Below are positions 1-64,000 of a DNA stretch of 64,000 nucleotides, in pieces. The position numbers and the translations under genes were made by a program. Source of the DNA: Granulibacter bethesdensis (GTDB lineage Bacteria > Pseudomonadota > Alphaproteobacteria > Acetobacterales > Acetobacteraceae); NCBI RefSeq assembly GCF_001889525.1, contig NZ_CP018192.1:1561493-1625492 (forward strand), read 5' to 3'. The notes under the pieces were generated by a model, which was not told the DNA's origin, ran no database searches, and was given only the letters and a program-made list of their open reading frames with translations. The first letter of the stretch is position 1, and each line of letters starts with the position of its first letter.

Positions 1-629
1 TGACCGATCATGGTTACGTGCCCCCCACACTGGAGCGGTTCATCCCATCCCTGACGGGCCATCCCTATGTAACCTTTGCGATCTATGCGCTGATTCTGGA
101 TTGTGCCGATTACTGGCGACATCGGCTTAGTCATCAGTTCCGCTGGTGGTGGGCGCTTCATTCTTTGCATCATGCCCAGCGACAGATGACCTTCTGGTCC
201 GATGACCGTAATCATCTGCTGGATGATTTCATCTCCGCACTCTGGTTTGGAGCCATCGCACTGATGATCGGCGTGCCGCCCCTTCAGTTTCCACTGCTGG
301 TGCTGCTGCTTCGCCTGATCGAGAGTTTAGCGCATGCCAATGCACGGATCAGCTTCGGTCGCATCGGGGATAGGCTGCTGATCTCACCGCGCTTTCATCG
401 TGCCCATCACGGGATTCTCGCCGCGGGACAAAGAAGCTGCAATTATGGGGCGGTTTTTCCCTACTGGGACATGCTGTTCGGTACAGCGGATTTCAGCCGC
501 GTCTACGTGCTTACCGGCGATCCATCCGGTGAGGAGGCATTGCATACTGGCACCTATGTTCAGCAGCAAATGGCTGGATTACGTCGCTTCATCGGCTCCC
601 TGCGAAAGAAAAAGCCCCAACCTTCCTGA
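1..629 (+). CDS. Fatty acid hydroxylase / sterol desaturase family protein (5' end outside window)
   Basis: Membrane di-iron hydroxylase of the fatty acid hydroxylase superfamily (PF04116-type), which oxidises lipid or sterol substrates in the inner membrane. The family's histidine clusters are visible. Counting from the GTG at position 18, HRLSH lies at residues 35-39, HSLHH at 48-52 and HRAHH at 127-131, with hydrophobic segments around residues 17-30 and 74-100 between them. The frame stays open upstream of the GTG to the window edge and the family normally carries more N-terminal membrane segments, so I treat the gene as starting before position 1. The C-terminus is basic (RKKKPQ). The family is secure; the substrate cannot be told from sequence. 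Confidence 0.85.
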   Translation, partial: TDHGYVPPTLERFIPSLTGHPYVTFAIYALILDCADYWRHRLSHQFRWWWALHSLHHAQRQMTFWSDDRNHLLDDFISALWFGAIALMIGVPPLQFPLLVLLLRLIESLAHANARISFGRIGDRLLISPRFHRAHHGILAAGQRSCNYGAVFPYWDMLFGTADFSRVYVLTGDPSGEEALHTGTYVQQQMAGLRRFIGSLRKKKPQPS

Positions 630-675
630 GCATTTTGTTCATCAGGAAAAGCGGGCGGCCCTGACAAGACCGCCC
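625..675. terminator. Possible shared terminator between convergent genes
   Basis: Two short inverted repeats lie between the convergent genes ending at 629 and 684: CCTGA/TCAGG (625-629 with 641-645) and GGGCGG/CCGCCC (653-658 with 670-675). Read on the minus strand, the second hairpin is soon followed by a four-T stretch. The stems are short, so this is only a plausible terminator. Confidence 0.35.
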
Positions 676-683
676 TGTCCCAG

Positions 684-1157
684 TTATTTCGCCTTTTTGG
701 CAATACCAGCCAGACCACCTTCATAAATACCAGCGATCACCTTGGCTGCTTCCGCATCCGATGCACCCTTGGCATCGAAATGCCCGACCCATGCCACTTC
801 CGAGCCACCCTTGGCAGGAGTTACGCTGATGGTGGATTTGTAATTAGCCACCGGCAGCGGGCTTTCCTGAATCGTGTAGGTGTAGGATTTTTTTGCATCA
901 TTGCGGTCAACCTGCTGCTCCACGATGGTTCCACCACCTTTCAGCGACAAGGTACGCTGCTCAGCACCAGCCACATCGACCAGCTCGCATTTGGTCACGG
1001 CCGGATGCCATGTGGCGATGCCACAGAATTTGCCGATCGTGCTCCATACTTTTGCGGGTGACGCGGCAATATGGACCGACTTGGTAACATCCACGGCCAA
1101 AGCCGGGGTGGCAATAAGGGAGGCCAGCACAGCAGGCACCACGACATGCTTTAACAT
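684..1157 (-). CDS. Secreted SRPBCC (polyketide cyclase/dehydrase-like) family protein
   Basis: A 157-aa protein with a clear Sec signal peptide (residues 1-21, cleavage after ALA) and a START/Bet v1-like SRPBCC domain. Typical features are the early stretch of the form 'VHIAASPAKVWSTIGKF', the WHP that follows, a central block of paired beta strands and a long C-terminal helix (residues about 130-157, rich in Ala and Lys). Family members bind hydrophobic ligands in a central cavity; most are cytoplasmic, so a periplasmic copy is somewhat unusual. The start is supported by a strong ribosome-binding site (GGAGG, about 7 bases upstream). It is transcribed alone, convergent with the hydroxylase gene. 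The ligand is unknown. Confidence 0.8.
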   Translation of the reverse strand: MLKHVVVPAVLASLIATPALAVDVTKSVHIAASPAKVWSTIGKFCGIATWHPAVTKCELVDVAGAEQRTLSLKGGGTIVEQQVDRNDAKKSYTYTIQESPLPVANYKSTISVTPAKGGSEVAWVGHFDAKGASDAEAAKVIAGIYEGGLAGIAKKAK

Positions 1158-1420
1158 TCAACGTCCTCCAGACATTTTTTTGACCTCGACCGGAACGGTC
1201 ATGGCGCAACCCTTCTGGGCTGACTTGGTGGTAGCATGGACCGTATCATTACGGTTTCAAAGTGTAAAAATCGTGCCATTTATAAAGCCTGCCGGAGAGT
1301 CATTGAAGCCCCGCCATCCTGATGAGCCTGACTAGGCGACTTAAAAAATAAAACTTTCAGATCACTGAGCACTGGCGCTTCTTATATTAAGAAGAAAATT
1401 AAAATAACTATGCACCCAAT
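1158..1420. other. Intergenic region, upstream of the SRPBCC gene
   Basis: About 260 bases with no convincing gene. It must contain the promoter of the minus-strand SRPBCC gene. The part nearest 1380-1420 is AT-rich. I see no repeat or RNA gene. Confidence 0.5.
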
Positions 1421-1424
1421 AAAA

Positions 1425-1450
1425 AAACCCGCCAAAAAATTGACGGGTTT
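1425..1450 (-). terminator. Rho-independent terminator of the giant repeat gene
   Basis: An inverted repeat AAACCCGCCA / TGACGGGTTT (1425-1434 with 1441-1450, one mismatch) around a loop of seven bases. On the minus strand it is followed directly by a run of T residues (the A run at 1421-1427 on the plus strand). It lies just past the stop of the giant gene at 1512. Confidence 0.8.
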
Positions 1451-1463
1451 ATCAGAGTTCAGT

Positions 1464-1485
1464 GGGCTGATCATTAGATCAGCCC
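1464..1485 (-). terminator. Second hairpin between the giant gene and its terminator
   Basis: A perfect nine-base-pair stem GGGCTGATC / GATCAGCCC with a four-base loop, between the stop codon at 1512 and the T-tailed hairpin at 1425-1450. It has no T run of its own and probably acts as a 3'-end stabiliser or first half of a tandem terminator. Confidence 0.55.
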
Positions 1486-1511
1486 TAGTAATTAACCTTA
1501 TGCCACAAGCA

Positions 1512-4500
1512 TCAGGCACTCAGAGCAAGCCTCTTCATCTCTTGATAAGCTTCATGCTCCATCAGCCGCATGCGAATGGTTTCTAGTTGTCTTCCATCTT
1601 CTACACGTGTTGCGCAGTAGCGTGCAGCAGCCACACCGTTCCGCTTCCTTCCACGAGCTTTCACCTTCGCAGCACCTTTTCCAGTATAAGTATGTGCATT
1701 GTGGAACATGTTCCGGTTGTTGTCCTCCACATAGCTTTCAGACGCAGCCCCCTCGGCAAACACCACATCATGCGTATCCAGCTCGATATGCACGTAGCTC
1801 ACTGTCTCCACATGCTGTTCCTGAACGATGGAAACACCGTTCACCAGACGACCGGCCGGAACCAGAACGCCATCGATGAACATCGCATGGAGCGGGGAGA
1901 CCTGCAGATCCCGCTTCGGCAGAACCCCGTCCAAAGCCCCCTGACGGATACGAACCGGCAGCACATCACGACGACCCTGGATAAAGCGACCATTGTAGCT
2001 CCGACGGCCCAGCCAGCGGATCGGACGAACTGCCTCACCCGCTGTGATCACATTATCCCCGATCTTCAGATCCTCAACAGGAACCTCACCACGATCCGTC
2101 AGGATCAGCGTGCCATGCACATAGCAAGGTGTGCCGTCATCATAGACTGTCACGCCGTTGCCGCTGGACGCCTGACGCATCTTGTAGTTCTGATCATGCG
2201 CGCTCGGGTCAAGCCTGATCGAGTAATACTGGGTCTTTGTCCCGTCACTGGCCACATGAGACAGTATCAGGGCAGTGCCCACCACATCCACCACGTCGGA
2301 AGCCTGATAGGCCAATCCGGCCAGAGTGATGGATTCACCGTTACCAAAATCGGAAACGGTCGCGGCCAATGCCGTGCCTGGCGTGCTGATGATAATGTTA
2401 CCAGATCCGACACCCGCAGAACTCGTGCCACCCAACGTAATCGTGTTGGAGGAATCCAGCGTCTGAGAGACCGTCAATGTCCCGGTCGTCTGCATCAGGA
2501 TATTCGTGTTGGTCAGCGTATCCCCCAACACCCATCCATCACCCTTCACGTTGATCGTCTGGAAGCCGGTATATTTTGCTCCAAACCCACTCAACGTGGT
2601 ACCCGCACCATCAAGCTCAAGCACGTTTCCTGAACCAGCAGCGACAACATTTCCAGCAATGGAACTACCGCTCGTCATCGCCAACCGGCTGTTGCCAGCA
2701 CCAAAGTTAATCGCCGTACGGGTCACACCGGCTACAACCTGAGCAGCAACCGAACCTGTATTAATGACCGTTCCGCCAGCGGCAAGTGCAATAGCCTGAC
2801 CAAATGCACCAGCAGCACTTATGATGCCACTATTCAAAACAGTTGCAATACCGCTCGCAGAAACACCATTTGAATAAGCATAATCAGACCTCAACAATCC
2901 AGCATTATTGAACGTGCCGGAGACCATTTGGATTGCCGTATTACTTGTTTGATTAGCTATAATTGTTCCATTGTTTGCTATGGAAGCATTTATGCCTGCA
3001 GTAACAATAATGGCATTTGCTCCACTACCCTGAATCAGGCCAATATTGTTGAGGGTAGAGGAAGCACCCAATGCTATAAGTGCACCCTGCGACTGCGCTC
3101 CCAATATTTGACCAATATTAACAATATTTACAGAACTGCCCCTGGAAACAATAGCAGGAGATAAGAATGTTCTATTATCAATATAAGCTCCAGCAGCGTT
3201 CGTCAGAGCAGCACCGGAGGTCATCGTAACAACGCCGGTTAATGTTCCTGTGTTATTAATAGTGCCACTGTTGGTAAGAATATTAGAGGAGACAATCGCA
3301 TTACTCCCTGTGAACGACCACGTAGCTCCGGCATCGACAGTAGCGTTCTGGAAGCCGAGATATTGCGTGCCGATACCACTGATCGTGCCGGCGGAGGCTC
3401 CGGAAAGCAATTCAAGTGTATTCGTTCCGGCACTATTGGCCGTGACACTTCCCGTGATCTGGGAGCTGACACCCAGCTTAAGCAGGTTGGCGCCGCTACC
3501 TTGCAGGGCAATAGCAGGCCCGGAAGAACCTATGACAGTACCGTAATTGGCAACCGTACCAGCCAAAACAGAGACGATACCGGTGCTGCCACCAGAGATG
3601 TATCCACCCACCTGGTTGGTGATGTTGGCATTTCCGGCCGCACTGATACCGAAAACGCCACCCTTGATGGTACCGCCGCTGTTCAGAATGCTCTGCGCAA
3701 GGGTCGTTCCGGTGAACTGAACCCCGATTGAATTACCGACAATGATCGCAGAAGCCCCCACATTCTGGATAGACCCTGCTCCCATCACAACGCCGGTGCT
3801 GGCGCTGGTAATCAACCCCGAGTTAGTCAGCAGATTGGAGGCATCAACATTCTGGAAGACTACGCCTTTGCCATTGCTACTACCAATGGCATTAAGTGTG
3901 CCGGCATTTACAACCGTGCCTGTATTCATACCTAGGCCAGCCCAGCTGCCCTGGATGGTGGCACCTGAACTGTTCGAGACATAATTGGCAGCCCCCGAAG
4001 TATCGAGGAAGGCACCAGCAGCTCCTAGAGTTCCAGTATTTAATGAAATAATGGTACCAGAGTTGTATAGGGTTGCAAGATTATAAGTATGAAGCGCATC
4101 GCTATTAGCCCGCAACAGGCCGGAATTATTTACGACATTTGTATTACCTTGAAGTATAATACCCCATCCAGCTCCATTAGACTGAATTGTTCCTCCTGCA
4201 TTATTGATAAGGTTAACACCACCATTATTGATAGTGACGAAACCATCAATAAGGCCACTGTTATTGATGTTGGCTCCGGACGCCCCAGTAATAGCCTGAA
4301 CAGAACCCGAAATTGTCCCACCTGCCAGGTTCGTAACAATCAGACTTCCAGCAGCGCTAATACCGATATTACCACCCGTAATGGAACCGCTGTTATTAAC
4401 CACACCCGTTCCAGAGGCGCTAACGAAAGCAATACCAACAGTGGAACCACTAAGAACAGCACTAGCGGCATTCGCAATACTGCCACCACCCATCCAAACG

Positions 4501-7500
4501 GCACTATTACTACTAGTAATACGTCCTGCATTATTCAGAAGATTAGAATTATCAGCAGAGAAAATACTTACGCCCATACCATACTGGGCATTGCTGGCAT
4601 TAATCGAACCAGCATTGGAGACAGTACCAGAATACATTCCAATACCGTAATTGCCACCCTCAACCAAACCTGTAGCGCTGTTAGTTGCAAAGTTTCCGGT
4701 GCCATTCATATACACACCACTGAATGAACCACCGTTTGAAGAGATTCTACCAGTGTTTTGTAGTGTATTGCCACCACCAGAGCCGAGATTAGCACCATCA
4801 GTAAAGGCTATGATAGTGCCGTTATTAACAAGAACATTTCCAGTTCCAGCGGCAGTAATACCAAAAGTACCTCCAGTGGTAACAGAGGACTGGATCAAAC
4901 CTCCGGCAGCGTTGGTAATATGGCCATTACCAGAGAGAGAAATAGCCTTATATGAGGTAATATTTCCACTATTAATAACAGTAGCACCAGTGCCATTTGA
5001 TTGGATGGCAGCATACTGAGTGCCTGTATTATTAATAGAGGAAGTTATAGCATTTTGAATAACACCACTACCTACAATAATAATACCATTTGTAGCGGCC
5101 AGTGTACCTGTATTGGTCAGGTTTCCATTATTAGTGAAGGAAGTGAAATTAGTGTTATTCCCAGACATGGTCCATGTTGCATTGGTATCCACGATACCTG
5201 TCTGAAAACCTGCAATTTGAGAACCACTGATTGAACCAGCCGACGATCCTGCCAGCAATTCAAGAGTATTATTACCTGCGATATTCGCTGTAGCAACACC
5301 TGATATCTGAGCAGCAACACCCAACTGCAACAGATTGGAACCATTACCATTCATGGCAATGGCCGTGCCAGACGAACCTATAATAATCCCGTTACTGTTA
5401 ATAGTTGCCGGCTGTTGGGCAATGATACCAATACTACCAGAGATGTACCCGCTCAGCTGGTTTGTAACGTTAAGGGCACCCGCTGCGCTAATACCGTATG
5501 TGCCACCTCTAATAGTGCCAGTATTTAGGACAGTGCCCGCAGCGGCAGACGAGGTAAATAGGATACCATATGCCGCACCGCTGATCAGTGCTGAAGCAGC
5601 TGTATTTTGAACAGTTCCTGCGGCCATTAAAACAGCCGTGCTATTGCTGCTGATGGCACCTGTATTGACCAAGAGATTACCGGCACTGGCAAGAGAGAAG
5701 GCTACACCTCTACCAGCACCAGAATCGCTTGCCATAATTGTCCCGGCATTATTTATGATGCCGGCATCCATGCCTAGGCCGAACCCTCCACCTAAAACAC
5801 GCCCGGTATTCGAAATACTATTTCCGCTACCATGCAGAAATGCACCGCTGTAAAAACCTCCAGTCGTCTCCAATGTTCCTGTATTGATTAGAGTGCTGTT
5901 AGCACCAAGATTGACCGCATCAGATACGCCTTTGATCAGGCCTGCATTCTGAACATAGTTATTTGTACCGTTAATAACGATAACATAAGCACTACCATTT
6001 GAAACTATTTGAGCGTTAGCATTATTGGTAATAGTGCCAGACGAAAGTAAGGTAATAGCACCTACGGCTCCATTCCCTGTCGCCAGAATGGTACCACTAT
6101 TATTAATAACGCCGCCGCTGTTACTAGCAGTAATAACATATTGCGAAGTACCAATATTACTTATTGTAGCGCCAGTTGCATTTGTTAGAGAAGCCGTACT
6201 GGTATTTAAAATAATTCCCTGAGCAGCTGACAGGCTGCCTTGGTTGGTCAGTCTGCCATTGTTCACAAGTGAAGTGAAATTGCCGTTACCAGAAATTGTC
6301 CAGACTGCACCCCCATCAATAGAACCTGTCTGGAATCCAACAAAATTAGATCCATTGATCGTTCCTGCAGATGCTCCTGAAAGCAGTTCAAGAGTATTGG
6401 TTCCAGAACTGTTAGCTGTGGCTATGCCATTAATCTGGGATCTTGCTCCCAATTGCAGAAGATTGATGCCTGCACCGCCCATCGCGATAGCTGTAGCACC
6501 AGCGGGAGTGACCGTCCCATAATTAGTAATTGTATTATTGCTGCCAGCTCCAACAATAGTACCAATCACTGAACCAGAGTTAATCAAAAGGCCGTTGTTG
6601 GAAAGTGTTACCACACCCGACAAAGTACCAACGGTAGTATTATTGATGGTTCCACTGTTATTAAATGCACCTGCGTTTGTAAGCAGACCACTGTTTGTAA
6701 CAGTATAGCCTGCAGCTATACTATTGCTGCCTGAAAGGGACCAGCTTGCCCCCGATCCAACCGTAATGTTCTGGAAATTAATATAACTTGTTCCAATGCC
6801 ACTGATCACACCGGCATTAGAAGATGACAGAAGAGATAAAGTGTTCTGAGCTGTAGTCCCACCTGTTACCAGCCCTGTGAACTGAGCACCTGCAAGCAAT
6901 TGGAGTAAATTCTGCCCATTGCCACCGAAAATAACAGCCGTGCCGCCTGCACCTCCTATACTACCAGCATTGGTAATAGTCCCTCCAGACTGCAGATTGA
7001 TGGCAGCACCAGATGCAGAAGTAGAGTTACCTGAAATGGAGGCATTGGCATCATTAACAATAGTTGCCGCAGCCCCAGTTGCATATATACCGATCAGACT
7101 ACCAGAAAGAACCGCCCCGCTGACGTTGGAGACATACCCACCGTTCAGCAGCCCGATGCCATAGCTAGTGACACCGCTAATAGCGCCAATGTTTGTGACT
7201 GTACCAACACTACCGCTGATAATAATCCCGCTATCATCACCAGTCACACCCCCAGTATTGATAATCGTCCCACCAGCCTGGAATGAAATACCATATCCAG
7301 CAGTTGTTCCAGAACGGTGACCAATCAAAGTGCCTGCATTAGAAACAGAACTTGCCTGACCACTAATTGCAGCACCATTCGAATTAATAATGGCACTTGA
7401 AACAGCATTAGTAATGGAGCCAGTACCAACAAAAGAAATACCACCATAAATAGCAGAAGAATTTTCTATAAAACCACTGTTAATGATGCTGCCAGTGCTT

Positions 7501-10500
7501 ACAAGCATGCTGCGGTTAACAAGTGTTCCCATAACATTCAAAGTCAACCCGGGAACAAAAGAATTTGTACCACTCATGACCCATTTGGCATTCTGGTCAA
7601 TCTGAGTGTTAATACCGACGTATTGGGTACCTATTCCACTAATCGTGCCAGTCGTAGATCCAGAAGCGAGTTCCAGATAATTGAGTGTACCTTGAGCAGT
7701 GACAGTACCACTCACGACAGCAGTTGGAACCAAAATCAAGCGATTGGCACTGACATTCATCGATACAACTGTGCCAGTGCTGTCAGGACTTAAGGTCCCA
7801 ACATTAGACAACGTACTTGAAAATCCTAAATTGACCTTACCAGTAAATGTACCAGTGTTAGTCAATGACGCCGAATTTGCAGAAAATGTTACGGTACTGT
7901 CTATTGAATTAGATCCTGTCAAATTCCAGTTTGCACCGCTTGCGGCAGTAATCTGGTTAAATCCGACAATTGTTGACCCAATTCCAGAGATGGTAGGTAG
8001 GTTACCGGCCTGGCCACCAATCATATTAAGGCGATTAAGACCGCCAGTAGCAATAATAGAGCCGACAATACCTACACTGTTATTGAGGTTCAATATGTTG
8101 GTACCGGTCCCGCCTAAATAGATGGCTGTGCCACCGGCATTAGAAATCAAACCGCTATTTGTGACAGTGCCACCCGAACCAAGGCTAACAGCAATTGTCC
8201 CAGTCTGGAGCACGGAGCCAGTGTTGAGCAGAACCGCATTTGTTCCACCCCCATTGATCTGCCCATTAATAGTGCCATCATTTGTAATGGTCCCATTTGA
8301 AACCAATGCAACATTACCAGCCAACTTTGCTGTAGATGCATTGCTCATGCTGCCAGCAATTGTCAAATTATTTGCAACGCTGATAGTGCCACTATTTATA
8401 AGAGAGGCAGATTGAGCAATCGTATTGGTCCCATTAATCGCCCAATTTGCACCGCTATCAATAGTAACAGACTGGAAGCCAATATATTGTGATGCAATCC
8501 CACTGATTACCCCGGTAGAAGCACCGGAAAGCAATTCGAGTGTGTTTGTACCAGCAGTATTGGCAGTAACATTGCCAGTAATCTGGGAGCTTACACCCAA
8601 CTGAACCAGGTTGGCCCCAGTGCCCTGCATCACAATGGCAGTACCAGAAGAACCAATGATAGTACCGCTGTTTACAATTGTTCCGGGAAGCGAGGAGACG
8701 ATGCCAGTGCTACCACCCGAAATATATCCACCTGCCTGGTTTGTAACGATAGCGCCTCCGGCTGCACTAATACCGAAAACCCCACCCTGGATGGTACCGC
8801 TGTTAAGTACAACACCTGATGCAGAAGCAGAGATAAACTCAACGCCGTAAGAATTACCACTGATAACCGCTGTAGATGCTGTATTCCTTAAAGTGCCACC
8901 ACCCATTACAACAGCTGTACTTTGGCTCGTAACAGTCCCCGTATTATTGACTGCTCCATTTGTACCAAAAACAACAAGACCTTTACCTGTAGAAGTAAGG
9001 GCTACAGAAACGAACCCGGCATTATCAATTGTGCCAGAGTCCATACCAAGGCCCCAGCCGCCGCCGATCACAGTACCACCAGCCGCATTGGAAATGTAAT
9101 TGCCGGTACCATGAAGGAAGGCACCACTGGTATAAGTTCCTGTAGTTTTCAGCAGCCCGGTATTGATAAGTGTACTGTGGCCAATACCAGTAGCAGCCAC
9201 GGTAGAAGCTAAATTGATGGCATCACTATTATTTAGGCCCTCGATAGTGCCATCGTTCTTGATATAGTTATCAGAACCATCAAATTGCACAGTATGCGTA
9301 TAGCCGGTGGTAATGTTTACCTGCACAATGCCACTGACATTGTTGATCAAAGTACCGCCGCCACTACTCAGGCTGATACCACCATTAATCATGCCAGTGT
9401 TAGAAATACTAGCACCTGCATTTCCAAAAATAGCACGTGAAGAGCTAGATATAGTGCCGCCAGTCTGATTAGTAACGATCAAGCTGCCTACAGCGCTAAT
9501 ACCGTAATTATTAGCTTGAATAATGCCACTGTTTACAACGGTCGCCGAGAGCGCAGACTGGATTCCATAACTTCCAGCCGATGAGATAACACCACCACTC
9601 AAGTTTGTAACAAGGACAGCTCCAGCTGCACTGATGCCGTAATTACCACTGAGAATGCTGCCACTGTTGGTAACAGTGCCAGTTACAATCGACGTAACAC
9701 CACCTGTTACTATCGATGAGCCAGTGAACAAAACCCCGTAAGCTGCACCACTGATCGTTGCAGCTGTCCCATTGTTCTGGACAGCACCTGTGCCTAATTG
9801 GACGCCTGTCCCGACGCTTGAAATCTTTCCCGTATTAACCAAGCTGTTGGTTACAGTAACGCTTCGAATTAGTGCACCAACTCCACTACTTACAGTAATG
9901 GTACCGGCATTACTAATCCCACCGCCATCCATACCAATGCCGATAGCACCACCTTGGATGTAACCACTATTCGAAGCAGTGTTTCCATAACCATCAAGAA
10001 AAGCACCATGATTTGCCAAGCCAGTGGTTATAATGGTTCCTGTATTAATAAGCGTGTTATTATTAGTAAGTGTTGTGGCGTTGTTCCCACCCAGATGTAC
10101 GCCATCATTAGCGCCCGTTATTCTGCCTGCATTAATGACTGTGTTATTGACGTAATTGGCCTGCACAGCCCAACCATTGTTGGACTGGATTAAAGCACCG
10201 GCACTGTTGATAACAACGCCGTTACCACTAAATAGAGTGACTCCATTACCTTGAATAGTACCAGAATTATCAATTGTACCAGTAGAACCACGGATAGCAT
10301 TATTATTAGTGCCTGAAATTGTTCCACCAGCTTGATTTGTAACAAAAATTGCGCCAGCGGCCATAATACCCTGACTGGCGCCAGAAATCTGACCACTGTT
10401 AGTAACAGAAATAGTACCAACAGAAGTGATACCTATATTACCGCCGAAAATCGTACCGGTATTGTTTACACTACCATTGCCAACAAGAGTAATTTGACCA

Positions 10501-13193
10501 GTGCTTGTATCAGAATTTCCACCAAATATAATACCAGCATAAGATCCACTAATATAAGCATTTGTACCAGCATTGATAACAATACCACCGCCCATACTAA
10601 CGCCAGTAGAACCGCTTGTGATGGTACCGGTATTATTTACCACATTAAAACTATCTACAGTATAAATACCAATACCCATTCCAAATTGAGTATTCGTTGC
10701 ATTAATGGATCCAGAATTACTAACAGTACCTGAAAATGCGCCAATACCAAAAGCACCACCCTGAATAAAACCAGCAGCGCTATTAGTTGCATAAGCTCCG
10801 GTGCCGTTCAGATAAACACCACTGTTAGTAGACTGTGACGATACAATAGTACCACTGTTGTACAGGGTATTATTATTAAAACCTAGATTGACTGCATCAT
10901 TTATAGCTTTGATAGTGCCGCTATTGGTAACGATGTTTCCAGCACCATTAGAAGTGATGCCAAAATTAGCACCAGTTGCCTGGATCAGGCCACCTGCATT
11001 ATTGCTAATAACAGCATTACCAGATAGAGAAACAGCGTTAGTCGAACTAATATTACCTCTATTGATAAAGGTAGCACCAGTCCCAGTTGACCAAACAGCA
11101 TATTGGCTCCCTGTGCTGGCGATAGAAGCTCCGGTAGCGTTGATAAGAACACCGGCTCCTGCAATGACGACACCATTTGTCGCAGACAATAGACCTGCAT
11201 TGGTTACAGTACCGCTGGTAGTAAATGAATTAAAACTACCACCACCGTTGATTGTCCACGTAGCTCCGGCATCGACAGTAGCGTTCTGGAAGCCGAGATA
11301 TTGCGTGCCGATACCACTGATCGTGCCGGCGGAGGCTCCGGAAAGCAATTCAAGTGTATTCGTTGCGGCATTATTGGCCGTGACGCTTCCCGTGATCTGG
11401 GAGCTGACACCGAGCTGAAGCAGGTTGATACCGCTACCCTGCAAGGCAATAGCCGGGCCAGAAGAACCTATGATAGTACCGTAATTGGCAACCGTGCCAG
11501 CCAAAGCAGAGACGATACCGGTGGTGCCACCAGAGATGTATCCACCCACCTGGTTGGTGATATTGGCATTTCCGGCTGCAGTGATACCGAAAACGCTACC
11601 CTTGATGGTACCGCTGTTCAGAATGCTTTGCACCAGGGTCGTGCCGGTGAACTGAACCCCGATTGAATCACCGACAATGATCGCAGAAGCCCCTATATTC
11701 TGGAGAGACCCTGCGGCCATCACAACGCCGGTGCTGGCGCTGGTAATAAACCCGGAGTTAGTCAGCAGGTTGGATGCATCAGCATTGAGGATGACGGCGG
11801 CTTTGCCAGAGGTGGCATTATTACCGATAAGCGTTCCGGCATTTATAATCGTGCCCGTATCCATGCCGAGACCAGCCCAGCCGCCCGAGATCGTACCTCC
11901 AGAGCTGTTCGTGGCATAATTGGCAGCATTGCCGTTTAAATAAGCACCTGCATTGGAAGTGCTCTGCGAAATAATTTTACCAGAATTATATAGAGTACCA
12001 ACATTATAAGTATGAATAGCATCATTTGTTGCAGTGACATTACCACTATTAACAATATAATTATTTGTGGTGCCGGAAGCATTAATACCAAAACGGGTAG
12101 CATCTGCTGCCTGGATCAATCCCGACGAATTATTTGTAACAGTAACAAAATCACCACTAATACTGATACCATTACCACCTATAATAGTACCACTGTTACT
12201 GATACTAGCGCCCCCAGAGCCAATAATAGCACGAGTAGCGCCAGATATATATCCACCAACCTGATTGGTAACAAACAGACTGCCAGCAGAGCTAATGCCA
12301 AACACTCCCCCCGTCACAGTCCCACTATTAGTAATGGTGCCGTTACCAAATACAGCCCCGGCCCCACTAACAGTAAAAATAACACCAATGGAGGTACCGC
12401 CAATAGAACCAGTGTTATTAATATTGCCAGCACCCATATAAACAGCACTATCAGCGCTGGTAATACGGCCAGTGTTGTTCAAAGAATTGATGGTATCGGT
12501 ACTAAAAATGGTTACACCGCGGCCACCTGGTGAATTAGTCGCATTAATCGAACCAGAATTGAAAATTGTGCCTGAGTACATACCCAGGCCAAAGTTACCA
12601 CCCTGGATCAAGGCTCCCGCGCTGTTGGTTGCATAGTTTCCGCTGCCATTAAGATAGGCGCCGCTGTTCCCTGCATTATTTGAAACTATTGAACCAGCGT
12701 TACTGAGGTAATTATTATTTCCACCCAAATTCACACCATCTGTTGCTGCGGTAATGCCACCAGCATTAACAACAGTACCATTGGTGGATACGGTTACGCC
12801 AAAATTAGCGTCGAGACCACGAATAACACCATTAGAGTTGTTGGTAATGCTGGAGCTATCACCAGCAAAGATGCCACCTGCCCCCGAAATGCCACCACTA
12901 TTGGTGACGGTTCCCTGGGCGCCCATCTGGATGCCCCAATAGGAAGCGTTACCGCTGCCACCACGAATGGATGCCGCAGCCACATTGTTGATAAGGCCGC
13001 CACCCGACAGACTGATGCCCGTCGTGGTGCCCGAGACAGCACCGCTGTTGTTAATGGTCCAGAGTGTTGTTAGAGCACTTCCTACCCCCACCCCGTTGGT
13101 ATTTGAGACGGTGATACCGGGGTTAATATCGATAGGGTTCGTATAAGCGTTAGTAAGAATAACACCTGAAGTGGTTGAAGTGAGATTGCTCAT
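1512..13193 (-). CDS. Giant repetitive secreted protein with C-terminal Hint_2 domain
   Basis: About 3,890 residues. Nearly all is a low-complexity, Gly/Ser/Thr/Asn-rich beta-solenoid-like array built from short 'NSGTI..' and 'G.YISG..' units, as in adhesins and autotransporter passengers. A longer module ending in 'TISGIGTQYLGFQ' recurs about nine times. No Sec signal peptide and no beta-barrel are seen. The C-terminus (about the last 200 residues) is a Hint_2 (Hedgehog/intein-like) domain. It begins at a Cys whose codon is at 2124-2126, followed by GTLILTDRG, VEDLKIGDNVIT, the RPIRWLGRR segment and the VSPLHAMFIDG block. Hint domains can cleave their own backbone. I chose ATG 13193 (MSNLTSTTSG) over the TTG at 13229. 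GC is lower than in neighbouring genes. Secretion route and role (adhesion or biofilm) are inferred. Confidence 0.85.
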   Translation of the reverse strand: MSNLTSTTSGVILTNAYTNPIDINPGITVSNTNGVGVGSALTTLWTINNSGAVSGTTTGISLSGGGLINNVAAASIRGGSGNASYWGIQMGAQGTVTNSGGISGAGGIFAGDSSSITNNSNGVIRGLDANFGVTVSTNGTVVNAGGITAATDGVNLGGNNNYLSNAGSIVSNNAGNSGAYLNGSGNYATNSAGALIQGGNFGLGMYSGTIFNSGSINATNSPGGRGVTIFSTDTINSLNNTGRITSADSAVYMGAGNINNTGSIGGTSIGVIFTVSGAGAVFGNGTITNSGTVTGGVFGISSAGSLFVTNQVGGYISGATRAIIGSGGASISNSGTIIGGNGISISGDFVTVTNNSSGLIQAADATRFGINASGTTNNYIVNSGNVTATNDAIHTYNVGTLYNSGKIISQSTSNAGAYLNGNAANYATNSSGGTISGGWAGLGMDTGTIINAGTLIGNNATSGKAAVILNADASNLLTNSGFITSASTGVVMAAGSLQNIGASAIIVGDSIGVQFTGTTLVQSILNSGTIKGSVFGITAAGNANITNQVGGYISGGTTGIVSALAGTVANYGTIIGSSGPAIALQGSGINLLQLGVSSQITGSVTANNAATNTLELLSGASAGTISGIGTQYLGFQNATVDAGATWTINGGGSFNSFTTSGTVTNAGLLSATNGVVIAGAGVLINATGASIASTGSQYAVWSTGTGATFINRGNISSTNAVSLSGNAVISNNAGGLIQATGANFGITSNGAGNIVTNSGTIKAINDAVNLGFNNNTLYNSGTIVSSQSTNSGVYLNGTGAYATNSAAGFIQGGAFGIGAFSGTVSNSGSINATNTQFGMGIGIYTVDSFNVVNNTGTITSGSTGVSMGGGIVINAGTNAYISGSYAGIIFGGNSDTSTGQITLVGNGSVNNTGTIFGGNIGITSVGTISVTNSGQISGASQGIMAAGAIFVTNQAGGTISGTNNNAIRGSTGTIDNSGTIQGNGVTLFSGNGVVINSAGALIQSNNGWAVQANYVNNTVINAGRITGANDGVHLGGNNATTLTNNNTLINTGTIITTGLANHGAFLDGYGNTASNSGYIQGGAIGIGMDGGGISNAGTITVSSGVGALIRSVTVTNSLVNTGKISSVGTGVQLGTGAVQNNGTAATISGAAYGVLFTGSSIVTGGVTSIVTGTVTNSGSILSGNYGISAAGAVLVTNLSGGVISSAGSYGIQSALSATVVNSGIIQANNYGISAVGSLIVTNQTGGTISSSSRAIFGNAGASISNTGMINGGISLSSGGGTLINNVSGIVQVNITTGYTHTVQFDGSDNYIKNDGTIEGLNNSDAINLASTVAATGIGHSTLINTGLLKTTGTYTSGAFLHGTGNYISNAAGGTVIGGGWGLGMDSGTIDNAGFVSVALTSTGKGLVVFGTNGAVNNTGTVTSQSTAVVMGGGTLRNTASTAVISGNSYGVEFISASASGVVLNSGTIQGGVFGISAAGGAIVTNQAGGYISGGSTGIVSSLPGTIVNSGTIIGSSGTAIVMQGTGANLVQLGVSSQITGNVTANTAGTNTLELLSGASTGVISGIASQYIGFQSVTIDSGANWAINGTNTIAQSASLINSGTISVANNLTIAGSMSNASTAKLAGNVALVSNGTITNDGTINGQINGGGTNAVLLNTGSVLQTGTIAVSLGSGGTVTNSGLISNAGGTAIYLGGTGTNILNLNNSVGIVGSIIATGGLNRLNMIGGQAGNLPTISGIGSTIVGFNQITAASGANWNLTGSNSIDSTVTFSANSASLTNTGTFTGKVNLGFSSTLSNVGTLSPDSTGTVVSMNVSANRLILVPTAVVSGTVTAQGTLNYLELASGSTTGTISGIGTQYVGINTQIDQNAKWVMSGTNSFVPGLTLNVMGTLVNRSMLVSTGSIINSGFIENSSAIYGGISFVGTGSITNAVSSAIINSNGAAISGQASSVSNAGTLIGHRSGTTAGYGISFQAGGTIINTGGVTGDDSGIIISGSVGTVTNIGAISGVTSYGIGLLNGGYVSNVSGAVLSGSLIGIYATGAAATIVNDANASISGNSTSASGAAINLQSGGTITNAGSIGGAGGTAVIFGGNGQNLLQLLAGAQFTGLVTGGTTAQNTLSLLSSSNAGVISGIGTSYINFQNITVGSGASWSLSGSNSIAAGYTVTNSGLLTNAGAFNNSGTINNTTVGTLSGVVTLSNNGLLINSGSVIGTIVGAGSNNTITNYGTVTPAGATAIAMGGAGINLLQLGARSQINGIATANSSGTNTLELLSGASAGTINGSNFVGFQTGSIDGGAVWTISGNGNFTSLVNNGRLTNQGSLSAAQGIILNTSTASLTNATGATISNIGTSQYVITASNSGGVINNSGTILATGNGAVGAITLLSSGTITNNANAQIVSNGSAYVIVINGTNNYVQNAGLIKGVSDAVNLGANSTLINTGTLETTGGFYSGAFLHGSGNSISNTGRVLGGGFGLGMDAGIINNAGTIMASDSGAGRGVAFSLASAGNLLVNTGAISSNSTAVLMAAGTVQNTAASALISGAAYGILFTSSAAAGTVLNTGTIRGGTYGISAAGALNVTNQLSGYISGSIGIIAQQPATINSNGIIIGSSGTAIAMNGNGSNLLQLGVAAQISGVATANIAGNNTLELLAGSSAGSISGSQIAGFQTGIVDTNATWTMSGNNTNFTSFTNNGNLTNTGTLAATNGIIIVGSGVIQNAITSSINNTGTQYAAIQSNGTGATVINSGNITSYKAISLSGNGHITNAAGGLIQSSVTTGGTFGITAAGTGNVLVNNGTIIAFTDGANLGSGGGNTLQNTGRISSNGGSFSGVYMNGTGNFATNSATGLVEGGNYGIGMYSGTVSNAGSINASNAQYGMGVSIFSADNSNLLNNAGRITSSNSAVWMGGGSIANAASAVLSGSTVGIAFVSASGTGVVNNSGSITGGNIGISAAGSLIVTNLAGGTISGSVQAITGASGANINNSGLIDGFVTINNGGVNLINNAGGTIQSNGAGWGIILQGNTNVVNNSGLLRANSDALHTYNLATLYNSGTIISLNTGTLGAAGAFLDTSGAANYVSNSSGATIQGSWAGLGMNTGTVVNAGTLNAIGSSNGKGVVFQNVDASNLLTNSGLITSASTGVVMGAGSIQNVGASAIIVGNSIGVQFTGTTLAQSILNSGGTIKGGVFGISAAGNANITNQVGGYISGGSTGIVSVLAGTVANYGTVIGSSGPAIALQGSGANLLKLGVSSQITGSVTANSAGTNTLELLSGASAGTISGIGTQYLGFQNATVDAGATWSFTGSNAIVSSNILTNSGTINNTGTLTGVVTMTSGAALTNAAGAYIDNRTFLSPAIVSRGSSVNIVNIGQILGAQSQGALIALGASSTLNNIGLIQGSGANAIIVTAGINASIANNGTIIANQTSNTAIQMVSGTFNNAGLLRSDYAYSNGVSASGIATVLNSGIISAAGAFGQAIALAAGGTVINTGSVAAQVVAGVTRTAINFGAGNSRLAMTSGSSIAGNVVAAGSGNVLELDGAGTTLSGFGAKYTGFQTINVKGDGWVLGDTLTNTNILMQTTGTLTVSQTLDSSNTITLGGTSSAGVGSGNIIISTPGTALAATVSDFGNGESITLAGLAYQASDVVDVVGTALILSHVASDGTKTQYYSIRLDPSAHDQNYKMRQASSGNGVTVYDDGTPCYVHGTLILTDRGEVPVEDLKIGDNVITAGEAVRPIRWLGRRSYNGRFIQGRRDVLPVRIRQGALDGVLPKRDLQVSPLHAMFIDGVLVPAGRLVNGVSIVQEQHVETVSYVHIELDTHDVVFAEGAASESYVEDNNRNMFHNAHTYTGKGAAKVKARGRKRNGVAAARYCATRVEDGRQLETIRMRLMEHEAYQEMKRLALSA
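3318..3850 (-). repeat. Long near-identical internal repeat, copy A
   Basis: About 530 bases that match 11256-11783 with only scattered substitutions and one three-base indel. They encode the recurrent module (NLL.LGVSSQITG, LELLSGASAGTISG) and the following YISGG segment of the giant protein. More diverged relatives lie near 8445-8800 and 5180-5560. Confidence 0.85.
11256..11783 (-). repeat. Long near-identical internal repeat, copy B
   Basis: Direct-repeat partner of 3318-3850, about 7.9 kb away in the same gene and same orientation. The first 80 or so bases are identical. Homologous recombination between the copies would delete about 2,650 codons in frame. Confidence 0.85.
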
Positions 13194-13612
13194 TGTAAAT
13201 CCGCCCAAAACGAACCCAAAAAGATTCAATTTTTACAAAGTAGGGTATCAATTTTTTGGATTTTTACATAAAAATGATTTTAAAGACAAGAGAGAATATT
13301 ATTTATAATTTGTTATTTTAAATAATTAATATTTTAATCTTATTTTATTTTTGACTTAATTTTTTGTTTTATCGTCAATGAATTTTTCTCTTTATTAAAG
13401 AAAATTTCTTTTAAATGCCAATATTACTGTTAACTAATATTAATAAATTATTTTTAAAATTGTTTTTGTTAAATATTAATAAATTAATTTTTTTAAATTA
13501 TTTCATTTTGAATTTTTAAAAATTTTCTAATGTAAATTTAATAATACTGATAAATAATTTTGACGTGTTTAAAAAATATTTTGTATTTTATATAAAAACT
13601 TACAGGTGAATA
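13194..13612. promoter_or_regulatory. Very AT-rich divergent promoter region
   Basis: About 400 bases between the divergent giant gene and phosphatase gene. Much of it is runs of A and T with very few G or C (13250-13600), in strong contrast to the flanking genes. TATA-like stretches sit near 13585-13600 just before the phosphatase start. No ORF or RNA gene is seen. The composition fits a target for an AT-binding silencer such as a MucR- or H-NS-type protein, but that is inference. Confidence 0.6.
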
Positions 13613-14872
13613 ATGAGATTTAAGTTTCATACCTTACTTGCGCTATGCATTCTCTCTACAACCGTTTCGTCACATCCTGCATCAGCCCAGACAATGACTC
13701 TTAGAAAAGTCGTTGCGCTGGTCCGGCACAGCATACGTTCCCAGGATATAGGTGCTCCAAACAGCCTGGCTGCCCCCTATTCGCCTCTGAACTGGCCGAC
13801 CTACGGTGTATCCAAGGGTAGCCTGACCGCGACAGGAACGGCCTTTGCCAAAAATATGGGAGGATATTATGCGGATCTGTACGCTGCGCTTGGTTTAAAG
13901 GCTGCATCACAATGCCCCCCAACAAGTAATGGGGTTTTTGTGTGGTCCGATAACAGAACACCCCGTACTATAGCGACCGGAACCGCTTTATTAACTGGTG
14001 CTTTTCCAGGTTGTGGATTATCAGCGCATTATTACCAATCAACTTCCAATGATCCACTTTTTTATTCCAATCAAAGCCTCACGCCAGGAACACCCAGCCT
14101 TAGCATCGCACCGCAGATGAATGTGATGATGCAAATCATGGGAGCCGCGGCTGGAGACACTTATACAAGTTCCAATAATCCTTGTAATTCCTCAACAAAT
14201 CCTCCTTCGCAAACGACTTGCGCAGATGTCGGCGATTATGCAGATGAGTTCAGACTGCAATATGCTTCCGGCTTGTCAGTCAACAATATTGCCTGGGGCA
14301 GCTGGAGTTCCCTTGGCATTGCCAAACAACAGATACTGAACGAAATTCAGCTTTATACTCAATGGTATATGGCTGATTATAGAGCGCAGACGAATGGGGT
14401 CGCCAATGGCACCTTTCATTCCGAGAATATCGCCAACCAGATCGCGCTGGCCTTATCACAGGTTACCACGCCTGGAACATCAGGGGGGCCGCCTACTGCA
14501 CGTCTGGTTCTGTTTGTAGGACACGATTCCACAGTCCAGGCTTTGGGAAGCCTGATGAATGCAAATTGGACCTCTCAGGATGGCGTCAGCAAAGATTCAC
14601 CTCCTGTCTCCGGTTTGGTTTTTGAACTTTATAGCGATAGTAGCGGCAATTTCTTTGTCCGCCCCCGTTTTATTGCCGCAACACTCGACCAGATGAGGCA
14701 AAACCGGCGCCTGACCGCCAATGGCAGCAATAATCCCGGCAACAGCACTCTTATCATTCCCGGTTGCACGACACAGAGTGTCGACAGATGCAGCGCCAGC
14801 ACATTCATCAGCATATTGAATACCGCCATTGCCAGCACCGGCATCACGCCTACGACGGTGCCATACAACTGA
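13613..14872 (+). CDS. Secreted histidine acid phosphatase (AppA phytase-like)
   Basis: A 419-aa periplasmic or secreted phosphomonoesterase of the histidine acid phosphatase family (branch 2; PF00328-type), resembling E. coli AppA phytase and glucose-1-phosphatase. A signal peptide covers residues 1-25 (cleavage ASA|Q). The phosphate-pocket motif RHSIRS (residues 38-43) is a variant of RHGxRxP with H39 as the nucleophile. The C-terminal GHD (H304-D305) is the proton-donor motif. Cys residues at matching places (QCPP, GCG, PGCTTQS) fit AppA-like disulfides. The start has AGGTGA a few bases upstream. The gene is 38 bases ahead of the 692-aa repeat protein and may be co-transcribed with it. The substrate (phytate, sugar phosphates) is not decidable here. 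The Gly-to-Ser and Pro-to-Gln changes in the signature are unusual. Confidence 0.88.
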   Translation: MRFKFHTLLALCILSTTVSSHPASAQTMTLRKVVALVRHSIRSQDIGAPNSLAAPYSPLNWPTYGVSKGSLTATGTAFAKNMGGYYADLYAALGLKAASQCPPTSNGVFVWSDNRTPRTIATGTALLTGAFPGCGLSAHYYQSTSNDPLFYSNQSLTPGTPSLSIAPQMNVMMQIMGAAAGDTYTSSNNPCNSSTNPPSQTTCADVGDYADEFRLQYASGLSVNNIAWGSWSSLGIAKQQILNEIQLYTQWYMADYRAQTNGVANGTFHSENIANQIALALSQVTTPGTSGGPPTARLVLFVGHDSTVQALGSLMNANWTSQDGVSKDSPPVSGLVFELYSDSSGNFFVRPRFIAATLDQMRQNRRLTANGSNNPGNSTLIIPGCTTQSVDRCSASTFISILNTAIASTGITPTTVPYN

Positions 14873-14910
14873 GTGTCAGCTTATCGCGGCTTTTACCCTG
14901 GAATGTATAG

Positions 14911-16989
14911 ATGACCACAACCACCACAAATTCCGGAACCATCAGCACAGGAATCGTCACTGTTTCCGGTTCCGAAATATACACCAACACCACCACAGGG
15001 CTGATCACTGTTCCAGTAACAGGGACAGAGTATGGTGCCGCCATCGTCAACAGTGGCACCATCATCAACAACGCAGCCAGCACCGGGGCCACGACGGCTG
15101 TTTCATTGAATGACACCGGCAGCGTGGCAGGCAGCGCCACCAACATTGATAATAATCAGGGTGCCCTGATTCAGGGGACGGATTATGGGCTGGATATTGA
15201 AGCGGCTTCTTCATCTCTAACCCTCAGCATTACCAACCAGGGGACCATTCTCGGCGGGGCCGGAGACGGCAGTACAAATGGCGTTGCCATTTATGGCATT
15301 GCCAACACCACTCTGGTGAACAACACAGGGGGCGTGATTTCAGGCGATGATACTGGCATCCGGCTTGGTGTACCTACCGCCAATACCTCTCCCGTTTCTT
15401 ATAGTATCACCAATTATGGAACCATCACCGGTATCAATAACACCGGGATCGATCTGGCATCCGGTGGCACAGTCACCAATAATCATGGTGCAGTGATCAG
15501 GGGGTACTGGGCCGGGGTGGCCATGGTGGCAAACAGTTCCCACAACTCGGTGACAACGGGCGGCACTGTTATCACCGATGGTACAATCATCGGCCAGAAT
15601 AACATCGCCATTCAGTTGGCGGCGCCGGTTTCTATGGAGCCTTATAGCAATCAGGTACAGATCGGTACCGATGCCGTGTTTGAGGGGATCGTTGATGGCG
15701 GCGTCCCCGCCAGCAGCACAGTGGCATCCAGCGCTCTGGTATTGATGGCAGCGACATCTGCCGACACCAACACAACCGGAAAACTCAGCGGCATCGGCAC
15801 GGAGTTCGTGAATTTCAGTGCTCTTTCGCTCGCCAATGGAGCAGGCTGGGTTATCGACGGGGGGCTGGACAGTATCGGCACCGTCTCACTTGGTGCCGCC
15901 TCTGCACTAACGCTGGCTGGTACAGGCACACTCACCTCCAGCCAGACGATTGCGTTCAATAATGCTGGCTCCAGCCTGAGACTGGGGGCCGGATACGCCC
16001 TGAATGCCGGGAACCTGCAACTCGGTCAGGGGGCGGATACCATTCAGGTCGCGGATCAGTCTTTCAACCTTGCCGCCGGGAGCGGTGCCCTGACCTTTAT
16101 TGCCGGCTCGGGAAAAAGCACCATTACGGGAGGTTCCGGTGCCCTGACTTTCACTGGTGGAAGCGGTGCCAGCACCGTCATAAGCGGCGCTGGCGGAGGC
16201 ACCCTCTCCGGCGGAAGCGATGGCGGCAATCTGCTCGTAGCGGGTGGAGGCAACACGCAACTGCGTGCGGCAGGCAATGGGGATCAGTTGTTTGGTGCCA
16301 GCCATGGCAGCTCCACCCTGATCGGTGCAACCAGCGGCCAAGTGAGTTTGGTTGGCGGGGCCGGTGCCGCGATCATCGTTGCCGGCTCAGGCGGGGGGGC
16401 CATTTATGCCGGCTCGGGTAGCAGCACCGTATTTGGTAGCAATACAGGGGCATTGGTCGGAACGGGCACCGGCAACAGCCTTCTGGTCAATATGGGGCGC
16501 AGCACAATTGCCGGAGAAACCGGCACCAGTACCATATTCGGCAGCCAATCCGGACAGAACACGGTATTCGGCGGAACAGGCACCATGCAACTTTCCGAAA
16601 CCGGAGGCAGCAATCTCGTGATGGGCGGAGGCGGTGCCATGACCCTGTTTGGTGGCGTCGGCAACGATACCATCCTGACCGGCCAAGGCGGGACCATGAC
16701 GGCTTTCCTCAGTGGCAATCAGAATTTGGTGGGTCTGGGGAGTGCCAACGCCATGGTCGTCGCAGGCTCAGGCAGCGATGTGTTCGCCGTTACCGCCGGT
16801 GCGGGCGGCGGTACGACAGCGATTTATGATTTCGACACCAGCAAGGATAAAATCGGACTTTTTGGCTACCAACTCACCGAGATCAACCAGAACGTCACCA
16901 ATGGCTCGTTACAGATTTCGCTCTCTGATCATACCGTCATCACCCTGTCCGGCGTGACCAACGCCCAGGGAAGTATCCTGACCGCCTGA
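14911..16989 (+). CDS. Secreted repeat protein with RTX-like C-terminal region
   Basis: A 692-aa, Gly/Thr/Ser/Asn-rich protein without a Sec signal. Residues 1-230 are short 'NSGTI..' beta-solenoid repeats like those of the giant Hint protein. Residues about 245-310 contain one copy of its recurrent module (KLSGIGTEFVNFSALSL). Residues about 370-620 are glycine-rich 'GGSGAST', 'STVFGS' repeats that resemble a degenerate RTX array. The last 70 residues (DFDTSKDKIGLFGY, SLSDHTVITLSG) resemble the C-terminal end of the protease at 50330-53062. Such tails commonly act as type I secretion signals; no type I exporter genes are in the window. The start codon is preceded by a weak TGGAA. The function is unknown; an extracellular matrix or surface role is likely. 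Confidence 0.75.
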   Translation: MTTTTTNSGTISTGIVTVSGSEIYTNTTTGLITVPVTGTEYGAAIVNSGTIINNAASTGATTAVSLNDTGSVAGSATNIDNNQGALIQGTDYGLDIEAASSSLTLSITNQGTILGGAGDGSTNGVAIYGIANTTLVNNTGGVISGDDTGIRLGVPTANTSPVSYSITNYGTITGINNTGIDLASGGTVTNNHGAVIRGYWAGVAMVANSSHNSVTTGGTVITDGTIIGQNNIAIQLAAPVSMEPYSNQVQIGTDAVFEGIVDGGVPASSTVASSALVLMAATSADTNTTGKLSGIGTEFVNFSALSLANGAGWVIDGGLDSIGTVSLGAASALTLAGTGTLTSSQTIAFNNAGSSLRLGAGYALNAGNLQLGQGADTIQVADQSFNLAAGSGALTFIAGSGKSTITGGSGALTFTGGSGASTVISGAGGGTLSGGSDGGNLLVAGGGNTQLRAAGNGDQLFGASHGSSTLIGATSGQVSLVGGAGAAIIVAGSGGGAIYAGSGSSTVFGSNTGALVGTGTGNSLLVNMGRSTIAGETGTSTIFGSQSGQNTVFGGTGTMQLSETGGSNLVMGGGGAMTLFGGVGNDTILTGQGGTMTAFLSGNQNLVGLGSANAMVVAGSGSDVFAVTAGAGGGTTAIYDFDTSKDKIGLFGYQLTEINQNVTNGSLQISLSDHTVITLSGVTNAQGSILTA

Positions 16990-17029
16990 CCGACCGATCC
17001 CCGATTTGGCCAACTTTTTTCACCGGCCT

Positions 17030-17058
17030 ATCCGCTGACAGAAACCCTGTCAGCGGAT
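17030..17058 (+). terminator. Hairpin terminator after the 692-aa repeat protein gene
   Basis: A perfect 12-base-pair stem ATCCGCTGACAG / CTGTCAGCGGAT with a five-base loop, followed by TTTT on the plus strand. It overlaps the stop codon of the convergent gene at 17050, so it may serve both directions. Confidence 0.6.
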
Positions 17059-17532
17059 GATTTTCAGAACCATTGCTGGCGGACGGCCTGCGCCGAATGT
17101 CACCTCCTCCTCAAGCGCCGCCCCAAGCAGGGCCTCCGCGAGAGGGGAAGCATAGCTGATCAGGCCCTGTTTCGGATCGGCCTCATCTTCCCCGACGATG
17201 CGGTAGACCACGGTGCGATCACCCAGACTGAGCTGGACGGTATCCCCGAACGCGACCCCCGCCAGATCATCCGCTGCAGGTGGCACCAGTTGGGCCGAGG
17301 CGCGGCGCGCCAGCCAGTACCGCAGATCACGGGCCAGCGCCGCGCGGCTCTCACTCTCCTCGGGATGGGACTGTTTTTCTTCCGCCAGAGCCGTTTGCAG
17401 CCGGGCAATCTCCGCCTCAATCGCTGACAGGCCGCTGGCAGTCACGAAATTGGGGCGATCACTGATCGGGCGTTCCGGCACTTCGGCAGCCTGAGCCGCC
17501 ATCGCATCCTCGGAGACGAAAGCACGACTCAT
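17050..17532 (-). CDS. GreA/GreB-family transcription elongation factor-like protein
   Basis: A 160-aa protein. The C-terminal half (from about residue 85) matches the GreA/GreB FKBP-like domain that docks on RNA polymerase: VAFGDTVQLS, YRIVGEDEADPKQG, SYASPLAEALLG. The N-terminal half has a helical, coiled-coil-like stretch (ASGLSAIEAEIARLQTAL through ARDLRYWLARR). I do not see the usual GDxxENAEY acidic tip that in Gre factors places the metal in the polymerase active site, so it may not stimulate cleavage normally. The chosen ATG at 17532 overlaps the gltX stop by four bases (ATGA), which implies translational coupling; an upstream in-frame extension inside gltX is unlikely to be used. It could be called GreA-like, GreB-like or Rnk-like. 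Confidence 0.75.
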   Translation of the reverse strand: MSRAFVSEDAMAAQAAEVPERPISDRPNFVTASGLSAIEAEIARLQTALAEEKQSHPEESESRAALARDLRYWLARRASAQLVPPAADDLAGVAFGDTVQLSLGDRTVVYRIVGEDEADPKQGLISYASPLAEALLGAALEEEVTFGAGRPPAMVLKIIR

Positions 17533-18872
17533 TCCGCCATGGCTCCCGATGTCAGAGCGAGGCGGGTCCACACACGTTCAGCCCCCATCAGAGGCAGCAG
17601 AGCGGCCAGTTCCGGCCCATGCTCTTCCCCTGTCAGTGCCAGACGGAGCGGGCGGAACAAGGCCCGGCCCGAGCGGCCCGATGCCTCCTTCACAGCACGC
17701 GTCCAGACAGACCATGTGGTGGTATCCCACGGCTCCTGCGGCAGCAGAGGGAGGGCCTGCTTCAGCAGGGCATTATCCTCATCCGTCAGAACCGGTGGCA
17801 CAATGCTGCCCGCAACGACATCCCACCAGAGACGCGCCTCAGCCAGCATATCCAGATTGCCGCGCACAGCCTCCCAGAATGCTTCTGTCGCACCCTGCGG
17901 CAAACGGTCCTGCACGGCGCTGAACGGCATAGTCTGCAAGGTGCGGCGATTCAACGCGGCCAGCTGACTGCCATCGAACCGGGCCGAGGAAGCAGAAAAC
18001 GCATCCAGATCAAACTCCTGCGCCAGTTCCGCCAGCGTCAATGGCTGCGGATCGCGGGAGGAGCCGAGACGCGCCAGATAGGAAACCAGCGCCACCGGCT
18101 CGATCCCATCCCGCGCAAGACTGCGCAAGGTCAGGCTGTCGATCCGCTTGGAGAGCTTGCCGCCATCCGCATCCGTCAGCAGCGGCAGATGCGCAAGCGC
18201 AGGCGCCGCCTTGCCGAGTGCCTCGAACAGATCGGTCTGCACACCGCTATTACTGATATGATCCTCACCACGGATGATGTGGGTGACACCGGTTGCGATA
18301 TCATCCACCACCGAGGTGAACGTATAAAGCGGCGTGCCATCAGCACGGATCACCACCGGATCGGAGATCGCCTGCAACTTCACCTGCCGCGGCCCCAGCA
18401 CGCCATCGCGCCAGCTAACGGTGCGATCGGACAACAGGAAGCGCCAGTATGGACGCTTGCCATTGGCTTCCGCCTGTGCACGCTGCTCCGGCGTCATTTT
18501 CAGCATGGCACGGTCATAAACCGGGGCCCGTCCCTGCTTCAGACGAAGTTCCCTTTTGTAGCGAAGTTCTTCCTCGCTCTCGAAACAGGGATACAGACGA
18601 CCGGAGGCTTTCAAAGCTTCAGCAGCAGCTTCATAGCGGTCCATATTGTCGCGCTGGCGGAATGTATCGGCCCATTCAATCCCCATCCAGCGGAGATCCT
18701 GCGCAATCGCTTCCGCATATTCATCGCGGGAGCGTTCCAGATCGGTATCGTCCAGACGCAGGGTGAACTTGCCGGAATAGCGCAGCGCAAACAGCGCATT
18801 GGCTACTGCAATCCGGGCATTACCAACATGCAGATAGCCCGTCGGACTGGGCGCGAAACGAACATGCACCAT
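17529..18872 (-). CDS. gltX: Glutamate--tRNA ligase
   Basis: A 447-aa class I aminoacyl-tRNA synthetase that charges tRNA with glutamate in the cytoplasm. The ATP-binding HIGH motif is HVGN (residues 15-18) in the context RFAPSPTGYLHVGN. The KMSKS motif is KLSKR (residues 239-243) after DADGG. DDTD and the RGEDH motif are also present. The length is near the short end for bacterial GluRS. Many alphaproteobacteria carry two GluRS paralogues and use GatCAB for Gln-tRNA; which paralogue this is cannot be told. It sits between a small conserved gene (three bases upstream) and the Gre-like gene (four-base overlap), probably one transcript. Confidence 0.95.
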   Translation of the reverse strand: MVHVRFAPSPTGYLHVGNARIAVANALFALRYSGKFTLRLDDTDLERSRDEYAEAIAQDLRWMGIEWADTFRQRDNMDRYEAAAEALKASGRLYPCFESEEELRYKRELRLKQGRAPVYDRAMLKMTPEQRAQAEANGKRPYWRFLLSDRTVSWRDGVLGPRQVKLQAISDPVVIRADGTPLYTFTSVVDDIATGVTHIIRGEDHISNSGVQTDLFEALGKAAPALAHLPLLTDADGGKLSKRIDSLTLRSLARDGIEPVALVSYLARLGSSRDPQPLTLAELAQEFDLDAFSASSARFDGSQLAALNRRTLQTMPFSAVQDRLPQGATEAFWEAVRGNLDMLAEARLWWDVVAGSIVPPVLTDEDNALLKQALPLLPQEPWDTTTWSVWTRAVKEASGRSGRALFRPLRLALTGEEHGPELAALLPLMGAERVWTRLALTSGAMAE

Positions 18873-18875
18873 GGA

Positions 18876-19304
18876 TCAATCCTCTCGCCCGTCACCATCG
18901 GCAGCCGCCGAGGCGGAGGAGGACGCACCCTCCTCCGCATCATCATCCGTATCCCGGCGTGGATCGATCAGGCGCCAGTCCCGGTCTTCCCCCTTGGCCG
19001 GTTCACGAGCGAAAACCCCGACTTCCGCGGCGCTGGACCAGCCATGCTCGCCCCCATCCACGACTTCAGCGTCCTCTCCGAAAGCAGACCATGCGGCCAG
19101 CACGTCAGCCGGAGCCATACCGGTCTCGCGGCACCGTTCGAGGCTGTCGCGCACATAGCGGCGTGCAAAGGCATTGGCGTGCATCAGCGTCAGAAAACCT
19201 GACACTTCCTCCACCACGCGATCTTCCAGCGCCGCATCTTCGGGGGCCGACAGATCGAGGATGCGTACACACCATCCACCATCGGGAGAAAACAGATCAC
19301 TCAA
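18876..19304 (-). CDS. Small acidic conserved hypothetical protein
   Basis: A 142-aa protein of unknown function. The first 95 residues are likely a small folded alpha/beta domain (GGWCVRILDLS, FARRYVRDSLERCRETG, VLAAWSAFGEDAEV). The rest is a charged, disordered tail rich in Asp, Glu, Ser and Ala (DTDDDAEEGASSSAS). The apparent start is TTG at 19304 with AAGG about 14 bases upstream; no better start is in frame. It lies immediately upstream of gltX (three bases between stop and start), so the two are co-transcribed. No catalytic motif is recognisable. Confidence 0.7.
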   Translation of the reverse strand: MSDLFSPDGGWCVRILDLSAPEDAALEDRVVEEVSGFLTLMHANAFARRYVRDSLERCRETGMAPADVLAAWSAFGEDAEVVDGGEHGWSSAAEVGVFAREPAKGEDRDWRLIDPRRDTDDDAEEGASSSASAAADGDGRED

Positions 19305-19357
19305 ACCAGTCTGCCTTTCATCTGGGCGTTCTGACCGCCCGGCGCACTAAAACAGGA

Positions 19358-19386
19358 AACCCGCCCGGCGCGGTGGCGGGCGGGTT
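19358..19386 (-). terminator. Terminator after the metallopeptidase gene
   Basis: A ten-base-pair GC-rich stem AACCCGCCCG / CGGGCGGGTT with a nine-base loop. On the minus strand it is followed by TTTCCTGTTTT. It lies between the minus-strand genes at 19455-20549 and 18876-19304. Confidence 0.6.
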
Positions 19387-19454
19387 GAAAGCCTATCATA
19401 TAGTGCAGTTGCTCCGCCGATAGAAGCAAGGCGACGGAAAGGCAGACACCCCGT

Positions 19455-20549
19455 TTATGCCGCCTGCGGCTCCGACTGAACCATAGCATGGCGCTGATCA
19501 TGAATCAGCGTATGGATAAAGGCCAGCTTCGCCTCCACCGCGCTGTTCAATACAAAGGGATATAGATCAGACTCCCCCATGCTCCGGTTGAGACTGTTCA
19601 CGGCCACCGTCAGCGGAACCCAGGCGGTGATCAGATCTTCGATACGATCAACCTCATGGGGACCGAAATCAATTTTTGTCGCCATTTCACCGCTGACATC
19701 GGCCTTTGCCCGCACCTGAAGCCCGAAGGCGTTGGCAGTCTCCAGCGTATCGACGATATGCAGGTAATGCGCCCATGTTTCCGCGAAATCCTCCCAGGGA
19801 TGCACGCTGGCATAAGCGCTGATGAAATTCTCCTCCCAACCCACAGGGGGGCCGTTCTCATATCGGTTCTGCAAAGCCTGCTGATAATCCAGCTGGTCAT
19901 CGCCAAACACAGCACGGCATTCTTCCAGACGGTCGCCATCCCGCACCAGACGATCCCAGAAGAAATGCCCGACTTCATGACGGAAATGACCGATCAAAGT
20001 GCGATATTGCTCGCCCATCTCCTGCTGCATCTTGGCACGCTCGGCATCGTCAGCCTCTTTCAGAGCGATGGTGATAACACCGTTATCGTGACCGGTCAGC
20101 ACCGGCTCCTCCGGAGTGTCATCCTTAAAATCGAATACCAGCCCCTCCGGATGCTCCTGCACCGTCGGCAGGGGCAGACCAAGCTGGATCAGCGTATAAA
20201 ACAGGCGATGTTTGGCCAACTCAAGCTTCTGCCATTTCTCCAGATTGCCGGGAATAGACAGATCGGGAATGGTCCGGTTATGGCGGCAGGCCAGACAGAA
20301 CCGGTCGGCACTCCCAGTCGGGACCAGCCAGTTGCAGCCATCATTCACTACATTGTCGCAGAAACGATAAGTGCCTCCATCCGCCATGGCGCGGAACACA
20401 GCTGTTCCATCCTCCTCAGGTTCCATCGGCTCCAGCGCGCTGAGCGAAGCCGTCTGGGGAATATATCCCAGCCTGTGCCCACATTTGCCGCATTCCCGGT
20501 TTTCGAAATACAGCAGGTTTCCGCAATGGTCGCAGTTGAAGAGCTTCAT
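19455..20549 (-). CDS. Putative zinc-binding metallopeptidase with N-terminal zinc ribbon
   Basis: A 364-aa cytoplasmic-looking protein. It opens with a zinc ribbon made of two CxxC pairs (CDHC at residues 6-9 and CGKC about residues 20-23). Two further cysteines near residues 70 and 85 (NDGCNW, FCLACRH) may form a second metal site. The metallopeptidase signature HEVGH is at residues 191-195 (H191, E192, H195). An Asp/Glu-rich helix with FAETWAHYLH follows about 60 residues later and fits a third ligand. This architecture matches the 'putative zinc-binding metallo-peptidase / zinc-ribbon' family, whose substrates are unknown. It is 81 bases downstream of the nicotinate phosphoribosyltransferase gene and likely in the same transcript. 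Confidence 0.85.
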   Translation of the reverse strand: MKLFNCDHCGNLLYFENRECGKCGHRLGYIPQTASLSALEPMEPEEDGTAVFRAMADGGTYRFCDNVVNDGCNWLVPTGSADRFCLACRHNRTIPDLSIPGNLEKWQKLELAKHRLFYTLIQLGLPLPTVQEHPEGLVFDFKDDTPEEPVLTGHDNGVITIALKEADDAERAKMQQEMGEQYRTLIGHFRHEVGHFFWDRLVRDGDRLEECRAVFGDDQLDYQQALQNRYENGPPVGWEENFISAYASVHPWEDFAETWAHYLHIVDTLETANAFGLQVRAKADVSGEMATKIDFGPHEVDRIEDLITAWVPLTVAVNSLNRSMGESDLYPFVLNSAVEAKLAFIHTLIHDQRHAMVQSEPQAA

Positions 20550-20630
20550 GACATGATCCGATCCGGCAATGTGCAGGCTTTAACGCCAGCCGGCATCAGG
20601 GTTTCCACGCCACACCCCCGGCAGATGAGA

Positions 20631-21770
20631 TCAGCGATCCTTGCGGAACAGAAACTCTCGCCCGACCTTCACCCGGTTCTGTCCATCATAGGCAATGATG
20701 TCCGCTGTCGCATAGGTTTCGCTCCAGCGTTCGGGGATAAAGCTGCCCGTGCCGACCACATCGATCGGCGCATGCACATCCGCCATGACCCGGCATTTTT
20801 CAGCGCTGAAGCCGGAGGACGCCACAATCCCCACTTTGGGGAAACCGGCCTCGTCCAGCGTATCGCGCATATGCCAGATGGATGCTGCCGAAACACCGGT
20901 GCCGACCAGATAACGCAGCTCGTCCTCCGAGCGGTAGCGACGGATTGCCTCCGGTGCGTGTTTTTCAAGGACAGCATAACTCGCGGAGGGGCTTAAACCC
21001 TCCATGAAACGTCCACCATGGGTATCCAGGCGCACGGCAAGATTGCCGGACGCAGCCCTTTCCGGAAAACGACCGCAGACGATCAGCGTGTCTGTCAGTT
21101 CCCGACCGAAATAATCGGCCAGAATGGTCATTTTCTCCTCGGGAAATGTTTCGGCGAACATCTCGCAGGCACGCAGGGTCGAGCCTGCATAACCTATCAA
21201 TGCATGCGGCATGGTGCCGAAACCGGAAGAGGCCCCGAACCAGTGGGCGGTGGCATCATTGGCATTGCCGATAAAGCCTTTTGCCCCCTCTCGCCGGGCT
21301 GCAGCACTGCCAACGGAAGCGGCATAGGCCATGATGTCCTCCATTTCCGCCCCCGCACAATGGCGGGCTTCCATGGCCAGAAACGCAGATTCCGGCAGGG
21401 CAAGGCACATCTGGCTGGCATTCAGCGCCGCGACACAGGCCGGGCCGAGTTTCTGAAGAAGGATCGTCTCCAGATCGACCAATGCCCGGAAACTGCCGGA
21501 GATATACAGCAGTGGCTCCCCGGCCCCGACCCATTCCCCCTCCTTGTGGAGGGCCTCGATCATGACCTGCTCGCCGCGCCGCTGCATCACATCATGCAGC
21601 CACTCCGTCGCCAGCCTGGTGGCTGACAGAACCGGACGCCGCAGGAACACCGCATAGGTGACCGGCACATCTCCAAACCGGGAAACGATGGCCCGCGTAC
21701 GGTTGAAATACGCATCGGTGCGGCTCGCTATATCCTCATCGCTGTCGCGTGCCTCATGAGTGCCACCCAT
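20631..21770 (-). CDS. pncB: Nicotinate phosphoribosyltransferase
   Basis: A 379-aa type II phosphoribosyltransferase of the NAPRTase family, which makes nicotinate mononucleotide from nicotinate and PRPP in NAD salvage. Visible family features are the N-terminal TDAYFNRTR, the EGEWVGAGEPLLYISG strand, LVDLETILLQKLG, the substrate/phosphate-binding blocks GFIGNANDATAHWFG and MPHALIGYAGS, RLDTHGGRF, and SSGFSAEKC near the C-terminus. The Thr-Asp-x-Tyr opening is typical of NAPRTase rather than of nicotinamide-specific enzymes. The ATG at 21770 is preceded by a purine-rich AGAGAGACAG. It is 18 bases behind the DAHP synthase gene and shares its transcript. Confidence 0.88.
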   Translation of the reverse strand: MGGTHEARDSDEDIASRTDAYFNRTRAIVSRFGDVPVTYAVFLRRPVLSATRLATEWLHDVMQRRGEQVMIEALHKEGEWVGAGEPLLYISGSFRALVDLETILLQKLGPACVAALNASQMCLALPESAFLAMEARHCAGAEMEDIMAYAASVGSAAARREGAKGFIGNANDATAHWFGASSGFGTMPHALIGYAGSTLRACEMFAETFPEEKMTILADYFGRELTDTLIVCGRFPERAASGNLAVRLDTHGGRFMEGLSPSASYAVLEKHAPEAIRRYRSEDELRYLVGTGVSAASIWHMRDTLDEAGFPKVGIVASSGFSAEKCRVMADVHAPIDVVGTGSFIPERWSETYATADIIAYDGQNRVKVGREFLFRKDR

Positions 21771-21788
21771 CTGTCTCTCTCTGCGTCG

Positions 21789-23195
21789 TTACGGGATGGA
21801 TTTGCTGACATGGTGCAGGCGCTGCTTCAACTCACTCGCCAGCAGGAACGCCAATTCCAGCGACTGTTCCGCATTCAGGCGCGGATCGCAGAAGGTTTCA
21901 TAGGCGCGGCCAAGATCGGTCTCGGTCAGGCGGTGGGCGCCACCGATGCATTCGGTCACATCGCGGCCCGTCATCTCCACATGGATACCGCCCGCCCAGG
22001 TTCCTTCCTGCGCATGCGCGTCGAAGAAGCCACGCACCTCGCCAAGGATACTGTCGAAATTACGGGTCTTGATCTTGCTGTTGGTCGAGATCGTGTTGCC
22101 ATGCATCGGGTCGCACACCCACACCACCGGCACGCCAGAGCGCTTGACCGCCCGCAGCAAGGGCGGCAGGCGATCCCTCACCTTGTCTGCACCCATGCGG
22201 CTGATCAGGGTGATGCGGCCCGGCTCGGCGCGCGGGTTCAGCAATTCGCACAGGCGCACCACCTCATCAGGATCGGCATTCGGGCCGAGCTTGATGCCGA
22301 TGGGATTATGGATGCCGCGCATGAACTCCACATGCGCCCCGTCGGGCTGGCGGGTCCGCTCGCCAATCCAGATGAAATGCGCGGAGCAGCCGTAATACTC
22401 GCCTGTTGTGGAATCGACCCGGGTGAAGGCTTCCTCATAAGGCAGCAGCAGCGCCTCATGCCCGGTATAGAATTCGGTTTCCCGCACCTGCGCGGTGTCT
22501 TTCAGCCCACAGGCGGCCATGAAGCGCAGCGTTTCATCAATGCGGGTCGCCATATCCCGATACTGGCTGGCCAGCGGGGAACGCTCCACGAAGCCGAGAT
22601 TCCAGCGATGGACTTCATGCAGATCAGCGTAGCCGCCGGAAGCGAAGGCCCGCAGCAGGTTCATCCGGCCGGCAGACTGGAAATAGGCGGTCTCCATCCG
22701 TGCCGGGTCCGGCACGCGATCCTCCGCCGTGAAGGCCGGCCCATTGATGATATCACCGCGATAGCTGGGCAGGGTCTCCCCATTCACCGTTTCAGTATCA
22801 CTGGAGCGCGGCTTGGCGAACTGACCGGCCATACGTCCGACCTTCACCACCGGCAAACCAGCGCCGAATGTCAGCACCACCGCCATCTGCAACAGCACCC
22901 GGAATGTGTCACGGATGATATTGGCGGTGAAATCGCCGAAACTCTCCGCGCAATCGCCGCCCTGCAACACAAAAGCCCGCCCCTGTGCCACTTCGGCAAG
23001 CTGGGCCTTCAGACGGCGTGCCTCACCCGCAAAAACCAGCGGCGGATAACGATGCAGACGCTGCTCGACTTCACCCAGCGCAGCGGGGTCCGTATAGACC
23101 GGCACCTGCAAAATCGGGCGCTCACGCCAGCTTTGCGGCGTCCAGGCCTTGGCAGTAGCCGGGGCAGAGGGTCCGGCGGTCATGATCGTATCCAT
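21789..23195 (-). CDS. Class II 3-deoxy-7-phosphoheptulonate (DAHP) synthase
   Basis: A 468-aa plant-type (class II) DAHP synthase, the first enzyme of the shikimate pathway, condensing phosphoenolpyruvate with erythrose 4-phosphate. Typical sequence is visible along its length: [52 protein letters not shown], the WNLGF and EALLLPYEE segments, [13 protein letters not shown], the CDPMHGNT metal-binding block and the C-terminal [17 protein letters not shown] and [15 protein letters not shown] use ATG 23195 because sequence upstream lacks family similarity; another ATG at 23183 is possible. Class II enzymes are called aroF, aroG or aroH in different genomes, so I give no symbol. Confidence 0.93.
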
Positions 23196-23448
23196 TGCGT
23201 ATCTCGTTCCGGCAAATTCCGTTCTGTCCAACCGGGGACGGCATTTCTCTATCGCGCCGGCCAGACAATCCTTCCAAGCTACCCCGCACACCGCGCCCCG
23301 TCCAATCGTTGCCGTTTCACGTCAGGGGTGTGCCTCCGGCAACGCTGCATGACGGGCAGTAGTCTGAATTCACAACATGGCGCGTTATCCCTAACTTCAC
23401 AGCACGATGATCCCCGAATCGTATCCTCCACCAAGGACAGCCTTCTTC

Positions 23449-23940
23449 ATGAGTGGTCAGCCTGTCAGTTCCCGCCTGCCATCAACCCGCTTCTCTTCCT
23501 CCCGATGGGCGACAAGACTGTTCGACCTGTTCGAGGACGGGGTGATGCTGATCCTGACCATCGTCATCGTCCTGCTGGCCGCGCTGTCGCTCTGGAGACT
23601 GGTGGCATCGCTGGTGGTGATGCTGGCCGAGCACGGGCTGAACCCCTCCGACCCCCAGGTGCTGCAACGGATTTTCGGCATGATTTTTACCGTGCTGATC
23701 GCGCTGGAGTTCAAACACTCCCTGCTGCGGATCGGAGACGGGCGGGACCGGCCCGCCATTCGCATCCGCTCCGTCATCCTGATTGGTATGCTCACCACGG
23801 TACGCAAGTTCATCATCATGGACATCAAGGATACCGGCATGGTGGAGATGCTCTCCCTCTCTGCCGCGATCCTGTGTCTGGGGATCGTTTACTGGCTGGT
23901 GCGCGATCCGACCCCACGTCTGCCGGGGGAGCCATCCTGA
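23449..23940 (+). CDS. PsiE-like (phosphate-starvation-inducible E family) membrane protein
   Basis: A 163-aa inner-membrane protein with four predicted hydrophobic segments (residues about 35-60, 75-92, 105-122 and 133-150). It resembles the PsiE family (PF06146-type): FDLFEDGVMLILTIVIVLL, FGMIFTVLIALEFKHSLL, SVILIGMLTTVRKFIIMDIK. Function is unknown; the founding member is induced by phosphate starvation in E. coli. I chose ATG 23449 because AAGGA lies 11 bases upstream; an in-frame ATG at 23407 has none. It is 43 bases upstream of the receptor gene and may be the first gene of that cluster. Confidence 0.8.
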   Translation: MSGQPVSSRLPSTRFSSSRWATRLFDLFEDGVMLILTIVIVLLAALSLWRLVASLVVMLAEHGLNPSDPQVLQRIFGMIFTVLIALEFKHSLLRIGDGRDRPAIRIRSVILIGMLTTVRKFIIMDIKDTGMVEMLSLSAAILCLGIVYWLVRDPTPRLPGEPS

Positions 23941-23983
23941 ATGTGATCACATCCCTCCCTCGCCGCCACCTGATCCCGCTGCT

Positions 23984-26419
23984 ATGCCGGAACCAGCCGT
24001 AAGCAGGCGGGTTTATACCGCTCCGGTAATGAGACCGCACGGAGCCAGTCAGGAGATCGCGTTTTTGCAGCCCGCCGAGCAGCCCGATGAAGTCATCGAC
24101 CCAACCGGGCAACGACAGGAGCGTACCCGCCGCAAGCTGCGCCGGGTGCTGTTGCCCACCATCGGCATTACCCTGGTTCTCGGGTCCATGTTTGCCATAG
24201 GGTATCATTCCTATATTCTGGTGCGCACCAATACGATCAAGCTCTCCAACGAACTGCTCAACGCGACACAGAATTATATCGCTCAGGAAGTCACGACCTA
24301 TCTTTCACCTGCACAGCTTGGTTCCCGACTGGTGCAGGATCTGCTTCAGCATGGTGCGCTCGACAATAACGGCAAGCTGTTCAACTTCTACGCGGGCGGC
24401 ATGCTGCGGCAGGTGCCGCAAATTCAGGCTTTCTATCTCGCCAACTCGGATGGTGATTTTGCACTGGTACAGCGGGACGGCAATGGCGGAACGGAGATCG
24501 TGGTGGTGTCCGCCGGACCCGACCGGGTCAGGCTCCGTTCCGTTATTCGTAATAATGCCAATGGTGAACTGGTCTCCAGCGCCCCCCCCAGCCCCGATCC
24601 CTACGATCCTCGCACCAGCAACTATTATCAACAGCCCGTCAGGACCAAGCAGCCATACTGGTCCCCGCCCTATATTTTCAAACCCACCGGGCGTCCGGTC
24701 ATTACGACGTCCACCGCCTATCATAATGCGGATACCCGCGATCACGTCATTGCCGTCAACATCTCGCTGGATCAGCTATCGTCCTTTCTCGATTCTCTGA
24801 AGATCGGTGAGCACGGTTATGCGGTGATTGCGCAGAAAAACGGGCAGATTGTCGCATCGCGTGATGTGCTGGGTCAGGCCGCGCTCGATCCCGTCAAGGC
24901 GCACATCGCCGCTGATCCTAAAACCGGGCAGGACACTCCACTCTCCCGTGCTTTCAATATCTTCCATGTCAGCGGATACGGACCGGGCAGCTTTACCCTT
25001 AAGCGCGGGCAGGACAGCGAGGATTACGTTTTCATCGCCGCCAGACTCCCTGCCGGAGCACCTGACTGGGTACTGCTGATCGTGTTGCCGACAAAGGATT
25101 TTGCAGCCTTCGGGTCACAGGACAGCCGCAGCATGCTGCTGTACTCCGGCATGACAGTTGCGCTGGCCATGGTGCTGGCCGGTCTCCTGATCCGCCAGGG
25201 CAGACGGGTCGAGCACGTCATGGATGTTCTGACCGACCAGAACCAGCGGGCCGAGGACGAGCGCCGATCCCTGCAACAATTGATGAGTCATCCCGACATT
25301 TTCGACGGCAACGAGGAAGCACCTATCCTGACTGAACATCTCGCCTCCGTCAGTCAGGCACAGCGTGCCAGCATCTGGCATATCGGCAGAAACGGACGAA
25401 CCCTCCATTGTGAAGATATCTATGACCGTCGCAGGGACAGCCATATGGGCGGCTTCTCCCTCGGCATGACGGAAGCAGGACCATTGCTGGAGGCCATCGA
25501 AGGCGGCGAAGCGTTCACGATTCAGGATGCCGCTGCCGATCCCCGTACCGAGCGGCTTTACAGGCTGCATATGAGAAACAGCCAGACACGCTCTCTTTCG
25601 GTACAGCCCATCCCGGATCAGGACGGTTTTGTCGGTGCCATCATGCTGGAAGATGCCGGGCGGCTGGCTGAGTCCCGCCATATCGTCAGCATTCTCAGCG
25701 GTATCGTCGGTATCCGTCTGCGCAGCCAGACCGAGGCAGCAATGATACCGGACCTTTCCAGGCCGCAGACCATCGCTACGCAGTCTGCCCCGCCACAACC
25801 GGTGGCAACAGAGTCCTGCCTGCTTTCCCCCCATGATCAGCCTGGTCCGGACAGCCTGCAAAACGGCGTATTTCCTTCCATCGTGGCGATGGTCATCACT
25901 TTCGACGTGCAGCCTGTCGCCATCAGCAATCAGGCCGATCAGGCAGCCATCATCCGTCTTGTTGGAGACATGGCCTCGGATTTTCAGGAGATCGCACGCA
26001 CACACGATATTTTTTCCCTCAAACTGGCCGGGCACCGGTTGTTCGCCGTCAGCGGATGCGGCAGCACGCCTGATCCTCAGGCAGCATTTCAGATGGGGGA
26101 TGCCGCACTGGCGATCCGTGATGCGTGCATCACGCGGCTGGCGGGAGAGGAGATCGATCCAAATTTCCATATCGGCATTGATGTCGGCCCGGCCATGGGG
26201 GCATGGCTGGGAAAAGACCCGGCCGTCTTCAACATATGGGGCCACGCTTTGCAGGGAGCCGAGGCCATGACACAGGGCAATGCCCTGCCTGGCTCCATTC
26301 AGGTAACCGAAGCGGCCTACAAGCTGTTGCGTAGCCACTTCCTGTTCCGCAACCGGGGGGCGTTCTACACGCCGCAAACCGGTATCAGCCGTGCCTACAG
26401 CATGGCGGGGCGGCAATAA
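23984..26419 (+). CDS. Membrane receptor: Cache-like sensor, GAF domain and degenerate class III cyclase domain
   Basis: About 811 aa. A basic cytoplasmic N-terminus is followed by a transmembrane helix (55-77), a large periplasmic region (about 80-380) of double-Cache type (YYQQPVRTKQPYWSPP, GRPVITTSTAYHN), a second helix (about 383-404), a GAF-like domain (about 434-580) and a C-terminal class III nucleotide cyclase-like domain (about 634-800). The fold is recognisable from HIGIDVGPAMGAWLG and VFNIWGHALQGAEAM. Key residues look lost: one metal Asp may remain (D641 in VITFDVQ), the second metal site reads GHR (H684) instead of GD, and the transition-state Asn and Arg are replaced in LQGAEAM. 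It is thus probably a pseudo-cyclase. Its stop shares a base with the start of the MlaE gene. ATG 23984 is the first plausible start after the upstream stop. Confidence 0.78.
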   Translation: MPEPAVSRRVYTAPVMRPHGASQEIAFLQPAEQPDEVIDPTGQRQERTRRKLRRVLLPTIGITLVLGSMFAIGYHSYILVRTNTIKLSNELLNATQNYIAQEVTTYLSPAQLGSRLVQDLLQHGALDNNGKLFNFYAGGMLRQVPQIQAFYLANSDGDFALVQRDGNGGTEIVVVSAGPDRVRLRSVIRNNANGELVSSAPPSPDPYDPRTSNYYQQPVRTKQPYWSPPYIFKPTGRPVITTSTAYHNADTRDHVIAVNISLDQLSSFLDSLKIGEHGYAVIAQKNGQIVASRDVLGQAALDPVKAHIAADPKTGQDTPLSRAFNIFHVSGYGPGSFTLKRGQDSEDYVFIAARLPAGAPDWVLLIVLPTKDFAAFGSQDSRSMLLYSGMTVALAMVLAGLLIRQGRRVEHVMDVLTDQNQRAEDERRSLQQLMSHPDIFDGNEEAPILTEHLASVSQAQRASIWHIGRNGRTLHCEDIYDRRRDSHMGGFSLGMTEAGPLLEAIEGGEAFTIQDAAADPRTERLYRLHMRNSQTRSLSVQPIPDQDGFVGAIMLEDAGRLAESRHIVSILSGIVGIRLRSQTEAAMIPDLSRPQTIATQSAPPQPVATESCLLSPHDQPGPDSLQNGVFPSIVAMVITFDVQPVAISNQADQAAIIRLVGDMASDFQEIARTHDIFSLKLAGHRLFAVSGCGSTPDPQAAFQMGDAALAIRDACITRLAGEEIDPNFHIGIDVGPAMGAWLGKDPAVFNIWGHALQGAEAMTQGNALPGSIQVTEAAYKLLRSHFLFRNRGAFYTPQTGISRAYSMAGRQ

Positions 26420-27240
26420 TGCAGACAGCCACGATCCCGGCACAGAGTTTCGCACGGGTGCGGCTGTTTCTGCGCGTCATCGGACGCGGCACACGCAACA
26501 TGCTGCGCTTCCTGCTGATCATGGTCGCTGCCAGCGCCGGCGTGGTGCTGGAGGTCGGGCGCCCGTCCTGCTGGCGGCGAACCACAAGGGCCGCGTTCGG
26601 TCAGACCCTGCATCAAGCCGCGGGGGGCGGCGTGATCAGTACCCTGTTCACCGCGACACTGGTCGGGATCGCTATGATTTCGCAGGCCATCTACTGGCTT
26701 GGCTTTGCCGGCATGGTGGAGAGTACCGGCACGATCCTGGCAACCATTCTGCTGCGGGAACTGTCTCCGATTCTGGTCGGGATCATCCTGCTGGGCCGCA
26801 GCGGTATGCCAATGATCTCCGAGCTCGGCATGCTCAGCGCCAACGGACATATCAGAACCCTGGAGGCCCAGGGGATCGATCCATTCATTCTGATCATCGT
26901 GCCGCGCACCATCGCTTTCACCGTCAGCGCCTTCACGTTGGGAATGGTGTTTGCGGTGACGGCCCTGTGTGTCGGTTTTGCCGTCGCCACTGAGGAAGGA
27001 CTGATCACCCAATCCCTGTGGGGGTTTCTGACCAGTGTCACCGGATCAATGAGTGAACTGGATTATATCATCATCCCCTTGAAACTGATGGTGGTGGGCT
27101 TTCTGGTCGGGCTGTCGAGCTGTCTGACCGGCTTGTCGGCGCAGACCGATAACGATCTGCAGGCCCTGTTATCCCGCGGCTTTGCGCGTGGTATCCTGAC
27201 AGTCATGATCGTGAACATCCTGTTCACCGTCACGGTATAG
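26419..27240 (+). CDS. MlaE/YrbE-type ABC transporter permease
   Basis: A 273-aa inner-membrane permease of the MlaE family, which pairs with an ATPase and an MCE protein to move lipids across the envelope. The conserved core is present: TATLVGIAMISQAIYWLGFAG, LLRELSPILVGIILLGRSG, GIDPFILIIVPR, and five or so hydrophobic segments. The usual coupling segment NEEIDAL is changed to NGHIRTL, so the contact with the ATPase has diverged. It lacks the N-terminal STAS domain found in the homologue at 59476-60618. The ATG overlaps the upstream stop by one base (TAATG), and the next gene starts four bases after its stop. Confidence 0.87.
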   Translation: MQTATIPAQSFARVRLFLRVIGRGTRNMLRFLLIMVAASAGVVLEVGRPSCWRRTTRAAFGQTLHQAAGGGVISTLFTATLVGIAMISQAIYWLGFAGMVESTGTILATILLRELSPILVGIILLGRSGMPMISELGMLSANGHIRTLEAQGIDPFILIIVPRTIAFTVSAFTLGMVFAVTALCVGFAVATEEGLITQSLWGFLTSVTGSMSELDYIIIPLKLMVVGFLVGLSSCLTGLSAQTDNDLQALLSRGFARGILTVMIVNILFTVTV

Positions 27241-27244
27241 CCCC

Positions 27245-27931
27245 ATGTCCCGTGGTCTCACCGTTCTGGAACTTCGTCAGGCCCAACCGGATTTTGCCCT
27301 GACCGGCCTGCCGCAACGCCTTATGGACATGCGGCTGCAACAGGGCGAATGCACCTTGCTGACCACCCACGCCCAGATCACCGCCACTGCCTTCTCCAAC
27401 CTGTGCTGCGGTATACAGCATCCCTCCTCGGGAGCAGTGCTGTTTCAGGGGCTCGACTGGACGCAGATCAACACGCTGGAACAATATGCCCTGCGCGGAA
27501 GGATCGGCCGCACCTATCAACGCGGCGCATGGAATACATTGAGCGGGACCGACCACAATATCCTGCTGCCCCGCCTGCATCACACCAGACAGAAGCTGTC
27601 CGATCTGGTGGATGAGGCAGTCAAACTCTGTCTTGAATTTGGCCTTCCCGGCCTGCCAACCGTGCCCCCCGCCCATCTGTCAGAGACTGATCTGGCTCGC
27701 GCAAGCTATGTCCGCGCCTTCATGGGACAGCCTGCCCTGCTGCTGCTGGATCCTCCCCCGGCTCCAGAGATCATGCCCACGCTGCTGTCCGCCCTGACAC
27801 GTGCGCTGGATCGGGGGGCCGCCGCCATCTGCTTCAACACGGGCCGCAATAACTGGCGGCCCTTCGCCGATGCGTTTTCACACCGGTTTTTATTGAACGA
27901 TAACGGCCTCATCCCGCTACGGGTATCATGA
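27245..27931 (+). CDS. Degenerate ABC ATPase-like subunit (pseudo-MlaF)
   Basis: A 228-aa protein at the position of the MlaF ATPase and with its outline: LQQGECTLLTTHAQIT where Walker A should be, IGRTYQRGAWNTLSG (Q-loop region, Gln kept), LSETDLARASYVRAF (signature region) and ALLLLDPPPAP (Walker B). Walker A has lost the P-loop glycines and lysine, Walker B lacks the catalytic Glu, the LSGGQ signature is not intact and the switch His region reads ICFNTGRNN. It should therefore not hydrolyse ATP. The frame is uninterrupted and tightly coupled to its neighbours (ATGA overlap with the MCE gene), so it is a maintained protein rather than a decaying gene. It may be a structural subunit or may pair with an ATPase from elsewhere. 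Confidence 0.75.
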   Translation: MSRGLTVLELRQAQPDFALTGLPQRLMDMRLQQGECTLLTTHAQITATAFSNLCCGIQHPSSGAVLFQGLDWTQINTLEQYALRGRIGRTYQRGAWNTLSGTDHNILLPRLHHTRQKLSDLVDEAVKLCLEFGLPGLPTVPPAHLSETDLARASYVRAFMGQPALLLLDPPPAPEIMPTLLSALTRALDRGAAAICFNTGRNNWRPFADAFSHRFLLNDNGLIPLRVS

Positions 27932-28899
27932 TGCAGCACTCCGATCCTTCCACCCCTCCCGGTACGACCGTACGCCCGCTCTATGGACGGCGATATACCG
28001 ATGAATGGGTCGGGTTTCTGGTGCTGGCCTGCATCGCCGTGTTTGCCGGTGCCGTGATTGAGGCCGGGTTTCTGCGCGACTGGCTGAAGCCTCCCGGAGA
28101 ACTCCGCATCCTTCTCCCCCAGACAGGCGTTGGCGGCCTCTCCCCCGGTGCGGATGTGGAGGTCATGGGGATTCACGCCGGCATGATCCGCCGCATGAAA
28201 CTGAATGCCGATGGTGAAATGTACGCACTGGCCGAAATAGACCCGCAGGCGGAACCCTTTATCCGCCAGGACAGCAAGGCCACCATCAAACTGCGCTATG
28301 CGGTGGCGGGTGCTGCTTTCGTGTCGCTGACACGCGGCACCGGCCAACCTTTGGACTGGAATTATGCCGTGCTGTCCGCCACCACCGACCAGAACCCGAT
28401 GGAGATGCTATCCAGCACCATCACCGACATCCGCAAACAGGCGCTTCCGCTCCTGCACAATGCCCAGATGATCACAGAAAACCTCAGTGCCATTCTGAAA
28501 AATATCCGCGAAGGGAAAGGCAATGCGGGCAGGCTTCTGACCGATGATACGCTGGTGAAAGAGGCGGAAAGCAGCCTTGCCTCCCTTCAACAGGCCATGG
28601 CGCGGCTTGATCCAATTGTCGAACACGCGGACGGGCTGCTTGCCTCTACCAATGTTGTTCTCAACAACATGCGGTCTGCGACCGGCAATCTTGCAAAAGC
28701 ATCGAAGGATTTTCCCGCCGTCATGCAGAACGTATCGGGTATCACAAAGGATATTCCCCCGCTGGTATTGCAGGCGCAGGTTACGGCGCATGATCTTCAG
28801 AAGCTGATCGAGCAGGTGCGCGGCCTGTGGATTCTGGGCGGCAGCGGTACGCCACCCGCAGATATAAGACGGCTTCCTCCCTCGGCTGTCCAGCCATGA
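27928..28899 (+). CDS. MCE/MlaD-family lipid-transport protein
   Basis: A 323-aa protein anchored by one N-terminal transmembrane helix (about residues 28-48) with a periplasmic MCE domain next: LRILLPQTGVGGLSPGADVEVMGIHAGMIRRM, then KATIKLRYAVAGAAFVSLTRG. A long helical, coiled-coil-prone region follows (about residues 160-300: LLHNAQMITENLSAILKNI, SLASLQQAMARLD), as in MCE proteins that form periplasmic tubes or needles. It would bind and pass lipids between membranes. It overlaps the upstream stop and the downstream start by four bases each. The related intact system at 61407-62378 has a similar layout. Confidence 0.87.
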   Translation: MMQHSDPSTPPGTTVRPLYGRRYTDEWVGFLVLACIAVFAGAVIEAGFLRDWLKPPGELRILLPQTGVGGLSPGADVEVMGIHAGMIRRMKLNADGEMYALAEIDPQAEPFIRQDSKATIKLRYAVAGAAFVSLTRGTGQPLDWNYAVLSATTDQNPMEMLSSTITDIRKQALPLLHNAQMITENLSAILKNIREGKGNAGRLLTDDTLVKEAESSLASLQQAMARLDPIVEHADGLLASTNVVLNNMRSATGNLAKASKDFPAVMQNVSGITKDIPPLVLQAQVTAHDLQKLIEQVRGLWILGGSGTPPADIRRLPPSAVQP

Positions 28900-29705
28900 T
28901 ACGGGCCAGCGCCTTACCAGCCCTGTTCATGAGCATGTTGCTGTGTGGCTGCGGAAGACATGGCACGCCGCCTCTGCCGCAGGACCAGAAACTGTCCAAC
29001 GCTTTCGATACGGGCCTTCAGGCAATGCGCTATCTCGCCACCGATCAGGCGGAACAGAATTTCGAGACGGCTTATCAACAGGCGCTGCTGAGGGATGATG
29101 CATCGGCTCTGCACGATGCCGGATATGATCTGGCAACCGCCCAGTTGGCACATGGCAAGCTGCAACAGAGCCTTGACACTCTTAACCGCACCCGCACCGG
29201 GCTGCTCCTGCGCAATGATCATGCCGGGAAGCCTCTGCTCGATCTGGTGGAAGCGAGCGCCCTGTATCGCGCCCATCGCGATACCGAGGCATGGCAGGCT
29301 GCTTCCAGCGCCTTGCACTCCACCGATCCGGCCCTGCACGAGCGCGCCGCCTTCGTCGCCGGGCTGATTGCGGACCGGCAGAAAGACCTCTCCGCTCTGT
29401 CCTCAGCCCGACAGAAAATTGACCCTGCCCTGTCTCTGGTGGCAGCCGCCGATGCCGGGGAACTGGACACACGCCTTGCCATGCAGCGTGGAGCTTGGAA
29501 GGAAGCAATCTCAACCGCCTCTGTCCTCGCTGATCAGCGGCGCGCGCTGCTGGATTATCGCGGCATGCGCACTGCGCTTACTCTTGCGGAGGATGCAGCC
29601 ATCCGCGCAGGGGATGTCACATTGGCCACTGCTTTCCATACCCGTGCCGCCCAAAGTGCTGAAGCTGCTCAGCCTGCACAGAAGCAGATCAAAAACCAGC
29701 CGTGA
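28896..29705 (+). CDS. Lipoprotein with TPR-like helical repeats
   Basis: A 269-aa lipoprotein: MIRASALPALFMSMLL leads to the lipobox around LLCGCG (Cys 17 or 19). The rest is helical and Ala/Leu-rich with helix-turn-helix pairs resembling tetratricopeptide repeats (ATDQAEQNFETAYQQALL, YDLATAQLAHGKLQQSLDTL, RAAFVAGLIADRQ). ATG 28896 overlaps the MCE stop by four bases, so it belongs to the transporter cluster. By position it replaces the PqiC-type lipoprotein of the intact system, but I see no PqiC similarity. It may be an outer-membrane partner of the MCE protein. Confidence 0.72.
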   Translation: MIRASALPALFMSMLLCGCGRHGTPPLPQDQKLSNAFDTGLQAMRYLATDQAEQNFETAYQQALLRDDASALHDAGYDLATAQLAHGKLQQSLDTLNRTRTGLLLRNDHAGKPLLDLVEASALYRAHRDTEAWQAASSALHSTDPALHERAAFVAGLIADRQKDLSALSSARQKIDPALSLVAAADAGELDTRLAMQRGAWKEAISTASVLADQRRALLDYRGMRTALTLAEDAAIRAGDVTLATAFHTRAAQSAEAAQPAQKQIKNQP

Positions 29706-29766
29706 CCGGCTGGCTTACGACCTTCGGTTTACAAAACCGACGCACTGTCTGTCCTGAAGATTCTGA

Positions 29767-31143
29767 TCACCCGACCGTTCTGGTGCGGCTGCGCATGGTG
29801 ACAAACTCCTCGGCCGCAGTGGGATGGATGCCGATGGTGCGGTCGAAATCCTGCTTGGTGGCGCCTGTCGTGATCGCCACGGCCAGACCCTGCATGATCT
29901 CCGGCGCGTCTTCGCCGAACATATGCGCACCGACGATTTTCTGGCTGGCCTGATCCACCAGAAGTTTCATGAAGCTGCGGCGCTTGCGACCGCTGATCTG
30001 GTGTCGCATCGGTGTAAAGCCGGTCGTGAACACCTCTGTCGGGCCATTTTTCTCTGCTTCTTCCTCCGTCATGCCAACGGTCGCGATGGGGGGCGTCGAG
30101 AAAACCGCCGTTGGAACCTGATGGAAATTCCATACCTGACCGGCATGCCCGGAGGAAAACAGCCTGTTCGCCAGCATATGCCCTTCCGCCAGCGCCACGG
30201 GAGTCAGGTTCATCCGGTTGGTGACATCACCGATCGCATAATGCCCGGCTACATTGGTTTCCCAGCGATCATCAACCGGAATGGCTCCATCTTTTCCGGT
30301 CTCGATACCAGCTTCCTCCAGACCCAACCCCTGCGTTGCCGGTACGCGCCCGGTTGCAAAAAATACCAGATCAACCGTCAGGGTTTCTCCATGATCAAGC
30401 GTCAGGATCCTCTGCCCGTCATGTTTTTCGATCGCGGTAATGGTGCTGTCAGGATGGAGACGAATACCATCCGCCACGTAGGCATCAGCCAGAGCCGTCC
30501 TCATGTCGCCATCAAACCCCCGCAACGGCAGAGACTGGCGATAGATCAGATCCACCTCCGCCCCCAGCCCGCGAAACAATCCGGCAAATTCCACCGCGAT
30601 ATATCCGCCCCCCAGAATAGCGATCCGACGCGGCAGGGAGGGAAGGTGAAACGCATCATCCGAAACAATCCCAAGCTCCGCACCAGGAATATCAGGACGT
30701 GAGGGGTGACCGCCCGTCGCAATGACAATGCGCTCCGCCGTTATTTCCCGTGCCGTGCCGTCACCGCTGGTCAGACGCAAACGATGCGGAGCAAGCAGAG
30801 TGGCTCGGGCATCAATGATGTCTGCTCCGGCACTGCTCAGTATCCGGCGATAGGCTCCATTCAGACGCTCAATCTCCCGGTCTTTGGCGGTGATCAGTGC
30901 GGCCCAGTTATGTTCGCCGCGCTGCGTGTTCCAGCCGAAACCGTGGCTGTCCTCTACAAACCCGCCATATTCCGCCGCCTGCACCATGATTTTCTTGGGC
31001 ACACAGCCGACATTGACGCAGGTGCCGCCCCAGAAACGATCCTCGGCCACGCCGACCCGTGCCCCATGCCCGGCTGCAATACGGGCACAGCGCACACCTC
31101 CAGAGCCGCCACCGATGACAAACAGATCGTAATCATAGGCCAT
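29767..31143 (-). CDS. gor: Glutathione-disulfide reductase
   Basis: A 458-aa FAD-dependent pyridine nucleotide-disulfide oxidoreductase that reduces oxidised glutathione with NADPH in the cytoplasm. The FAD-binding GGGSGG is at residues 11-16 and the redox-active pair is C42/C47 in GGTCVNVGC. The second dinucleotide-binding fold is ILGGGYIAVEFAG. The FAD ribityl motif is YAIGDVTNRMNLTP and the catalytic HPTAAEE is near the C-terminus. The GGGYIAVEFAG and RKRRSF features fit glutathione reductase better than lipoamide dehydrogenase or mercuric reductase. I start at ATG 31143, where AAGGA lies about 10 bases upstream. Confidence 0.92.
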   Translation of the reverse strand: MAYDYDLFVIGGGSGGVRCARIAAGHGARVGVAEDRFWGGTCVNVGCVPKKIMVQAAEYGGFVEDSHGFGWNTQRGEHNWAALITAKDREIERLNGAYRRILSSAGADIIDARATLLAPHRLRLTSGDGTAREITAERIVIATGGHPSRPDIPGAELGIVSDDAFHLPSLPRRIAILGGGYIAVEFAGLFRGLGAEVDLIYRQSLPLRGFDGDMRTALADAYVADGIRLHPDSTITAIEKHDGQRILTLDHGETLTVDLVFFATGRVPATQGLGLEEAGIETGKDGAIPVDDRWETNVAGHYAIGDVTNRMNLTPVALAEGHMLANRLFSSGHAGQVWNFHQVPTAVFSTPPIATVGMTEEEAEKNGPTEVFTTGFTPMRHQISGRKRRSFMKLLVDQASQKIVGAHMFGEDAPEIMQGLAVAITTGATKQDFDRTIGIHPTAAEEFVTMRSRTRTVG

Positions 31144-31312
31144 GCGCTGTTCCTTCTGCTTTTCTGCGTCTCTGCCCAAGCGGGGATCGCTTATAGAGGC
31201 ATATGGTGTTTGCCTCCATTGCGTATTACCCTGTCCGCACCTAGCTGTAATACCAGAGGCGCGTCTATAAAGGGGGAAGAGATATTTTTCATAATGGAGG
31301 ATGGCCAAAGTG

Positions 31313-32101
31313 ATGAATATTTTTTCCCTGTCCTGCCGGTCATCTGTTCCGGCTTCCCTGTTGATGATGACAGCAATTTTTTTGCCGGCTCCCACATACG
31401 CAGAAGGGGTTACGCTGCATCAGCAGACAGCCATTGCCCCGGATATCGCCGCTTTTCCCCGCCCGGAGGGAAATACCCCTGCCCTTCAGCGCATCAACAA
31501 GGCACTCGAAAAAGCCGATGCCCGCGTGCTGAGCGCGGCAAAGGGGTGCAAAGGAAATGCAACGGAGGATACCCTCACCAAAGCTGATGGCTGGTCACGC
31601 AAAATCAGCGTCACCATGAACGGGCCAACTTATCTGAGCTATTTCGTCTCGGATTTTGCATCCTGTGGGGGCGCGCACCCGGATTATGGTTTTTTCCCGC
31701 TCGTCTACAATCTCGAAACCGGTTCTCCGGTCAACTGGGTCCGCGTTCTGCCTGCCTCCCTGATCGGCAAGGCCAGTCTGGACAGTGCGGAGGATGGAAC
31801 ACAGCTCGGTGTCGTGCAGTCTGCAGCGCTGATGAAGCTCTACCGGGCTTCCTATCCTCGTAAAGGCAATGTCGATCTCGATGCAGATGCCGTGAAAGAA
31901 TGTCTGGCCTCCGTCCTGACCGATGAAGTGCCCTTCATGCTATGGCCGGATGCGAAACAGCACGCACTGATGATCCAGCCATCCGGTCTGCCCCATGTGG
32001 TGGCGGCCTGTGCTGTCGGTGTTCCCCTGACCACGGACATATTACAAAAGAGCGGGGTGTCCAGCGCATTCCTGTCGGTTCTGGAACAGGCTCGCCCCTG
32101 A
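31313..32101 (+). CDS. Secreted hypothetical protein (DUF3298/RsiV-like region)
   Basis: A 262-aa protein with a signal peptide (residues 1 to about 30, ending PTYAEG). The central part (MNGPTYLSYFVSDFASCGGAHPDYG) recalls DUF3298/RsiV-like periplasmic domains, where the conserved GGAHP-type loop follows a beta strand, then a strand like FFPLVYNLETG. Three cysteines in the mature part may form disulfides. ATG 31313 fits the GGAGG at 31296-31300 better than the ATG at 31301, which sits directly on it. It is divergent from gor and convergent with the methyltransferase-fold gene. Function unknown. Confidence 0.7.
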   Translation: MNIFSLSCRSSVPASLLMMTAIFLPAPTYAEGVTLHQQTAIAPDIAAFPRPEGNTPALQRINKALEKADARVLSAAKGCKGNATEDTLTKADGWSRKISVTMNGPTYLSYFVSDFASCGGAHPDYGFFPLVYNLETGSPVNWVRVLPASLIGKASLDSAEDGTQLGVVQSAALMKLYRASYPRKGNVDLDADAVKECLASVLTDEVPFMLWPDAKQHALMIQPSGLPHVVAACAVGVPLTTDILQKSGVSSAFLSVLEQARP

Positions 32102-32117
32102 TCTCAGGGCACACTTC

Positions 32118-32906
32118 TCAGGGCACCACGCCCCATGAGGGTGGCTCCAGATCAGGGCGGAAGCGCATGCGAGCCAGATCATCGCGAATTTCCTCTGCCG
32201 CGCCATGGGGCGGCATCATCAGTTCCGGCATACTGAGATCATGGACATTCCCAGCGAGCAAAAGAAGATTCTGCTCCCCGCACATGCCTTCCTCGAACAA
32301 ACGCAGGTTTTGTCCTTCCTGTTGCAGCCACGCATCGAGTGTGCGGAACAGGCATGACAGCCCAACTCTGTTTGCGGTGGTTTCCAGCACGTTCATCACC
32401 ACGAAACCGCCTTGAAGCCGTGTGGCGCAAAGCTGAAAAAACGACAGATCGAGAAAATGAGGTGGCACTTCCGATCCATGAAACGCATCCACAATGATTG
32501 CGCCATAGCGTTGATGCGGATTGATGGCCTGCAAAAACGCGACACCATCGGCAATATGGCATGGAATATCGGAAGGTAAGCCGAAATGCGACCGTGCCAG
32601 TTCGAACGAGACGGGGTCAATATCAACGATCTCGACCGCCCGTCCGGCCCGATGCAGCATCGTTGCCAATGAACCACCACCGCAGCCGATCATCAGCACT
32701 GGCTCAGTCAGCCCTGCATCGGTCTGCATCAAAAATCCGAACAAGGCATGTGCGTAGGGCGCGTAGCTTACGCCTTGTGCATCAGCTTCACTCTGGCAGG
32801 CGCCACGCTGCCAGTAAATATGGGCGCCCGTTCCGGGATCGCACCCGATTGTGATATCACCAAAAGCAGAAAAGGCGATACTGGACGTCGCAGCAAGCTC
32901 AATCAA
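32118..32906 (-). CDS. Spermidine synthase-like (SAM-fold) protein
   Basis: A 262-aa protein of the spermidine synthase / class I methyltransferase fold. It shows the nucleotide-binding loop VLMIGCGGGSLATMLH, the acidic end of strand two (VEIVDIDPVSFELAR), CHIADGVAFLQ, and IIVDAFHGSEVPPHFL, where spermidine synthases have the catalytic Asp-rich loop. The N-terminal beta domain of true SpeE is short. Family members of this kind often are not genuine spermidine synthases, so I do not give a symbol. The frame opens at a TTG (32906) without a clear ribosome site; no ATG lies in the first part. Confidence 0.72.
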   Translation of the reverse strand: MIELAATSSIAFSAFGDITIGCDPGTGAHIYWQRGACQSEADAQGVSYAPYAHALFGFLMQTDAGLTEPVLMIGCGGGSLATMLHRAGRAVEIVDIDPVSFELARSHFGLPSDIPCHIADGVAFLQAINPHQRYGAIIVDAFHGSEVPPHFLDLSFFQLCATRLQGGFVVMNVLETTANRVGLSCLFRTLDAWLQQEGQNLRLFEEGMCGEQNLLLLAGNVHDLSMPELMMPPHGAAEEIRDDLARMRFRPDLEPPSWGVVP

Positions 32907-33029
32907 AACACCGTCAGCCTGTGGACAGAAGAAACAGGGAAAGTAGCTCCTATCACAGACCCGTCATTACGGGAAAGGATAGCAGCCGGGAGCGAACCTA
33001 CCACCAGACATAAAGTACATAAAGTCAGA

Positions 33030-33350
33030 CTATTTTTTCTGCAAACACCCGCTCATGAATGCTGTACGGAGCTTTGAGTCGAGCTTTTTTTCGCTGGCCC
33101 TGGTGTTACAGGATTTCATGCGCTCCTGCGGGTTCATACCTGACTGGGTGAGACAGCCGCTCATGAAAGCACGGCGTTCATCTCCACCAAGACCCTGATT
33201 TTTGGCATCGGCGTTACAGACTGTCATACGCTGTTGTTGACTAGCCTGTTTATCAGTCTCCTCTGCCGCCTGCGCAGGGCCGAAAGCACTGATCAGCAGC
33301 ATCACCATGACCGTATATGGACAATACTTCGCCCAGCCTGTCATCTTCAT
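33030..33350 (-). CDS. PsiF-repeat family periplasmic protein
   Basis: A 106-aa exported protein with a signal peptide (MKMTGWAKY... to AQAAE) and two tandem PsiF repeats: QRMTVCNADAKNQGLGGDER followed by RAFMSGCL, and ERMKSCNTRASEKKLDSKLR followed by TAFMSGCL. Each repeat has two conserved Cys that probably form a disulfide. The founding member is phosphate-starvation inducible in E. coli; the role is unknown. ATG 33350 is preceded by AGAGGGAG, whereas upstream in-frame starts have none. Confidence 0.87.
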   Translation of the reverse strand: MKMTGWAKYCPYTVMVMLLISAFGPAQAAEETDKQASQQQRMTVCNADAKNQGLGGDERRAFMSGCLTQSGMNPQERMKSCNTRASEKKLDSKLRTAFMSGCLQKK

Positions 33351-33426
33351 TGGCGCTTCTCCCTCTGTCCAAAACGGTTTTCGTAAGCAGAACAAAACCA
33401 ACACGGAACAGGCTATCAGGTTTTGG

Positions 33427-33642
33427 TCAGAGGTTATTTTTCTTCATGCAGGCCTGAAAAAGACGGTCACGCACCAGATTGGGGGCTGGTCCCGGAACTG
33501 ATGTCGTATCCTTCAGGGCCTGATTGCGGCATTGGGCCACGATCTCGTCCCTTCGCATCATCTGTGCCGAACATGCTGACAGCAACATGATTATAATCAT
33601 TGGAAGAAACCATACCATTGGTTCCATAGATAACCGTTTCAT
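33427..33642 (-). CDS. Small lipoprotein, unknown function
   Basis: A 71-aa lipoprotein with a hydrophobic leader (MVWFLPMIIIML) and lipobox LSAC. The mature part is about 45 residues with two Cys (AQCRNQ, QACMKKN). The spacing and the 'ACM' near the C-terminus resemble the lipoprotein at 59004-59372. GGAG lies 7 bases before ATG 33642, which decides the start. It lies between the PsiF gene and a short AT-rich intergenic stretch. Confidence 0.7.
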   Translation of the reverse strand: MKRLSMEPMVWFLPMIIIMLLSACSAQMMRRDEIVAQCRNQALKDTTSVPGPAPNLVRDRLFQACMKKNNL

Positions 33643-33795
33643 AGAAAACTCCATAATTGTTTTATTGAAATTATCAAAAATAAACCCAAAGTTGATATTT
33701 CAATTTTTAAAAAATAAACAAAGCCAAATAGAGAAATTTCTCTTACACTCCTCTGATACATTCATCATTGCAATCATCTCCAGGACTTTCCTGAC

Positions 33796-34173
33796 ATGGC
33801 CAAACCAGTTTCCACCTTACAGATCCGGCAACAGGCACGTGGCAATACAATGCAGACGCCTGAGCCTCACAGAGATCAAGGCGCGAACAATCCACTTCCC
33901 GCCCCCAGCATTCGGACATTGGAAAACCCTCTGGCCCCGGAAATGTTCGTCGCCGAAGCCCATGGTTTCTTTATTCATATGGGGAATGTCCATATCACTT
34001 TCGCTACCCCGCGCGTTGATCATGGCGAGGAAAGTGCCACCATCAACCGCGCTGTTGTCGGCCGCGTGGTGATGCCTCTGGCAACTGCACAGAATTTTGC
34101 AGTCGGTTTATATGATTTTCTGGCGCAGAATGGTTTTACAGTCGAAAAGCCACGCAGCAAGGATTTGCAGTAA
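33796..34173 (+). CDS. Hypothetical protein, possibly DUF3467-like
   Basis: A 125-aa protein. The first 45 residues are probably disordered. The rest contains FVAEAHGFFIHMGNVHITF, an acidic turn, and NRAVVGRVVMPLATAQNFA, a pattern like the small DUF3467 family (two beta strands, then an amphipathic helix). No signal peptide. An alternative start is the ATG at 33850. It is flanked by about 140 AT-rich bases upstream and about 260 bases without features downstream. Function unknown. Confidence 0.62.
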   Translation: MAKPVSTLQIRQQARGNTMQTPEPHRDQGANNPLPAPSIRTLENPLAPEMFVAEAHGFFIHMGNVHITFATPRVDHGEESATINRAVVGRVVMPLATAQNFAVGLYDFLAQNGFTVEKPRSKDLQ

Positions 34174-34431
34174 TCATTCAGGCCATCTCAACGTGGCAGG
34201 CGGCTCCGTGCGCCACCCCAACACGCCAGAGCAGTCGCAACCATGAGCAATCCAGCCCCTGCCCGTGTGTACCGTATGTCGGACCTTGAATTATGCAATG
34301 CGGGCAACGATGAATGGGCCTTTGAACGATCTTTTACCGTATAATTTATCATTTCACCATCTCACACGGAATATTTCCGGCCCGTCAAGTTTATTCCTGC
34401 TACCGAACTGAGAGTGCGCAGCCCGACCGCT

Positions 34432-36297
34432 TCATGCCCTTCCCTGCCCGATATAGCCGTCATTGACATAGGTTCCGGGCGCATGTCCCAGCCCATGGTC
34501 ACGGACAGGTCTGGCGTCGCATTTTTCCGGTGCCAAAGCCGTCACCCAGTGATTCCAGTCCGTCCACCAGCTGCCTGCGATCTCGGTCGTGTTGGCCAGC
34601 CATTCCTCCGGTTCATCCGCCAGGGAATCATTGACCCAGTATCCGTATTTGCCGATACCCGGCGGGTTGACAATCCCGGCAACATGCCCTGCGCCTGACA
34701 GAACAAAGCGCCGCTCTCCGCCCAGAGCCTGCATCCCCCTGTATATCGTCCGCCATGGTGCGATATGATCTTCGCGTGTCGCCAGAAAATAGGCAGGGGT
34801 GGTCACTCGGGAGAGATCAATCCGCGTGCCATCCAGCGCAACGGCATTCGGTACCACCAGCAGATTGTCCCGATACATCGTACGCAGATAAAAAATATGC
34901 ATCCGGGCAGGCATACGGGTACCGTCGCTGTTCCAGTGCAACAGATCGAATGGCACCGGCGTCTCACCCATCAGGTAATGGTTGACGACAAAAGACCAGA
35001 TCAGATCATTGGCCCGGAGCAGATTAAACGTCTCCGACATTTCTGTACCGTCCAGATAGCCGCGCCGATTCATGCGGGCCTCCATATCCCGCAGCTGCTC
35101 CTCATCAATAAACACCGAGATTTCACCGGGATCGCAGAAATCAAGCATGGTAGCCAGAAATGACGTAGAGGCCAGACGGTCATCTCCCCGTGCAGCCAGA
35201 ACACCCGCCGAGCACCCAAGCAGCGTACCACCCAGACAATAACCGATCCCGTTAACCATCCGCTCTCCGGTAAGACGGGCGATCTCGTCCAGCGCCGTAA
35301 ACACCCCCTCTGTCATGTAGTCGTCGAAATTTTTCCCGGCCAGCGTCTCATCCGGATTGATCCAGCTTATTATGAACACTGTATGCCCTTGCGCCGTAGC
35401 CCAGCGGACGAAGCTGTTATGGGGCTGGAGATCGAGAATATAGAATTTGTTGATCCAGGGCGGAACAATCAGCAGCGGACGACGCAGAACCTGTTCGGTC
35501 TGCGGCTCATACTGGATCAACTCCATCATCGTATTGCGATAGACGACGAAGCCTGGCGAGGTAGCAATTGTCTCCCCCGTACGGAAAGCTTCGATATCTG
35601 TCATGCGGATACGCAGACGCCCACGCCCGCGCTCCAGATCGGCCAGCAGATTGTTCAGCCCGCGCAGGAGATTTTCGCCGCGCGTGTCGATTGTCCGCTT
35701 CAGCACCTGAGGGTTGGTCAGCAAAAAATTGGCTGGACTCATCGCGTCAATAAAATGGCGCGTGTAAAAATCCACCTTGCGCGCGTCATCGGGCGACATG
35801 CCGCCGACCTGCCTGATCTGATCCTGAATGAAGCGCGCGGACAGCAGGTAAGATTGCCGGATAAAATCGAAAACCTCGTTCTCCCGCCAGAGTGGATCAC
35901 GGAACCGGCGATCGCGCTTATGGGCCTCCTCAACAGTGCCGACTGGCGTCACATCCGGCAGATCCTCCTGCGGGGGCAGGCCCATCATACGACGCGCCCC
36001 TTGCTGCCACAGCACCAGATAATCCCGCCAGAAACCAAGCTGGGCCTGTGCCAGACGGGCCGGATCATGGGCCAGACGCGCCGCCATTTCCAGAAAGGCA
36101 CCCCCGATCCTCATGACATACGGCGCCATATCCGCCAGCGGCAGGCCATCAGTGGCATGACCGGCCAACAGGGCTTCAACCGGCCCCTCCTGCTCCACCC
36201 GTGCCAGCCAGTCGAGGACAAGGCGCCGGGAACGCTCCGCTATTGAAGCCAGTACCGGCCTGATATCCTCATGAGGCCGCTCCTCCCCTGTCTGCAT
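34432..36297 (-). CDS. phaC: Class I poly(R)-hydroxyalkanoate synthase
   Basis: A 621-aa PHA synthase that polymerises (R)-3-hydroxyacyl-CoA into storage granules. The lipase-like box is GYCLGG with the catalytic Cys at residue 354. The alpha/beta-hydrolase region includes LIVPPWINKFYILDL, IISWINPDE and the late His in SGAGHVAGIVNPPG; the catalytic Asp is probably in TREDHIAPW. Length and the N-terminal helical region (SPANFLLTNPQ, RGLNNLLADLERG) fit class I PhaC. No phaA, phaB or phasin gene is adjacent. The upstream region (36298-36500) holds its promoter and that of the divergent lipoprotein gene. Confidence 0.92.
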   Translation of the reverse strand: MQTGEERPHEDIRPVLASIAERSRRLVLDWLARVEQEGPVEALLAGHATDGLPLADMAPYVMRIGGAFLEMAARLAHDPARLAQAQLGFWRDYLVLWQQGARRMMGLPPQEDLPDVTPVGTVEEAHKRDRRFRDPLWRENEVFDFIRQSYLLSARFIQDQIRQVGGMSPDDARKVDFYTRHFIDAMSPANFLLTNPQVLKRTIDTRGENLLRGLNNLLADLERGRGRLRIRMTDIEAFRTGETIATSPGFVVYRNTMMELIQYEPQTEQVLRRPLLIVPPWINKFYILDLQPHNSFVRWATAQGHTVFIISWINPDETLAGKNFDDYMTEGVFTALDEIARLTGERMVNGIGYCLGGTLLGCSAGVLAARGDDRLASTSFLATMLDFCDPGEISVFIDEEQLRDMEARMNRRGYLDGTEMSETFNLLRANDLIWSFVVNHYLMGETPVPFDLLHWNSDGTRMPARMHIFYLRTMYRDNLLVVPNAVALDGTRIDLSRVTTPAYFLATREDHIAPWRTIYRGMQALGGERRFVLSGAGHVAGIVNPPGIGKYGYWVNDSLADEPEEWLANTTEIAGSWWTDWNHWVTALAPEKCDARPVRDHGLGHAPGTYVNDGYIGQGRA

Positions 36298-36500
36298 ATG
36301 GCGTTATCTTTCCCATCGCACCGGTTCAGATGCCAGCCCTTGCCCCCCGGGCGAAATTCAAGGACCGTTTTAGAACGCTCTGCGGCGTTTTGGGCAGCTG
36401 TCATTACATAATGACCGCCTCGTGGCGCTCATAAAGCATTGCGGGTCTTGAGGGAAAGCCGCCTCCGTCCGATGATGTGGGTGCTGAAGCGGAACATACG

Positions 36501-37691
36501 ATGCAACGAAACCATTTCTTTTTCAGAGCGATGCCCCATCAGGGCGCGCTCCGTCCAGAACGACTGAAACCGGTTCTGGCTATTCTGGGGAGCCTGCTGG
36601 GCGGCCTGTCCCTGAGCGGATGCGGCCGGGATAATGGTGGCTTCAACCCGGTCGGCTGGTGGCATGATCTGAAAGGCGGCGCCATTGCCGGGCAGCGCCC
36701 CCCGCCGCCCGGCGTAGATCAACCGTATGGCAATTTCGCCTCTGTGCCGCCTCGTCCTGTGATGCCGACCCAGGCGGAGCGGGATAAAATCGCCGGCCTT
36801 CTGGCCGCTGCCAGAAGCAATGCCGAATATCAGGCGAAAACCGATCCATTGCCCTCTCCGAACACCCCATCGCCGCAAGGGGGAGATAAAAAGGCGACCG
36901 CAGGCAAGGACAGTGCTGCGCCTTCCAATCAGGGCAAAAAACCATCTTCAGGGTCGTCCCCGAATGCTCCAGCCTCAGCGGAGGCTCCGGCCGGGAAACC
37001 CGATCATGGGACGGCCACGGCAAATCGTGCTCCTCCTCCTGCTGCGGCCCCATCTGCGACCGATCCCGCTGCAGAAGACAGTGGTATTTCCGCCAATATG
37101 GAAGGGGCAACGGCCAAGCCACCCGCAACGCCGGCAGCCCCCCCTCCGGCTAATGTTTCGCTGGCACAGGCCGTTAAAGACGCGGACAAGCCTTTTGCCG
37201 CTGATGCAGGTATCACTCGCCTGCCCAACCAACCCTATCAATCGAAACTGGCCAACGCCGGGCCTGCGCCTTCCATTCCAAACGCGCCTCCACCTCCCCC
37301 GAATCTGTCCGGCGTCAGCGTTCCGCTGCGTGGTCCGACACCCCATCCCACGCCTCCGGTTGCTCCTCCCGGGCCGCCCGTGTTGCTGAAAGGAGCTGCC
37401 CTGCAGCTGACCCCTGTTGCTTTTTCTGCCGGGTCCGCAGTCATCAACAGGGATGCGACCCTTGTGATCAATGCATATGCCCTGAAACATGCGGGCCAGA
37501 ACATCGTAGCAATCGGCTTCGGGGAAGCCCTCAATACCAGCCTGACCGCCCAGAGTGATGCAATGAAACTGGCGCTTGAACGGGCGCGCTCGATCACCCT
37601 GGCGCTGGAACGCGCCGGTATCCCTGCCAGCCATGTGCGGATGGAAGCCGAACCTTTGGGTACAGGCGGGGCCGTACGCCTGACCAACTGA
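36501..37691 (+). CDS. Proline-rich lipoprotein with OmpA-like C-terminal domain
   Basis: About 396 aa. A basic and hydrophobic leader ends in the lipobox LSGC (LSLSGCGRDN). About 200 residues of Pro/Ala-rich, low-complexity linker follow, long enough to span the periplasm. The C-terminal 100 residues resemble an OmpA-like peptidoglycan-binding domain (LTPVAFSAGSAVINRDA, LALERARSITLALERAG). The usual Asp in the VxGHTD loop is replaced (VAIGFGEAL), although the ERAR arginine is kept. ATG 36501 is chosen; GTG 36477 and ATG 36531 are alternatives. It probably ties the outer membrane to the wall. Confidence 0.72.
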   Translation: MQRNHFFFRAMPHQGALRPERLKPVLAILGSLLGGLSLSGCGRDNGGFNPVGWWHDLKGGAIAGQRPPPPGVDQPYGNFASVPPRPVMPTQAERDKIAGLLAAARSNAEYQAKTDPLPSPNTPSPQGGDKKATAGKDSAAPSNQGKKPSSGSSPNAPASAEAPAGKPDHGTATANRAPPPAAAPSATDPAAEDSGISANMEGATAKPPATPAAPPPANVSLAQAVKDADKPFAADAGITRLPNQPYQSKLANAGPAPSIPNAPPPPPNLSGVSVPLRGPTPHPTPPVAPPGPPVLLKGAALQLTPVAFSAGSAVINRDATLVINAYALKHAGQNIVAIGFGEALNTSLTAQSDAMKLALERARSITLALERAGIPASHVRMEAEPLGTGGAVRLTN

Positions 37692-37704
37692 TCCTCCTTC
37701 CATG

Positions 37705-37728
37705 CACGCCTGAGGCGAATCAGGCGTG
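37705..37728 (+). terminator. Hairpin after the OmpA-like lipoprotein gene
   Basis: A nine-base-pair stem CACGCCTGA / TCAGGCGTG with a six-base loop, 13 bases after the stop codon. No proper T run follows, so termination strength is uncertain. Confidence 0.45.
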
Positions 37729-37803
37729 AATTCCCTCTCTGTAGGGAGTTCTGTATAGAAGTTCCCCCTTCACCTTTTCAGCGTCTCTGACCGGATTGCA
37801 TCC

Positions 37804-39048
37804 ATGCCCGAAGAGTTTCACCGTATCCGCCGTCTGCCGCCCTATGTTTTCGCAGAAGTGAATGGGGCCAAGGCCCGTGCCCGTGCGGCGGGAGAGGATA
37901 TTATCGACCTCGGTATGGGCAATCCCGACGGACCTACGCCACCGCATATCGTCGCCAAGCTGATCGAGGCTGTGCAGGATCCCCGCACCCATCGCTATTC
38001 CGTCAGCAAGGGCATTACCGGGCTGCGCAAGGCGCTGGCGAATTATTACGAGCGCCGCTTCGGCGTCACCCTGAACCCGGAAAACGAAGTCATCGCCACG
38101 CTCGGCTCCAAGGAAGGGCTGGCCAATCTGGCGGCCGCCATCACCAGCCCGGGTGATACGATTCTGGTTCCGAACCCGTCCTATCCGATCCATCAGTTCG
38201 GCTTCATCATCGCCGGAGCCGCCGTGCGCAGCATTCCGGCCACACCGGATGAGACCATGTTGCGGGCGCTGGATGTCGCCGTCAGGCACTCCGTACCGAA
38301 GCCGACCGCGCTGATCGTCAACTTTCCCTCCAATCCCACCGCCTGGGTGGCCGATCTCGATTTCTACCGGGAGCTGGTGGCATTTGCGCGCAAGCACGAG
38401 ATCTACATCCTCTCCGACCTCGCCTATGCCGAGATTTACTTCGGAGATCGCGTCCCCCCCTCCATCCTTCAGATCGAGGGGGCCAAGGACATTGCAGTGG
38501 AATTTACCTCGCTCTCCAAGACCTATTCCATGCCAGGCTGGCGCATGGGCTTTGCGGCAGGCAATCCGCGATTGATCAATGCGCTGACCCGCATCAAATC
38601 CTACCTGGATTATGGTGCCTTCACCCCGATCCAGATTGCCGCCGTCGCCGCCCTGAACGGCCCGCAGGATTGCGTCGCCGATATGCGCAAGCTCTATAAG
38701 GAACGCCGTGACGTGCTGATCCGCGGCCTGCATGCCGCAGGGTGGAATGTGCCTTCCCCGGAAGCCAGCATGTTCGCCTGGGCACCCATTCCGGAGCAAT
38801 ACGCGCATCTGGGCAGCGTGGAATTCTCCAAACTGCTTCTCTCCCGCGCCAAGGTCGCCGTGGCCCCCGGCATCGGTTTCGGCGAGTATGGCGACTCCCA
38901 TGTCCGCATCGCGCTGGTCGAAAATACCCAGCGTCTGCGTCAGGCCACCCGCAATATCCGCGCCTTCCTGCAAGGCCATTCCAATGTTGCCGAGCCGGAT
39001 AGCGATCCCGGTGCCGATACCAACGAGAAAGCTTCCGAACATGCCTGA
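37804..39048 (+). CDS. PLP-dependent class I/II aminotransferase (AlaC-like)
   Basis: A 414-aa fold-type I aminotransferase. Typical blocks are IIDLGMGNPDGPTP, HRYSVSKGITGLRKA, LGSKEGLANLA, PNPSYPIHQFG, NFPSNPTA, LSDLAYAEIYFG and SLSKTYSMPGWRMGF, where K239 binds pyridoxal phosphate. It resembles glutamate-pyruvate transaminase AlaC (YfdZ) and related LL-diaminopimelate-type enzymes. Its reading frame overlaps the homoserine dehydrogenase start by eight bases, a pairing that suggests amino-acid synthesis from the aspartate/alanine family. The exact substrate cannot be settled from sequence. Confidence 0.87.
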   Translation: MPEEFHRIRRLPPYVFAEVNGAKARARAAGEDIIDLGMGNPDGPTPPHIVAKLIEAVQDPRTHRYSVSKGITGLRKALANYYERRFGVTLNPENEVIATLGSKEGLANLAAAITSPGDTILVPNPSYPIHQFGFIIAGAAVRSIPATPDETMLRALDVAVRHSVPKPTALIVNFPSNPTAWVADLDFYRELVAFARKHEIYILSDLAYAEIYFGDRVPPSILQIEGAKDIAVEFTSLSKTYSMPGWRMGFAAGNPRLINALTRIKSYLDYGAFTPIQIAAVAALNGPQDCVADMRKLYKERRDVLIRGLHAAGWNVPSPEASMFAWAPIPEQYAHLGSVEFSKLLLSRAKVAVAPGIGFGEYGDSHVRIALVENTQRLRQATRNIRAFLQGHSNVAEPDSDPGADTNEKASEHA

Positions 39049-40357
39049 TACACGCCTCTCTTCCTCTGTTTCTCCGCTACGTATCGGTATTGCCGGACTG
39101 GGCACTGTGGGTGCGGGCGTGGTACGCATCCTGACGGAAAATGCTCCTCTGCTCGCGGCGCAGGCCGGTCGGCGGCTGGATCTGGTTGCGGTTTCCGCAC
39201 GTGATCGCTCCCGCAATCGCGGTGTCGATCTGGGTGGCGTGCGCTGGTATGAAGACCCGACTGCTCTGGCCTCCGATCCGAATGTCGATGTCGTGGTGGA
39301 GGTCATTGGCGGCTCCTCCGGTCCGGCCGCCACTCTGGTCGAGACGGCGCTTGAGGCTGGCAAGCCGGTCATTACCGCCAATAAGGCGCTGATCGCCGTG
39401 CATGGCGCACGACTTGCCGCACTGGCTGAAAAGCATGGCGTGCCGCTTACCTTCGAAGCAGCGGTGGCCGGCGGCATTCCGATCCTGAAAACCATCCGCG
39501 AAGGTCTGAGTGCCAATCGCATCCGCCGTGTCGCCGGTATCCTGAACGGCACCTGCAACTACATCCTGACCGTGATGCGCGAACAGGGCCGGGACTTCGG
39601 TGATGTTCTCGCTGAAGCACAGGCACTCGGCTATGCCGAAGCCGATCCCAGCTTCGACATTGATGGTGTGGATGCAGCCCATAAGCTGGCCATTCTGGCT
39701 GCTCTCTCTTTCCGCCGCCCGGTCTCGTTCCAGGATGTCCATATCGAAGGTATTCGCGGCATCACGGCCCTTGATATCGGATTTGCACAGACGCTCGGCT
39801 ACCGCATCAAGCTGCTGGGTATCGCTCAGCACAATACAGAGGGTGTATCCGCTCGCGTTCACCCCTGCATGGTTCCGGAAGGTACCTCCATTGCGCATGT
39901 AGACGGCGTGTTCAATGCCGTGCTGGCAGAGGGTGACTTCGTAGGCCGAATCCAGATGGAAGGCCCCGGAGCCGGCAGCGGGCCAACCGCCAGTGCCGTC
40001 ATAGCCGATCTACTGGACATTGCCCGTGGACGCGCCGGACCGGCCTGGGGGGTTGAGTCCTCCGCACTGACTCAGGCCCAAGCCGTGCCAATCAACGCAC
40101 ATCACGGAGCCTATTATCTGCGTCTCATGGTGGTCGATCGTCCCGGCGTGCTGGCCGATGTAACCGCCATTTTACGCGATCACGGTATTTCTCTCGAAAG
40201 CATGCTGCAGAACGGGCGCAATCCCGGAGAGACCGTACCGATCGTTCTGGTCACACATGAAACAACCGAAGCATCCATGCAGGATGCGCTCATCATGATC
40301 TCGGAACTCAGTGCAGTGCAGGAACGTCCGGCCCTGATCCGTATCGAAAAGAACTGA
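39041..40357 (+). CDS. hom: Homoserine dehydrogenase
   Basis: A 438-aa NAD(P)-dependent enzyme that reduces aspartate semialdehyde to homoserine for threonine and methionine synthesis. The Rossmann loop is GIAGLGTVGAGVVRIL near the N-terminus. The catalytic region includes TANKALIAVHG, FEAAVAGGIPILK, NGTCNYILT, GYAEADPSFDIDG and DAAHKLAILAAL. A C-terminal ACT domain (from about residue 360: YYLRLMVVDRPGVLADVTAIL) suggests feedback control by threonine. ATG 39041 lies within the end of the aminotransferase gene, so the two are translationally coupled. Confidence 0.95.
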   Translation: MPDTRLSSSVSPLRIGIAGLGTVGAGVVRILTENAPLLAAQAGRRLDLVAVSARDRSRNRGVDLGGVRWYEDPTALASDPNVDVVVEVIGGSSGPAATLVETALEAGKPVITANKALIAVHGARLAALAEKHGVPLTFEAAVAGGIPILKTIREGLSANRIRRVAGILNGTCNYILTVMREQGRDFGDVLAEAQALGYAEADPSFDIDGVDAAHKLAILAALSFRRPVSFQDVHIEGIRGITALDIGFAQTLGYRIKLLGIAQHNTEGVSARVHPCMVPEGTSIAHVDGVFNAVLAEGDFVGRIQMEGPGAGSGPTASAVIADLLDIARGRAGPAWGVESSALTQAQAVPINAHHGAYYLRLMVVDRPGVLADVTAILRDHGISLESMLQNGRNPGETVPIVLVTHETTEASMQDALIMISELSAVQERPALIRIEKN

Positions 40358-40393
40358 CTTTCACGACCATTTTTCTACTCTATGATCTGATGG

Positions 40394-40436
40394 AAACTGC
40401 CTGATGAAGGAAAATCCTCTGTCAGGCAGTTTTTTT
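40394..40436 (+). terminator. Rho-independent terminator of the aminotransferase-hom operon
   Basis: An 11-base-pair stem AAACTGCCTGA / TCAGGCAGTTT around a 17-base loop, ending in seven T residues (40430-40436). It is 36 bases after the hom stop. Confidence 0.9.
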
Positions 40437-40786
40437 AATTATAGACCCGTTTGACCATGACAGGCTTACGGAATATTTGATGATAAAGTGAATTTGAATA
40501 ATAAATGCCTTTTATGTGCTTATTTTTGCATGGAAATTTTTCCTCCGAAATGAATTCTTCTGTTCCTTACAGAATCAAAATTATTTAGCCATATTCCTGA
40601 TCGGTATGATTAAATTGTATTTTATAATATAATATCCTATAAGAGATTGAAAATCATTGTTATTTTTTTAAACCTCATTATGTTCAGTCCGGAATATGGA
40701 AGGCAAATAATTTTTTACTAAAAAATTGCCTTGAAGACTTTATTTGCCTAATAATAGTCAGCCTATTTTTTAGCAGGAGAGGCAAT
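40437..40786 (+). promoter_or_regulatory. AT-rich region upstream of the MucR gene
   Basis: About 350 bases, strongly AT-rich with many T-A steps, between the hom terminator and the MucR gene. It carries an excellent ribosome-binding site (AGGAGAGG at 40775-40782). No ORF is convincing. MucR/Ros proteins bind AT-rich DNA and often repress themselves, so this is a good autoregulation candidate. Confidence 0.55.
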
Positions 40787-41248
40787 TTGTCGGACGATAC
40801 CCCCCCATCCCGTCTGCTTGAATTAACTGCCCAGATAGTTGCCGCCCATATCAGCCATAATTCTGTGCAAGCTGAAGCAATCCCTTCATTTATTCAGCAG
40901 ATACATCATACACTCAGCACGATCGGGACACCTGTTGTTGAGCCGGAACGTTTGACCCCGGCGGTTCCCGTCAAGCGTTCAGTTTTTCCAGATTACATTG
41001 TGTGCCTTGAAGACGGCAAAAAACTGAAAATGCTGAAGCGGCATCTTCAATCCGCCTATTCCATGACTCCCGAGCAGTATCGTCAGCGCTGGAGCCTTCC
41101 GCCTGATTATCCTATGGTCGCCCCCAACTATGCAGAGCGACGCTCCAGCCTTGCGAAACAGAATGGTCTGGGCCGCAAAACGCGCGAGGAGTTCGATGAG
41201 ACTGAAGCTCCTGCGGCGCCTCGTCGTCGTCGCAAGACAACAGCCTGA
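40787..41248 (+). CDS. MucR/Ros-family transcriptional regulator
   Basis: A 153-aa zinc-finger regulator of the MucR/Ros family, which in alphaproteobacteria controls surface polysaccharides, motility and host interaction. The N-terminal third is the oligomerisation part (LLELTAQIVAAHISHN). The DNA-binding domain reads VFPDYIVCLEDGKKLKMLK, RHLQ, then MTPEQYRQRWSLPPDYPMV and APNYAERRSSLAKQNGLG. The finger uses Cys-Asp-His-His ligands (CLED), a usual MucR variant. A basic tail (RRRRKTTA) ends it. The start is TTG with AGGAGAGG 5-12 bases upstream. Confidence 0.93.
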   Translation: MSDDTPPSRLLELTAQIVAAHISHNSVQAEAIPSFIQQIHHTLSTIGTPVVEPERLTPAVPVKRSVFPDYIVCLEDGKKLKMLKRHLQSAYSMTPEQYRQRWSLPPDYPMVAPNYAERRSSLAKQNGLGRKTREEFDETEAPAAPRRRRKTTA

Positions 41249-41252
41249 AACG

Positions 41253-41290
41253 AATAGACCGCGTCTCATCTCCATGAGGCGCGGTCTATT
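41253..41290 (+). terminator. Hairpin terminator after the MucR gene
   Basis: An 11-base-pair stem AATAGACCGCG / CGCGGTCTATT (41253-41263 with 41280-41290), extended inward by CTCAT/ATGAG. It lies five bases after the stop codon. There is no long T run (TTATAT follows). Confidence 0.6.
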
Positions 41291-41312
41291 ATATCCGGGT
41301 TCAGAATAAGCG

Positions 41313-41338
41313 CAGGCCGGGGTCTCCTCCCCGGCCTG
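41313..41338 (-). terminator. GC-rich hairpin after the porin gene
   Basis: A perfect ten-base-pair stem CAGGCCGGGG / CCCCGGCCTG with a six-base loop, nine bases after the porin stop (minus strand). The tail is CGCTTATT, a weak T tract. It may act in both directions. Confidence 0.6.
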
Positions 41339-41346
41339 TTTCATTA

Positions 41347-43071
41347 TTACTGGAACGGATAGTAACGGATGCTGAACATCGCGATATGCGCATGGGCAAC
41401 CGGTGAACCGCCCAGCCCTTTGAACGCAGTCCGCTCGGTATAGGAATACTGCAGGCCGGTTTGAACGGTGCCGTACGGCCCCTTCAGGGCTCTCCACCAG
41501 AACCCGGTGGTTCCCTGTACGATACCAGACGTATTACCGACACAGGTGCCAGCAGCAGCGCCTTCGATCGAGCATCCGACATTGCTGTAAAGCGGGCTGC
41601 CGTAGCCGTAACCTTTACCATTTGCGCTGTAGGAACGGGAGCCTTCCTGCTCCGTGCCCACATAGGCATAGAGGTCGAGCGAAGAACGGGGATGGCCGAC
41701 CACGCCCACCATGGCCATGATTTCCGGCAAAGGAACCGGATCGCCATTGCGGCCCAATGTCGCGTCCGGAAGCTGGGAACTGCCGTAGCGGCCGATACCA
41801 ACACCGGCAAGGAAGTTACCCTGGAGGGTAATCTTCTTGTTGAACATGGGGATGACGAAGGACGCACCACCACCCCCTGCCGGAACGATCTGGCTGGTGC
41901 CGCTGCCGTTATACGTCACATGCGTGCGCAGGAAGCGCGCCACACCGAACAGTTCGTAGTGACCGTAGCCCGGATCGAAAGCCACCTTCGCGGTGATATC
42001 GGGTGCCGGATCAAGGGAATAATTATTGGTGCCGGCATAGCCGGAGCCACCAGCCTGAGCGTAGGTAACCGTCGCACCGCCCAGAGCCGTATCGGTCGCC
42101 GACTGACCAGCCGTCGTCACCTGATTAGGACCGACATACATGCTGGTCTGCGGATTTTCGAGGCCCATGGCAATGTTGACGCGGTGGTTATCCAACGTCT
42201 TCCATAGACGGATCTGCGGCTGACGGGTCCAGACGAAGCCCGGCACGTACTGGGCATCGATGGTGAAGGGGGTCAGTTCCTTACGCGGCGTGATCTCGGA
42301 AGTAGACTGCGTCAGCAGCGACCAGGTCTGACCAGCCAGCAGATGGAGGCCCATATCGCTGCGGTCGATCGTCAGGTAACCATGACGAAGACGCGGGTTA
42401 TAACTGTTGCTCTCCGTAGAGTTCGCAGTCGGGGCAGCGCCGAGGAAATCGGATTCCAGATAGGCGGCCAGATGGGTGTATTTGCCTACATCAGACTGCG
42501 CCAGCAGCGACACTCGGCTCTGACGCGCTGTCTCGCGGAATTCCGAGAGATTGCCAGCGACGTTATTGCGGAACGGGATACCGTTCCAGCTGGAGGCGAT
42601 ATCGGCCCCTTCACTGGTTGTGCGGAACACACTTGCCGCTTCGATAAAGCCACCAACCGTGATCGTGACCGGGCCCAGGCGCAGTGCCCCCTGGGTCTTG
42701 CCGCCATCCGCCAGCTGCGCAGAGGTTGCGCTGTCATAGGCCGGGCTGCTGCGCGTGATGCCGACGATGCTGCCAAGGTTGCCGGCAGGCTGCATATCCA
42801 GCGCATGTGTCACCTGTCGTGCAGCGGCTTCACTGCGAATAGCCGTTTCCTGAGCCTGCTTTGCCTCCTGATGAGCCGCAACAATATCCTTGTCACGACG
42901 AGCAAGCTCAGAGCGCACATGGTGCAGCTCGCCCTTCAAAGCCTGGATCTGTTTCTCGATGGCCACAACCTTGTCGTCCATGCTGTCCGCATGGGCGGTT
43001 TGAAAACTGGCTGATGCAACTGCCGTCGCTGCCAGTAAGCTGCACTTGAATGCTGAATGCGCCTTGCGCAT
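41347..43071 (-). CDS. Outer-membrane porin with N-terminal coiled coil
   Basis: A 574-aa exported protein: signal peptide (residues 1-28, cleavage near AHA|D), a coiled-coil segment (about 30-85: DKVVAIEKQIQALKGEL, VRSELARRDKDIV), then a beta-barrel with alternating hydrophobic strands and aromatic girdles ending in FSIRYYPFQ. The layout resembles DcaP-like porins, in which an N-terminal coiled coil precedes the barrel. The segment VTITVGGFIEAASVFR, where the first strand begins, and the GQTWSLLT block support this. The product probably passes small polar or anionic solutes. About 400 upstream bases contain its promoter and no other gene. Confidence 0.82.
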   Translation of the reverse strand: MRKAHSAFKCSLLAATAVASASFQTAHADSMDDKVVAIEKQIQALKGELHHVRSELARRDKDIVAAHQEAKQAQETAIRSEAAARQVTHALDMQPAGNLGSIVGITRSSPAYDSATSAQLADGGKTQGALRLGPVTITVGGFIEAASVFRTTSEGADIASSWNGIPFRNNVAGNLSEFRETARQSRVSLLAQSDVGKYTHLAAYLESDFLGAAPTANSTESNSYNPRLRHGYLTIDRSDMGLHLLAGQTWSLLTQSTSEITPRKELTPFTIDAQYVPGFVWTRQPQIRLWKTLDNHRVNIAMGLENPQTSMYVGPNQVTTAGQSATDTALGGATVTYAQAGGSGYAGTNNYSLDPAPDITAKVAFDPGYGHYELFGVARFLRTHVTYNGSGTSQIVPAGGGGASFVIPMFNKKITLQGNFLAGVGIGRYGSSQLPDATLGRNGDPVPLPEIMAMVGVVGHPRSSLDLYAYVGTEQEGSRSYSANGKGYGYGSPLYSNVGCSIEGAAAGTCVGNTSGIVQGTTGFWWRALKGPYGTVQTGLQYSYTERTAFKGLGGSPVAHAHIAMFSIRYYPFQ

Positions 43072-43477
43072 GAGCTCCCCGCTATAATCGTTTCGGTGAG
43101 CGGTTCATTACGGCCAGACACAGTTCGATAAAAATGAAGCTTCCAAGACATTGTGAACATACAACGAACATTTGATGGCAATAAGCCTGATTTATCAGCC
43201 GTTGAATAATGACCGGCCACGCTGAGATTTCCATTGAGAATCACAGAAACAAATTAACGGTGCCGGGATATTTTGTTTTCCAATCGAAATATCAACAAGC
43301 CATACCATACGATCCCCACACCAGTCATATGATGCAAGAAGGCCGACGCCCTGCCCGGCCCCGATGTTTATTACGGCATGGTCAATGAATTTTCATTTTC
43401 CGTCCCTTACACACCGTCTGGATTTCAGCGATGGTAAAAACCAACAACATTATTTCAGAACGCAGATTTTATTTTCC
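43072..43477. promoter_or_regulatory. Divergent intergenic region, porin and serine hydrolase
   Basis: About 400 bases between the divergent porin and serine-hydrolase genes. It is moderately AT-rich, especially around 43240-43310. The 43364-43477 part is an open frame continuous with the hydrolase but without coding character or a ribosome site. No other feature seen. Confidence 0.5.
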
Positions 43478-44677
43478 ATGACCCCAGATCAAGCACCCTC
43501 CCAACAAAATGCGCTACGCCGGCTATGGCGTTGGGCGTTTCTCGGTGCAGCGGGCGGTACCATTGCTATTGGGGGATTGGCATGGGGATTTACCGCTTAC
43601 AAAAGCATGCCCGATCCGGTGACACTGGCACGGCTGGCTTTTGTCGAGCCATCCCAACGGGGAACACTTTTTGCAAGCCGGGAAATTCCGCCTTCCTCCT
43701 ATCCGCGTCCGTTCCAGGAGAATTTTCGTCCCTGGATCAAAACCGTGCCATGGAAAGGTCAGCAGGTCTCCGTTCAACAATTCCTTGATACAACCAGGAC
43801 CAATGCGATTGTCGTGGTCAATGAAGGAGTCATCACACAGGAATGGTACCGCGATGGCATGGGGCCGAATACACTGTTTCCGTCGTGGTCTCTGGCCAAA
43901 TCGATCGTTTCACTCATGGTCGGCCAGGCTATCGGGCGGGGATTACTGCATGAGGATGACAGGCCAGAGGCTCTGCTGCCCAACCTTCAGAAAGCAGGCA
44001 TTGATCCCCGCATTACTGTGCGCAATCTGCTGGATATGACCAGCGGTCTGGCAATCCCCGAGAATTACAATCCCTGGCGTCCTTTCCGGGGCACTGCCGG
44101 GATGTACCTGACGCATGATCTGGGGGCCTATATCCGTGCCCATCACTCTCTGGCCTTTACGCCGGGCAGCAAGGGCGTCTACCGCAGTGTGGATACCGAG
44201 ATCCTCGGCCTGATCCTGTCGCGGGTAGAGCATCTGACACTATCCGAAATCCTGTCGAAAGGCATTTGGGATCCGATCGGAGCCAAGCGTGCCGCATACT
44301 GGAATCTGGATCATCCGGGGGGGCGCGAAAAAGCATTCTGCTGCATCAATGCGGCTGCACGGGATTTTGCCAAAATCGGACAGCTCGTACTGGATCGCGG
44401 CCGTGTCGGGAACAGACAGATCGTTCCTGAATTCTGGATCGAGCGCCTTTACAAGCCCGCGCCTGCCCGGGTCGACGGGCTGGAATATTCCGCCCAATGG
44501 TGGCACACGGAATCGGATATCAACGATATCTCCGCCATCGGGGTGTATGGCCAGTATATCTATGTCGATCCTGTCTCACGCAGCGTCGTCGTCAAACTGA
44601 GTGATTACGGCGCCGAACAGGATGAGGCCGAGACACTCGACGTTCTCAACATCCTGGCCGCAGCAGCCAAAAATTAA
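43478..44677 (+). CDS. Membrane-anchored serine hydrolase (beta-lactamase class C-like)
   Basis: A 399-aa protein of the penicillin-binding / class C beta-lactamase-like family. An N-terminal transmembrane anchor (about residues 18-40: WAFLGAAGGTIAIGGLAWGF) places the domain in the periplasm. The SxxK motif is SLAK (S138, K141) in FPSWSLAKSIVSLMVG, the second motif is YRSVDTE and a late WWHTE segment is present. DMTSGLAI matches the family's LLDMTSG signature. Activity could be esterase, D-aminopeptidase or 6-aminohexanoate-dimer hydrolase-like; true beta-lactamase activity is not implied. ATG 43478 is chosen from where the anchor starts. Confidence 0.83.
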   Translation: MTPDQAPSQQNALRRLWRWAFLGAAGGTIAIGGLAWGFTAYKSMPDPVTLARLAFVEPSQRGTLFASREIPPSSYPRPFQENFRPWIKTVPWKGQQVSVQQFLDTTRTNAIVVVNEGVITQEWYRDGMGPNTLFPSWSLAKSIVSLMVGQAIGRGLLHEDDRPEALLPNLQKAGIDPRITVRNLLDMTSGLAIPENYNPWRPFRGTAGMYLTHDLGAYIRAHHSLAFTPGSKGVYRSVDTEILGLILSRVEHLTLSEILSKGIWDPIGAKRAAYWNLDHPGGREKAFCCINAAARDFAKIGQLVLDRGRVGNRQIVPEFWIERLYKPAPARVDGLEYSAQWWHTESDINDISAIGVYGQYIYVDPVSRSVVVKLSDYGAEQDEAETLDVLNILAAAAKN

Positions 44678-44691
44678 AGCGCCTTTCCCAC

Positions 44692-46032
44692 TCAGGAGCC
44701 GGGTGGAACCACCATGCAGGAAAGCTGCCTGCGACTGAGTTCATTACAGGCTTGGCTGGCCTGTGCGGCAGTCAGCTGGGTCAGCCGTGCACGATAGAGC
44801 ACGTTTCCGCCAAACGGTGCTGTTGTCGGTATCGCCACCTGTGCATTGTGCAACAATGTCGGGGCCGCATTCCGGGCTCCGCTGGCCACGGTCTGTGCCA
44901 GAGAACGGCTGGCGAAAGCGCCGACCTGAACGGACCAACCACCTCCCGCTGCAGCGGTAGCCGGGATCACCACCGGAGCTGTCGGCTGATAACGTGACGC
45001 AACCGTTGGCGGCGTCATGACCCTTGTTGTGGGATAAGATGAAGCCGCCCCATAGCTGTTCTGCCGCCCCGAGGGATAGGCACTGCCGCCATAGGATGGA
45101 ACAGGGGGGGGCAAGGCTGATGCAGACACACTCGCTTGGGTTATGGACCCTTGGGGTGTTGTAACCTGTGCGCCCATATCCCGGCATGGTCGGGAGGGAT
45201 CGAAGGCCGAATCCTTGTCACAGTTTTCCGCGGTCGGTCCGTGGGACACGAACGGCTGTGCGGCACCTCCGTAAGAAGCCAGTGTAACGCCTCCTGTCAT
45301 GCCACTACCCTCCCCAGGCTGGCAGGGGCGCGACGGATCATAGGCCGCATCAGGATCACAGGCGGAGCTGCTGCCTGTTGTGGCAAAACGGCGTTGCGGG
45401 ACAGCCTGTGCCACCATCACGGGCGCAGATGTTGCGGGAGAGAAGCCGCCCCCCAGACGAGGCGCAATAATCGAGACATAGTTGACAGTCTCACCCGGCA
45501 GGCCGCCGGTTCCGTTCAGATAGGAAGCCAACCGCCCGGGCCCTGCATTATAGGCCGCCAGAAAGCCGGGAGAACCGTACTGGTCATACATTTCCCGGAT
45601 ATAGGCCGTTCCCGCCAGTACATTGTTATGCGGGTCGTACGGATCATCCCCGAGGTGATAACGGTCCCGCATCAGGGAATATGTACCGGGCATCAGCTGC
45701 AACAATCCCATAGCCCCGGCTGAAGAAATGGCGGTGGAGCGCCCGGCACTTTCCTGCCGCATCACGGCACGAATCCAGCTTTCTGGCACAGAAAAGCGTT
45801 GTGATGCTTCCTTGATGTATGGCCCCCATGGATCGGAGGGCGGACCAGGGGGTGTATATTCACCGCTTGCCCCGTATTCCTCTCCGCCACTACCGTCATA
45901 AGAAACGCCACCATAGGAAGAGGCAGACCGCCCGGAATGACCTCCACAAGCCGCCAAAGCGCACAGGGCACCGAGACTCGCCGCCCTGCCCAGGCGCCTC
46001 GCAAAAAGGCCGAGCGACCCGTTTTCGGGCAT
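44692..46032 (-). CDS. Lytic transglycosylase lipoprotein with C-terminal SPOR domain
   Basis: A 446-aa murein hydrolase. The signal peptide ends in the lipobox LAAC (Cys 29). The SLT goose-type lysozyme domain spans about residues 65-205: catalytic Glu 94 in VMRQESAGRS, GAMGLLQLMPGT, and FLAAYNAGPG. A 150-residue Ser/Pro/Tyr-rich linker follows. It holds two copies of a short motif of the form CDxDAAYDPSRPC (DPDAAYDPSRPCQPG and DKDSAFDPSRPCRDM). The C-terminal 75 residues are a SPOR domain (GGWSVQVGAFASRSLAQ), which directs proteins to denuded septal glycan. ATG 46032 is preceded by GGGGAACGAA; the earlier in-frame ATG has no such site. Confidence 0.88.
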   Translation of the reverse strand: MPENGSLGLFARRLGRAASLGALCALAACGGHSGRSASSYGGVSYDGSGGEEYGASGEYTPPGPPSDPWGPYIKEASQRFSVPESWIRAVMRQESAGRSTAISSAGAMGLLQLMPGTYSLMRDRYHLGDDPYDPHNNVLAGTAYIREMYDQYGSPGFLAAYNAGPGRLASYLNGTGGLPGETVNYVSIIAPRLGGGFSPATSAPVMVAQAVPQRRFATTGSSSACDPDAAYDPSRPCQPGEGSGMTGGVTLASYGGAAQPFVSHGPTAENCDKDSAFDPSRPCRDMGAQVTTPQGSITQASVSASALPPPVPSYGGSAYPSGRQNSYGAASSYPTTRVMTPPTVASRYQPTAPVVIPATAAAGGGWSVQVGAFASRSLAQTVASGARNAAPTLLHNAQVAIPTTAPFGGNVLYRARLTQLTAAQASQACNELSRRQLSCMVVPPGS

Positions 46033-46238
46033 TTCGTTCCCCAAACCCTGCATGTCCGCCTTCACGGGTTTCCGAAAGATGCTGCAGCATCCTAGAGATG
46101 ACATCATGAAAATGCTACAAGCATCTGATGCAACTTGGCATTTGCGTTCTTACTTGTGCCTTTCCGTGATATTCCTGCTGCAGTTTTGAACAGGGACGGC
46201 ATCTTGCCTTCAGCAGATCACCCCAATATGCACGCATC

Positions 46239-46898
46239 ATGAGCCAGACATCTTCCTCCTCCCCTTCTTTGCGCATTGAGACCCTGTCCGGAGAGACGCT
46301 TGTTCCAGTGCTTCCCGCACTTGCCCACCTGCGGCTGAGCGTCTTCCGCACATGGCCCTATCTGTACGATGGCGATCAGGCCTATGAACAGCGCTACCTT
46401 CAGACCTATGTGCGCAGCCCCGGTGCGGGGGTGGTGCTGGCATGGGACGGAGAGCGCGCTGTCGGAGCCTCCACCTGTCTGCCCATGGTTGAGGAAGAAG
46501 AAAACGTCTCCGAGCCGTTTAGAAAACGGGGATGGGATCCGGCCCGGTTTTTCTATTTCGGTGAAAGCGTTCTGCTGCCCGAATATCGCGGCTGCGGTGT
46601 TGGCGTTGCCTTCTTCCGGGAACGCGAAGCCCATGCGAAACGCGTCTCCAACTGCGACTACGCTACGTTCTGCTCGGTAAAGCGGCCAGAGAATCATCCG
46701 TCCCGCCCGGCAGACTGGGTACCGTTGCATGAATTCTGGACCCGTCGCGGCTTTACGCCCTTCCCCTCCCTGACCTGCCGCATGTCATGGAAAGATGTCG
46801 GAGAGGCTGAGGAGACCGAAAAGGAACTGACATTCTGGATCAAATCTCTGTCCGGTGCCCCTCTGCCGGAAGAGAACGGGGAAGAGAGCAAAGGATGA
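46239..46898 (+). CDS. GNAT-family N-acetyltransferase
   Basis: A 219-aa protein with the GNAT acetyl-CoA-binding motif LLPEYRGCGVGVAFFRERE, following FFYFGESV, the usual beta-4 strand before it. The N-terminal part (LRIETLSGETLVPVLPALA) and the late LHEFWTRRGFTPFP complete the fold. The substrate is unknown. Its stop overlaps the amidase start by four bases (ATGA), which hints at a joint role in small-molecule modification or detoxification. Confidence 0.82.
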   Translation: MSQTSSSSPSLRIETLSGETLVPVLPALAHLRLSVFRTWPYLYDGDQAYEQRYLQTYVRSPGAGVVLAWDGERAVGASTCLPMVEEEENVSEPFRKRGWDPARFFYFGESVLLPEYRGCGVGVAFFREREAHAKRVSNCDYATFCSVKRPENHPSRPADWVPLHEFWTRRGFTPFPSLTCRMSWKDVGEAEETEKELTFWIKSLSGAPLPEENGEESKG

Positions 46899-47797
46899 GC
46901 AGCATCGCCAAAACCCTGAAGATCGGTGTGCTGGCCTATCCGATCGAAGGGGTCACGCTGGAAGGCTACGCCGCCAAGCTCGACCGTCTGGTGGCTGAAG
47001 CCGCCGCCGCAGGAGCCGAATTGCTGCTGATGCCAGAATATGCCTGTGTCGAGGTTGCCAGCGGCTATGTTTCCAGCCCCGATATCGATGCGGAGCTGAA
47101 CGCGGTCTGCGCCCGCTCCGCCGGAATTCTGGCGGCCCAGCGGGATGCCGCCGTGAAATATGGCGTCTGGCTGGCCCCCGGCTCCGTGCCGGTACGCGGG
47201 GCGGATGGCGTCACGATCAACCGCGCCCCCCTCTTTGCCCCTGACGGCAGCGTCGCCTTTCAGGACAAGCGGGTGATGACACGGTTCGAAAACGAACACT
47301 GGTTCGTCTCGCCCGGAGCGCCACCGGGAATTTTTAACACCCCGTGGGGCAAAATCGGACTGACCATTTGTTATGATACCGAATTCCCCATCCTTGCCCG
47401 TGCGCAGGTAGAAGCCGGCGCGTGGCTGATTCTGGCGCCCTGCTGCACCGATACGCTGCGTGGCTATAACCGCGTCGGCTTCTCCGCCCGGGCACGTGCT
47501 CTGGAAAACCAGTGCTATGTCGCCGTGGCTCCGACTGTGGGCGATGCTGCATGGTCAGGCGCCCTGGACACCAATCGTGGCTATGCAGCCGTGTACGGCC
47601 CGGTGGATCGCGGCTTCCCCGAGGATGGCATGCTGGCCCGCGGTGCACTGGATGAGCCGGGCTGGATTTATGCCACGCTTGATCCGGCGAAAATTCAGGA
47701 TGTACGGGTTAATGGCGGCGTTTTGAACCATCGTGACTGGCCGGCATCAGTCGGTGCCTGCGCCATCCTGCCACGCGGAACACTGGAAATAGCGTGA
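46895..47797 (+). CDS. Carbon-nitrogen hydrolase (nitrilase superfamily)
   Basis: A 300-aa amidase or nitrilase-type hydrolase. The catalytic triad is visible: E48 in LLLMPEYACVE, K125 in FQDKRVMTRFE and C159 in IGLTICYDTEFP. RARALENQCYVAVAPTVG is the usual segment after the Cys. This branch is commonly encoded beside a GNAT acetyltransferase, as here, with the two genes overlapping by four bases. The natural substrate is not known to me. The gene ends 13 bases before lpxB, so the three genes may share a transcript. Confidence 0.88.
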   Translation: MSSIAKTLKIGVLAYPIEGVTLEGYAAKLDRLVAEAAAAGAELLLMPEYACVEVASGYVSSPDIDAELNAVCARSAGILAAQRDAAVKYGVWLAPGSVPVRGADGVTINRAPLFAPDGSVAFQDKRVMTRFENEHWFVSPGAPPGIFNTPWGKIGLTICYDTEFPILARAQVEAGAWLILAPCCTDTLRGYNRVGFSARARALENQCYVAVAPTVGDAAWSGALDTNRGYAAVYGPVDRGFPEDGMLARGALDEPGWIYATLDPAKIQDVRVNGGVLNHRDWPASVGACAILPRGTLEIA

Positions 47798-47810
47798 GCG
47801 GAGACAACGC

Positions 47811-48992
47811 GTGACAGCTCCGCTGATCTACATTGTCGCCGGTGAGCATAGCGGCGATGTACTTGGCGCCAGGCTGATCCATGCATTGCAGGCCATCAAC
47901 CCGTCGATCCACTTTGCGGGAATTGGCGGGCCACGCATGGAAGAATGCGGCTTCCAGAGCCTGTTTCCCATGCATGAGCTGGCCGTCATGGGGCTGGTTG
48001 AAATCCTGCCACGGGTGCTGAAACTGCGACGGCGATTGCAGCAGACGGTTCAGGATATTGAAACCCGCCGTCCCGATCTGGTTCTGACCATCGACAGTCC
48101 CGGCTTCTGTCTGCGTCTGTTACGCGCCATACAGCCTTTCGGGATCAAAAGGGTGCATTACGTCGCACCACAGGTCTGGGCGTGGCGGGAGCATCGCGTC
48201 AAACGGTTTCCCGGTCTGTGGGAGCGAATGCTCTGTCTGCTGCCTTTCGAGGAAAAATGGTTTGCCGAGCGCAATGTGCCGGGGCAATTTGTTGGTCATC
48301 CAGTGCTGGAATCCGGGGCTGATCAGGGGGATGCCGCCCGTTTCCGCGCCCGGCATGGTCTGGCCGATGATGCCCGCGTGATCGTGCTGATGCCCGGCAG
48401 CCGAGCCAATGAGGCAGGCAGGTTGCTGCCCGTCTATGGCGAGACCCTGCGTCTGCTGATGCAGGATATCCCAACCATTACACCGGTTATCCCACTCGCC
48501 TCCAGCACGGCGCATACGGTGCGGGGGGCCGTCTCATCCTGGCCGGTGCAGCCGATTTTCATCACCGACATTGCCGACAAACACGACGCCTTTGCCGCCG
48601 CCGAGGCCGCATTGACCAAATCCGGCACATCAACGCTGGAATTGGCCATGGGCGGTGTTCCGATGGCCGTGACTTACCGCGTTAACCGCATCACCGCAAT
48701 GATGGCACGCAGGCTGATCCGCGTACCGTATGTCGCCATGGTCAATCTATTGGCAGGGCGTGAAATCGTTCCGGAGCTTCTTCAAGAAAACTGCACGCCC
48801 CCAAAAATAGCTGCGGTTTTAACCGGTCTGATGAACAACCGCCCTGATAACAATGGCGTGGGTACCGCCGATAGTCAGAAACAGGCACTGAAGGCAGTGG
48901 TTGCTTCCCTGCATGCGCCCCGTCGGCATGCACCAGATGGTGTGCCCTCCTCTGCCGCTGCGGCCTCCATCATAGAGGTGCTGGGTCAATAA
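47811..48992 (+). CDS. lpxB: Lipid-A-disaccharide synthase
   Basis: A 393-aa GT19 glycosyltransferase at the cytoplasmic membrane that joins UDP-diacyl-glucosamine to lipid X, making the lipid A disaccharide. Hallmarks are IYIVAGEHSGDVLGARL at the N-terminus, GIGGPRMEECGF, DSPGFCLRL, HYVAPQVWAWREHRVKR, FVGHPVLE, LMPGSRANEAGRLLPV and KSGTSTLELAMGGVPMAVTYR. The start is GTG with GGAG 8-11 bases upstream. No other lpx gene is in the window; the gene follows the GNAT-amidase pair. Confidence 0.96.
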   Translation: MTAPLIYIVAGEHSGDVLGARLIHALQAINPSIHFAGIGGPRMEECGFQSLFPMHELAVMGLVEILPRVLKLRRRLQQTVQDIETRRPDLVLTIDSPGFCLRLLRAIQPFGIKRVHYVAPQVWAWREHRVKRFPGLWERMLCLLPFEEKWFAERNVPGQFVGHPVLESGADQGDAARFRARHGLADDARVIVLMPGSRANEAGRLLPVYGETLRLLMQDIPTITPVIPLASSTAHTVRGAVSSWPVQPIFITDIADKHDAFAAAEAALTKSGTSTLELAMGGVPMAVTYRVNRITAMMARRLIRVPYVAMVNLLAGREIVPELLQENCTPPKIAAVLTGLMNNRPDNNGVGTADSQKQALKAVVASLHAPRRHAPDGVPSSAAAASIIEVLGQ

Positions 48993-49083
48993 TCATCCGG
49001 CTGATTGCGGTTAGTAAATCGACAACAATCATCAGGGATGTTATCGATGCACGTATTGTTTACTCCTGATTGCATAAGGTTGA

Positions 49084-49674
49084 GTGATTGTGACCCTGCT
49101 AATGCCGCTCGCCATGCACGAAAAAGAAATCGAGTTATTGACCACCTTTCTAGGGTCGACTCAAAATTATGTCGAATTCGGAGCAGGAGGCAGCACCTGC
49201 CTTGCCGCCCAACATGTCAGCAAAAGCATTCATACGACTGATTCTTCCATTGACTGGCTGCAACACGTCGAAAACACCTGCCGTTCCGCCAACACACCTA
49301 TTTTTCCTGTTACGCGGTTTGTTGATATAGGCCCAATTACTGCATTGGGTGGACCGACTGATTTAAGTAAACGCCCTCTCTGGCCCAACTATCACGAGGA
49401 ATGCTGGGATGATCCCGCCTGCTCGGAAGGCGATTTCTACCTGGTGGATGGGCGGTTCCGTGTTGCATGTTTCATGCAGATTTTACTGCATGCTCCAACG
49501 GATGCATGCATCGCCCTGCACGATTACACGACGCGTCCACATTACCACATTGTTGAGACTGTTGCGCGCCCCATCGCCCGCCAGCACGATTTATCCATTT
49601 TTGTACGTCGTTCCGATACACGTCCAGTCACTGTCAGACGTCTGTTGGAAGAATATCGTTATGAAGTCGCATGA
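49084..49674 (+). CDS. Small methyltransferase-fold hypothetical protein
   Basis: A 196-aa protein with a Rossmann-like opening (TQNYVEFGAGGSTCLAAQH) resembling the SAM-binding loop of class I methyltransferases, then DSSIDWLQHVENTC, GDFYLVDGRFRVACF and CIALHDYTTRPHYHIVE. These blocks recur in small proteins encoded near polysaccharide genes. GTG 49084 is the assigned start; ATG 49102 or 49114 are alternatives. The substrate is unknown. It stands alone, 91 bases after lpxB. Confidence 0.65.
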   Translation: MIVTLLMPLAMHEKEIELLTTFLGSTQNYVEFGAGGSTCLAAQHVSKSIHTTDSSIDWLQHVENTCRSANTPIFPVTRFVDIGPITALGGPTDLSKRPLWPNYHEECWDDPACSEGDFYLVDGRFRVACFMQILLHAPTDACIALHDYTTRPHYHIVETVARPIARQHDLSIFVRRSDTRPVTVRRLLEEYRYEVA

Positions 49675-49712
49675 CAGTTGATCAAGGGGTTGGTCATCCA
49701 TCCTGCTGCCTG

Positions 49713-50162
49713 ATGAAGGGCTTTATCAAAGCACATCCTCAACAGCCTTTTCATGGTATCTGGCGTAGGACTGACCGGTCTGATCGTCGCGTGTTCAGTT
49801 CCCTCTGACCAGCATTATGCAGATATCGCAGCCAGAATACCGGAGCCTTTCCGCAGGGTAAAGCCAGGTCTGGATTGATCGCAGCGACATGCCAGTTGGC
49901 ATGGCATCCAATCTTCACTAGTGATCGACGGATATTCGGTGGGGACCTCCATGACCGGAAGCACTTTTTTGCTGATATCCCACCTGGCTCTCATCAAGTG
50001 AGTCTGAATGACTGTACCGGGGCGTCTATATCACCCCCTTTGCTTATCAAGACCGCCTCCGGCCTGCCTGTTTATTTAAAAGTCTCTGCAGGTATTGGTG
50101 TCACAGAGGGACAGTTCCGTATCAAGCCTATCACGGAGAAACAGGCCAGAGATGATATGTGA
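49713..50162 (+). pseudogene. Frameshifted DUF2846-type lipoprotein gene
   Basis: No single frame spans this stretch, but the frames together rebuild a small lipoprotein. Frame one (from about 49735) gives a leader and lipobox (GLTGLIVACSVPS), then SDQHYADIAARIPEPFRR. A second frame around 49870-49918 gives QVWIDRSDMPVGMASNLH. The first frame resumes with VIDGYSVGTSMTGSTF at 49921-49968. The third frame then gives FFADIPPGSHQVSL through GVTEGQFRIKPITEKQ to the stop at 50162. The order (start of fold, xDGxxVG, TFFxDxPPGSH, then VYLKVS) matches DUF2846. The last shift falls in a T6 run at 49965-49970 that would be in frame with one more T. A further shift may affect the leader (ATG 49713). Confidence 0.7.
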
Positions 50163-50329
50163 GCCAACGTCCGTATCGGACCATATCAAATGTAAGATAG
50201 CAATGAATCCCAAAAAATGTTTATGAATTTTATTATTTATTGTAAATATATTTGAAATCTAAAAACTAATTCAGAAAATTTTTCTACGTTTGTATTATTA
50301 TTTTATAATAGAATAAATTTTCCTAATGG
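50163..50329 (+). promoter_or_regulatory. AT-rich promoter region of the protease gene
   Basis: About 165 bases upstream of the subtilase. The part from 50210 to 50325 is nearly all A and T, with several TATA-like boxes. It resembles the AT-rich regions before the giant gene and the MucR gene. No ORF is seen. Confidence 0.5.
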
Positions 50330-53062
50330 ATGATGCACACCATGGCAAATAACCCGAATGATCCCCTTTTTAAATATCAATGGGGCCTGCTGAACACCGG
50401 GCAGTTCGTAGGTTACAGCCCCGGTATAGATATCAATGTCCTGCCTTTGTGGGGGGAATACACGGGGGCCGGGGTCAGAGTGGCTGTTGCCGATAACGGC
50501 TTTCAGCTTGATCATCCTGACTTTGCCGGCCGCGTCGATACAGCAAAAAGCTGGGATGCCGTGAGCGACAAAGCAGGCGGTGGACCAGTGACAACCGACG
50601 ATAACCACGGCACTGCGGTAGCAGGTATCATTGGTGCCGGCATGAATGATGGTATTGGCGGCACAGGTGTGGCACCGGGGGTAACACTTCTCTCATTACG
50701 AGTGCTGGGCGACGAGAATGGTGAAGAGCGGGACAGTGATACAACCGCACGCGCCACAACAGTTGGTTTTTCCAAGGCCATGTTGGCAAATGTTGATGTT
50801 ATAAACAACAGTTGGGGTCCTCGTGACCCCAAAATCGGCCCGGATGCAAGACCTGTTTTCGCCAGCAATTGGGCAGATGGCCAAAGCACAGAAAACTTCG
50901 CAATTGCTTCACTCGCAACCTATGGCAGACAGGGTCAAGGCACCATCGTCGTTTTTTCAAATGGTAACGCGCGTAAATATGATGATGACGGCAACCTGAA
51001 CAACAATACCAACTCAAGATTTACCATTGCCGTGGCTGCTATTAACGGAAATGGGCAGTATGCTTCCTATAGTTCAGCAGGTGCCAATCTTTTGATTTCC
51101 GCACCAGGTAGCAAGGGCGGCAACCGCTCAAGCCCCACTGGAGGAATTGTAACATCCGACCGGACCGATTCTGAAGGATATAACAAGACCGAGGGAGTGA
51201 CCGGGGACTATAATTATGGATTTAACGGTACATCTGCGGCAGCTCCCTTCGTCAGTGGCGTGGCAGCTTTGATGCTCCAGGCCAATCCGACATTGGGATA
51301 CCGCGATGTTCAGCAGATTATGGCTTATACAGCCCGTAAAAACGATGCCTCCAACCCGTCATGGGTCACAACGGGAGCCCAGAATAGCAATGGTGGCGGC
51401 CTGCATTTCAGTCGGGATTATGGATTTGGGTTGATCGATGCCCATGCAGCCGTACGCGTTGCAGAAAGCTATGGTACGCTAACCGCCTATGGCATAAACG
51501 GTTTCAACAAAAGTGAACTGAGCGTTGTAAAACAAAGCACAAGTTTTTCGCCTGTCGCTCCTGCTACTATTGCAGCAGGACATAGTTATTCCTTTTATCT
51601 GGGGTATACTCAGGCTATCAGTGTCGAACATATCGATCTGCTTCTCTCCCTGACTGCCGCGGATACAAGTGCATTAAAAATCACTTTGTCTTCTCCATCC
51701 AGAACCTCCGTGGATCTGGTTAGCCAGACCCCAAATGTGTCGCAGGAATCTGCAAATATTCCATGGCCAGGCTCTTTCAGCCTCGGCAGTTTTGCTTTTA
51801 TGGGCGAAAAATCCAACGTTGTGTCTAGTTCTGGACAGACAAACGGGCGGTGGTATGTCACAATCCTCAATCAGGGTAGTTCAGATATTTCTTTTAATTC
51901 AGGCAAACTTGCTCTCAGTGGCAGTAACTATGACCAGACTTCGTTTGTTTATACAGATGATTATGCAACACAGGTCGCTTCCAGCCCAAATCGGGCGTAC
52001 GCACTTGTCAATGCTGCGGATAGTAAGGTGATCATGAATGCGTCGGCAGTGACTGGCGCGGTTTCAGCCGATCTTCCAAACAACAGGATTACCATCAACG
52101 GCGTTCAGACTTATGTTTCTACCACAACAACAGCACCGCCATCCGATTTTCATCCATCCATCAATGCTTTTCTGAGTGGTGATGGAAACGACACACTGAC
52201 TGGAGGAACAGATCAGTTTCTGGCTCCCGGGCGTGGCGACAACAATGTGTACCTGGTTGGAAAAACCGGACTGGTACAGTCCATTGGCAATGATACCATC
52301 ACTGCTTTTGAGGGGGCGGCCACCGTTCAAGCCTCCGGCAATGCCATAATTTTCTCCAATACAAGTCGGTTGAATTTTGTGGGGACAGGCGGTGCCAGCA
52401 CCATTGTCGCTGGAGCGGGGCCAGTATCCGTCACGGGTGGCAGCGCAAAAGTGACGGTCTTTGGCAGCAGCGGAGGCAATGATACCGTTATAGGAGGCAG
52501 TGTCGGCAGCAACCAACTCGCCGCAAATGGTACCGGCACAACCATATTCGGTAAAAGCGGAGACAGCGTCCTGTATGGTAGCAATATGGGCGCTTCCACC
52601 CTCATCACTGCCGGAGGGAACAACACCGTTTTCGGTGGCTCGGGTGGCAGCACCATCTTCAGCAATGGCAGCCACGACCTGATCGTCATGGATCAGGGTG
52701 CCAGCACCTTATTCGGCGGTCAGGATGCCGCCATTTTCACGAACAGCGCCAATGCCAGCATTGTCGGTGGTGCAAGCTCCATCGCCATCGGCTTCGGCAA
52801 TGGCACCAGCACCGCATGGTCCAGTGGCTCCACTGATCTCTTTCTGTTTGCCAACGGACTGGCAGGTGGCAACGTCACCATCAACAATTTCCAGATTGGA
52901 AAGGATTTCATCCAGCTTTCCGGCTATGGCAGCAACGGCATCCAGGCTGCATTGGACAGTGCAACACAGAACGGATCCAGCCTGTCGATGACGCTCAGTG
53001 ACAATACACGCATCACCCTGACAGGCATTGATTCCCTGGACAGTGACAGCTTCATGGCGTGA
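50330..53062 (+). CDS. Secreted subtilisin-like serine protease with P-domain and RTX-like tail
   Basis: A 910-aa S8 (kexin-like) protease. The catalytic triad is D55 (VAVADNGFQLDHPD), H93 (DDNHGTAVAG) and S302 (NGTSAAAPFVSG). The oxyanion Asn is probably in DVINNSWGPRD. A P-domain (about residues 400-535: GHSYSFYLGYTQ, TNGRWYVTILNQGSSD) follows, as in proprotein convertases. Residues about 610-830 are Gly/Ser/Asn-rich repeats (STIFSNGSHD, STLFGGQD), and the last 75 residues (NFQIGKDFIQLSGY, TLSDNTRITLTG) are related to the end of the 692-aa protein at 14911-16989. There is no signal peptide and no long propeptide: the protein opens with NDPLFKYQWGLLNTGQ, normally the start of the mature enzyme. 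This fits type I secretion through the C-terminus. The start could also be ATG 50333 or 50342. Confidence 0.87.
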   Translation: MMHTMANNPNDPLFKYQWGLLNTGQFVGYSPGIDINVLPLWGEYTGAGVRVAVADNGFQLDHPDFAGRVDTAKSWDAVSDKAGGGPVTTDDNHGTAVAGIIGAGMNDGIGGTGVAPGVTLLSLRVLGDENGEERDSDTTARATTVGFSKAMLANVDVINNSWGPRDPKIGPDARPVFASNWADGQSTENFAIASLATYGRQGQGTIVVFSNGNARKYDDDGNLNNNTNSRFTIAVAAINGNGQYASYSSAGANLLISAPGSKGGNRSSPTGGIVTSDRTDSEGYNKTEGVTGDYNYGFNGTSAAAPFVSGVAALMLQANPTLGYRDVQQIMAYTARKNDASNPSWVTTGAQNSNGGGLHFSRDYGFGLIDAHAAVRVAESYGTLTAYGINGFNKSELSVVKQSTSFSPVAPATIAAGHSYSFYLGYTQAISVEHIDLLLSLTAADTSALKITLSSPSRTSVDLVSQTPNVSQESANIPWPGSFSLGSFAFMGEKSNVVSSSGQTNGRWYVTILNQGSSDISFNSGKLALSGSNYDQTSFVYTDDYATQVASSPNRAYALVNAADSKVIMNASAVTGAVSADLPNNRITINGVQTYVSTTTTAPPSDFHPSINAFLSGDGNDTLTGGTDQFLAPGRGDNNVYLVGKTGLVQSIGNDTITAFEGAATVQASGNAIIFSNTSRLNFVGTGGASTIVAGAGPVSVTGGSAKVTVFGSSGGNDTVIGGSVGSNQLAANGTGTTIFGKSGDSVLYGSNMGASTLITAGGNNTVFGGSGGSTIFSNGSHDLIVMDQGASTLFGGQDAAIFTNSANASIVGGASSIAIGFGNGTSTAWSSGSTDLFLFANGLAGGNVTINNFQIGKDFIQLSGYGSNGIQAALDSATQNGSSLSMTLSDNTRITLTGIDSLDSDSFMA

Positions 53063-53097
53063 GGAAATCATTAAGGGACTGAAGAGGTCGGCCCCTC

Positions 53098-54105
53098 CTA
53101 TCCTTCATGACGGATCAGGCCAGATGCTTCCAACCTGGCTCGCGTGTCGTTCATGCTCTCCGCCACCGCCAAAGCCGCAGCCAGGGCGCGTCTGCCAGCA
53201 TAGGCATTCACCAGAACCGGTGCGCCATCAAGGATCGAAGCGGCAAAAGCCTCATGCTCCGCCGCCAGAGCGTCATGATCCTTCCAGCCGGTTTCCTCAA
53301 TTCGGGCGCCCTGTCCGCCGGGAATGGGCAGGCCGCGATCACGCCCGATCATCATCAGCTTGCGATCCATGAAATTCACGGACATGTAACCATTTTGCGC
53401 AAACAGGCGCATTTTGCGCTCGGTCTTAAGTGAAATCCGGCTTGCCGTGATGGTCGCCACCGCACCGTTTTCAAAACGCAGCCTGGCATTGGCAATATCC
53501 TCATGCGGCCCGGCGACGGGTGCACCTACCGCATCCACCGACAGGATCGGGCTATCGACCAACGCCAGCACCAGATCGAGATCATGGATCATCAGATCCA
53601 GAATCACCGAGACATCGGTGCCCCGTGGCTTGAACGGCGCAATGCGCGTAGCCTCGATATAAAGTGGCCGCTCCATACGGTTCGCAACCGCCGCGTATTC
53701 GGCGGAGTAGCGCACCAGATGCCCTACCTGCAGCACGCGTCTTTTTTCCTCGGCCAGCGCTGCCAGCCGGTCTGCCTGCTCCAGAGTCGCGGCAATAGGC
53801 TTTTCAATCAGCACATGCAGCCCGGCTTCCAGAGCACGCTCGGCCAGCGAGAAATGCGCCTCGGCGGGGGCTGCGATCACGATTGCATCACACTGCGCCA
53901 GCAGGGCATCAAAGCCCAGCGCCAAAGTTTTCGTCTCCTTCGCCAGCGCCTGCGCCCGCGGCTCATCGGGATCGAATATGCCCGCCAGCACCGCCCGGCG
54001 GCTGGAGGCGATTTTCAGGGCATGAAACCGTCCGAAATGACCGGCACCGGCAAGGCCGATGCGAAGGGTCGATCCTGACGGCAGCGTGTCGTGTGTCTGG
54101 CTCAT
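53098..54105 (-). CDS. Gfo/Idh/MocA-family oxidoreductase
   Basis: A 335-aa NAD(P)-dependent sugar oxidoreductase. The N-terminal Rossmann domain shows RIGLAGAGHFGRFHALKI, then AIVIAAPAEAHFSLAERAL, and the family-defining EKP in HVLIEKPIAAT. The C-terminal domain includes VILDLMIHDLDLVLAL, with the conserved DLMIHDLD block where the catalytic Asp/His lie, and FENGAVATITASR. The substrate is probably a nucleotide sugar or sugar acid; UDP-GlcNAc 3-dehydrogenase (GnnA-like) is one possibility but not shown. ATG 54105 is chosen from where the fold starts; the open frame extends to 54258. Confidence 0.83.
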   Translation of the reverse strand: MSQTHDTLPSGSTLRIGLAGAGHFGRFHALKIASSRRAVLAGIFDPDEPRAQALAKETKTLALGFDALLAQCDAIVIAAPAEAHFSLAERALEAGLHVLIEKPIAATLEQADRLAALAEEKRRVLQVGHLVRYSAEYAAVANRMERPLYIEATRIAPFKPRGTDVSVILDLMIHDLDLVLALVDSPILSVDAVGAPVAGPHEDIANARLRFENGAVATITASRISLKTERKMRLFAQNGYMSVNFMDRKLMMIGRDRGLPIPGGQGARIEETGWKDHDALAAEHEAFAASILDGAPVLVNAYAGRRALAAALAVAESMNDTRARLEASGLIRHEG

Positions 54106-54278
54106 GGCATGCCGGTTTAGCAGGGGTTGAACGCTTTGCCATCCTCTCTCCTGCCTCACTTGAGCTGATGGAGAGAGATGCCGCCTTGCCATGGGAGGCT
54201 CCCGCGTGTCATCTGCCGCCCCAAATGGTTTCCTAACCGCATAAAATCGCGGCCCCACCGCCGGAGGAACGTTCTGCC

Positions 54279-55859
54279 GTGCTGTATTTCAGCCGTCTGA
54301 AAACCACGACGATTTATCTTGTCTGCCTGCTTGGCATGCTGCTCTGCCTGCCGAATCTGATGGCACGCCCGGCTGCATGGCTGCCCTGGCGCACGGTCCA
54401 TCTTGGCCTTGATCTGCGCGGAGGCAGCTATCTGCTGATGCAGATCGACATGAAAGCCGTGGTCAGGGAGCGACTGGAGTCGCTGTCAGACACGGCACGG
54501 CAGGCAATGCGCAATGCCCATATTTTCTATACCGGTCTGAAGGCGGAACCGGATGCCAACCGCATCGTGCTGAGTCCCCGTGATCCCGCCCAGTTGAATG
54601 CCGCCGTCGCGGCGCTCGGCAAGTCGGTCGAGAATGAGGTCTCCGCCAATGGGGTCAGGGAGGTTGAGGTCAAGGCTCTGGAGGGCGCGCAAGCCGGCCA
54701 GATCGCTTTGTTCCTGCCCGAAGCCGCGTTGCGTGACCGGGCAACGGCTGCGGTGCAGCAGTCGATTGAAATCGTCCGCCGCCGTATCGACCAGACCGGT
54801 GTCGTGGATCCCAACATTGCCCGCCAAGGTGAAGACCGGATCGTCGTACAGCTTCCCGGTGTGGATGATCCGCAGCGGATCAAGGACTTGCTCGGCACCA
54901 CCGCGAAAATGACTTTCCATATGGTCGATGCGTCGGCCACCCCTGCCGCCATGCCGCCGGATGATATTGCTCTGCCGGAGGAAGGCACCGCACAGAAGCT
55001 GGTCGTCAAACGACGTGCGGATGTGGATGGCGCCGATCTGACCGATGCCCGACCTGTGCCGAACCAGCAGCGTGCCGGGGCATGGTCGGTCAGCTTTACC
55101 TTCAATGGCGTAGGCGCGCGGAAGGTGGCGGATATCACCGCAGCCCATCAGGGCGAGCGTTTCGCCATCGTGCTGGATAACCGCATCATCAGCGCGCCGG
55201 TCATTCAATCCGTGATTCCGGATGGACGGGGCGAGATCACCGGCAATTTCACGGCCAAAACCGCGCAGGATCTGGCGGTGCTGCTACGCGCCGGTGCGCT
55301 GCCCGCCCCGCTTTCCGTGGTTGAGGAACGTAGTGTGGGGCCGGAGTTGGGGGCCGACAGTATCCGCGCCGGAGCCTATTCTCTGGCGGCTGGCTTCGTG
55401 CTGGTGATCCTGTTCATGGGCCTGTTCTATGGCCTGTTCGGCTGGATGGCCAACCTCGCGCTGCTCATGAACCTGTTCATGCTGCTTGGGGCACTGTCCC
55501 TGCTGGAGGCGACGCTGACCCTGCCCGGTATGGCGGGTATCCTGCTGACGCTGGGCATGGCGGTGGATGCCAATATCCTGATCAATGAGCGCATCCGTGA
55601 GGAAACCAAAGCAGGTCGCCCACCCGTTGCGGCGATGGAGGCCGGATTCAAGCGAGCCTGGGCCACTGTGCTGGACAGCAACATGACCGCACTGCTGGCC
55701 CATGTCATGCTGTTTGTGTTCGGCACCGGCCCGGTGCGTGGCTTTGCAGTGACGATCACCGTGGGTATCGCCACCACGCTATTCACCAATTTCATGCTGG
55801 CACGGCTGTTGATGGTGAAGTGGTTCGCCCGCAACCGCCCCGCTGAACTGCCCGTCTGA
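54279..55859 (+). CDS. secD: Protein translocase subunit SecD
   Basis: A 526-aa RND-fold membrane protein that works with SecF to use the proton gradient to pull Sec substrates through the inner membrane. The first transmembrane helix is residues 8-27. The periplasmic part contains LGLDLRGGSYLLMQID, the P1 head and IVRRRIDQTGVVDPNIARQGEDRI. The C-terminal helices contain LGPELGADSIRAGA (reads VGPELGADS), GMAVDANILINERIREE and the last helices. The start is GTG with GGAGG 11 bases before. The gene is 28 bases ahead of secF. The P1 domain is shorter than in E. coli SecD (615 aa), as in many alphaproteobacteria. Confidence 0.95.
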   Translation: MLYFSRLKTTTIYLVCLLGMLLCLPNLMARPAAWLPWRTVHLGLDLRGGSYLLMQIDMKAVVRERLESLSDTARQAMRNAHIFYTGLKAEPDANRIVLSPRDPAQLNAAVAALGKSVENEVSANGVREVEVKALEGAQAGQIALFLPEAALRDRATAAVQQSIEIVRRRIDQTGVVDPNIARQGEDRIVVQLPGVDDPQRIKDLLGTTAKMTFHMVDASATPAAMPPDDIALPEEGTAQKLVVKRRADVDGADLTDARPVPNQQRAGAWSVSFTFNGVGARKVADITAAHQGERFAIVLDNRIISAPVIQSVIPDGRGEITGNFTAKTAQDLAVLLRAGALPAPLSVVEERSVGPELGADSIRAGAYSLAAGFVLVILFMGLFYGLFGWMANLALLMNLFMLLGALSLLEATLTLPGMAGILLTLGMAVDANILINERIREETKAGRPPVAAMEAGFKRAWATVLDSNMTALLAHVMLFVFGTGPVRGFAVTITVGIATTLFTNFMLARLLMVKWFARNRPAELPV

Positions 55860-55887
55860 CGCGCCGGATCGGAAAGGAAACAGAGAG

Positions 55888-56844
55888 ATGTTCATACGTC
55901 CGATGCTGCGCATGGTGCCGGATGGCACCCGCATCCGCTTCATGAAGGGCCGCTTTGCCGGTCTGGCCACTTCTGCCGTGCTGTCCCTGATCTCCATCAT
56001 CCTGTTCTTTCATCCCGGGCTGAACGAGGGCATCGACTTTCGCGGTGGCATCGTGATCGAGGCCCGCACGCCGGGGCCAGCCGATTTCGACAAAATACGC
56101 GCCACCCTCAGCGCCGCCCATCTGGAAGCCGCCGGGGTACAGCGTTTCGGGGCCGAGGATGATGTGCTGATCCGTCTCGACTCCCAGCCCAACGAGGCAG
56201 CCACCCAGCAGGCCGCCAACACGGTACGCGAAAGCCTCGCCAAGGCGCTGCCCGGCACCAAGGTATTGCGGGTGGATGTCGTGGGGGCCAGTGTCTCGCG
56301 GGAACTGTTCCGTGATGGTATGCTGGCGCTGGGCTTCAGCCTGCTGATGATTCTCGGCTATATCTGGGTCCGCTTCGAATGGGAGTTCGCGGTCGGCGCG
56401 GTGGTCACGCTGGTGCTGGATGTAACCAAGGCGGTCGGGTTTCTGGCGCTGACCCGGATCGAGTTCAACTTCGTCATCATCGCCGCGATCCTGACCATCA
56501 TCGGCTACTCCACCAATGACAAGGTGGTGGTGTATGATCGCGTGCGTGAAAACCTCCGCAAATACCGCACCATGCCTTTGCGGGAGCTGATCGACCTCTC
56601 GATCAACGAGACGCTTAACCGTACCCTTGGCACCTCCATGACGGTGTTTCTGGCCAGCTTGCCGCTGGCGCTGTTTGGCGGAGAATCCCTGTCCGGCTTT
56701 GCGTGGACGATGCTGTTCGGGATCGTGGTTGGCACCTCTTCCTCGATCTTCATCGCGGCACCGATCCTGTTACTGTTGGGTGAGCACCGCCTGCGGCGTG
56801 ATACCGTTGCTCCCTCGGGCGCTCAAAAAACGGCCAAAGGCTGA
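55888..56844 (+). CDS. secF: Protein translocase subunit SecF
   Basis: A 318-aa partner of SecD. Residues about 25-45 form the first transmembrane helix. GIDFRGGIVIEARTP opens the periplasmic domain. After VGASVSRELFRDGMLALGFS come five helices with IIAAILTIIGYSTNDKVVVYDRVREN, the conserved signature, and LNRTLGTSMTVFLASLPLALFG. GGAAAGGAAA lies a few bases before the ATG. The gene is followed six to eighteen bases later by the GtrA-like gene, so this looks like one operon from 54279 to about 58873. Confidence 0.95.
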   Translation: MFIRPMLRMVPDGTRIRFMKGRFAGLATSAVLSLISIILFFHPGLNEGIDFRGGIVIEARTPGPADFDKIRATLSAAHLEAAGVQRFGAEDDVLIRLDSQPNEAATQQAANTVRESLAKALPGTKVLRVDVVGASVSRELFRDGMLALGFSLLMILGYIWVRFEWEFAVGAVVTLVLDVTKAVGFLALTRIEFNFVIIAAILTIIGYSTNDKVVVYDRVRENLRKYRTMPLRELIDLSINETLNRTLGTSMTVFLASLPLALFGGESLSGFAWTMLFGIVVGTSSSIFIAAPILLLLGEHRLRRDTVAPSGAQKTAKG

Positions 56845-56862
56845 CGGGCTTTGTCCGGTTCC

Positions 56863-57300
56863 ATGAGGCTCCCCCTGCCCGGCCCGATTGCCGCATTGCT
56901 GACTCCGGCCAGAATGCAGTTCCTGCGTTTCGGCATGGTGGGGGTCATGGGGTTTATGGTCGATACCGCGACCGTCTATGCCTCCCGTCACTGGCTTGGA
57001 CTATATTGGGCCGGAATCCTTGCTTATTGCGTTGCGGCCAGCGCCAACTGGCTGGTCAACCGGATATGGACCTTCCGGAATCATGCCGCGACGGATGGCA
57101 AGCATGCCCATGCCGGAAAACAATGGGCCAAATTTCTGGCCGCTAATCTGGTAGGGGCGGTGCTGAATCGCGGTACCTATATGCTGCTGATTACCATTGT
57201 GCCGTTTTGTGCCGCCCATCCGGTGGTTCCGCTGGCCGCCGGCGCGATCATGGGGCTGGGTGTGAATTACGAACTCTCCCGTCGCGTGGTCTTCCGCTGA
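56863..57300 (+). CDS. GtrA-like membrane protein
   Basis: About 145 aa with four hydrophobic segments. GtrA-family signatures are visible: FLRFGMVGVMGFMVDTATVYA, NWLVNRIWTFRNH and ANLVGAVLNRGTYMLL, ending with GLGVNYELSRRVVFR. GtrA-type proteins are believed to move polyprenyl-phosphate-linked sugars across the membrane and usually pair with a GT2 glycosyltransferase. Such an enzyme is encoded just two genes on (58127). The start could be TTG 56851 or ATG 56863. The stop overlaps the mepA start by one base. Confidence 0.83.
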   Translation: MRLPLPGPIAALLTPARMQFLRFGMVGVMGFMVDTATVYASRHWLGLYWAGILAYCVAASANWLVNRIWTFRNHAATDGKHAHAGKQWAKFLAANLVGAVLNRGTYMLLITIVPFCAAHPVVPLAAGAIMGLGVNYELSRRVVFR

Positions 57301-58130
57301 TGCAGGGCAGCAAGCTGCTGGCGGGTATCGTGATGCTGCTGTCATGCTCCGGCATGGCCGTGTCCGCGCCCGTTCTGGCTCAGCCGGTGCAGATTATCGG
57401 TCCTGCCAGCAATGGTTGCATCGCCGGGGCGCAACCTCTGTCTGATGAAGGACCGGGCTGGCAGACCATCCGCCGGGACCGCAGTTCCTTCTGGTCGGCC
57501 CCGGTAACGATTAATGGGGTTAAAATACTCGCCGCGCGCCTGCATGCGCAAGGGCTGCCGGATTTGTATGTCGGCGATCTGTCTGCGCCACATGGCGGCA
57601 GGCTGCCCGGCGGCCATGGCAGCCACCAGAACGGACTGGATGTCGATGTGTATCTCGACCTCACCCCGCGCCCTGCACTGACGCCGGAGGAACGTAACGT
57701 TCTGGAACCGCCCTCCATGGTCTCAGCCGATGGCAACAGCCTCAGCCCAGCTTGGACGGAGAATACGGTAACGCTGCTGCATATGGCCGCAACGCTCCCG
57801 AATGTGGATCGGGTGCTGGTCAATCCGGTGATCAAGCGCGCTTTATGCGAACAGGTCAGTGGAGACCGGAGCTGGCTGCATCTGATCCGTCCGTGGTGGG
57901 GGCACAAAGCCCATATGCATGTACGCTTCAGATGCCCGGTTGGTCAGACGCTCTGTGTGCAGGCTCCGCCGCCACCCACGGGAGATGGATGCGATACCAC
58001 GCTGGCATGGTGGTTCCAGCCCCACTCTGCTCGCCCGACGACACCGCCCCGGCCTCCGCAGGCTCCTCCTGCCGCCTGCCGGCCCATTCTGGCTGGAGAT
58101 ACCCTGTCTGCTCCGGAGACCAGACCATGA
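57300..58130 (+). CDS. mepA: Penicillin-insensitive murein endopeptidase
   Basis: A 276-aa periplasmic zinc LAS-type endopeptidase that cleaves D-Ala-meso-DAP crosslinks in peptidoglycan. The signal peptide (residues 1-27) ends near VLAQ. Metal-binding and catalytic motifs are DLSAPHGGRLPGGHGSHQNG with LDVDVYL, and WWGHKAHMHVRFRC. Cys residues fit the disulfides of the E. coli enzyme. A Pro-rich tail (TTPPRPPQAPPAACRP) extends beyond the family core. The ATG at 57300 shares a base with the upstream stop, and the stop overlaps the glycosyltransferase start by four bases. Confidence 0.93.
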   Translation: MQGSKLLAGIVMLLSCSGMAVSAPVLAQPVQIIGPASNGCIAGAQPLSDEGPGWQTIRRDRSSFWSAPVTINGVKILAARLHAQGLPDLYVGDLSAPHGGRLPGGHGSHQNGLDVDVYLDLTPRPALTPEERNVLEPPSMVSADGNSLSPAWTENTVTLLHMAATLPNVDRVLVNPVIKRALCEQVSGDRSWLHLIRPWWGHKAHMHVRFRCPVGQTLCVQAPPPPTGDGCDTTLAWWFQPHSARPTTPPRPPQAPPAACRPILAGDTLSAPETRP

Positions 58131-58873
58131 GTTTGTCGCCGCCGCTGGTCTCGATCGTCATTGCCGCGCTGAACGAGGAAGCCACCATCGACCGGGTCTG
58201 TGACGAATTGATCGACACGCTGGAGGGGTTCGTCCCGTTTGAGGTCGTGGTGGTCGATGATGGCAGCACCGATCAGACCTCGATGCGTCTGTCCATGCTG
58301 CGTACAAGACACCCGGCCCTGCGCGTAATCCGTCATCCGAAGCGTTGCGGCAAAACCGCCGCCCTGTTCACCGGCGTGGAAGCAGCCAGGGGAACATGGA
58401 TCGTCACCATGGATGCGGACGGGCAGAACGACCCGCGCGACGTACCCGCCATGGTCGCCGCCCTGCGGAGTGAGGGCAATCGCTCCCGGACAGGAAAAGC
58501 GCCTCTGGTGGCGGGGATTCGCCGGAACCGCATCGACACGCAATCCCGCCGTCATGCCTCCCGGCTTGCCAACGGCATCCGCGCCCGGCTGCTGCGGGAT
58601 GACTGCCCCGACACAGGGTGCGGCGTGAAAGCGTTCCGCCGGGAAGACTTCCTCCGCATGCCCGCTTTCGAGGGCATGCACCGCTTCATGCCTGCCCTGT
58701 TCCGCAGCTATGGCCATCCTATCGTGCTGCAAACCATCCATGATCGGGCGAGATTGGCCGGACAGTCAAAATACACCAATTTCGGCCGCCTGATGGTCGG
58801 GATCAGGGATACGCTGGGTGTGATGTGGCTGCGCAACCGGATCAGACTGCCACAGGACAGCCGGGAAGTCTGA
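58127..58873 (+). CDS. Family 2 glycosyltransferase (polyprenyl-phosphate sugar transferase type)
   Basis: A 248-aa GT-A enzyme: VSIVIAALNEEATI at the N-terminus, FEVVVVDDGSTDQT, and the metal-binding MDADGQNDPRD. DDCPDTGCGVKAFRR is the acceptor-side block of DPM-synthase-like enzymes. It has no transmembrane helices of its own. With the GtrA-like protein it probably loads a sugar on undecaprenyl phosphate for transfer in the periplasm. ATG 58127 overlaps the mepA stop (ATGA). Confidence 0.87.
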   Translation: MSLSPPLVSIVIAALNEEATIDRVCDELIDTLEGFVPFEVVVVDDGSTDQTSMRLSMLRTRHPALRVIRHPKRCGKTAALFTGVEAARGTWIVTMDADGQNDPRDVPAMVAALRSEGNRSRTGKAPLVAGIRRNRIDTQSRRHASRLANGIRARLLRDDCPDTGCGVKAFRREDFLRMPAFEGMHRFMPALFRSYGHPIVLQTIHDRARLAGQSKYTNFGRLMVGIRDTLGVMWLRNRIRLPQDSREV

Positions 58874-59003
58874 GAGTCCGACAGCACACCACCCGCATGT
58901 CATACGGTCAGATAACACAGGTGTTGCTGCTAATTCATTTCGTTTGCTTACTATTTCATGCGATGAGAAGTCCGTTGCATTTTCAACGATGGATCTGATC
59001 ATC

Positions 59004-59372
59004 ATGAGCCATTCTTCTGGCTGTCTCCGTCTTATCGCTGGAAGCCTTTTGATGGGCGGGGCGCTGGCTGGCTGCGCCGATCACTGGATCAAGCCCGGCG
59101 CAAGTCAGCAGGAATACCAGTATACAATGGCCCAGTGTAAGGCCGAGGGCTACACGCATATGCCCGCCAATGCGGTGCCTTACCAGCTGACCAATGGATC
59201 TTATACCAACGCTGGAATCGAGTGCAAAAAAACCAGTAACGGGGGCAATGACTGCAAGCAGAAGCAGGTTTATGAGCCGCCAATCTGGGGTACCCGTGAT
59301 GCTAATGAAGACGGGCGCAACGCGGTCATCCGGGCTTGCATGATGCGCAGCGGCTGGATGCTCCAGGAATAA
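59004..59372 (+). CDS. Small lipoprotein, unknown function
   Basis: A 122-aa lipoprotein: leader LIAGSLLMGGALAGC, lipobox LAGC. The mature part has an Asp-His-Trp start (ADHWIKPGAS), several Cys (AQCKAEG, IECKK, DCKQK) and ends RACMMRSGWMLQE, a pattern recurrent in small alphaproteobacterial envelope lipoproteins. ATG 58989 is an alternative start. A strong hairpin follows 33 bases after the stop. Confidence 0.68.
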   Translation: MSHSSGCLRLIAGSLLMGGALAGCADHWIKPGASQQEYQYTMAQCKAEGYTHMPANAVPYQLTNGSYTNAGIECKKTSNGGNDCKQKQVYEPPIWGTRDANEDGRNAVIRACMMRSGWMLQE

Positions 59373-59404
59373 AGCTCCCGTTCTGATCACGAAGCCGTTT
59401 TTGT

Positions 59405-59438
59405 AGCGCCGTTAGTGAGCCGTCTCACTGACGGCGCT
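59405..59438 (+). terminator. Strong 15-base-pair hairpin between lipoprotein and MCE operon
   Basis: AGCGCCGT-T-AGTGAG pairs with CTCACT-G-ACGGCGCT (59405-59419 with 59424-59438), one T-G wobble, four-base loop. It sits between the lipoprotein gene and the second MCE operon. No T run follows, so it may be a processing or attenuation hairpin as much as a terminator. Confidence 0.5.
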
Positions 59439-59475
59439 CTTGCATCATGGCCGTGGATCATTTCCCCTAGTCATT

Positions 59476-60618
59476 ATGGGAATCGACCAGACCAGTGCCT
59501 CTACCCTGTCGCCTGCATGGACCATGGCCAGTGAAGGCATGGTGGCAACACTAAGACTGTCGGGTGAATGGACTGTCGCATCAGGTGGGCTGAACACCCG
59601 ACCGATCGAGGCAATTCCAGGCGGCACGGAGCGATTGCTGATCGACGTTTCCGCGCTGCAGCGCTGGGATTCCGCGCTGATCTCCTTTCTGTGGTCGCTG
59701 GAGCAGCGATGCAACAACAGCGGAATCAAGCTGGATAACAGCACGTTGCCGCACTCTGCCCGAGGTCTGCTTGCCTTGCTGCCGGCGCATCCACATCCAC
59801 CTGCCCCCGCTCCGGCAAAGCATTTTGCGCCGGTTCAGGCCATCGGTGCCTCTACCCTGTCCATGCTCACGGAATGCGGCACCGTGACAGAGCTGGGCAT
59901 GGAAACCCTGCGCGGTGCAGGGGCCACCCTGTTTGGCGGACATGGCATGCGCTGGCGCGATCTGCTGCGCGATGTCAGCGATGCCGGCCCTTCCGCTTTG
60001 CTGATCGTTGGCATCGTCAATTTTCTGATGGGGTCCATCCTCGCTTTTGTCGGCGCGGTGCAATTGCGCAAATTCGCTGCGGATATTTACGTCGCGAATC
60101 TGGTGGGGCTGGCCTCGGTCCGCGAAATGTCGGCGGTCATGACAGCCATCATTATGGCGGGACGCACTGGGGGAGCCTATGCCGCGCGAATCGCTACCAT
60201 GACCGGGAATGAGGAAATCGACGCGCTGCGCGTGTTCGGGATTCCGGTCTCACGCTATTTGCTGCTGCCCTCCATCGCAGCGCTGGTACTGACCATGCCC
60301 ATCCTCTATCTGTATGCCTGCCTGATCAGCCTTGTCGGAGGCTATATCGTCTCACAGGGGATGCTGGATGTGACCATGGCCGGTTTCTGGAATCATTTGT
60401 TCGGCTCAGTCCATATCGACCAATTCGTATTCGGCTTTGTCAAAACCATCACCTTTGCCATGCTGATCGGATTGGTCAGTTGCCGGATCGGTCTCAAGGC
60501 CGGACGCAGCGCCGCGGATGTCGGTGTGGCCGCAACCCGCGCCGTGGTCAGCGGAATCGTCGGCGTCATCGCGCTGGATTCCATGTTCGCTGTCCTTGCC
60601 ACCATCATCGGGATTTAA
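59476..60618 (+). CDS. mlaE: MlaE-type permease with N-terminal STAS domain
   Basis: A 380-aa permease. Residues about 10-110 form an STAS-like domain (LRLSGEWTV, LLIDVSALQRWDSALISFLWS), as in MlaB but fused to the permease. The rest is a standard MlaE core: FVGAVQLRKFAADIYVANLVG, VREMSAVMTAIIMAGRTGGAYAARI, and the coupling loop MTGNEEIDALRVFGIPVSRYL. The product moves lipids with MlaF and MlaD. ATG 59476 is chosen; the frame is open from TTG 59440. The stop is four bases before the ATPase start. Confidence 0.85.
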   Translation: MGIDQTSASTLSPAWTMASEGMVATLRLSGEWTVASGGLNTRPIEAIPGGTERLLIDVSALQRWDSALISFLWSLEQRCNNSGIKLDNSTLPHSARGLLALLPAHPHPPAPAPAKHFAPVQAIGASTLSMLTECGTVTELGMETLRGAGATLFGGHGMRWRDLLRDVSDAGPSALLIVGIVNFLMGSILAFVGAVQLRKFAADIYVANLVGLASVREMSAVMTAIIMAGRTGGAYAARIATMTGNEEIDALRVFGIPVSRYLLLPSIAALVLTMPILYLYACLISLVGGYIVSQGMLDVTMAGFWNHLFGSVHIDQFVFGFVKTITFAMLIGLVSCRIGLKAGRSAADVGVAATRAVVSGIVGVIALDSMFAVLATIIGI

Positions 60619-60622
60619 GCTT

Positions 60623-61402
60623 TTGCAACCAGGCGATCATCCCGACAACGCGCTGCTCGGCATGCGAGACGTCACGCTGGGATTCGGCCCGAAGATCATT
60701 CAGCGCAACCTGTCTTTCGATGTGCGCAAAGGATCGATCTTCGCCGTGATGGGTGGCTCTGGCTGCGGCAAGAGCACCGTGCTGAAAAGCATGGTCGGAT
60801 TGCTGCGCCCCAAAGCGGGCCAGGTCTATGTGGAAGGGAATGATTACTGGGGCGGCACAGATGCGGACCGTACCGCGACCGGCCGCCGTTTCGGTGTGCT
60901 GTTCCAGAGCGCGGCGTTATGGAGTTCCATGACCGTCGGCGAAAATGTCGCCTTGCCACTGGAGATGTTTACGAAACTGACGCCCCGCCAAATCCGTTCG
61001 CTGGTGGAATTGAAGCTTGGTCTGGTCGGAATGTCCCACGCGATCGATCTGATGCCGTCTGAACTGAGCGGCGGGATGCGCAAGCGTGCAGGGCTGGCGC
61101 GTGCTCTGGCACTTGATCCCGACATCCTGTTCTTCGATGAGCCATCCGCCGGGCTGGATCCGATCACATCTGCCCGGCTGGATGATCTGATCATGACGCT
61201 GCGGGATGGTCTGGGGGCCACCATCGTCATCGTCAGCCATGAACTGCCGAGCCTTTTCGCCATCGCCGATGACGGCGTGTTTCTGGATGCACAGACCAGA
61301 ACCACGATCGCCCATGGTGCGCCACGCGACCTGCGTGATCATTGCGACGATCCGCAAGTGCGTGCCTTCATGAACCGCGATGCCCTGAACACGGAGAACT
61401 GA
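60623..61402 (+). CDS. mlaF: MlaF-type ABC transporter ATPase
   Basis: A 259-aa intact ABC ATPase. Walker A is GGSGCGKST, Q-loop FGVLFQSAALWSSMTV, signature LSGGMRKRAGLARAL, Walker B ILFFDEPSAGLDP and the switch His in IVIVSHELPSLF. It powers the MlaE permease upstream. The start is TTG 60623 or ATG 60662. All motifs are in order, in contrast to the homologue at 27245-27931. Confidence 0.92.
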   Translation: MQPGDHPDNALLGMRDVTLGFGPKIIQRNLSFDVRKGSIFAVMGGSGCGKSTVLKSMVGLLRPKAGQVYVEGNDYWGGTDADRTATGRRFGVLFQSAALWSSMTVGENVALPLEMFTKLTPRQIRSLVELKLGLVGMSHAIDLMPSELSGGMRKRAGLARALALDPDILFFDEPSAGLDPITSARLDDLIMTLRDGLGATIVIVSHELPSLFAIADDGVFLDAQTRTTIAHGAPRDLRDHCDDPQVRAFMNRDALNTEN

Positions 61403-61406
61403 CCGC

Positions 61407-62378
61407 ATGGTCAATCGTCAAACCGCCGTTGGTGCTTTCGTCATAGGCGGATTTATCCTCGGTGCCGCCGCGCTGATGACATTCGGGCATTTCCGTTTCT
61501 TCTCACAAAGTATCCGCGCCGCCGTGGTGTTTCAGGGATCGATCAGCGGTCTTGCCGTCGGTGCGCCAGTGACGTTTCGCGGTGTGCGGGTCGGTGCCGT
61601 GGAAAGCATTGCCATCACTTTCGATCAGGAAGATCAGGCCGCCTACATTCCTGTGGTGATCGACCTTGATCCCGATCAGGTGACGGTGGTGGAAAGCCAA
61701 CATGAGAACAACAGCACGCTCGATCTGAAACGACTGATCGCCCATGGTCTGCGCGCGCAGTTGAACATGCAGAGTTTTGTGACCGGTCAGTCCAACGTCA
61801 ATCTGGATTTCGATCCGGCTTCTCCCGCGCCGCTGCATCCGCGTCTTACAAGCCTGACGGAAATTCCTGTCAAACCCTCGGCTATTCAGAAGATGAAGGA
61901 TGTGCTGGCTGATCTGCCGCTGAAGGAACTTGCGGGAAGCGCCAGCGCTGTGATGGACAATATCCGCATCCTGTCGCAACGTCTGGATGATGATCTGCCG
62001 CCGTTGCTGGCCAGCATTCGCACTTCCTCCGAGCACTCCCAAAAGACATTGGACGTCGTTGCAGAGACGATGGTTGATCTTCAGAAAAACCTGTCCTCAA
62101 CAATTGCCAATCTGAACACGCTGCTGGTGAACGGCAACAGACAGCTCGATGCCCGCAGCGCCGATGCCCATGTCGCCTTGCTGAACATTGCCCGCACTGC
62201 CCAGCGTGCCACCTCTACGCTCGATACTCTGCGCTCCATGACAGCGGCAGGATCGGAAAGTCGCGTCAATCTGGATGATGCACTCCGTGATATTGCCGCC
62301 GCCGCCGCCGCCCTGCGCGGCTTTGCCAGCGATGTGGAGCGCAATCCACAACTCCTGCTGACCGGACGGAAACAATGA
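61407..62378 (+). CDS. mlaD: MlaD/PqiB-type MCE protein
   Basis: A 323-aa periplasmic MCE protein with one N-terminal helix (about residues 9-27: VGAFVIGGFILGAAALMTFG). The MCE domain reads FQGSISGLAVGAPVTFRGVRVGAVESI; a helical coiled-coil region (DDLPPLLASIRTSSEHSQKTLDVVAETMVD, broken here) follows. Its ATG is four bases after the ATPase stop, and its stop overlaps the lipoprotein start by four bases. Confidence 0.9.
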   Translation: MVNRQTAVGAFVIGGFILGAAALMTFGHFRFFSQSIRAAVVFQGSISGLAVGAPVTFRGVRVGAVESIAITFDQEDQAAYIPVVIDLDPDQVTVVESQHENNSTLDLKRLIAHGLRAQLNMQSFVTGQSNVNLDFDPASPAPLHPRLTSLTEIPVKPSAIQKMKDVLADLPLKELAGSASAVMDNIRILSQRLDDDLPPLLASIRTSSEHSQKTLDVVAETMVDLQKNLSSTIANLNTLLVNGNRQLDARSADAHVALLNIARTAQRATSTLDTLRSMTAAGSESRVNLDDALRDIAAAAAALRGFASDVERNPQLLLTGRKQ

Positions 62379-62941
62379 GACATCCTTCAGCTCTCGCTCT
62401 CTCCGCCCTGCTGCTGTTTGCAGGCTGCGCAGCGCCCGCCCTGCGCGTCTATACGCTGAGTGCGCCGGAATCCCACGCTCCGGCGGCTGAATCCATCCCT
62501 GCCAGACAGATCATCGGTCTGTCACGGGTGCAGGTGCCCGATTATCTCGACACACAGGACATTATCCTGAGACATGGCCAGGAACTGCATCGCAGCAGCA
62601 ATGGCCGCTGGGCGACCAGATTATCGCTGGGTATCACCGCCGCCATCGGTGACCGTCTGGCAGCCCGCTGGCCGGATGCCCAGATCGTACAGGGACCACA
62701 GAGCCAGTCGCCGGATAGCCGCATCCAGATCGTCGTGACACGCTTCGATGTCGGCGAGGATGGTCAGGCCCTGCTGGAAGCCGGCTGGACCATCACCCGG
62801 ATCGGCAGCAAACACGCACCGGAGCGGGACAGGACGGTGATCACTGCCTCCGGACCCGTCAAAACCGATGATGATATTGCCCGCATGATGCGCAGCATGC
62901 TGCTGCAACTGGCTGACCGGATCGTCCGGCCAGCCAAGTAA
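62375..62941 (+). CDS. ABC-type transport auxiliary lipoprotein (PqiC-like)
   Basis: A 188-aa lipoprotein with leader ALSALLLFAGC (lipobox FAGC). The PqiC-like core includes LRVYTLSAPE, IIGLSRVQVPDYLDTQDIIL, the NGRWATRLSLGIT segment and IQIVVTRFDV. It is the outer-membrane partner expected for MCE transporters of the Pqi/Mla type. ATG 62375 overlaps the mlaD stop (ATGA). Confidence 0.87.
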   Translation: MRHPSALALSALLLFAGCAAPALRVYTLSAPESHAPAAESIPARQIIGLSRVQVPDYLDTQDIILRHGQELHRSSNGRWATRLSLGITAAIGDRLAARWPDAQIVQGPQSQSPDSRIQIVVTRFDVGEDGQALLEAGWTITRIGSKHAPERDRTVITASGPVKTDDDIARMMRSMLLQLADRIVRPAK

Positions 62942-62954
62942 GGCAAAAACCCGT

Positions 62955-64000
62955 TTATTGCGCCTTTACGGGCGAAGGTGCGTTGCCAACCGGTGTCGGG
63001 AGGGGGACAGGCGCATCATTTTCCCATCCACCGCCAAGTGCCTTGTAAAGCTGCACAAGATTGGTGGAAATCGCGGCATCGCTATCGGCCAGATCACGCT
63101 CCGCCGCCAGCAACTGACGCTCGGCATTCAGCACATCCAGAAACGTGACCAGCCCGTTGCGATACGCATTCTGTGCCAGGCCCACAGCACGGCGGTCAGC
63201 ATCCACACTCTGACGCAGGGCTTCGTTGCGGCGCTGCTCGTCTTCATAGGCAGCCATGGCATTGCTGACATCGTGAAACGCTTGCAACACCGTCTTGCGA
63301 TAGGCAATGGCAGCCTCTTTCTGCTGCTGGGTCGCCATATCCAGATTGGCCTTGAGACGCCCACCCTCGAAAATCGGCAGTGTGATCATCGGACCGATCC
63401 CATATGTGTTCGATCCCCAGTTGCCCATATCCGCAAAGGTCAGCGCGCTCATCATCAGATTGGCATTGATGATCACACGCGGCAGGAAACTGGCCTCCGC
63501 CACACCGATATTGGCGGTGGCCTCGTGCAGGGTCGCCTCGGCCTGCCGAACATCAGGGCGGCGGCGGAGCAAATCAGATGGCAACCCGACCGGGACGCGC
63601 GGTGGCACTGGGGGCACGGGACGCGGCACAATCAGCTCCCGCGACAACGCCTGAGGAGCCTGCCCGAGCAGCAGGCTCAACGCATTGATCAGAGCGGTTT
63701 GCTGTGTTTCCAGCGCCGGCAAAGCCGATTCTGTCAGAGCCAGCTGGGCGCGGGCATTCTGCACATCCAGATCAGACCCCAACCCACCCGTCTGCCGCTG
63801 CTGGGCCAGATGCAGGTTCTGCCGTGCCACCTCGGCATTACGGTGCACGATGTCGATATCCGCCTGGACATTGCGCAAACGCATGTAATCCAGCGCGACC
63901 TCCGCCATGGCGCTGACCAGAGTGGCACGCCGCGCTTCCTGATTCTGCTGAATCTGCGCTTCCCCGGCCTCGATATGCCGCCGCACACGGCCCCAGAGAT
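62955..64000 (-). CDS. NodT-family outer-membrane efflux lipoprotein (N-terminal part outside window)
   Basis: The C-terminal 348 residues or so of a TolC/OprM-like outer-membrane channel of the NodT family, partner of RND pumps. Signature stretches are VALDYMRLRNVQADIDI, GLGSDLDVQNARAQLA, the repeat boundary VGLPSDLLRRRPDVRQAEATL, GPMITLPIFEGGRLKANLD and NGLVTFLDVLNAERQLL. The frame stays open to the window end (WGRVRRHIEAGEAQIQ), so the gene begins beyond 64000. It is convergent with the PqiC gene, 13 bases apart. A Pro-rich C-terminus follows GGGW. Confidence 0.93.
   Translation of the reverse strand, partial: LWGRVRRHIEAGEAQIQQNQEARRATLVSAMAEVALDYMRLRNVQADIDIVHRNAEVARQNLHLAQQRQTGGLGSDLDVQNARAQLALTESALPALETQQTALINALSLLLGQAPQALSRELIVPRPVPPVPPRVPVGLPSDLLRRRPDVRQAEATLHEATANIGVAEASFLPRVIINANLMMSALTFADMGNWGSNTYGIGPMITLPIFEGGRLKANLDMATQQQKEAAIAYRKTVLQAFHDVSNAMAAYEDEQRRNEALRQSVDADRRAVGLAQNAYRNGLVTFLDVLNAERQLLAAERDLADSDAAISTNLVQLYKALGGGWENDAPVPLPTPVGNAPSPVKAQ

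Follow-up and report, generated by a model that had tools for sequence, protein, structure and literature searches.

A conserved MCE transporter module with an apparently non-catalytic ABC subunit and a degenerate cyclase-like receptor

Genes of the locus and its neighbors

What could an MCE transporter still do if its ABC subunit appears unable to hydrolyze ATP and the gene ahead of it encodes a receptor whose cyclase domain also looks dead? This is the question raised by the locus described here, and it bears on a field in which the energy source of MCE systems and the direction of lipid flow are debated. The window, meaning the whole 64,000-nucleotide stretch of DNA analyzed, belongs to a genome that is a single contig of 2.69 Mb. 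Positions 23984-29705 hold 5 co-directional genes for a dCache-GAF-cyclase-like receptor, an MlaE permease, an ABC ATPase homologue, an MCE protein, and a TPR-like lipoprotein, and psiE lies upstream of them. A sequence-only reading of this DNA had described 6 plus-strand genes packed with stop-start overlaps. All 6 genes were open, with zero internal stops; however, only 3 of the 5 junctions overlap. The psiE and receptor genes are separated by a gap of 43 bp and mlaE and the ATPase gene by a gap of 4 bp, whereas the receptor and mlaE overlap by 1 bp and the ATPase-MCE and MCE-lipoprotein junctions by 4 bp each. The dead ATPase had also been called genetically fused to the receptor; the two share an operon, but no fused protein was seen. 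The flanking minus-strand genes (21789-23291 and 29767-31395) are ordinary, encoding a class II DAHP synthase and a pyridine-nucleotide-disulphide oxidoreductase.

The PsiE-family membrane protein (23407-23940, plus strand; PF06146, 97 bits) had been counted among 6 linked genes. We searched genome contigs with the permease to obtain 68 named loci, and psiE was not found in the available DNA of any of them, although it was upstream of the receptor in both congeneric genomes examined (2/2). Because psiE was not found at the 68 named loci, we did not count it in the module and rejected it as a module part; it is a genus-level neighbor, and the conserved order comprises the other 5 genes.

The receptor (23984-26419, plus strand, as are all of the features below) is an inner membrane protein of 811 aa composed of a TM segment, a periplasmic dCache domain, a second TM segment, a GAF domain, and a cyclase-like domain, as judged by Pfam, hydrophobic segments, and an orthologue upstream of mlaE in 60/68 named loci. 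Its dCache_1 sensor domain is at 24554-25051 (PF02743, 70.9 bits), its GAF domain at 25322-25705 (PF01590, 25.2 bits), and its class III cyclase-like domain, in which residue comparison found the catalytic residues replaced, at 25919-26368 (PF00211, 50.5 bits). The permease (26419-27240) is an MlaE-type protein of 273 aa without a STAS domain, identified by Pfam (PF02405, 120.6 bits, cut-off 22.5), alignment, and tree. The ABC ATPase homologue follows at 27245-27931. The MCE protein (27928-28899) has 323 aa, with one TM (hydrophobic segment 24-50), one MCE domain (PF02470, 40.5 bits, cut-off 25.1, residues 68-137), and a C-terminal extension of approximately 185 residues. The last gene (28896-29705) encodes a lipoprotein of 269 aa with the lipobox LCGC (Cys19), as supported by alignment. 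No Pfam family scored above its cut-off for this lipoprotein. It was modeled with confidence as a solenoid of helices (pLDDT 90.6), and structure comparison matched the model mostly to TPR proteins; two of its verrucomicrobial counterparts also have TPR family matches.

None of the listed NCBIfam families reached its cut-off for the 6 products, the list for the ATPase homologue comprising the best 25 of 47 families. None of the 6 products matched STAS, even at E up to 1, and the operon has no MlaB/STAS domain. The PqiA/LetA membrane protein is also absent from the module, the permease being MlaE by Pfam.

The genome has other MlaE genes. A second MCE cluster at 59440-62941 in the window encodes a STAS-MlaE fusion, an MlaF with intact motifs, MlaD, and an ABC_trans_aux lipoprotein, and looks like the Mpc system of Brucella as given in the available part of PMC12436622. 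Its ordinary MlaF-type ATPase, in this separate cluster, is encoded at 60623-61402 (ABC_tran, 105.9 bits, intact GGSGCGKST). The third MlaE locus of the genome (L232; G000:C1:2452881-2453513) has an ordinary MlaF adjoining it (L002).

Motif loss in the ABC subunit and the receptor

We refer to the ATPase homologue, a protein of 228 aa without Walker A, signature, catalytic Glu, or switch His, as the pseudo-NBD. It scored 25.4 bits against ABC_tran, barely above the cut-off of 25. The stretch at the Walker A place reads TTHAQITAT (27362-27388, located by sequence comparison and structure model), Walker B is LLLLDPP with the Asp kept and the Glu lost, the signature is LSETD, and the switch-His column holds Thr. 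The window protein thus lacks the Walker A Lys, the Walker B Glu, and the switch His, as the sequence-only reading had claimed, and so do nearly all of its relatives. Among 112 aligned orthologues, the Walker A Lys was present in 0, the switch His in 0, the catalytic Glu in 3, and the signature glycine pair in 1 (L203). Duplicate copies of loci were removed before counting, and the 112 sequences became 100 distinct ones after alignment trimming. A frame-shifted ordinary MlaF (L128), initially labelled dead, was left out of the counts. In contrast, 43/44 working controls had the Walker A Lys, and the remaining one has a gap there. Because identical losses were found in all of the orthologues examined, the motif loss is not due to chance.

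Other parts of the protein were retained. The entropy at Walker A was 2.92 bits in 37 dead sequences versus 0.43 bits in 44 working sequences, whereas the Q-loop plus helical subdomain was as conserved as in the working relatives (1.81 versus 1.79 bits). The Q-loop Gln itself is kept in the window and in 8 other sequences. New near-invariants have appeared in the pseudo-NBD, namely W72, R84, W96, and P138. The structure model has a full ABC fold, and a misalignment of the P-loop was rejected because strand 36-41 and helix 44-55 of the model are joined by a mere two-residue turn. The dN/dS of the pseudo-NBD was 0.00-0.23 in 11 pairs, compared to 0.00-0.06 for the permease in the same 11 pairs; for the 8 pairs outside the genus, the last 660 bases per frame were used. 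Of the pseudo-NBD matches in the family, 87/89 had no stop codon, and the other 2 had one internal TGA and open frames of 251 aa.

These data indicate that the pseudo-NBD is almost certainly non-catalytic, and that its gene is under selection, with a dN/dS well below 1 as the earlier reading had expected. Decay of the ATPase and cyclase genes into functionless sequence would also explain the lost motifs, and in one nearly complete family genome (G126) the MCE gene is broken up between two frames (G126:C1:302694-303579) and there is no pseudo-NBD match at E 1e-40, likely a decaying copy. However, random decay was rejected by the dN/dS values, the entropy, and the rarity of stops, all measured on the ATPase homologue, and the loss is common to several phyla and is accompanied by new invariants; we regard this explanation as scarcely credible. 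Conservation among the relatives therefore stood, and random decay did not, save for the one likely case of G126.

The second would-be enzyme gave a comparable, though less uniform, result. Class III cyclases depend on a pair of metal-binding Asp residues, a base-specificity Asp, and a transition-state Asn and Arg. The cyclase domain of the receptor aligns with solved class III cyclases (best E 7.6e-14). In the window, His replaces the second metal Asp, Asn the base-specificity Asp, Gln the transition-state Asn, and Ala the transition-state Arg. This agrees with the earlier description of a cyclase without one metal residue and the transition-state Asn and Arg. The column aligned with the first metal Asp holds Gln, with an Asp immediately before it. 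Across 61 receptors, the transition-state Arg was never present (0/61), the base-specificity Asp was always Asn (61/61), and only L098 and L099 had the second metal Asp (2/61); 19 receptors retained the transition-state Asn and 50 the first metal Asp. The loss looks graded, since L098 and L099 lack the Arg yet have the second metal Asp. Both would-be enzymes are, as had been proposed, degenerate yet conserved in open frames.

A motor might instead be borrowed, with an MlaF from the genome's own Mla or Mpc-like system pairing with the pseudo-NBD on the permease or replacing it; the ATPase at 60623-61402 had been put forward for this role. Ordinary ATPases do accompany the genome's two other MlaE loci, and the permease has kept a GIDP...PR stretch, which we take to be the coupling helix. 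However, the pseudo-NBD orthologues lack Walker A in 112/112 and the signature glycine pair in 111/112, and the new invariants suggest that the pseudo-NBD has a role of its own. Each site of an ABC dimer requires Walker A from one subunit and the signature from its partner, according to the available part of PMC7756269, so a mixed pseudo-NBD/MlaF dimer would have no complete site. The MlaF heterodimer was, therefore, rejected as the main reading, and complete replacement by an MlaF homodimer is the sole likely form of borrowing. We consider borrowing quite improbable.

Distribution of the module and its link to cyclase sensors

The 5-gene order, without psiE, was complete in 60/68 named loci; L093, L096, and L105 were scored as misses, and L093 and L096 are at contig ends. 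In 16 loci compared, with the window included, the 4 core genes were present in 16/16 and the receptor in 14/16, whereas genes outside the module were common to at most 6. Pseudo-NBD genes were detected in 89/299 genomes of the family, one copy each (86/250 among good-quality genomes), and the MCE protein in 92/299. The module is rare elsewhere in the class: outside the family, permeases scoring >290 bits came from two genomes (G649 and G334) among 385 searched, and the next best match was 131 bits. A phylum sample yielded a pseudo-NBD of the module type in 4/299 genomes (at least 235 bits; next best 96), three of them from the family itself.

More distant phyla also carry the module. In Verrucomicrobiota, the phylum of L101, a module-type permease was found in 21/145 genomes, the centre genome included. 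Walker A was read in 14 of these 21 genomes, besides the centre genome, and was missing from the NBD adjoining the permease in 14/14 further loci examined. A desulfobacterial bin and a Sumerlaeota bin have the module type as well. In the desulfobacterial phylum, only the centre genome of 148 had a module-type permease above 171 bits, and because it is the lone case, L099 could have come by transfer or could represent a stray contig; L103, likewise, consists of one contig from a metagenome bin.

A 100/99 branch divided the tree of 75 permeases. On one side were 36 dead systems from at least 3 phyla together with L101, which has no NBD gene. The other side held 29 systems with an intact Walker A, 4 without an NBD found nearby, and 5 dead systems. 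These 5 indicate that the ATPase motifs were lost again outside the main clade, and the motifs of MlaE systems seem to have been lost repeatedly. The motif loss is old and crosses phyla, a point missed by the sequence-only reading. Selection has maintained the 4-gene core of MlaE permease, pseudo-NBD, MCE protein, and TPR lipoprotein as an old unit. A membrane receptor gene with a degenerate cyclase domain lies ahead of this core in the majority of the Pseudomonadota loci analyzed.

Several individual loci depart from this plan. NBDs without Walker A occur in a sister permease group, apart from the main clade (L191, L192, L194, L198, and L187). At L101:5839-7682, the MlaE permease is followed directly by the MCE gene, without an intervening NBD gene, and the same genome additionally has a dead-NBD copy (L186). 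Another subgroup (L229:9684-10703, L102, L223, and L231) has related genes adjoining the module; the gene in L229 is an alpha/beta hydrolase.

A cyclase sensor was also linked to the core in another phylum. In 7/21 verrucomicrobial module genomes, the order was mlaE, pseudo-NBD, MCE, TPR lipoprotein, SH3 protein, M48 protease, and CHASE2-adenylate cyclase, and the CHASE2 cyclase motifs were intact in those 7 genomes. CHASE2 was found in 20/21 module genomes versus 35/124 other genomes (Fisher p 4e-9, uncorrected for kinship), and 11/12 module genomes checked separately had a single CHASE2 gene. The link between core and cyclase sensor therefore recurs, here with an intact cyclase, an association that the earlier reading had also missed. 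However, the verrucomicrobial cyclases are intact and of other architecture, so a gating mechanism common to both groups would be conjectural. Gating by the receptor is not general, because the core occurs without a receptor match (at E 1e-15) in 3/7 core-bearing genomes searched, namely that of L102 and two from Roseomonas.

These results bear on two further scenarios. The transporter, ATP-independent by itself, and the receptor could be co-expressed for a common stress without touching each other. The existence of the core without the receptor fits this scenario; on the other hand, the receptor and core occurred together in 14/16 loci in which outside genes were shared by at most 6, and a different cyclase sensor lies beside the core in another phylum. 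We judge simple co-expression improbable. Alternatively, the module could be a trans-envelope sensor with no bulk lipid transport, in which the stack of permease, pseudo-NBD, and MCE protein informs the receptor about the state of the lipids or the envelope, or joins its signaling complex. The dead look of both would-be enzymes, the sensor protein as first gene in 60/68 named loci, and the other cyclase sensor in Verrucomicrobiota are in line with such a role. However, the MCE protein and permease retain ordinary domains, the permease dN/dS of 0.00-0.06 (11 pairs) is as for a working pore, and 3/7 core-bearing genomes searched had no receptor match, making a pure sensor rather unlikely.

Proposed mechanism and comparison with known systems

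We propose that the module is a receptor-gated MCE lipid conduit without ATP hydrolysis by its own NBD, a variant of the MlaFED type with a non-catalytic structural or regulatory ABC subunit; we rate the chances of this reading as about even. Docked on the MlaE dimer via the conserved Q-loop/helical region, two pseudo-NBDs would hold the permease or switch it. Through its long C-terminal extension, the MCE hexamer would reach toward the outer membrane, where the TPR lipoprotein may anchor it, and lipid would flow down its gradient or by another energy source. The periplasmic dCache domain of the receptor may sense an envelope cue, upon which the cyclase-like dimer would contact the pseudo-NBDs and open or shut the conduit; that the receptor touches the NBD is conjectured from the gene order of the operon. 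Independence of the complex from ATP is probable, and gating by the receptor falls just short of an even call. The earlier suggestion of a sensing device or passive lipid conduit remains the best reading.

More broadly, a transporter with a dead motor that is kept by selection beside a dead-looking sensor enzyme suggests that an old pump was rebuilt into a signal-controlled conduit or sensor. We tentatively extend this to an old ABC lipid transporter that may have become a signal-gated, ATP-independent trans-envelope device, with the NBD dimer as a receptor-controlled clamp, cyclase-type sensors recruited more than once, and the design spread over several phyla. A natural clade that keeps the permease, the NBD shape, and the MCE protein without the ATP motifs separates what the NBD contributes as a structural part from what it contributes as a motor. 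The module also makes it possible to test directly if a lipid bridge can be gated by a membrane sensor.

In the open-licence literature searched, we found neither an MCE system described as having a dead ATPase nor a cyclase receptor described as part of an MCE operon, in agreement with the sequence-only reading, which knew of no described system combining the two. This suggests that the module is an apparently undescribed variant of the MCE transporter with an unusual ABC pseudo-enzyme. A survey of Mla in 1083 genomes identified MlaF by synteny and noted that MlaF annotation was uncertain (available part of PMC10665443); annotation by synteny would label pseudo-NBD genes as ordinary MlaF.

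The receptor shares its fold family and domain types with dCache/GAF class III adenylate cyclases; unlike those enzymes, the module receptors have lost the transition-state Arg in 61/61 and the second metal Asp in 59/61. ABC exporters with one degenerate site, such as TM287/288, likewise lost catalytic motifs under selection, but they retain one competent site, as the available part of PMC7756269 describes, whereas the module's own dimer would have both sites dead, Walker A included. The Pqi/Let systems resemble the module in MCE transport without an ATPase domain. PqiA and LetA have none according to the available part of PMC12436622, so MCE systems without an ATPase domain do exist; these systems differ in using the membrane protein PqiA/LetA instead of MlaE and in having no NBD-like subunit.

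The Mpc system of Brucella abortus (MpcEFDA), thought to bridge both membranes, has a permease, an ABC subunit, a long MCE protein (331 aa there, 323 in the module), and a lipoprotein, but its ATPase is MlaF-like and its permease is fused to STAS, as reported in the available part of PMC12436622. The Mla system of E. coli (MlaFEDB) likewise has an MlaE permease, an ABC-fold subunit, and a single-domain MCE protein in one operon, whereas the module has no STAS protein in its operon and has a TPR-like lipoprotein and a receptor added. In E. coli, MlaF is an active enzyme and the system depends on ATP hydrolysis (available part of PMC7367683), whereas the NBD of the module is dead. Catalytically dead MlaF does not complement in E. 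coli according to the same source, so the parent machine needs ATP. This counts against an ATP-free reading of the module, and, because such dead variants fail in E. coli, an ATP-free module would be a real change of mechanism.
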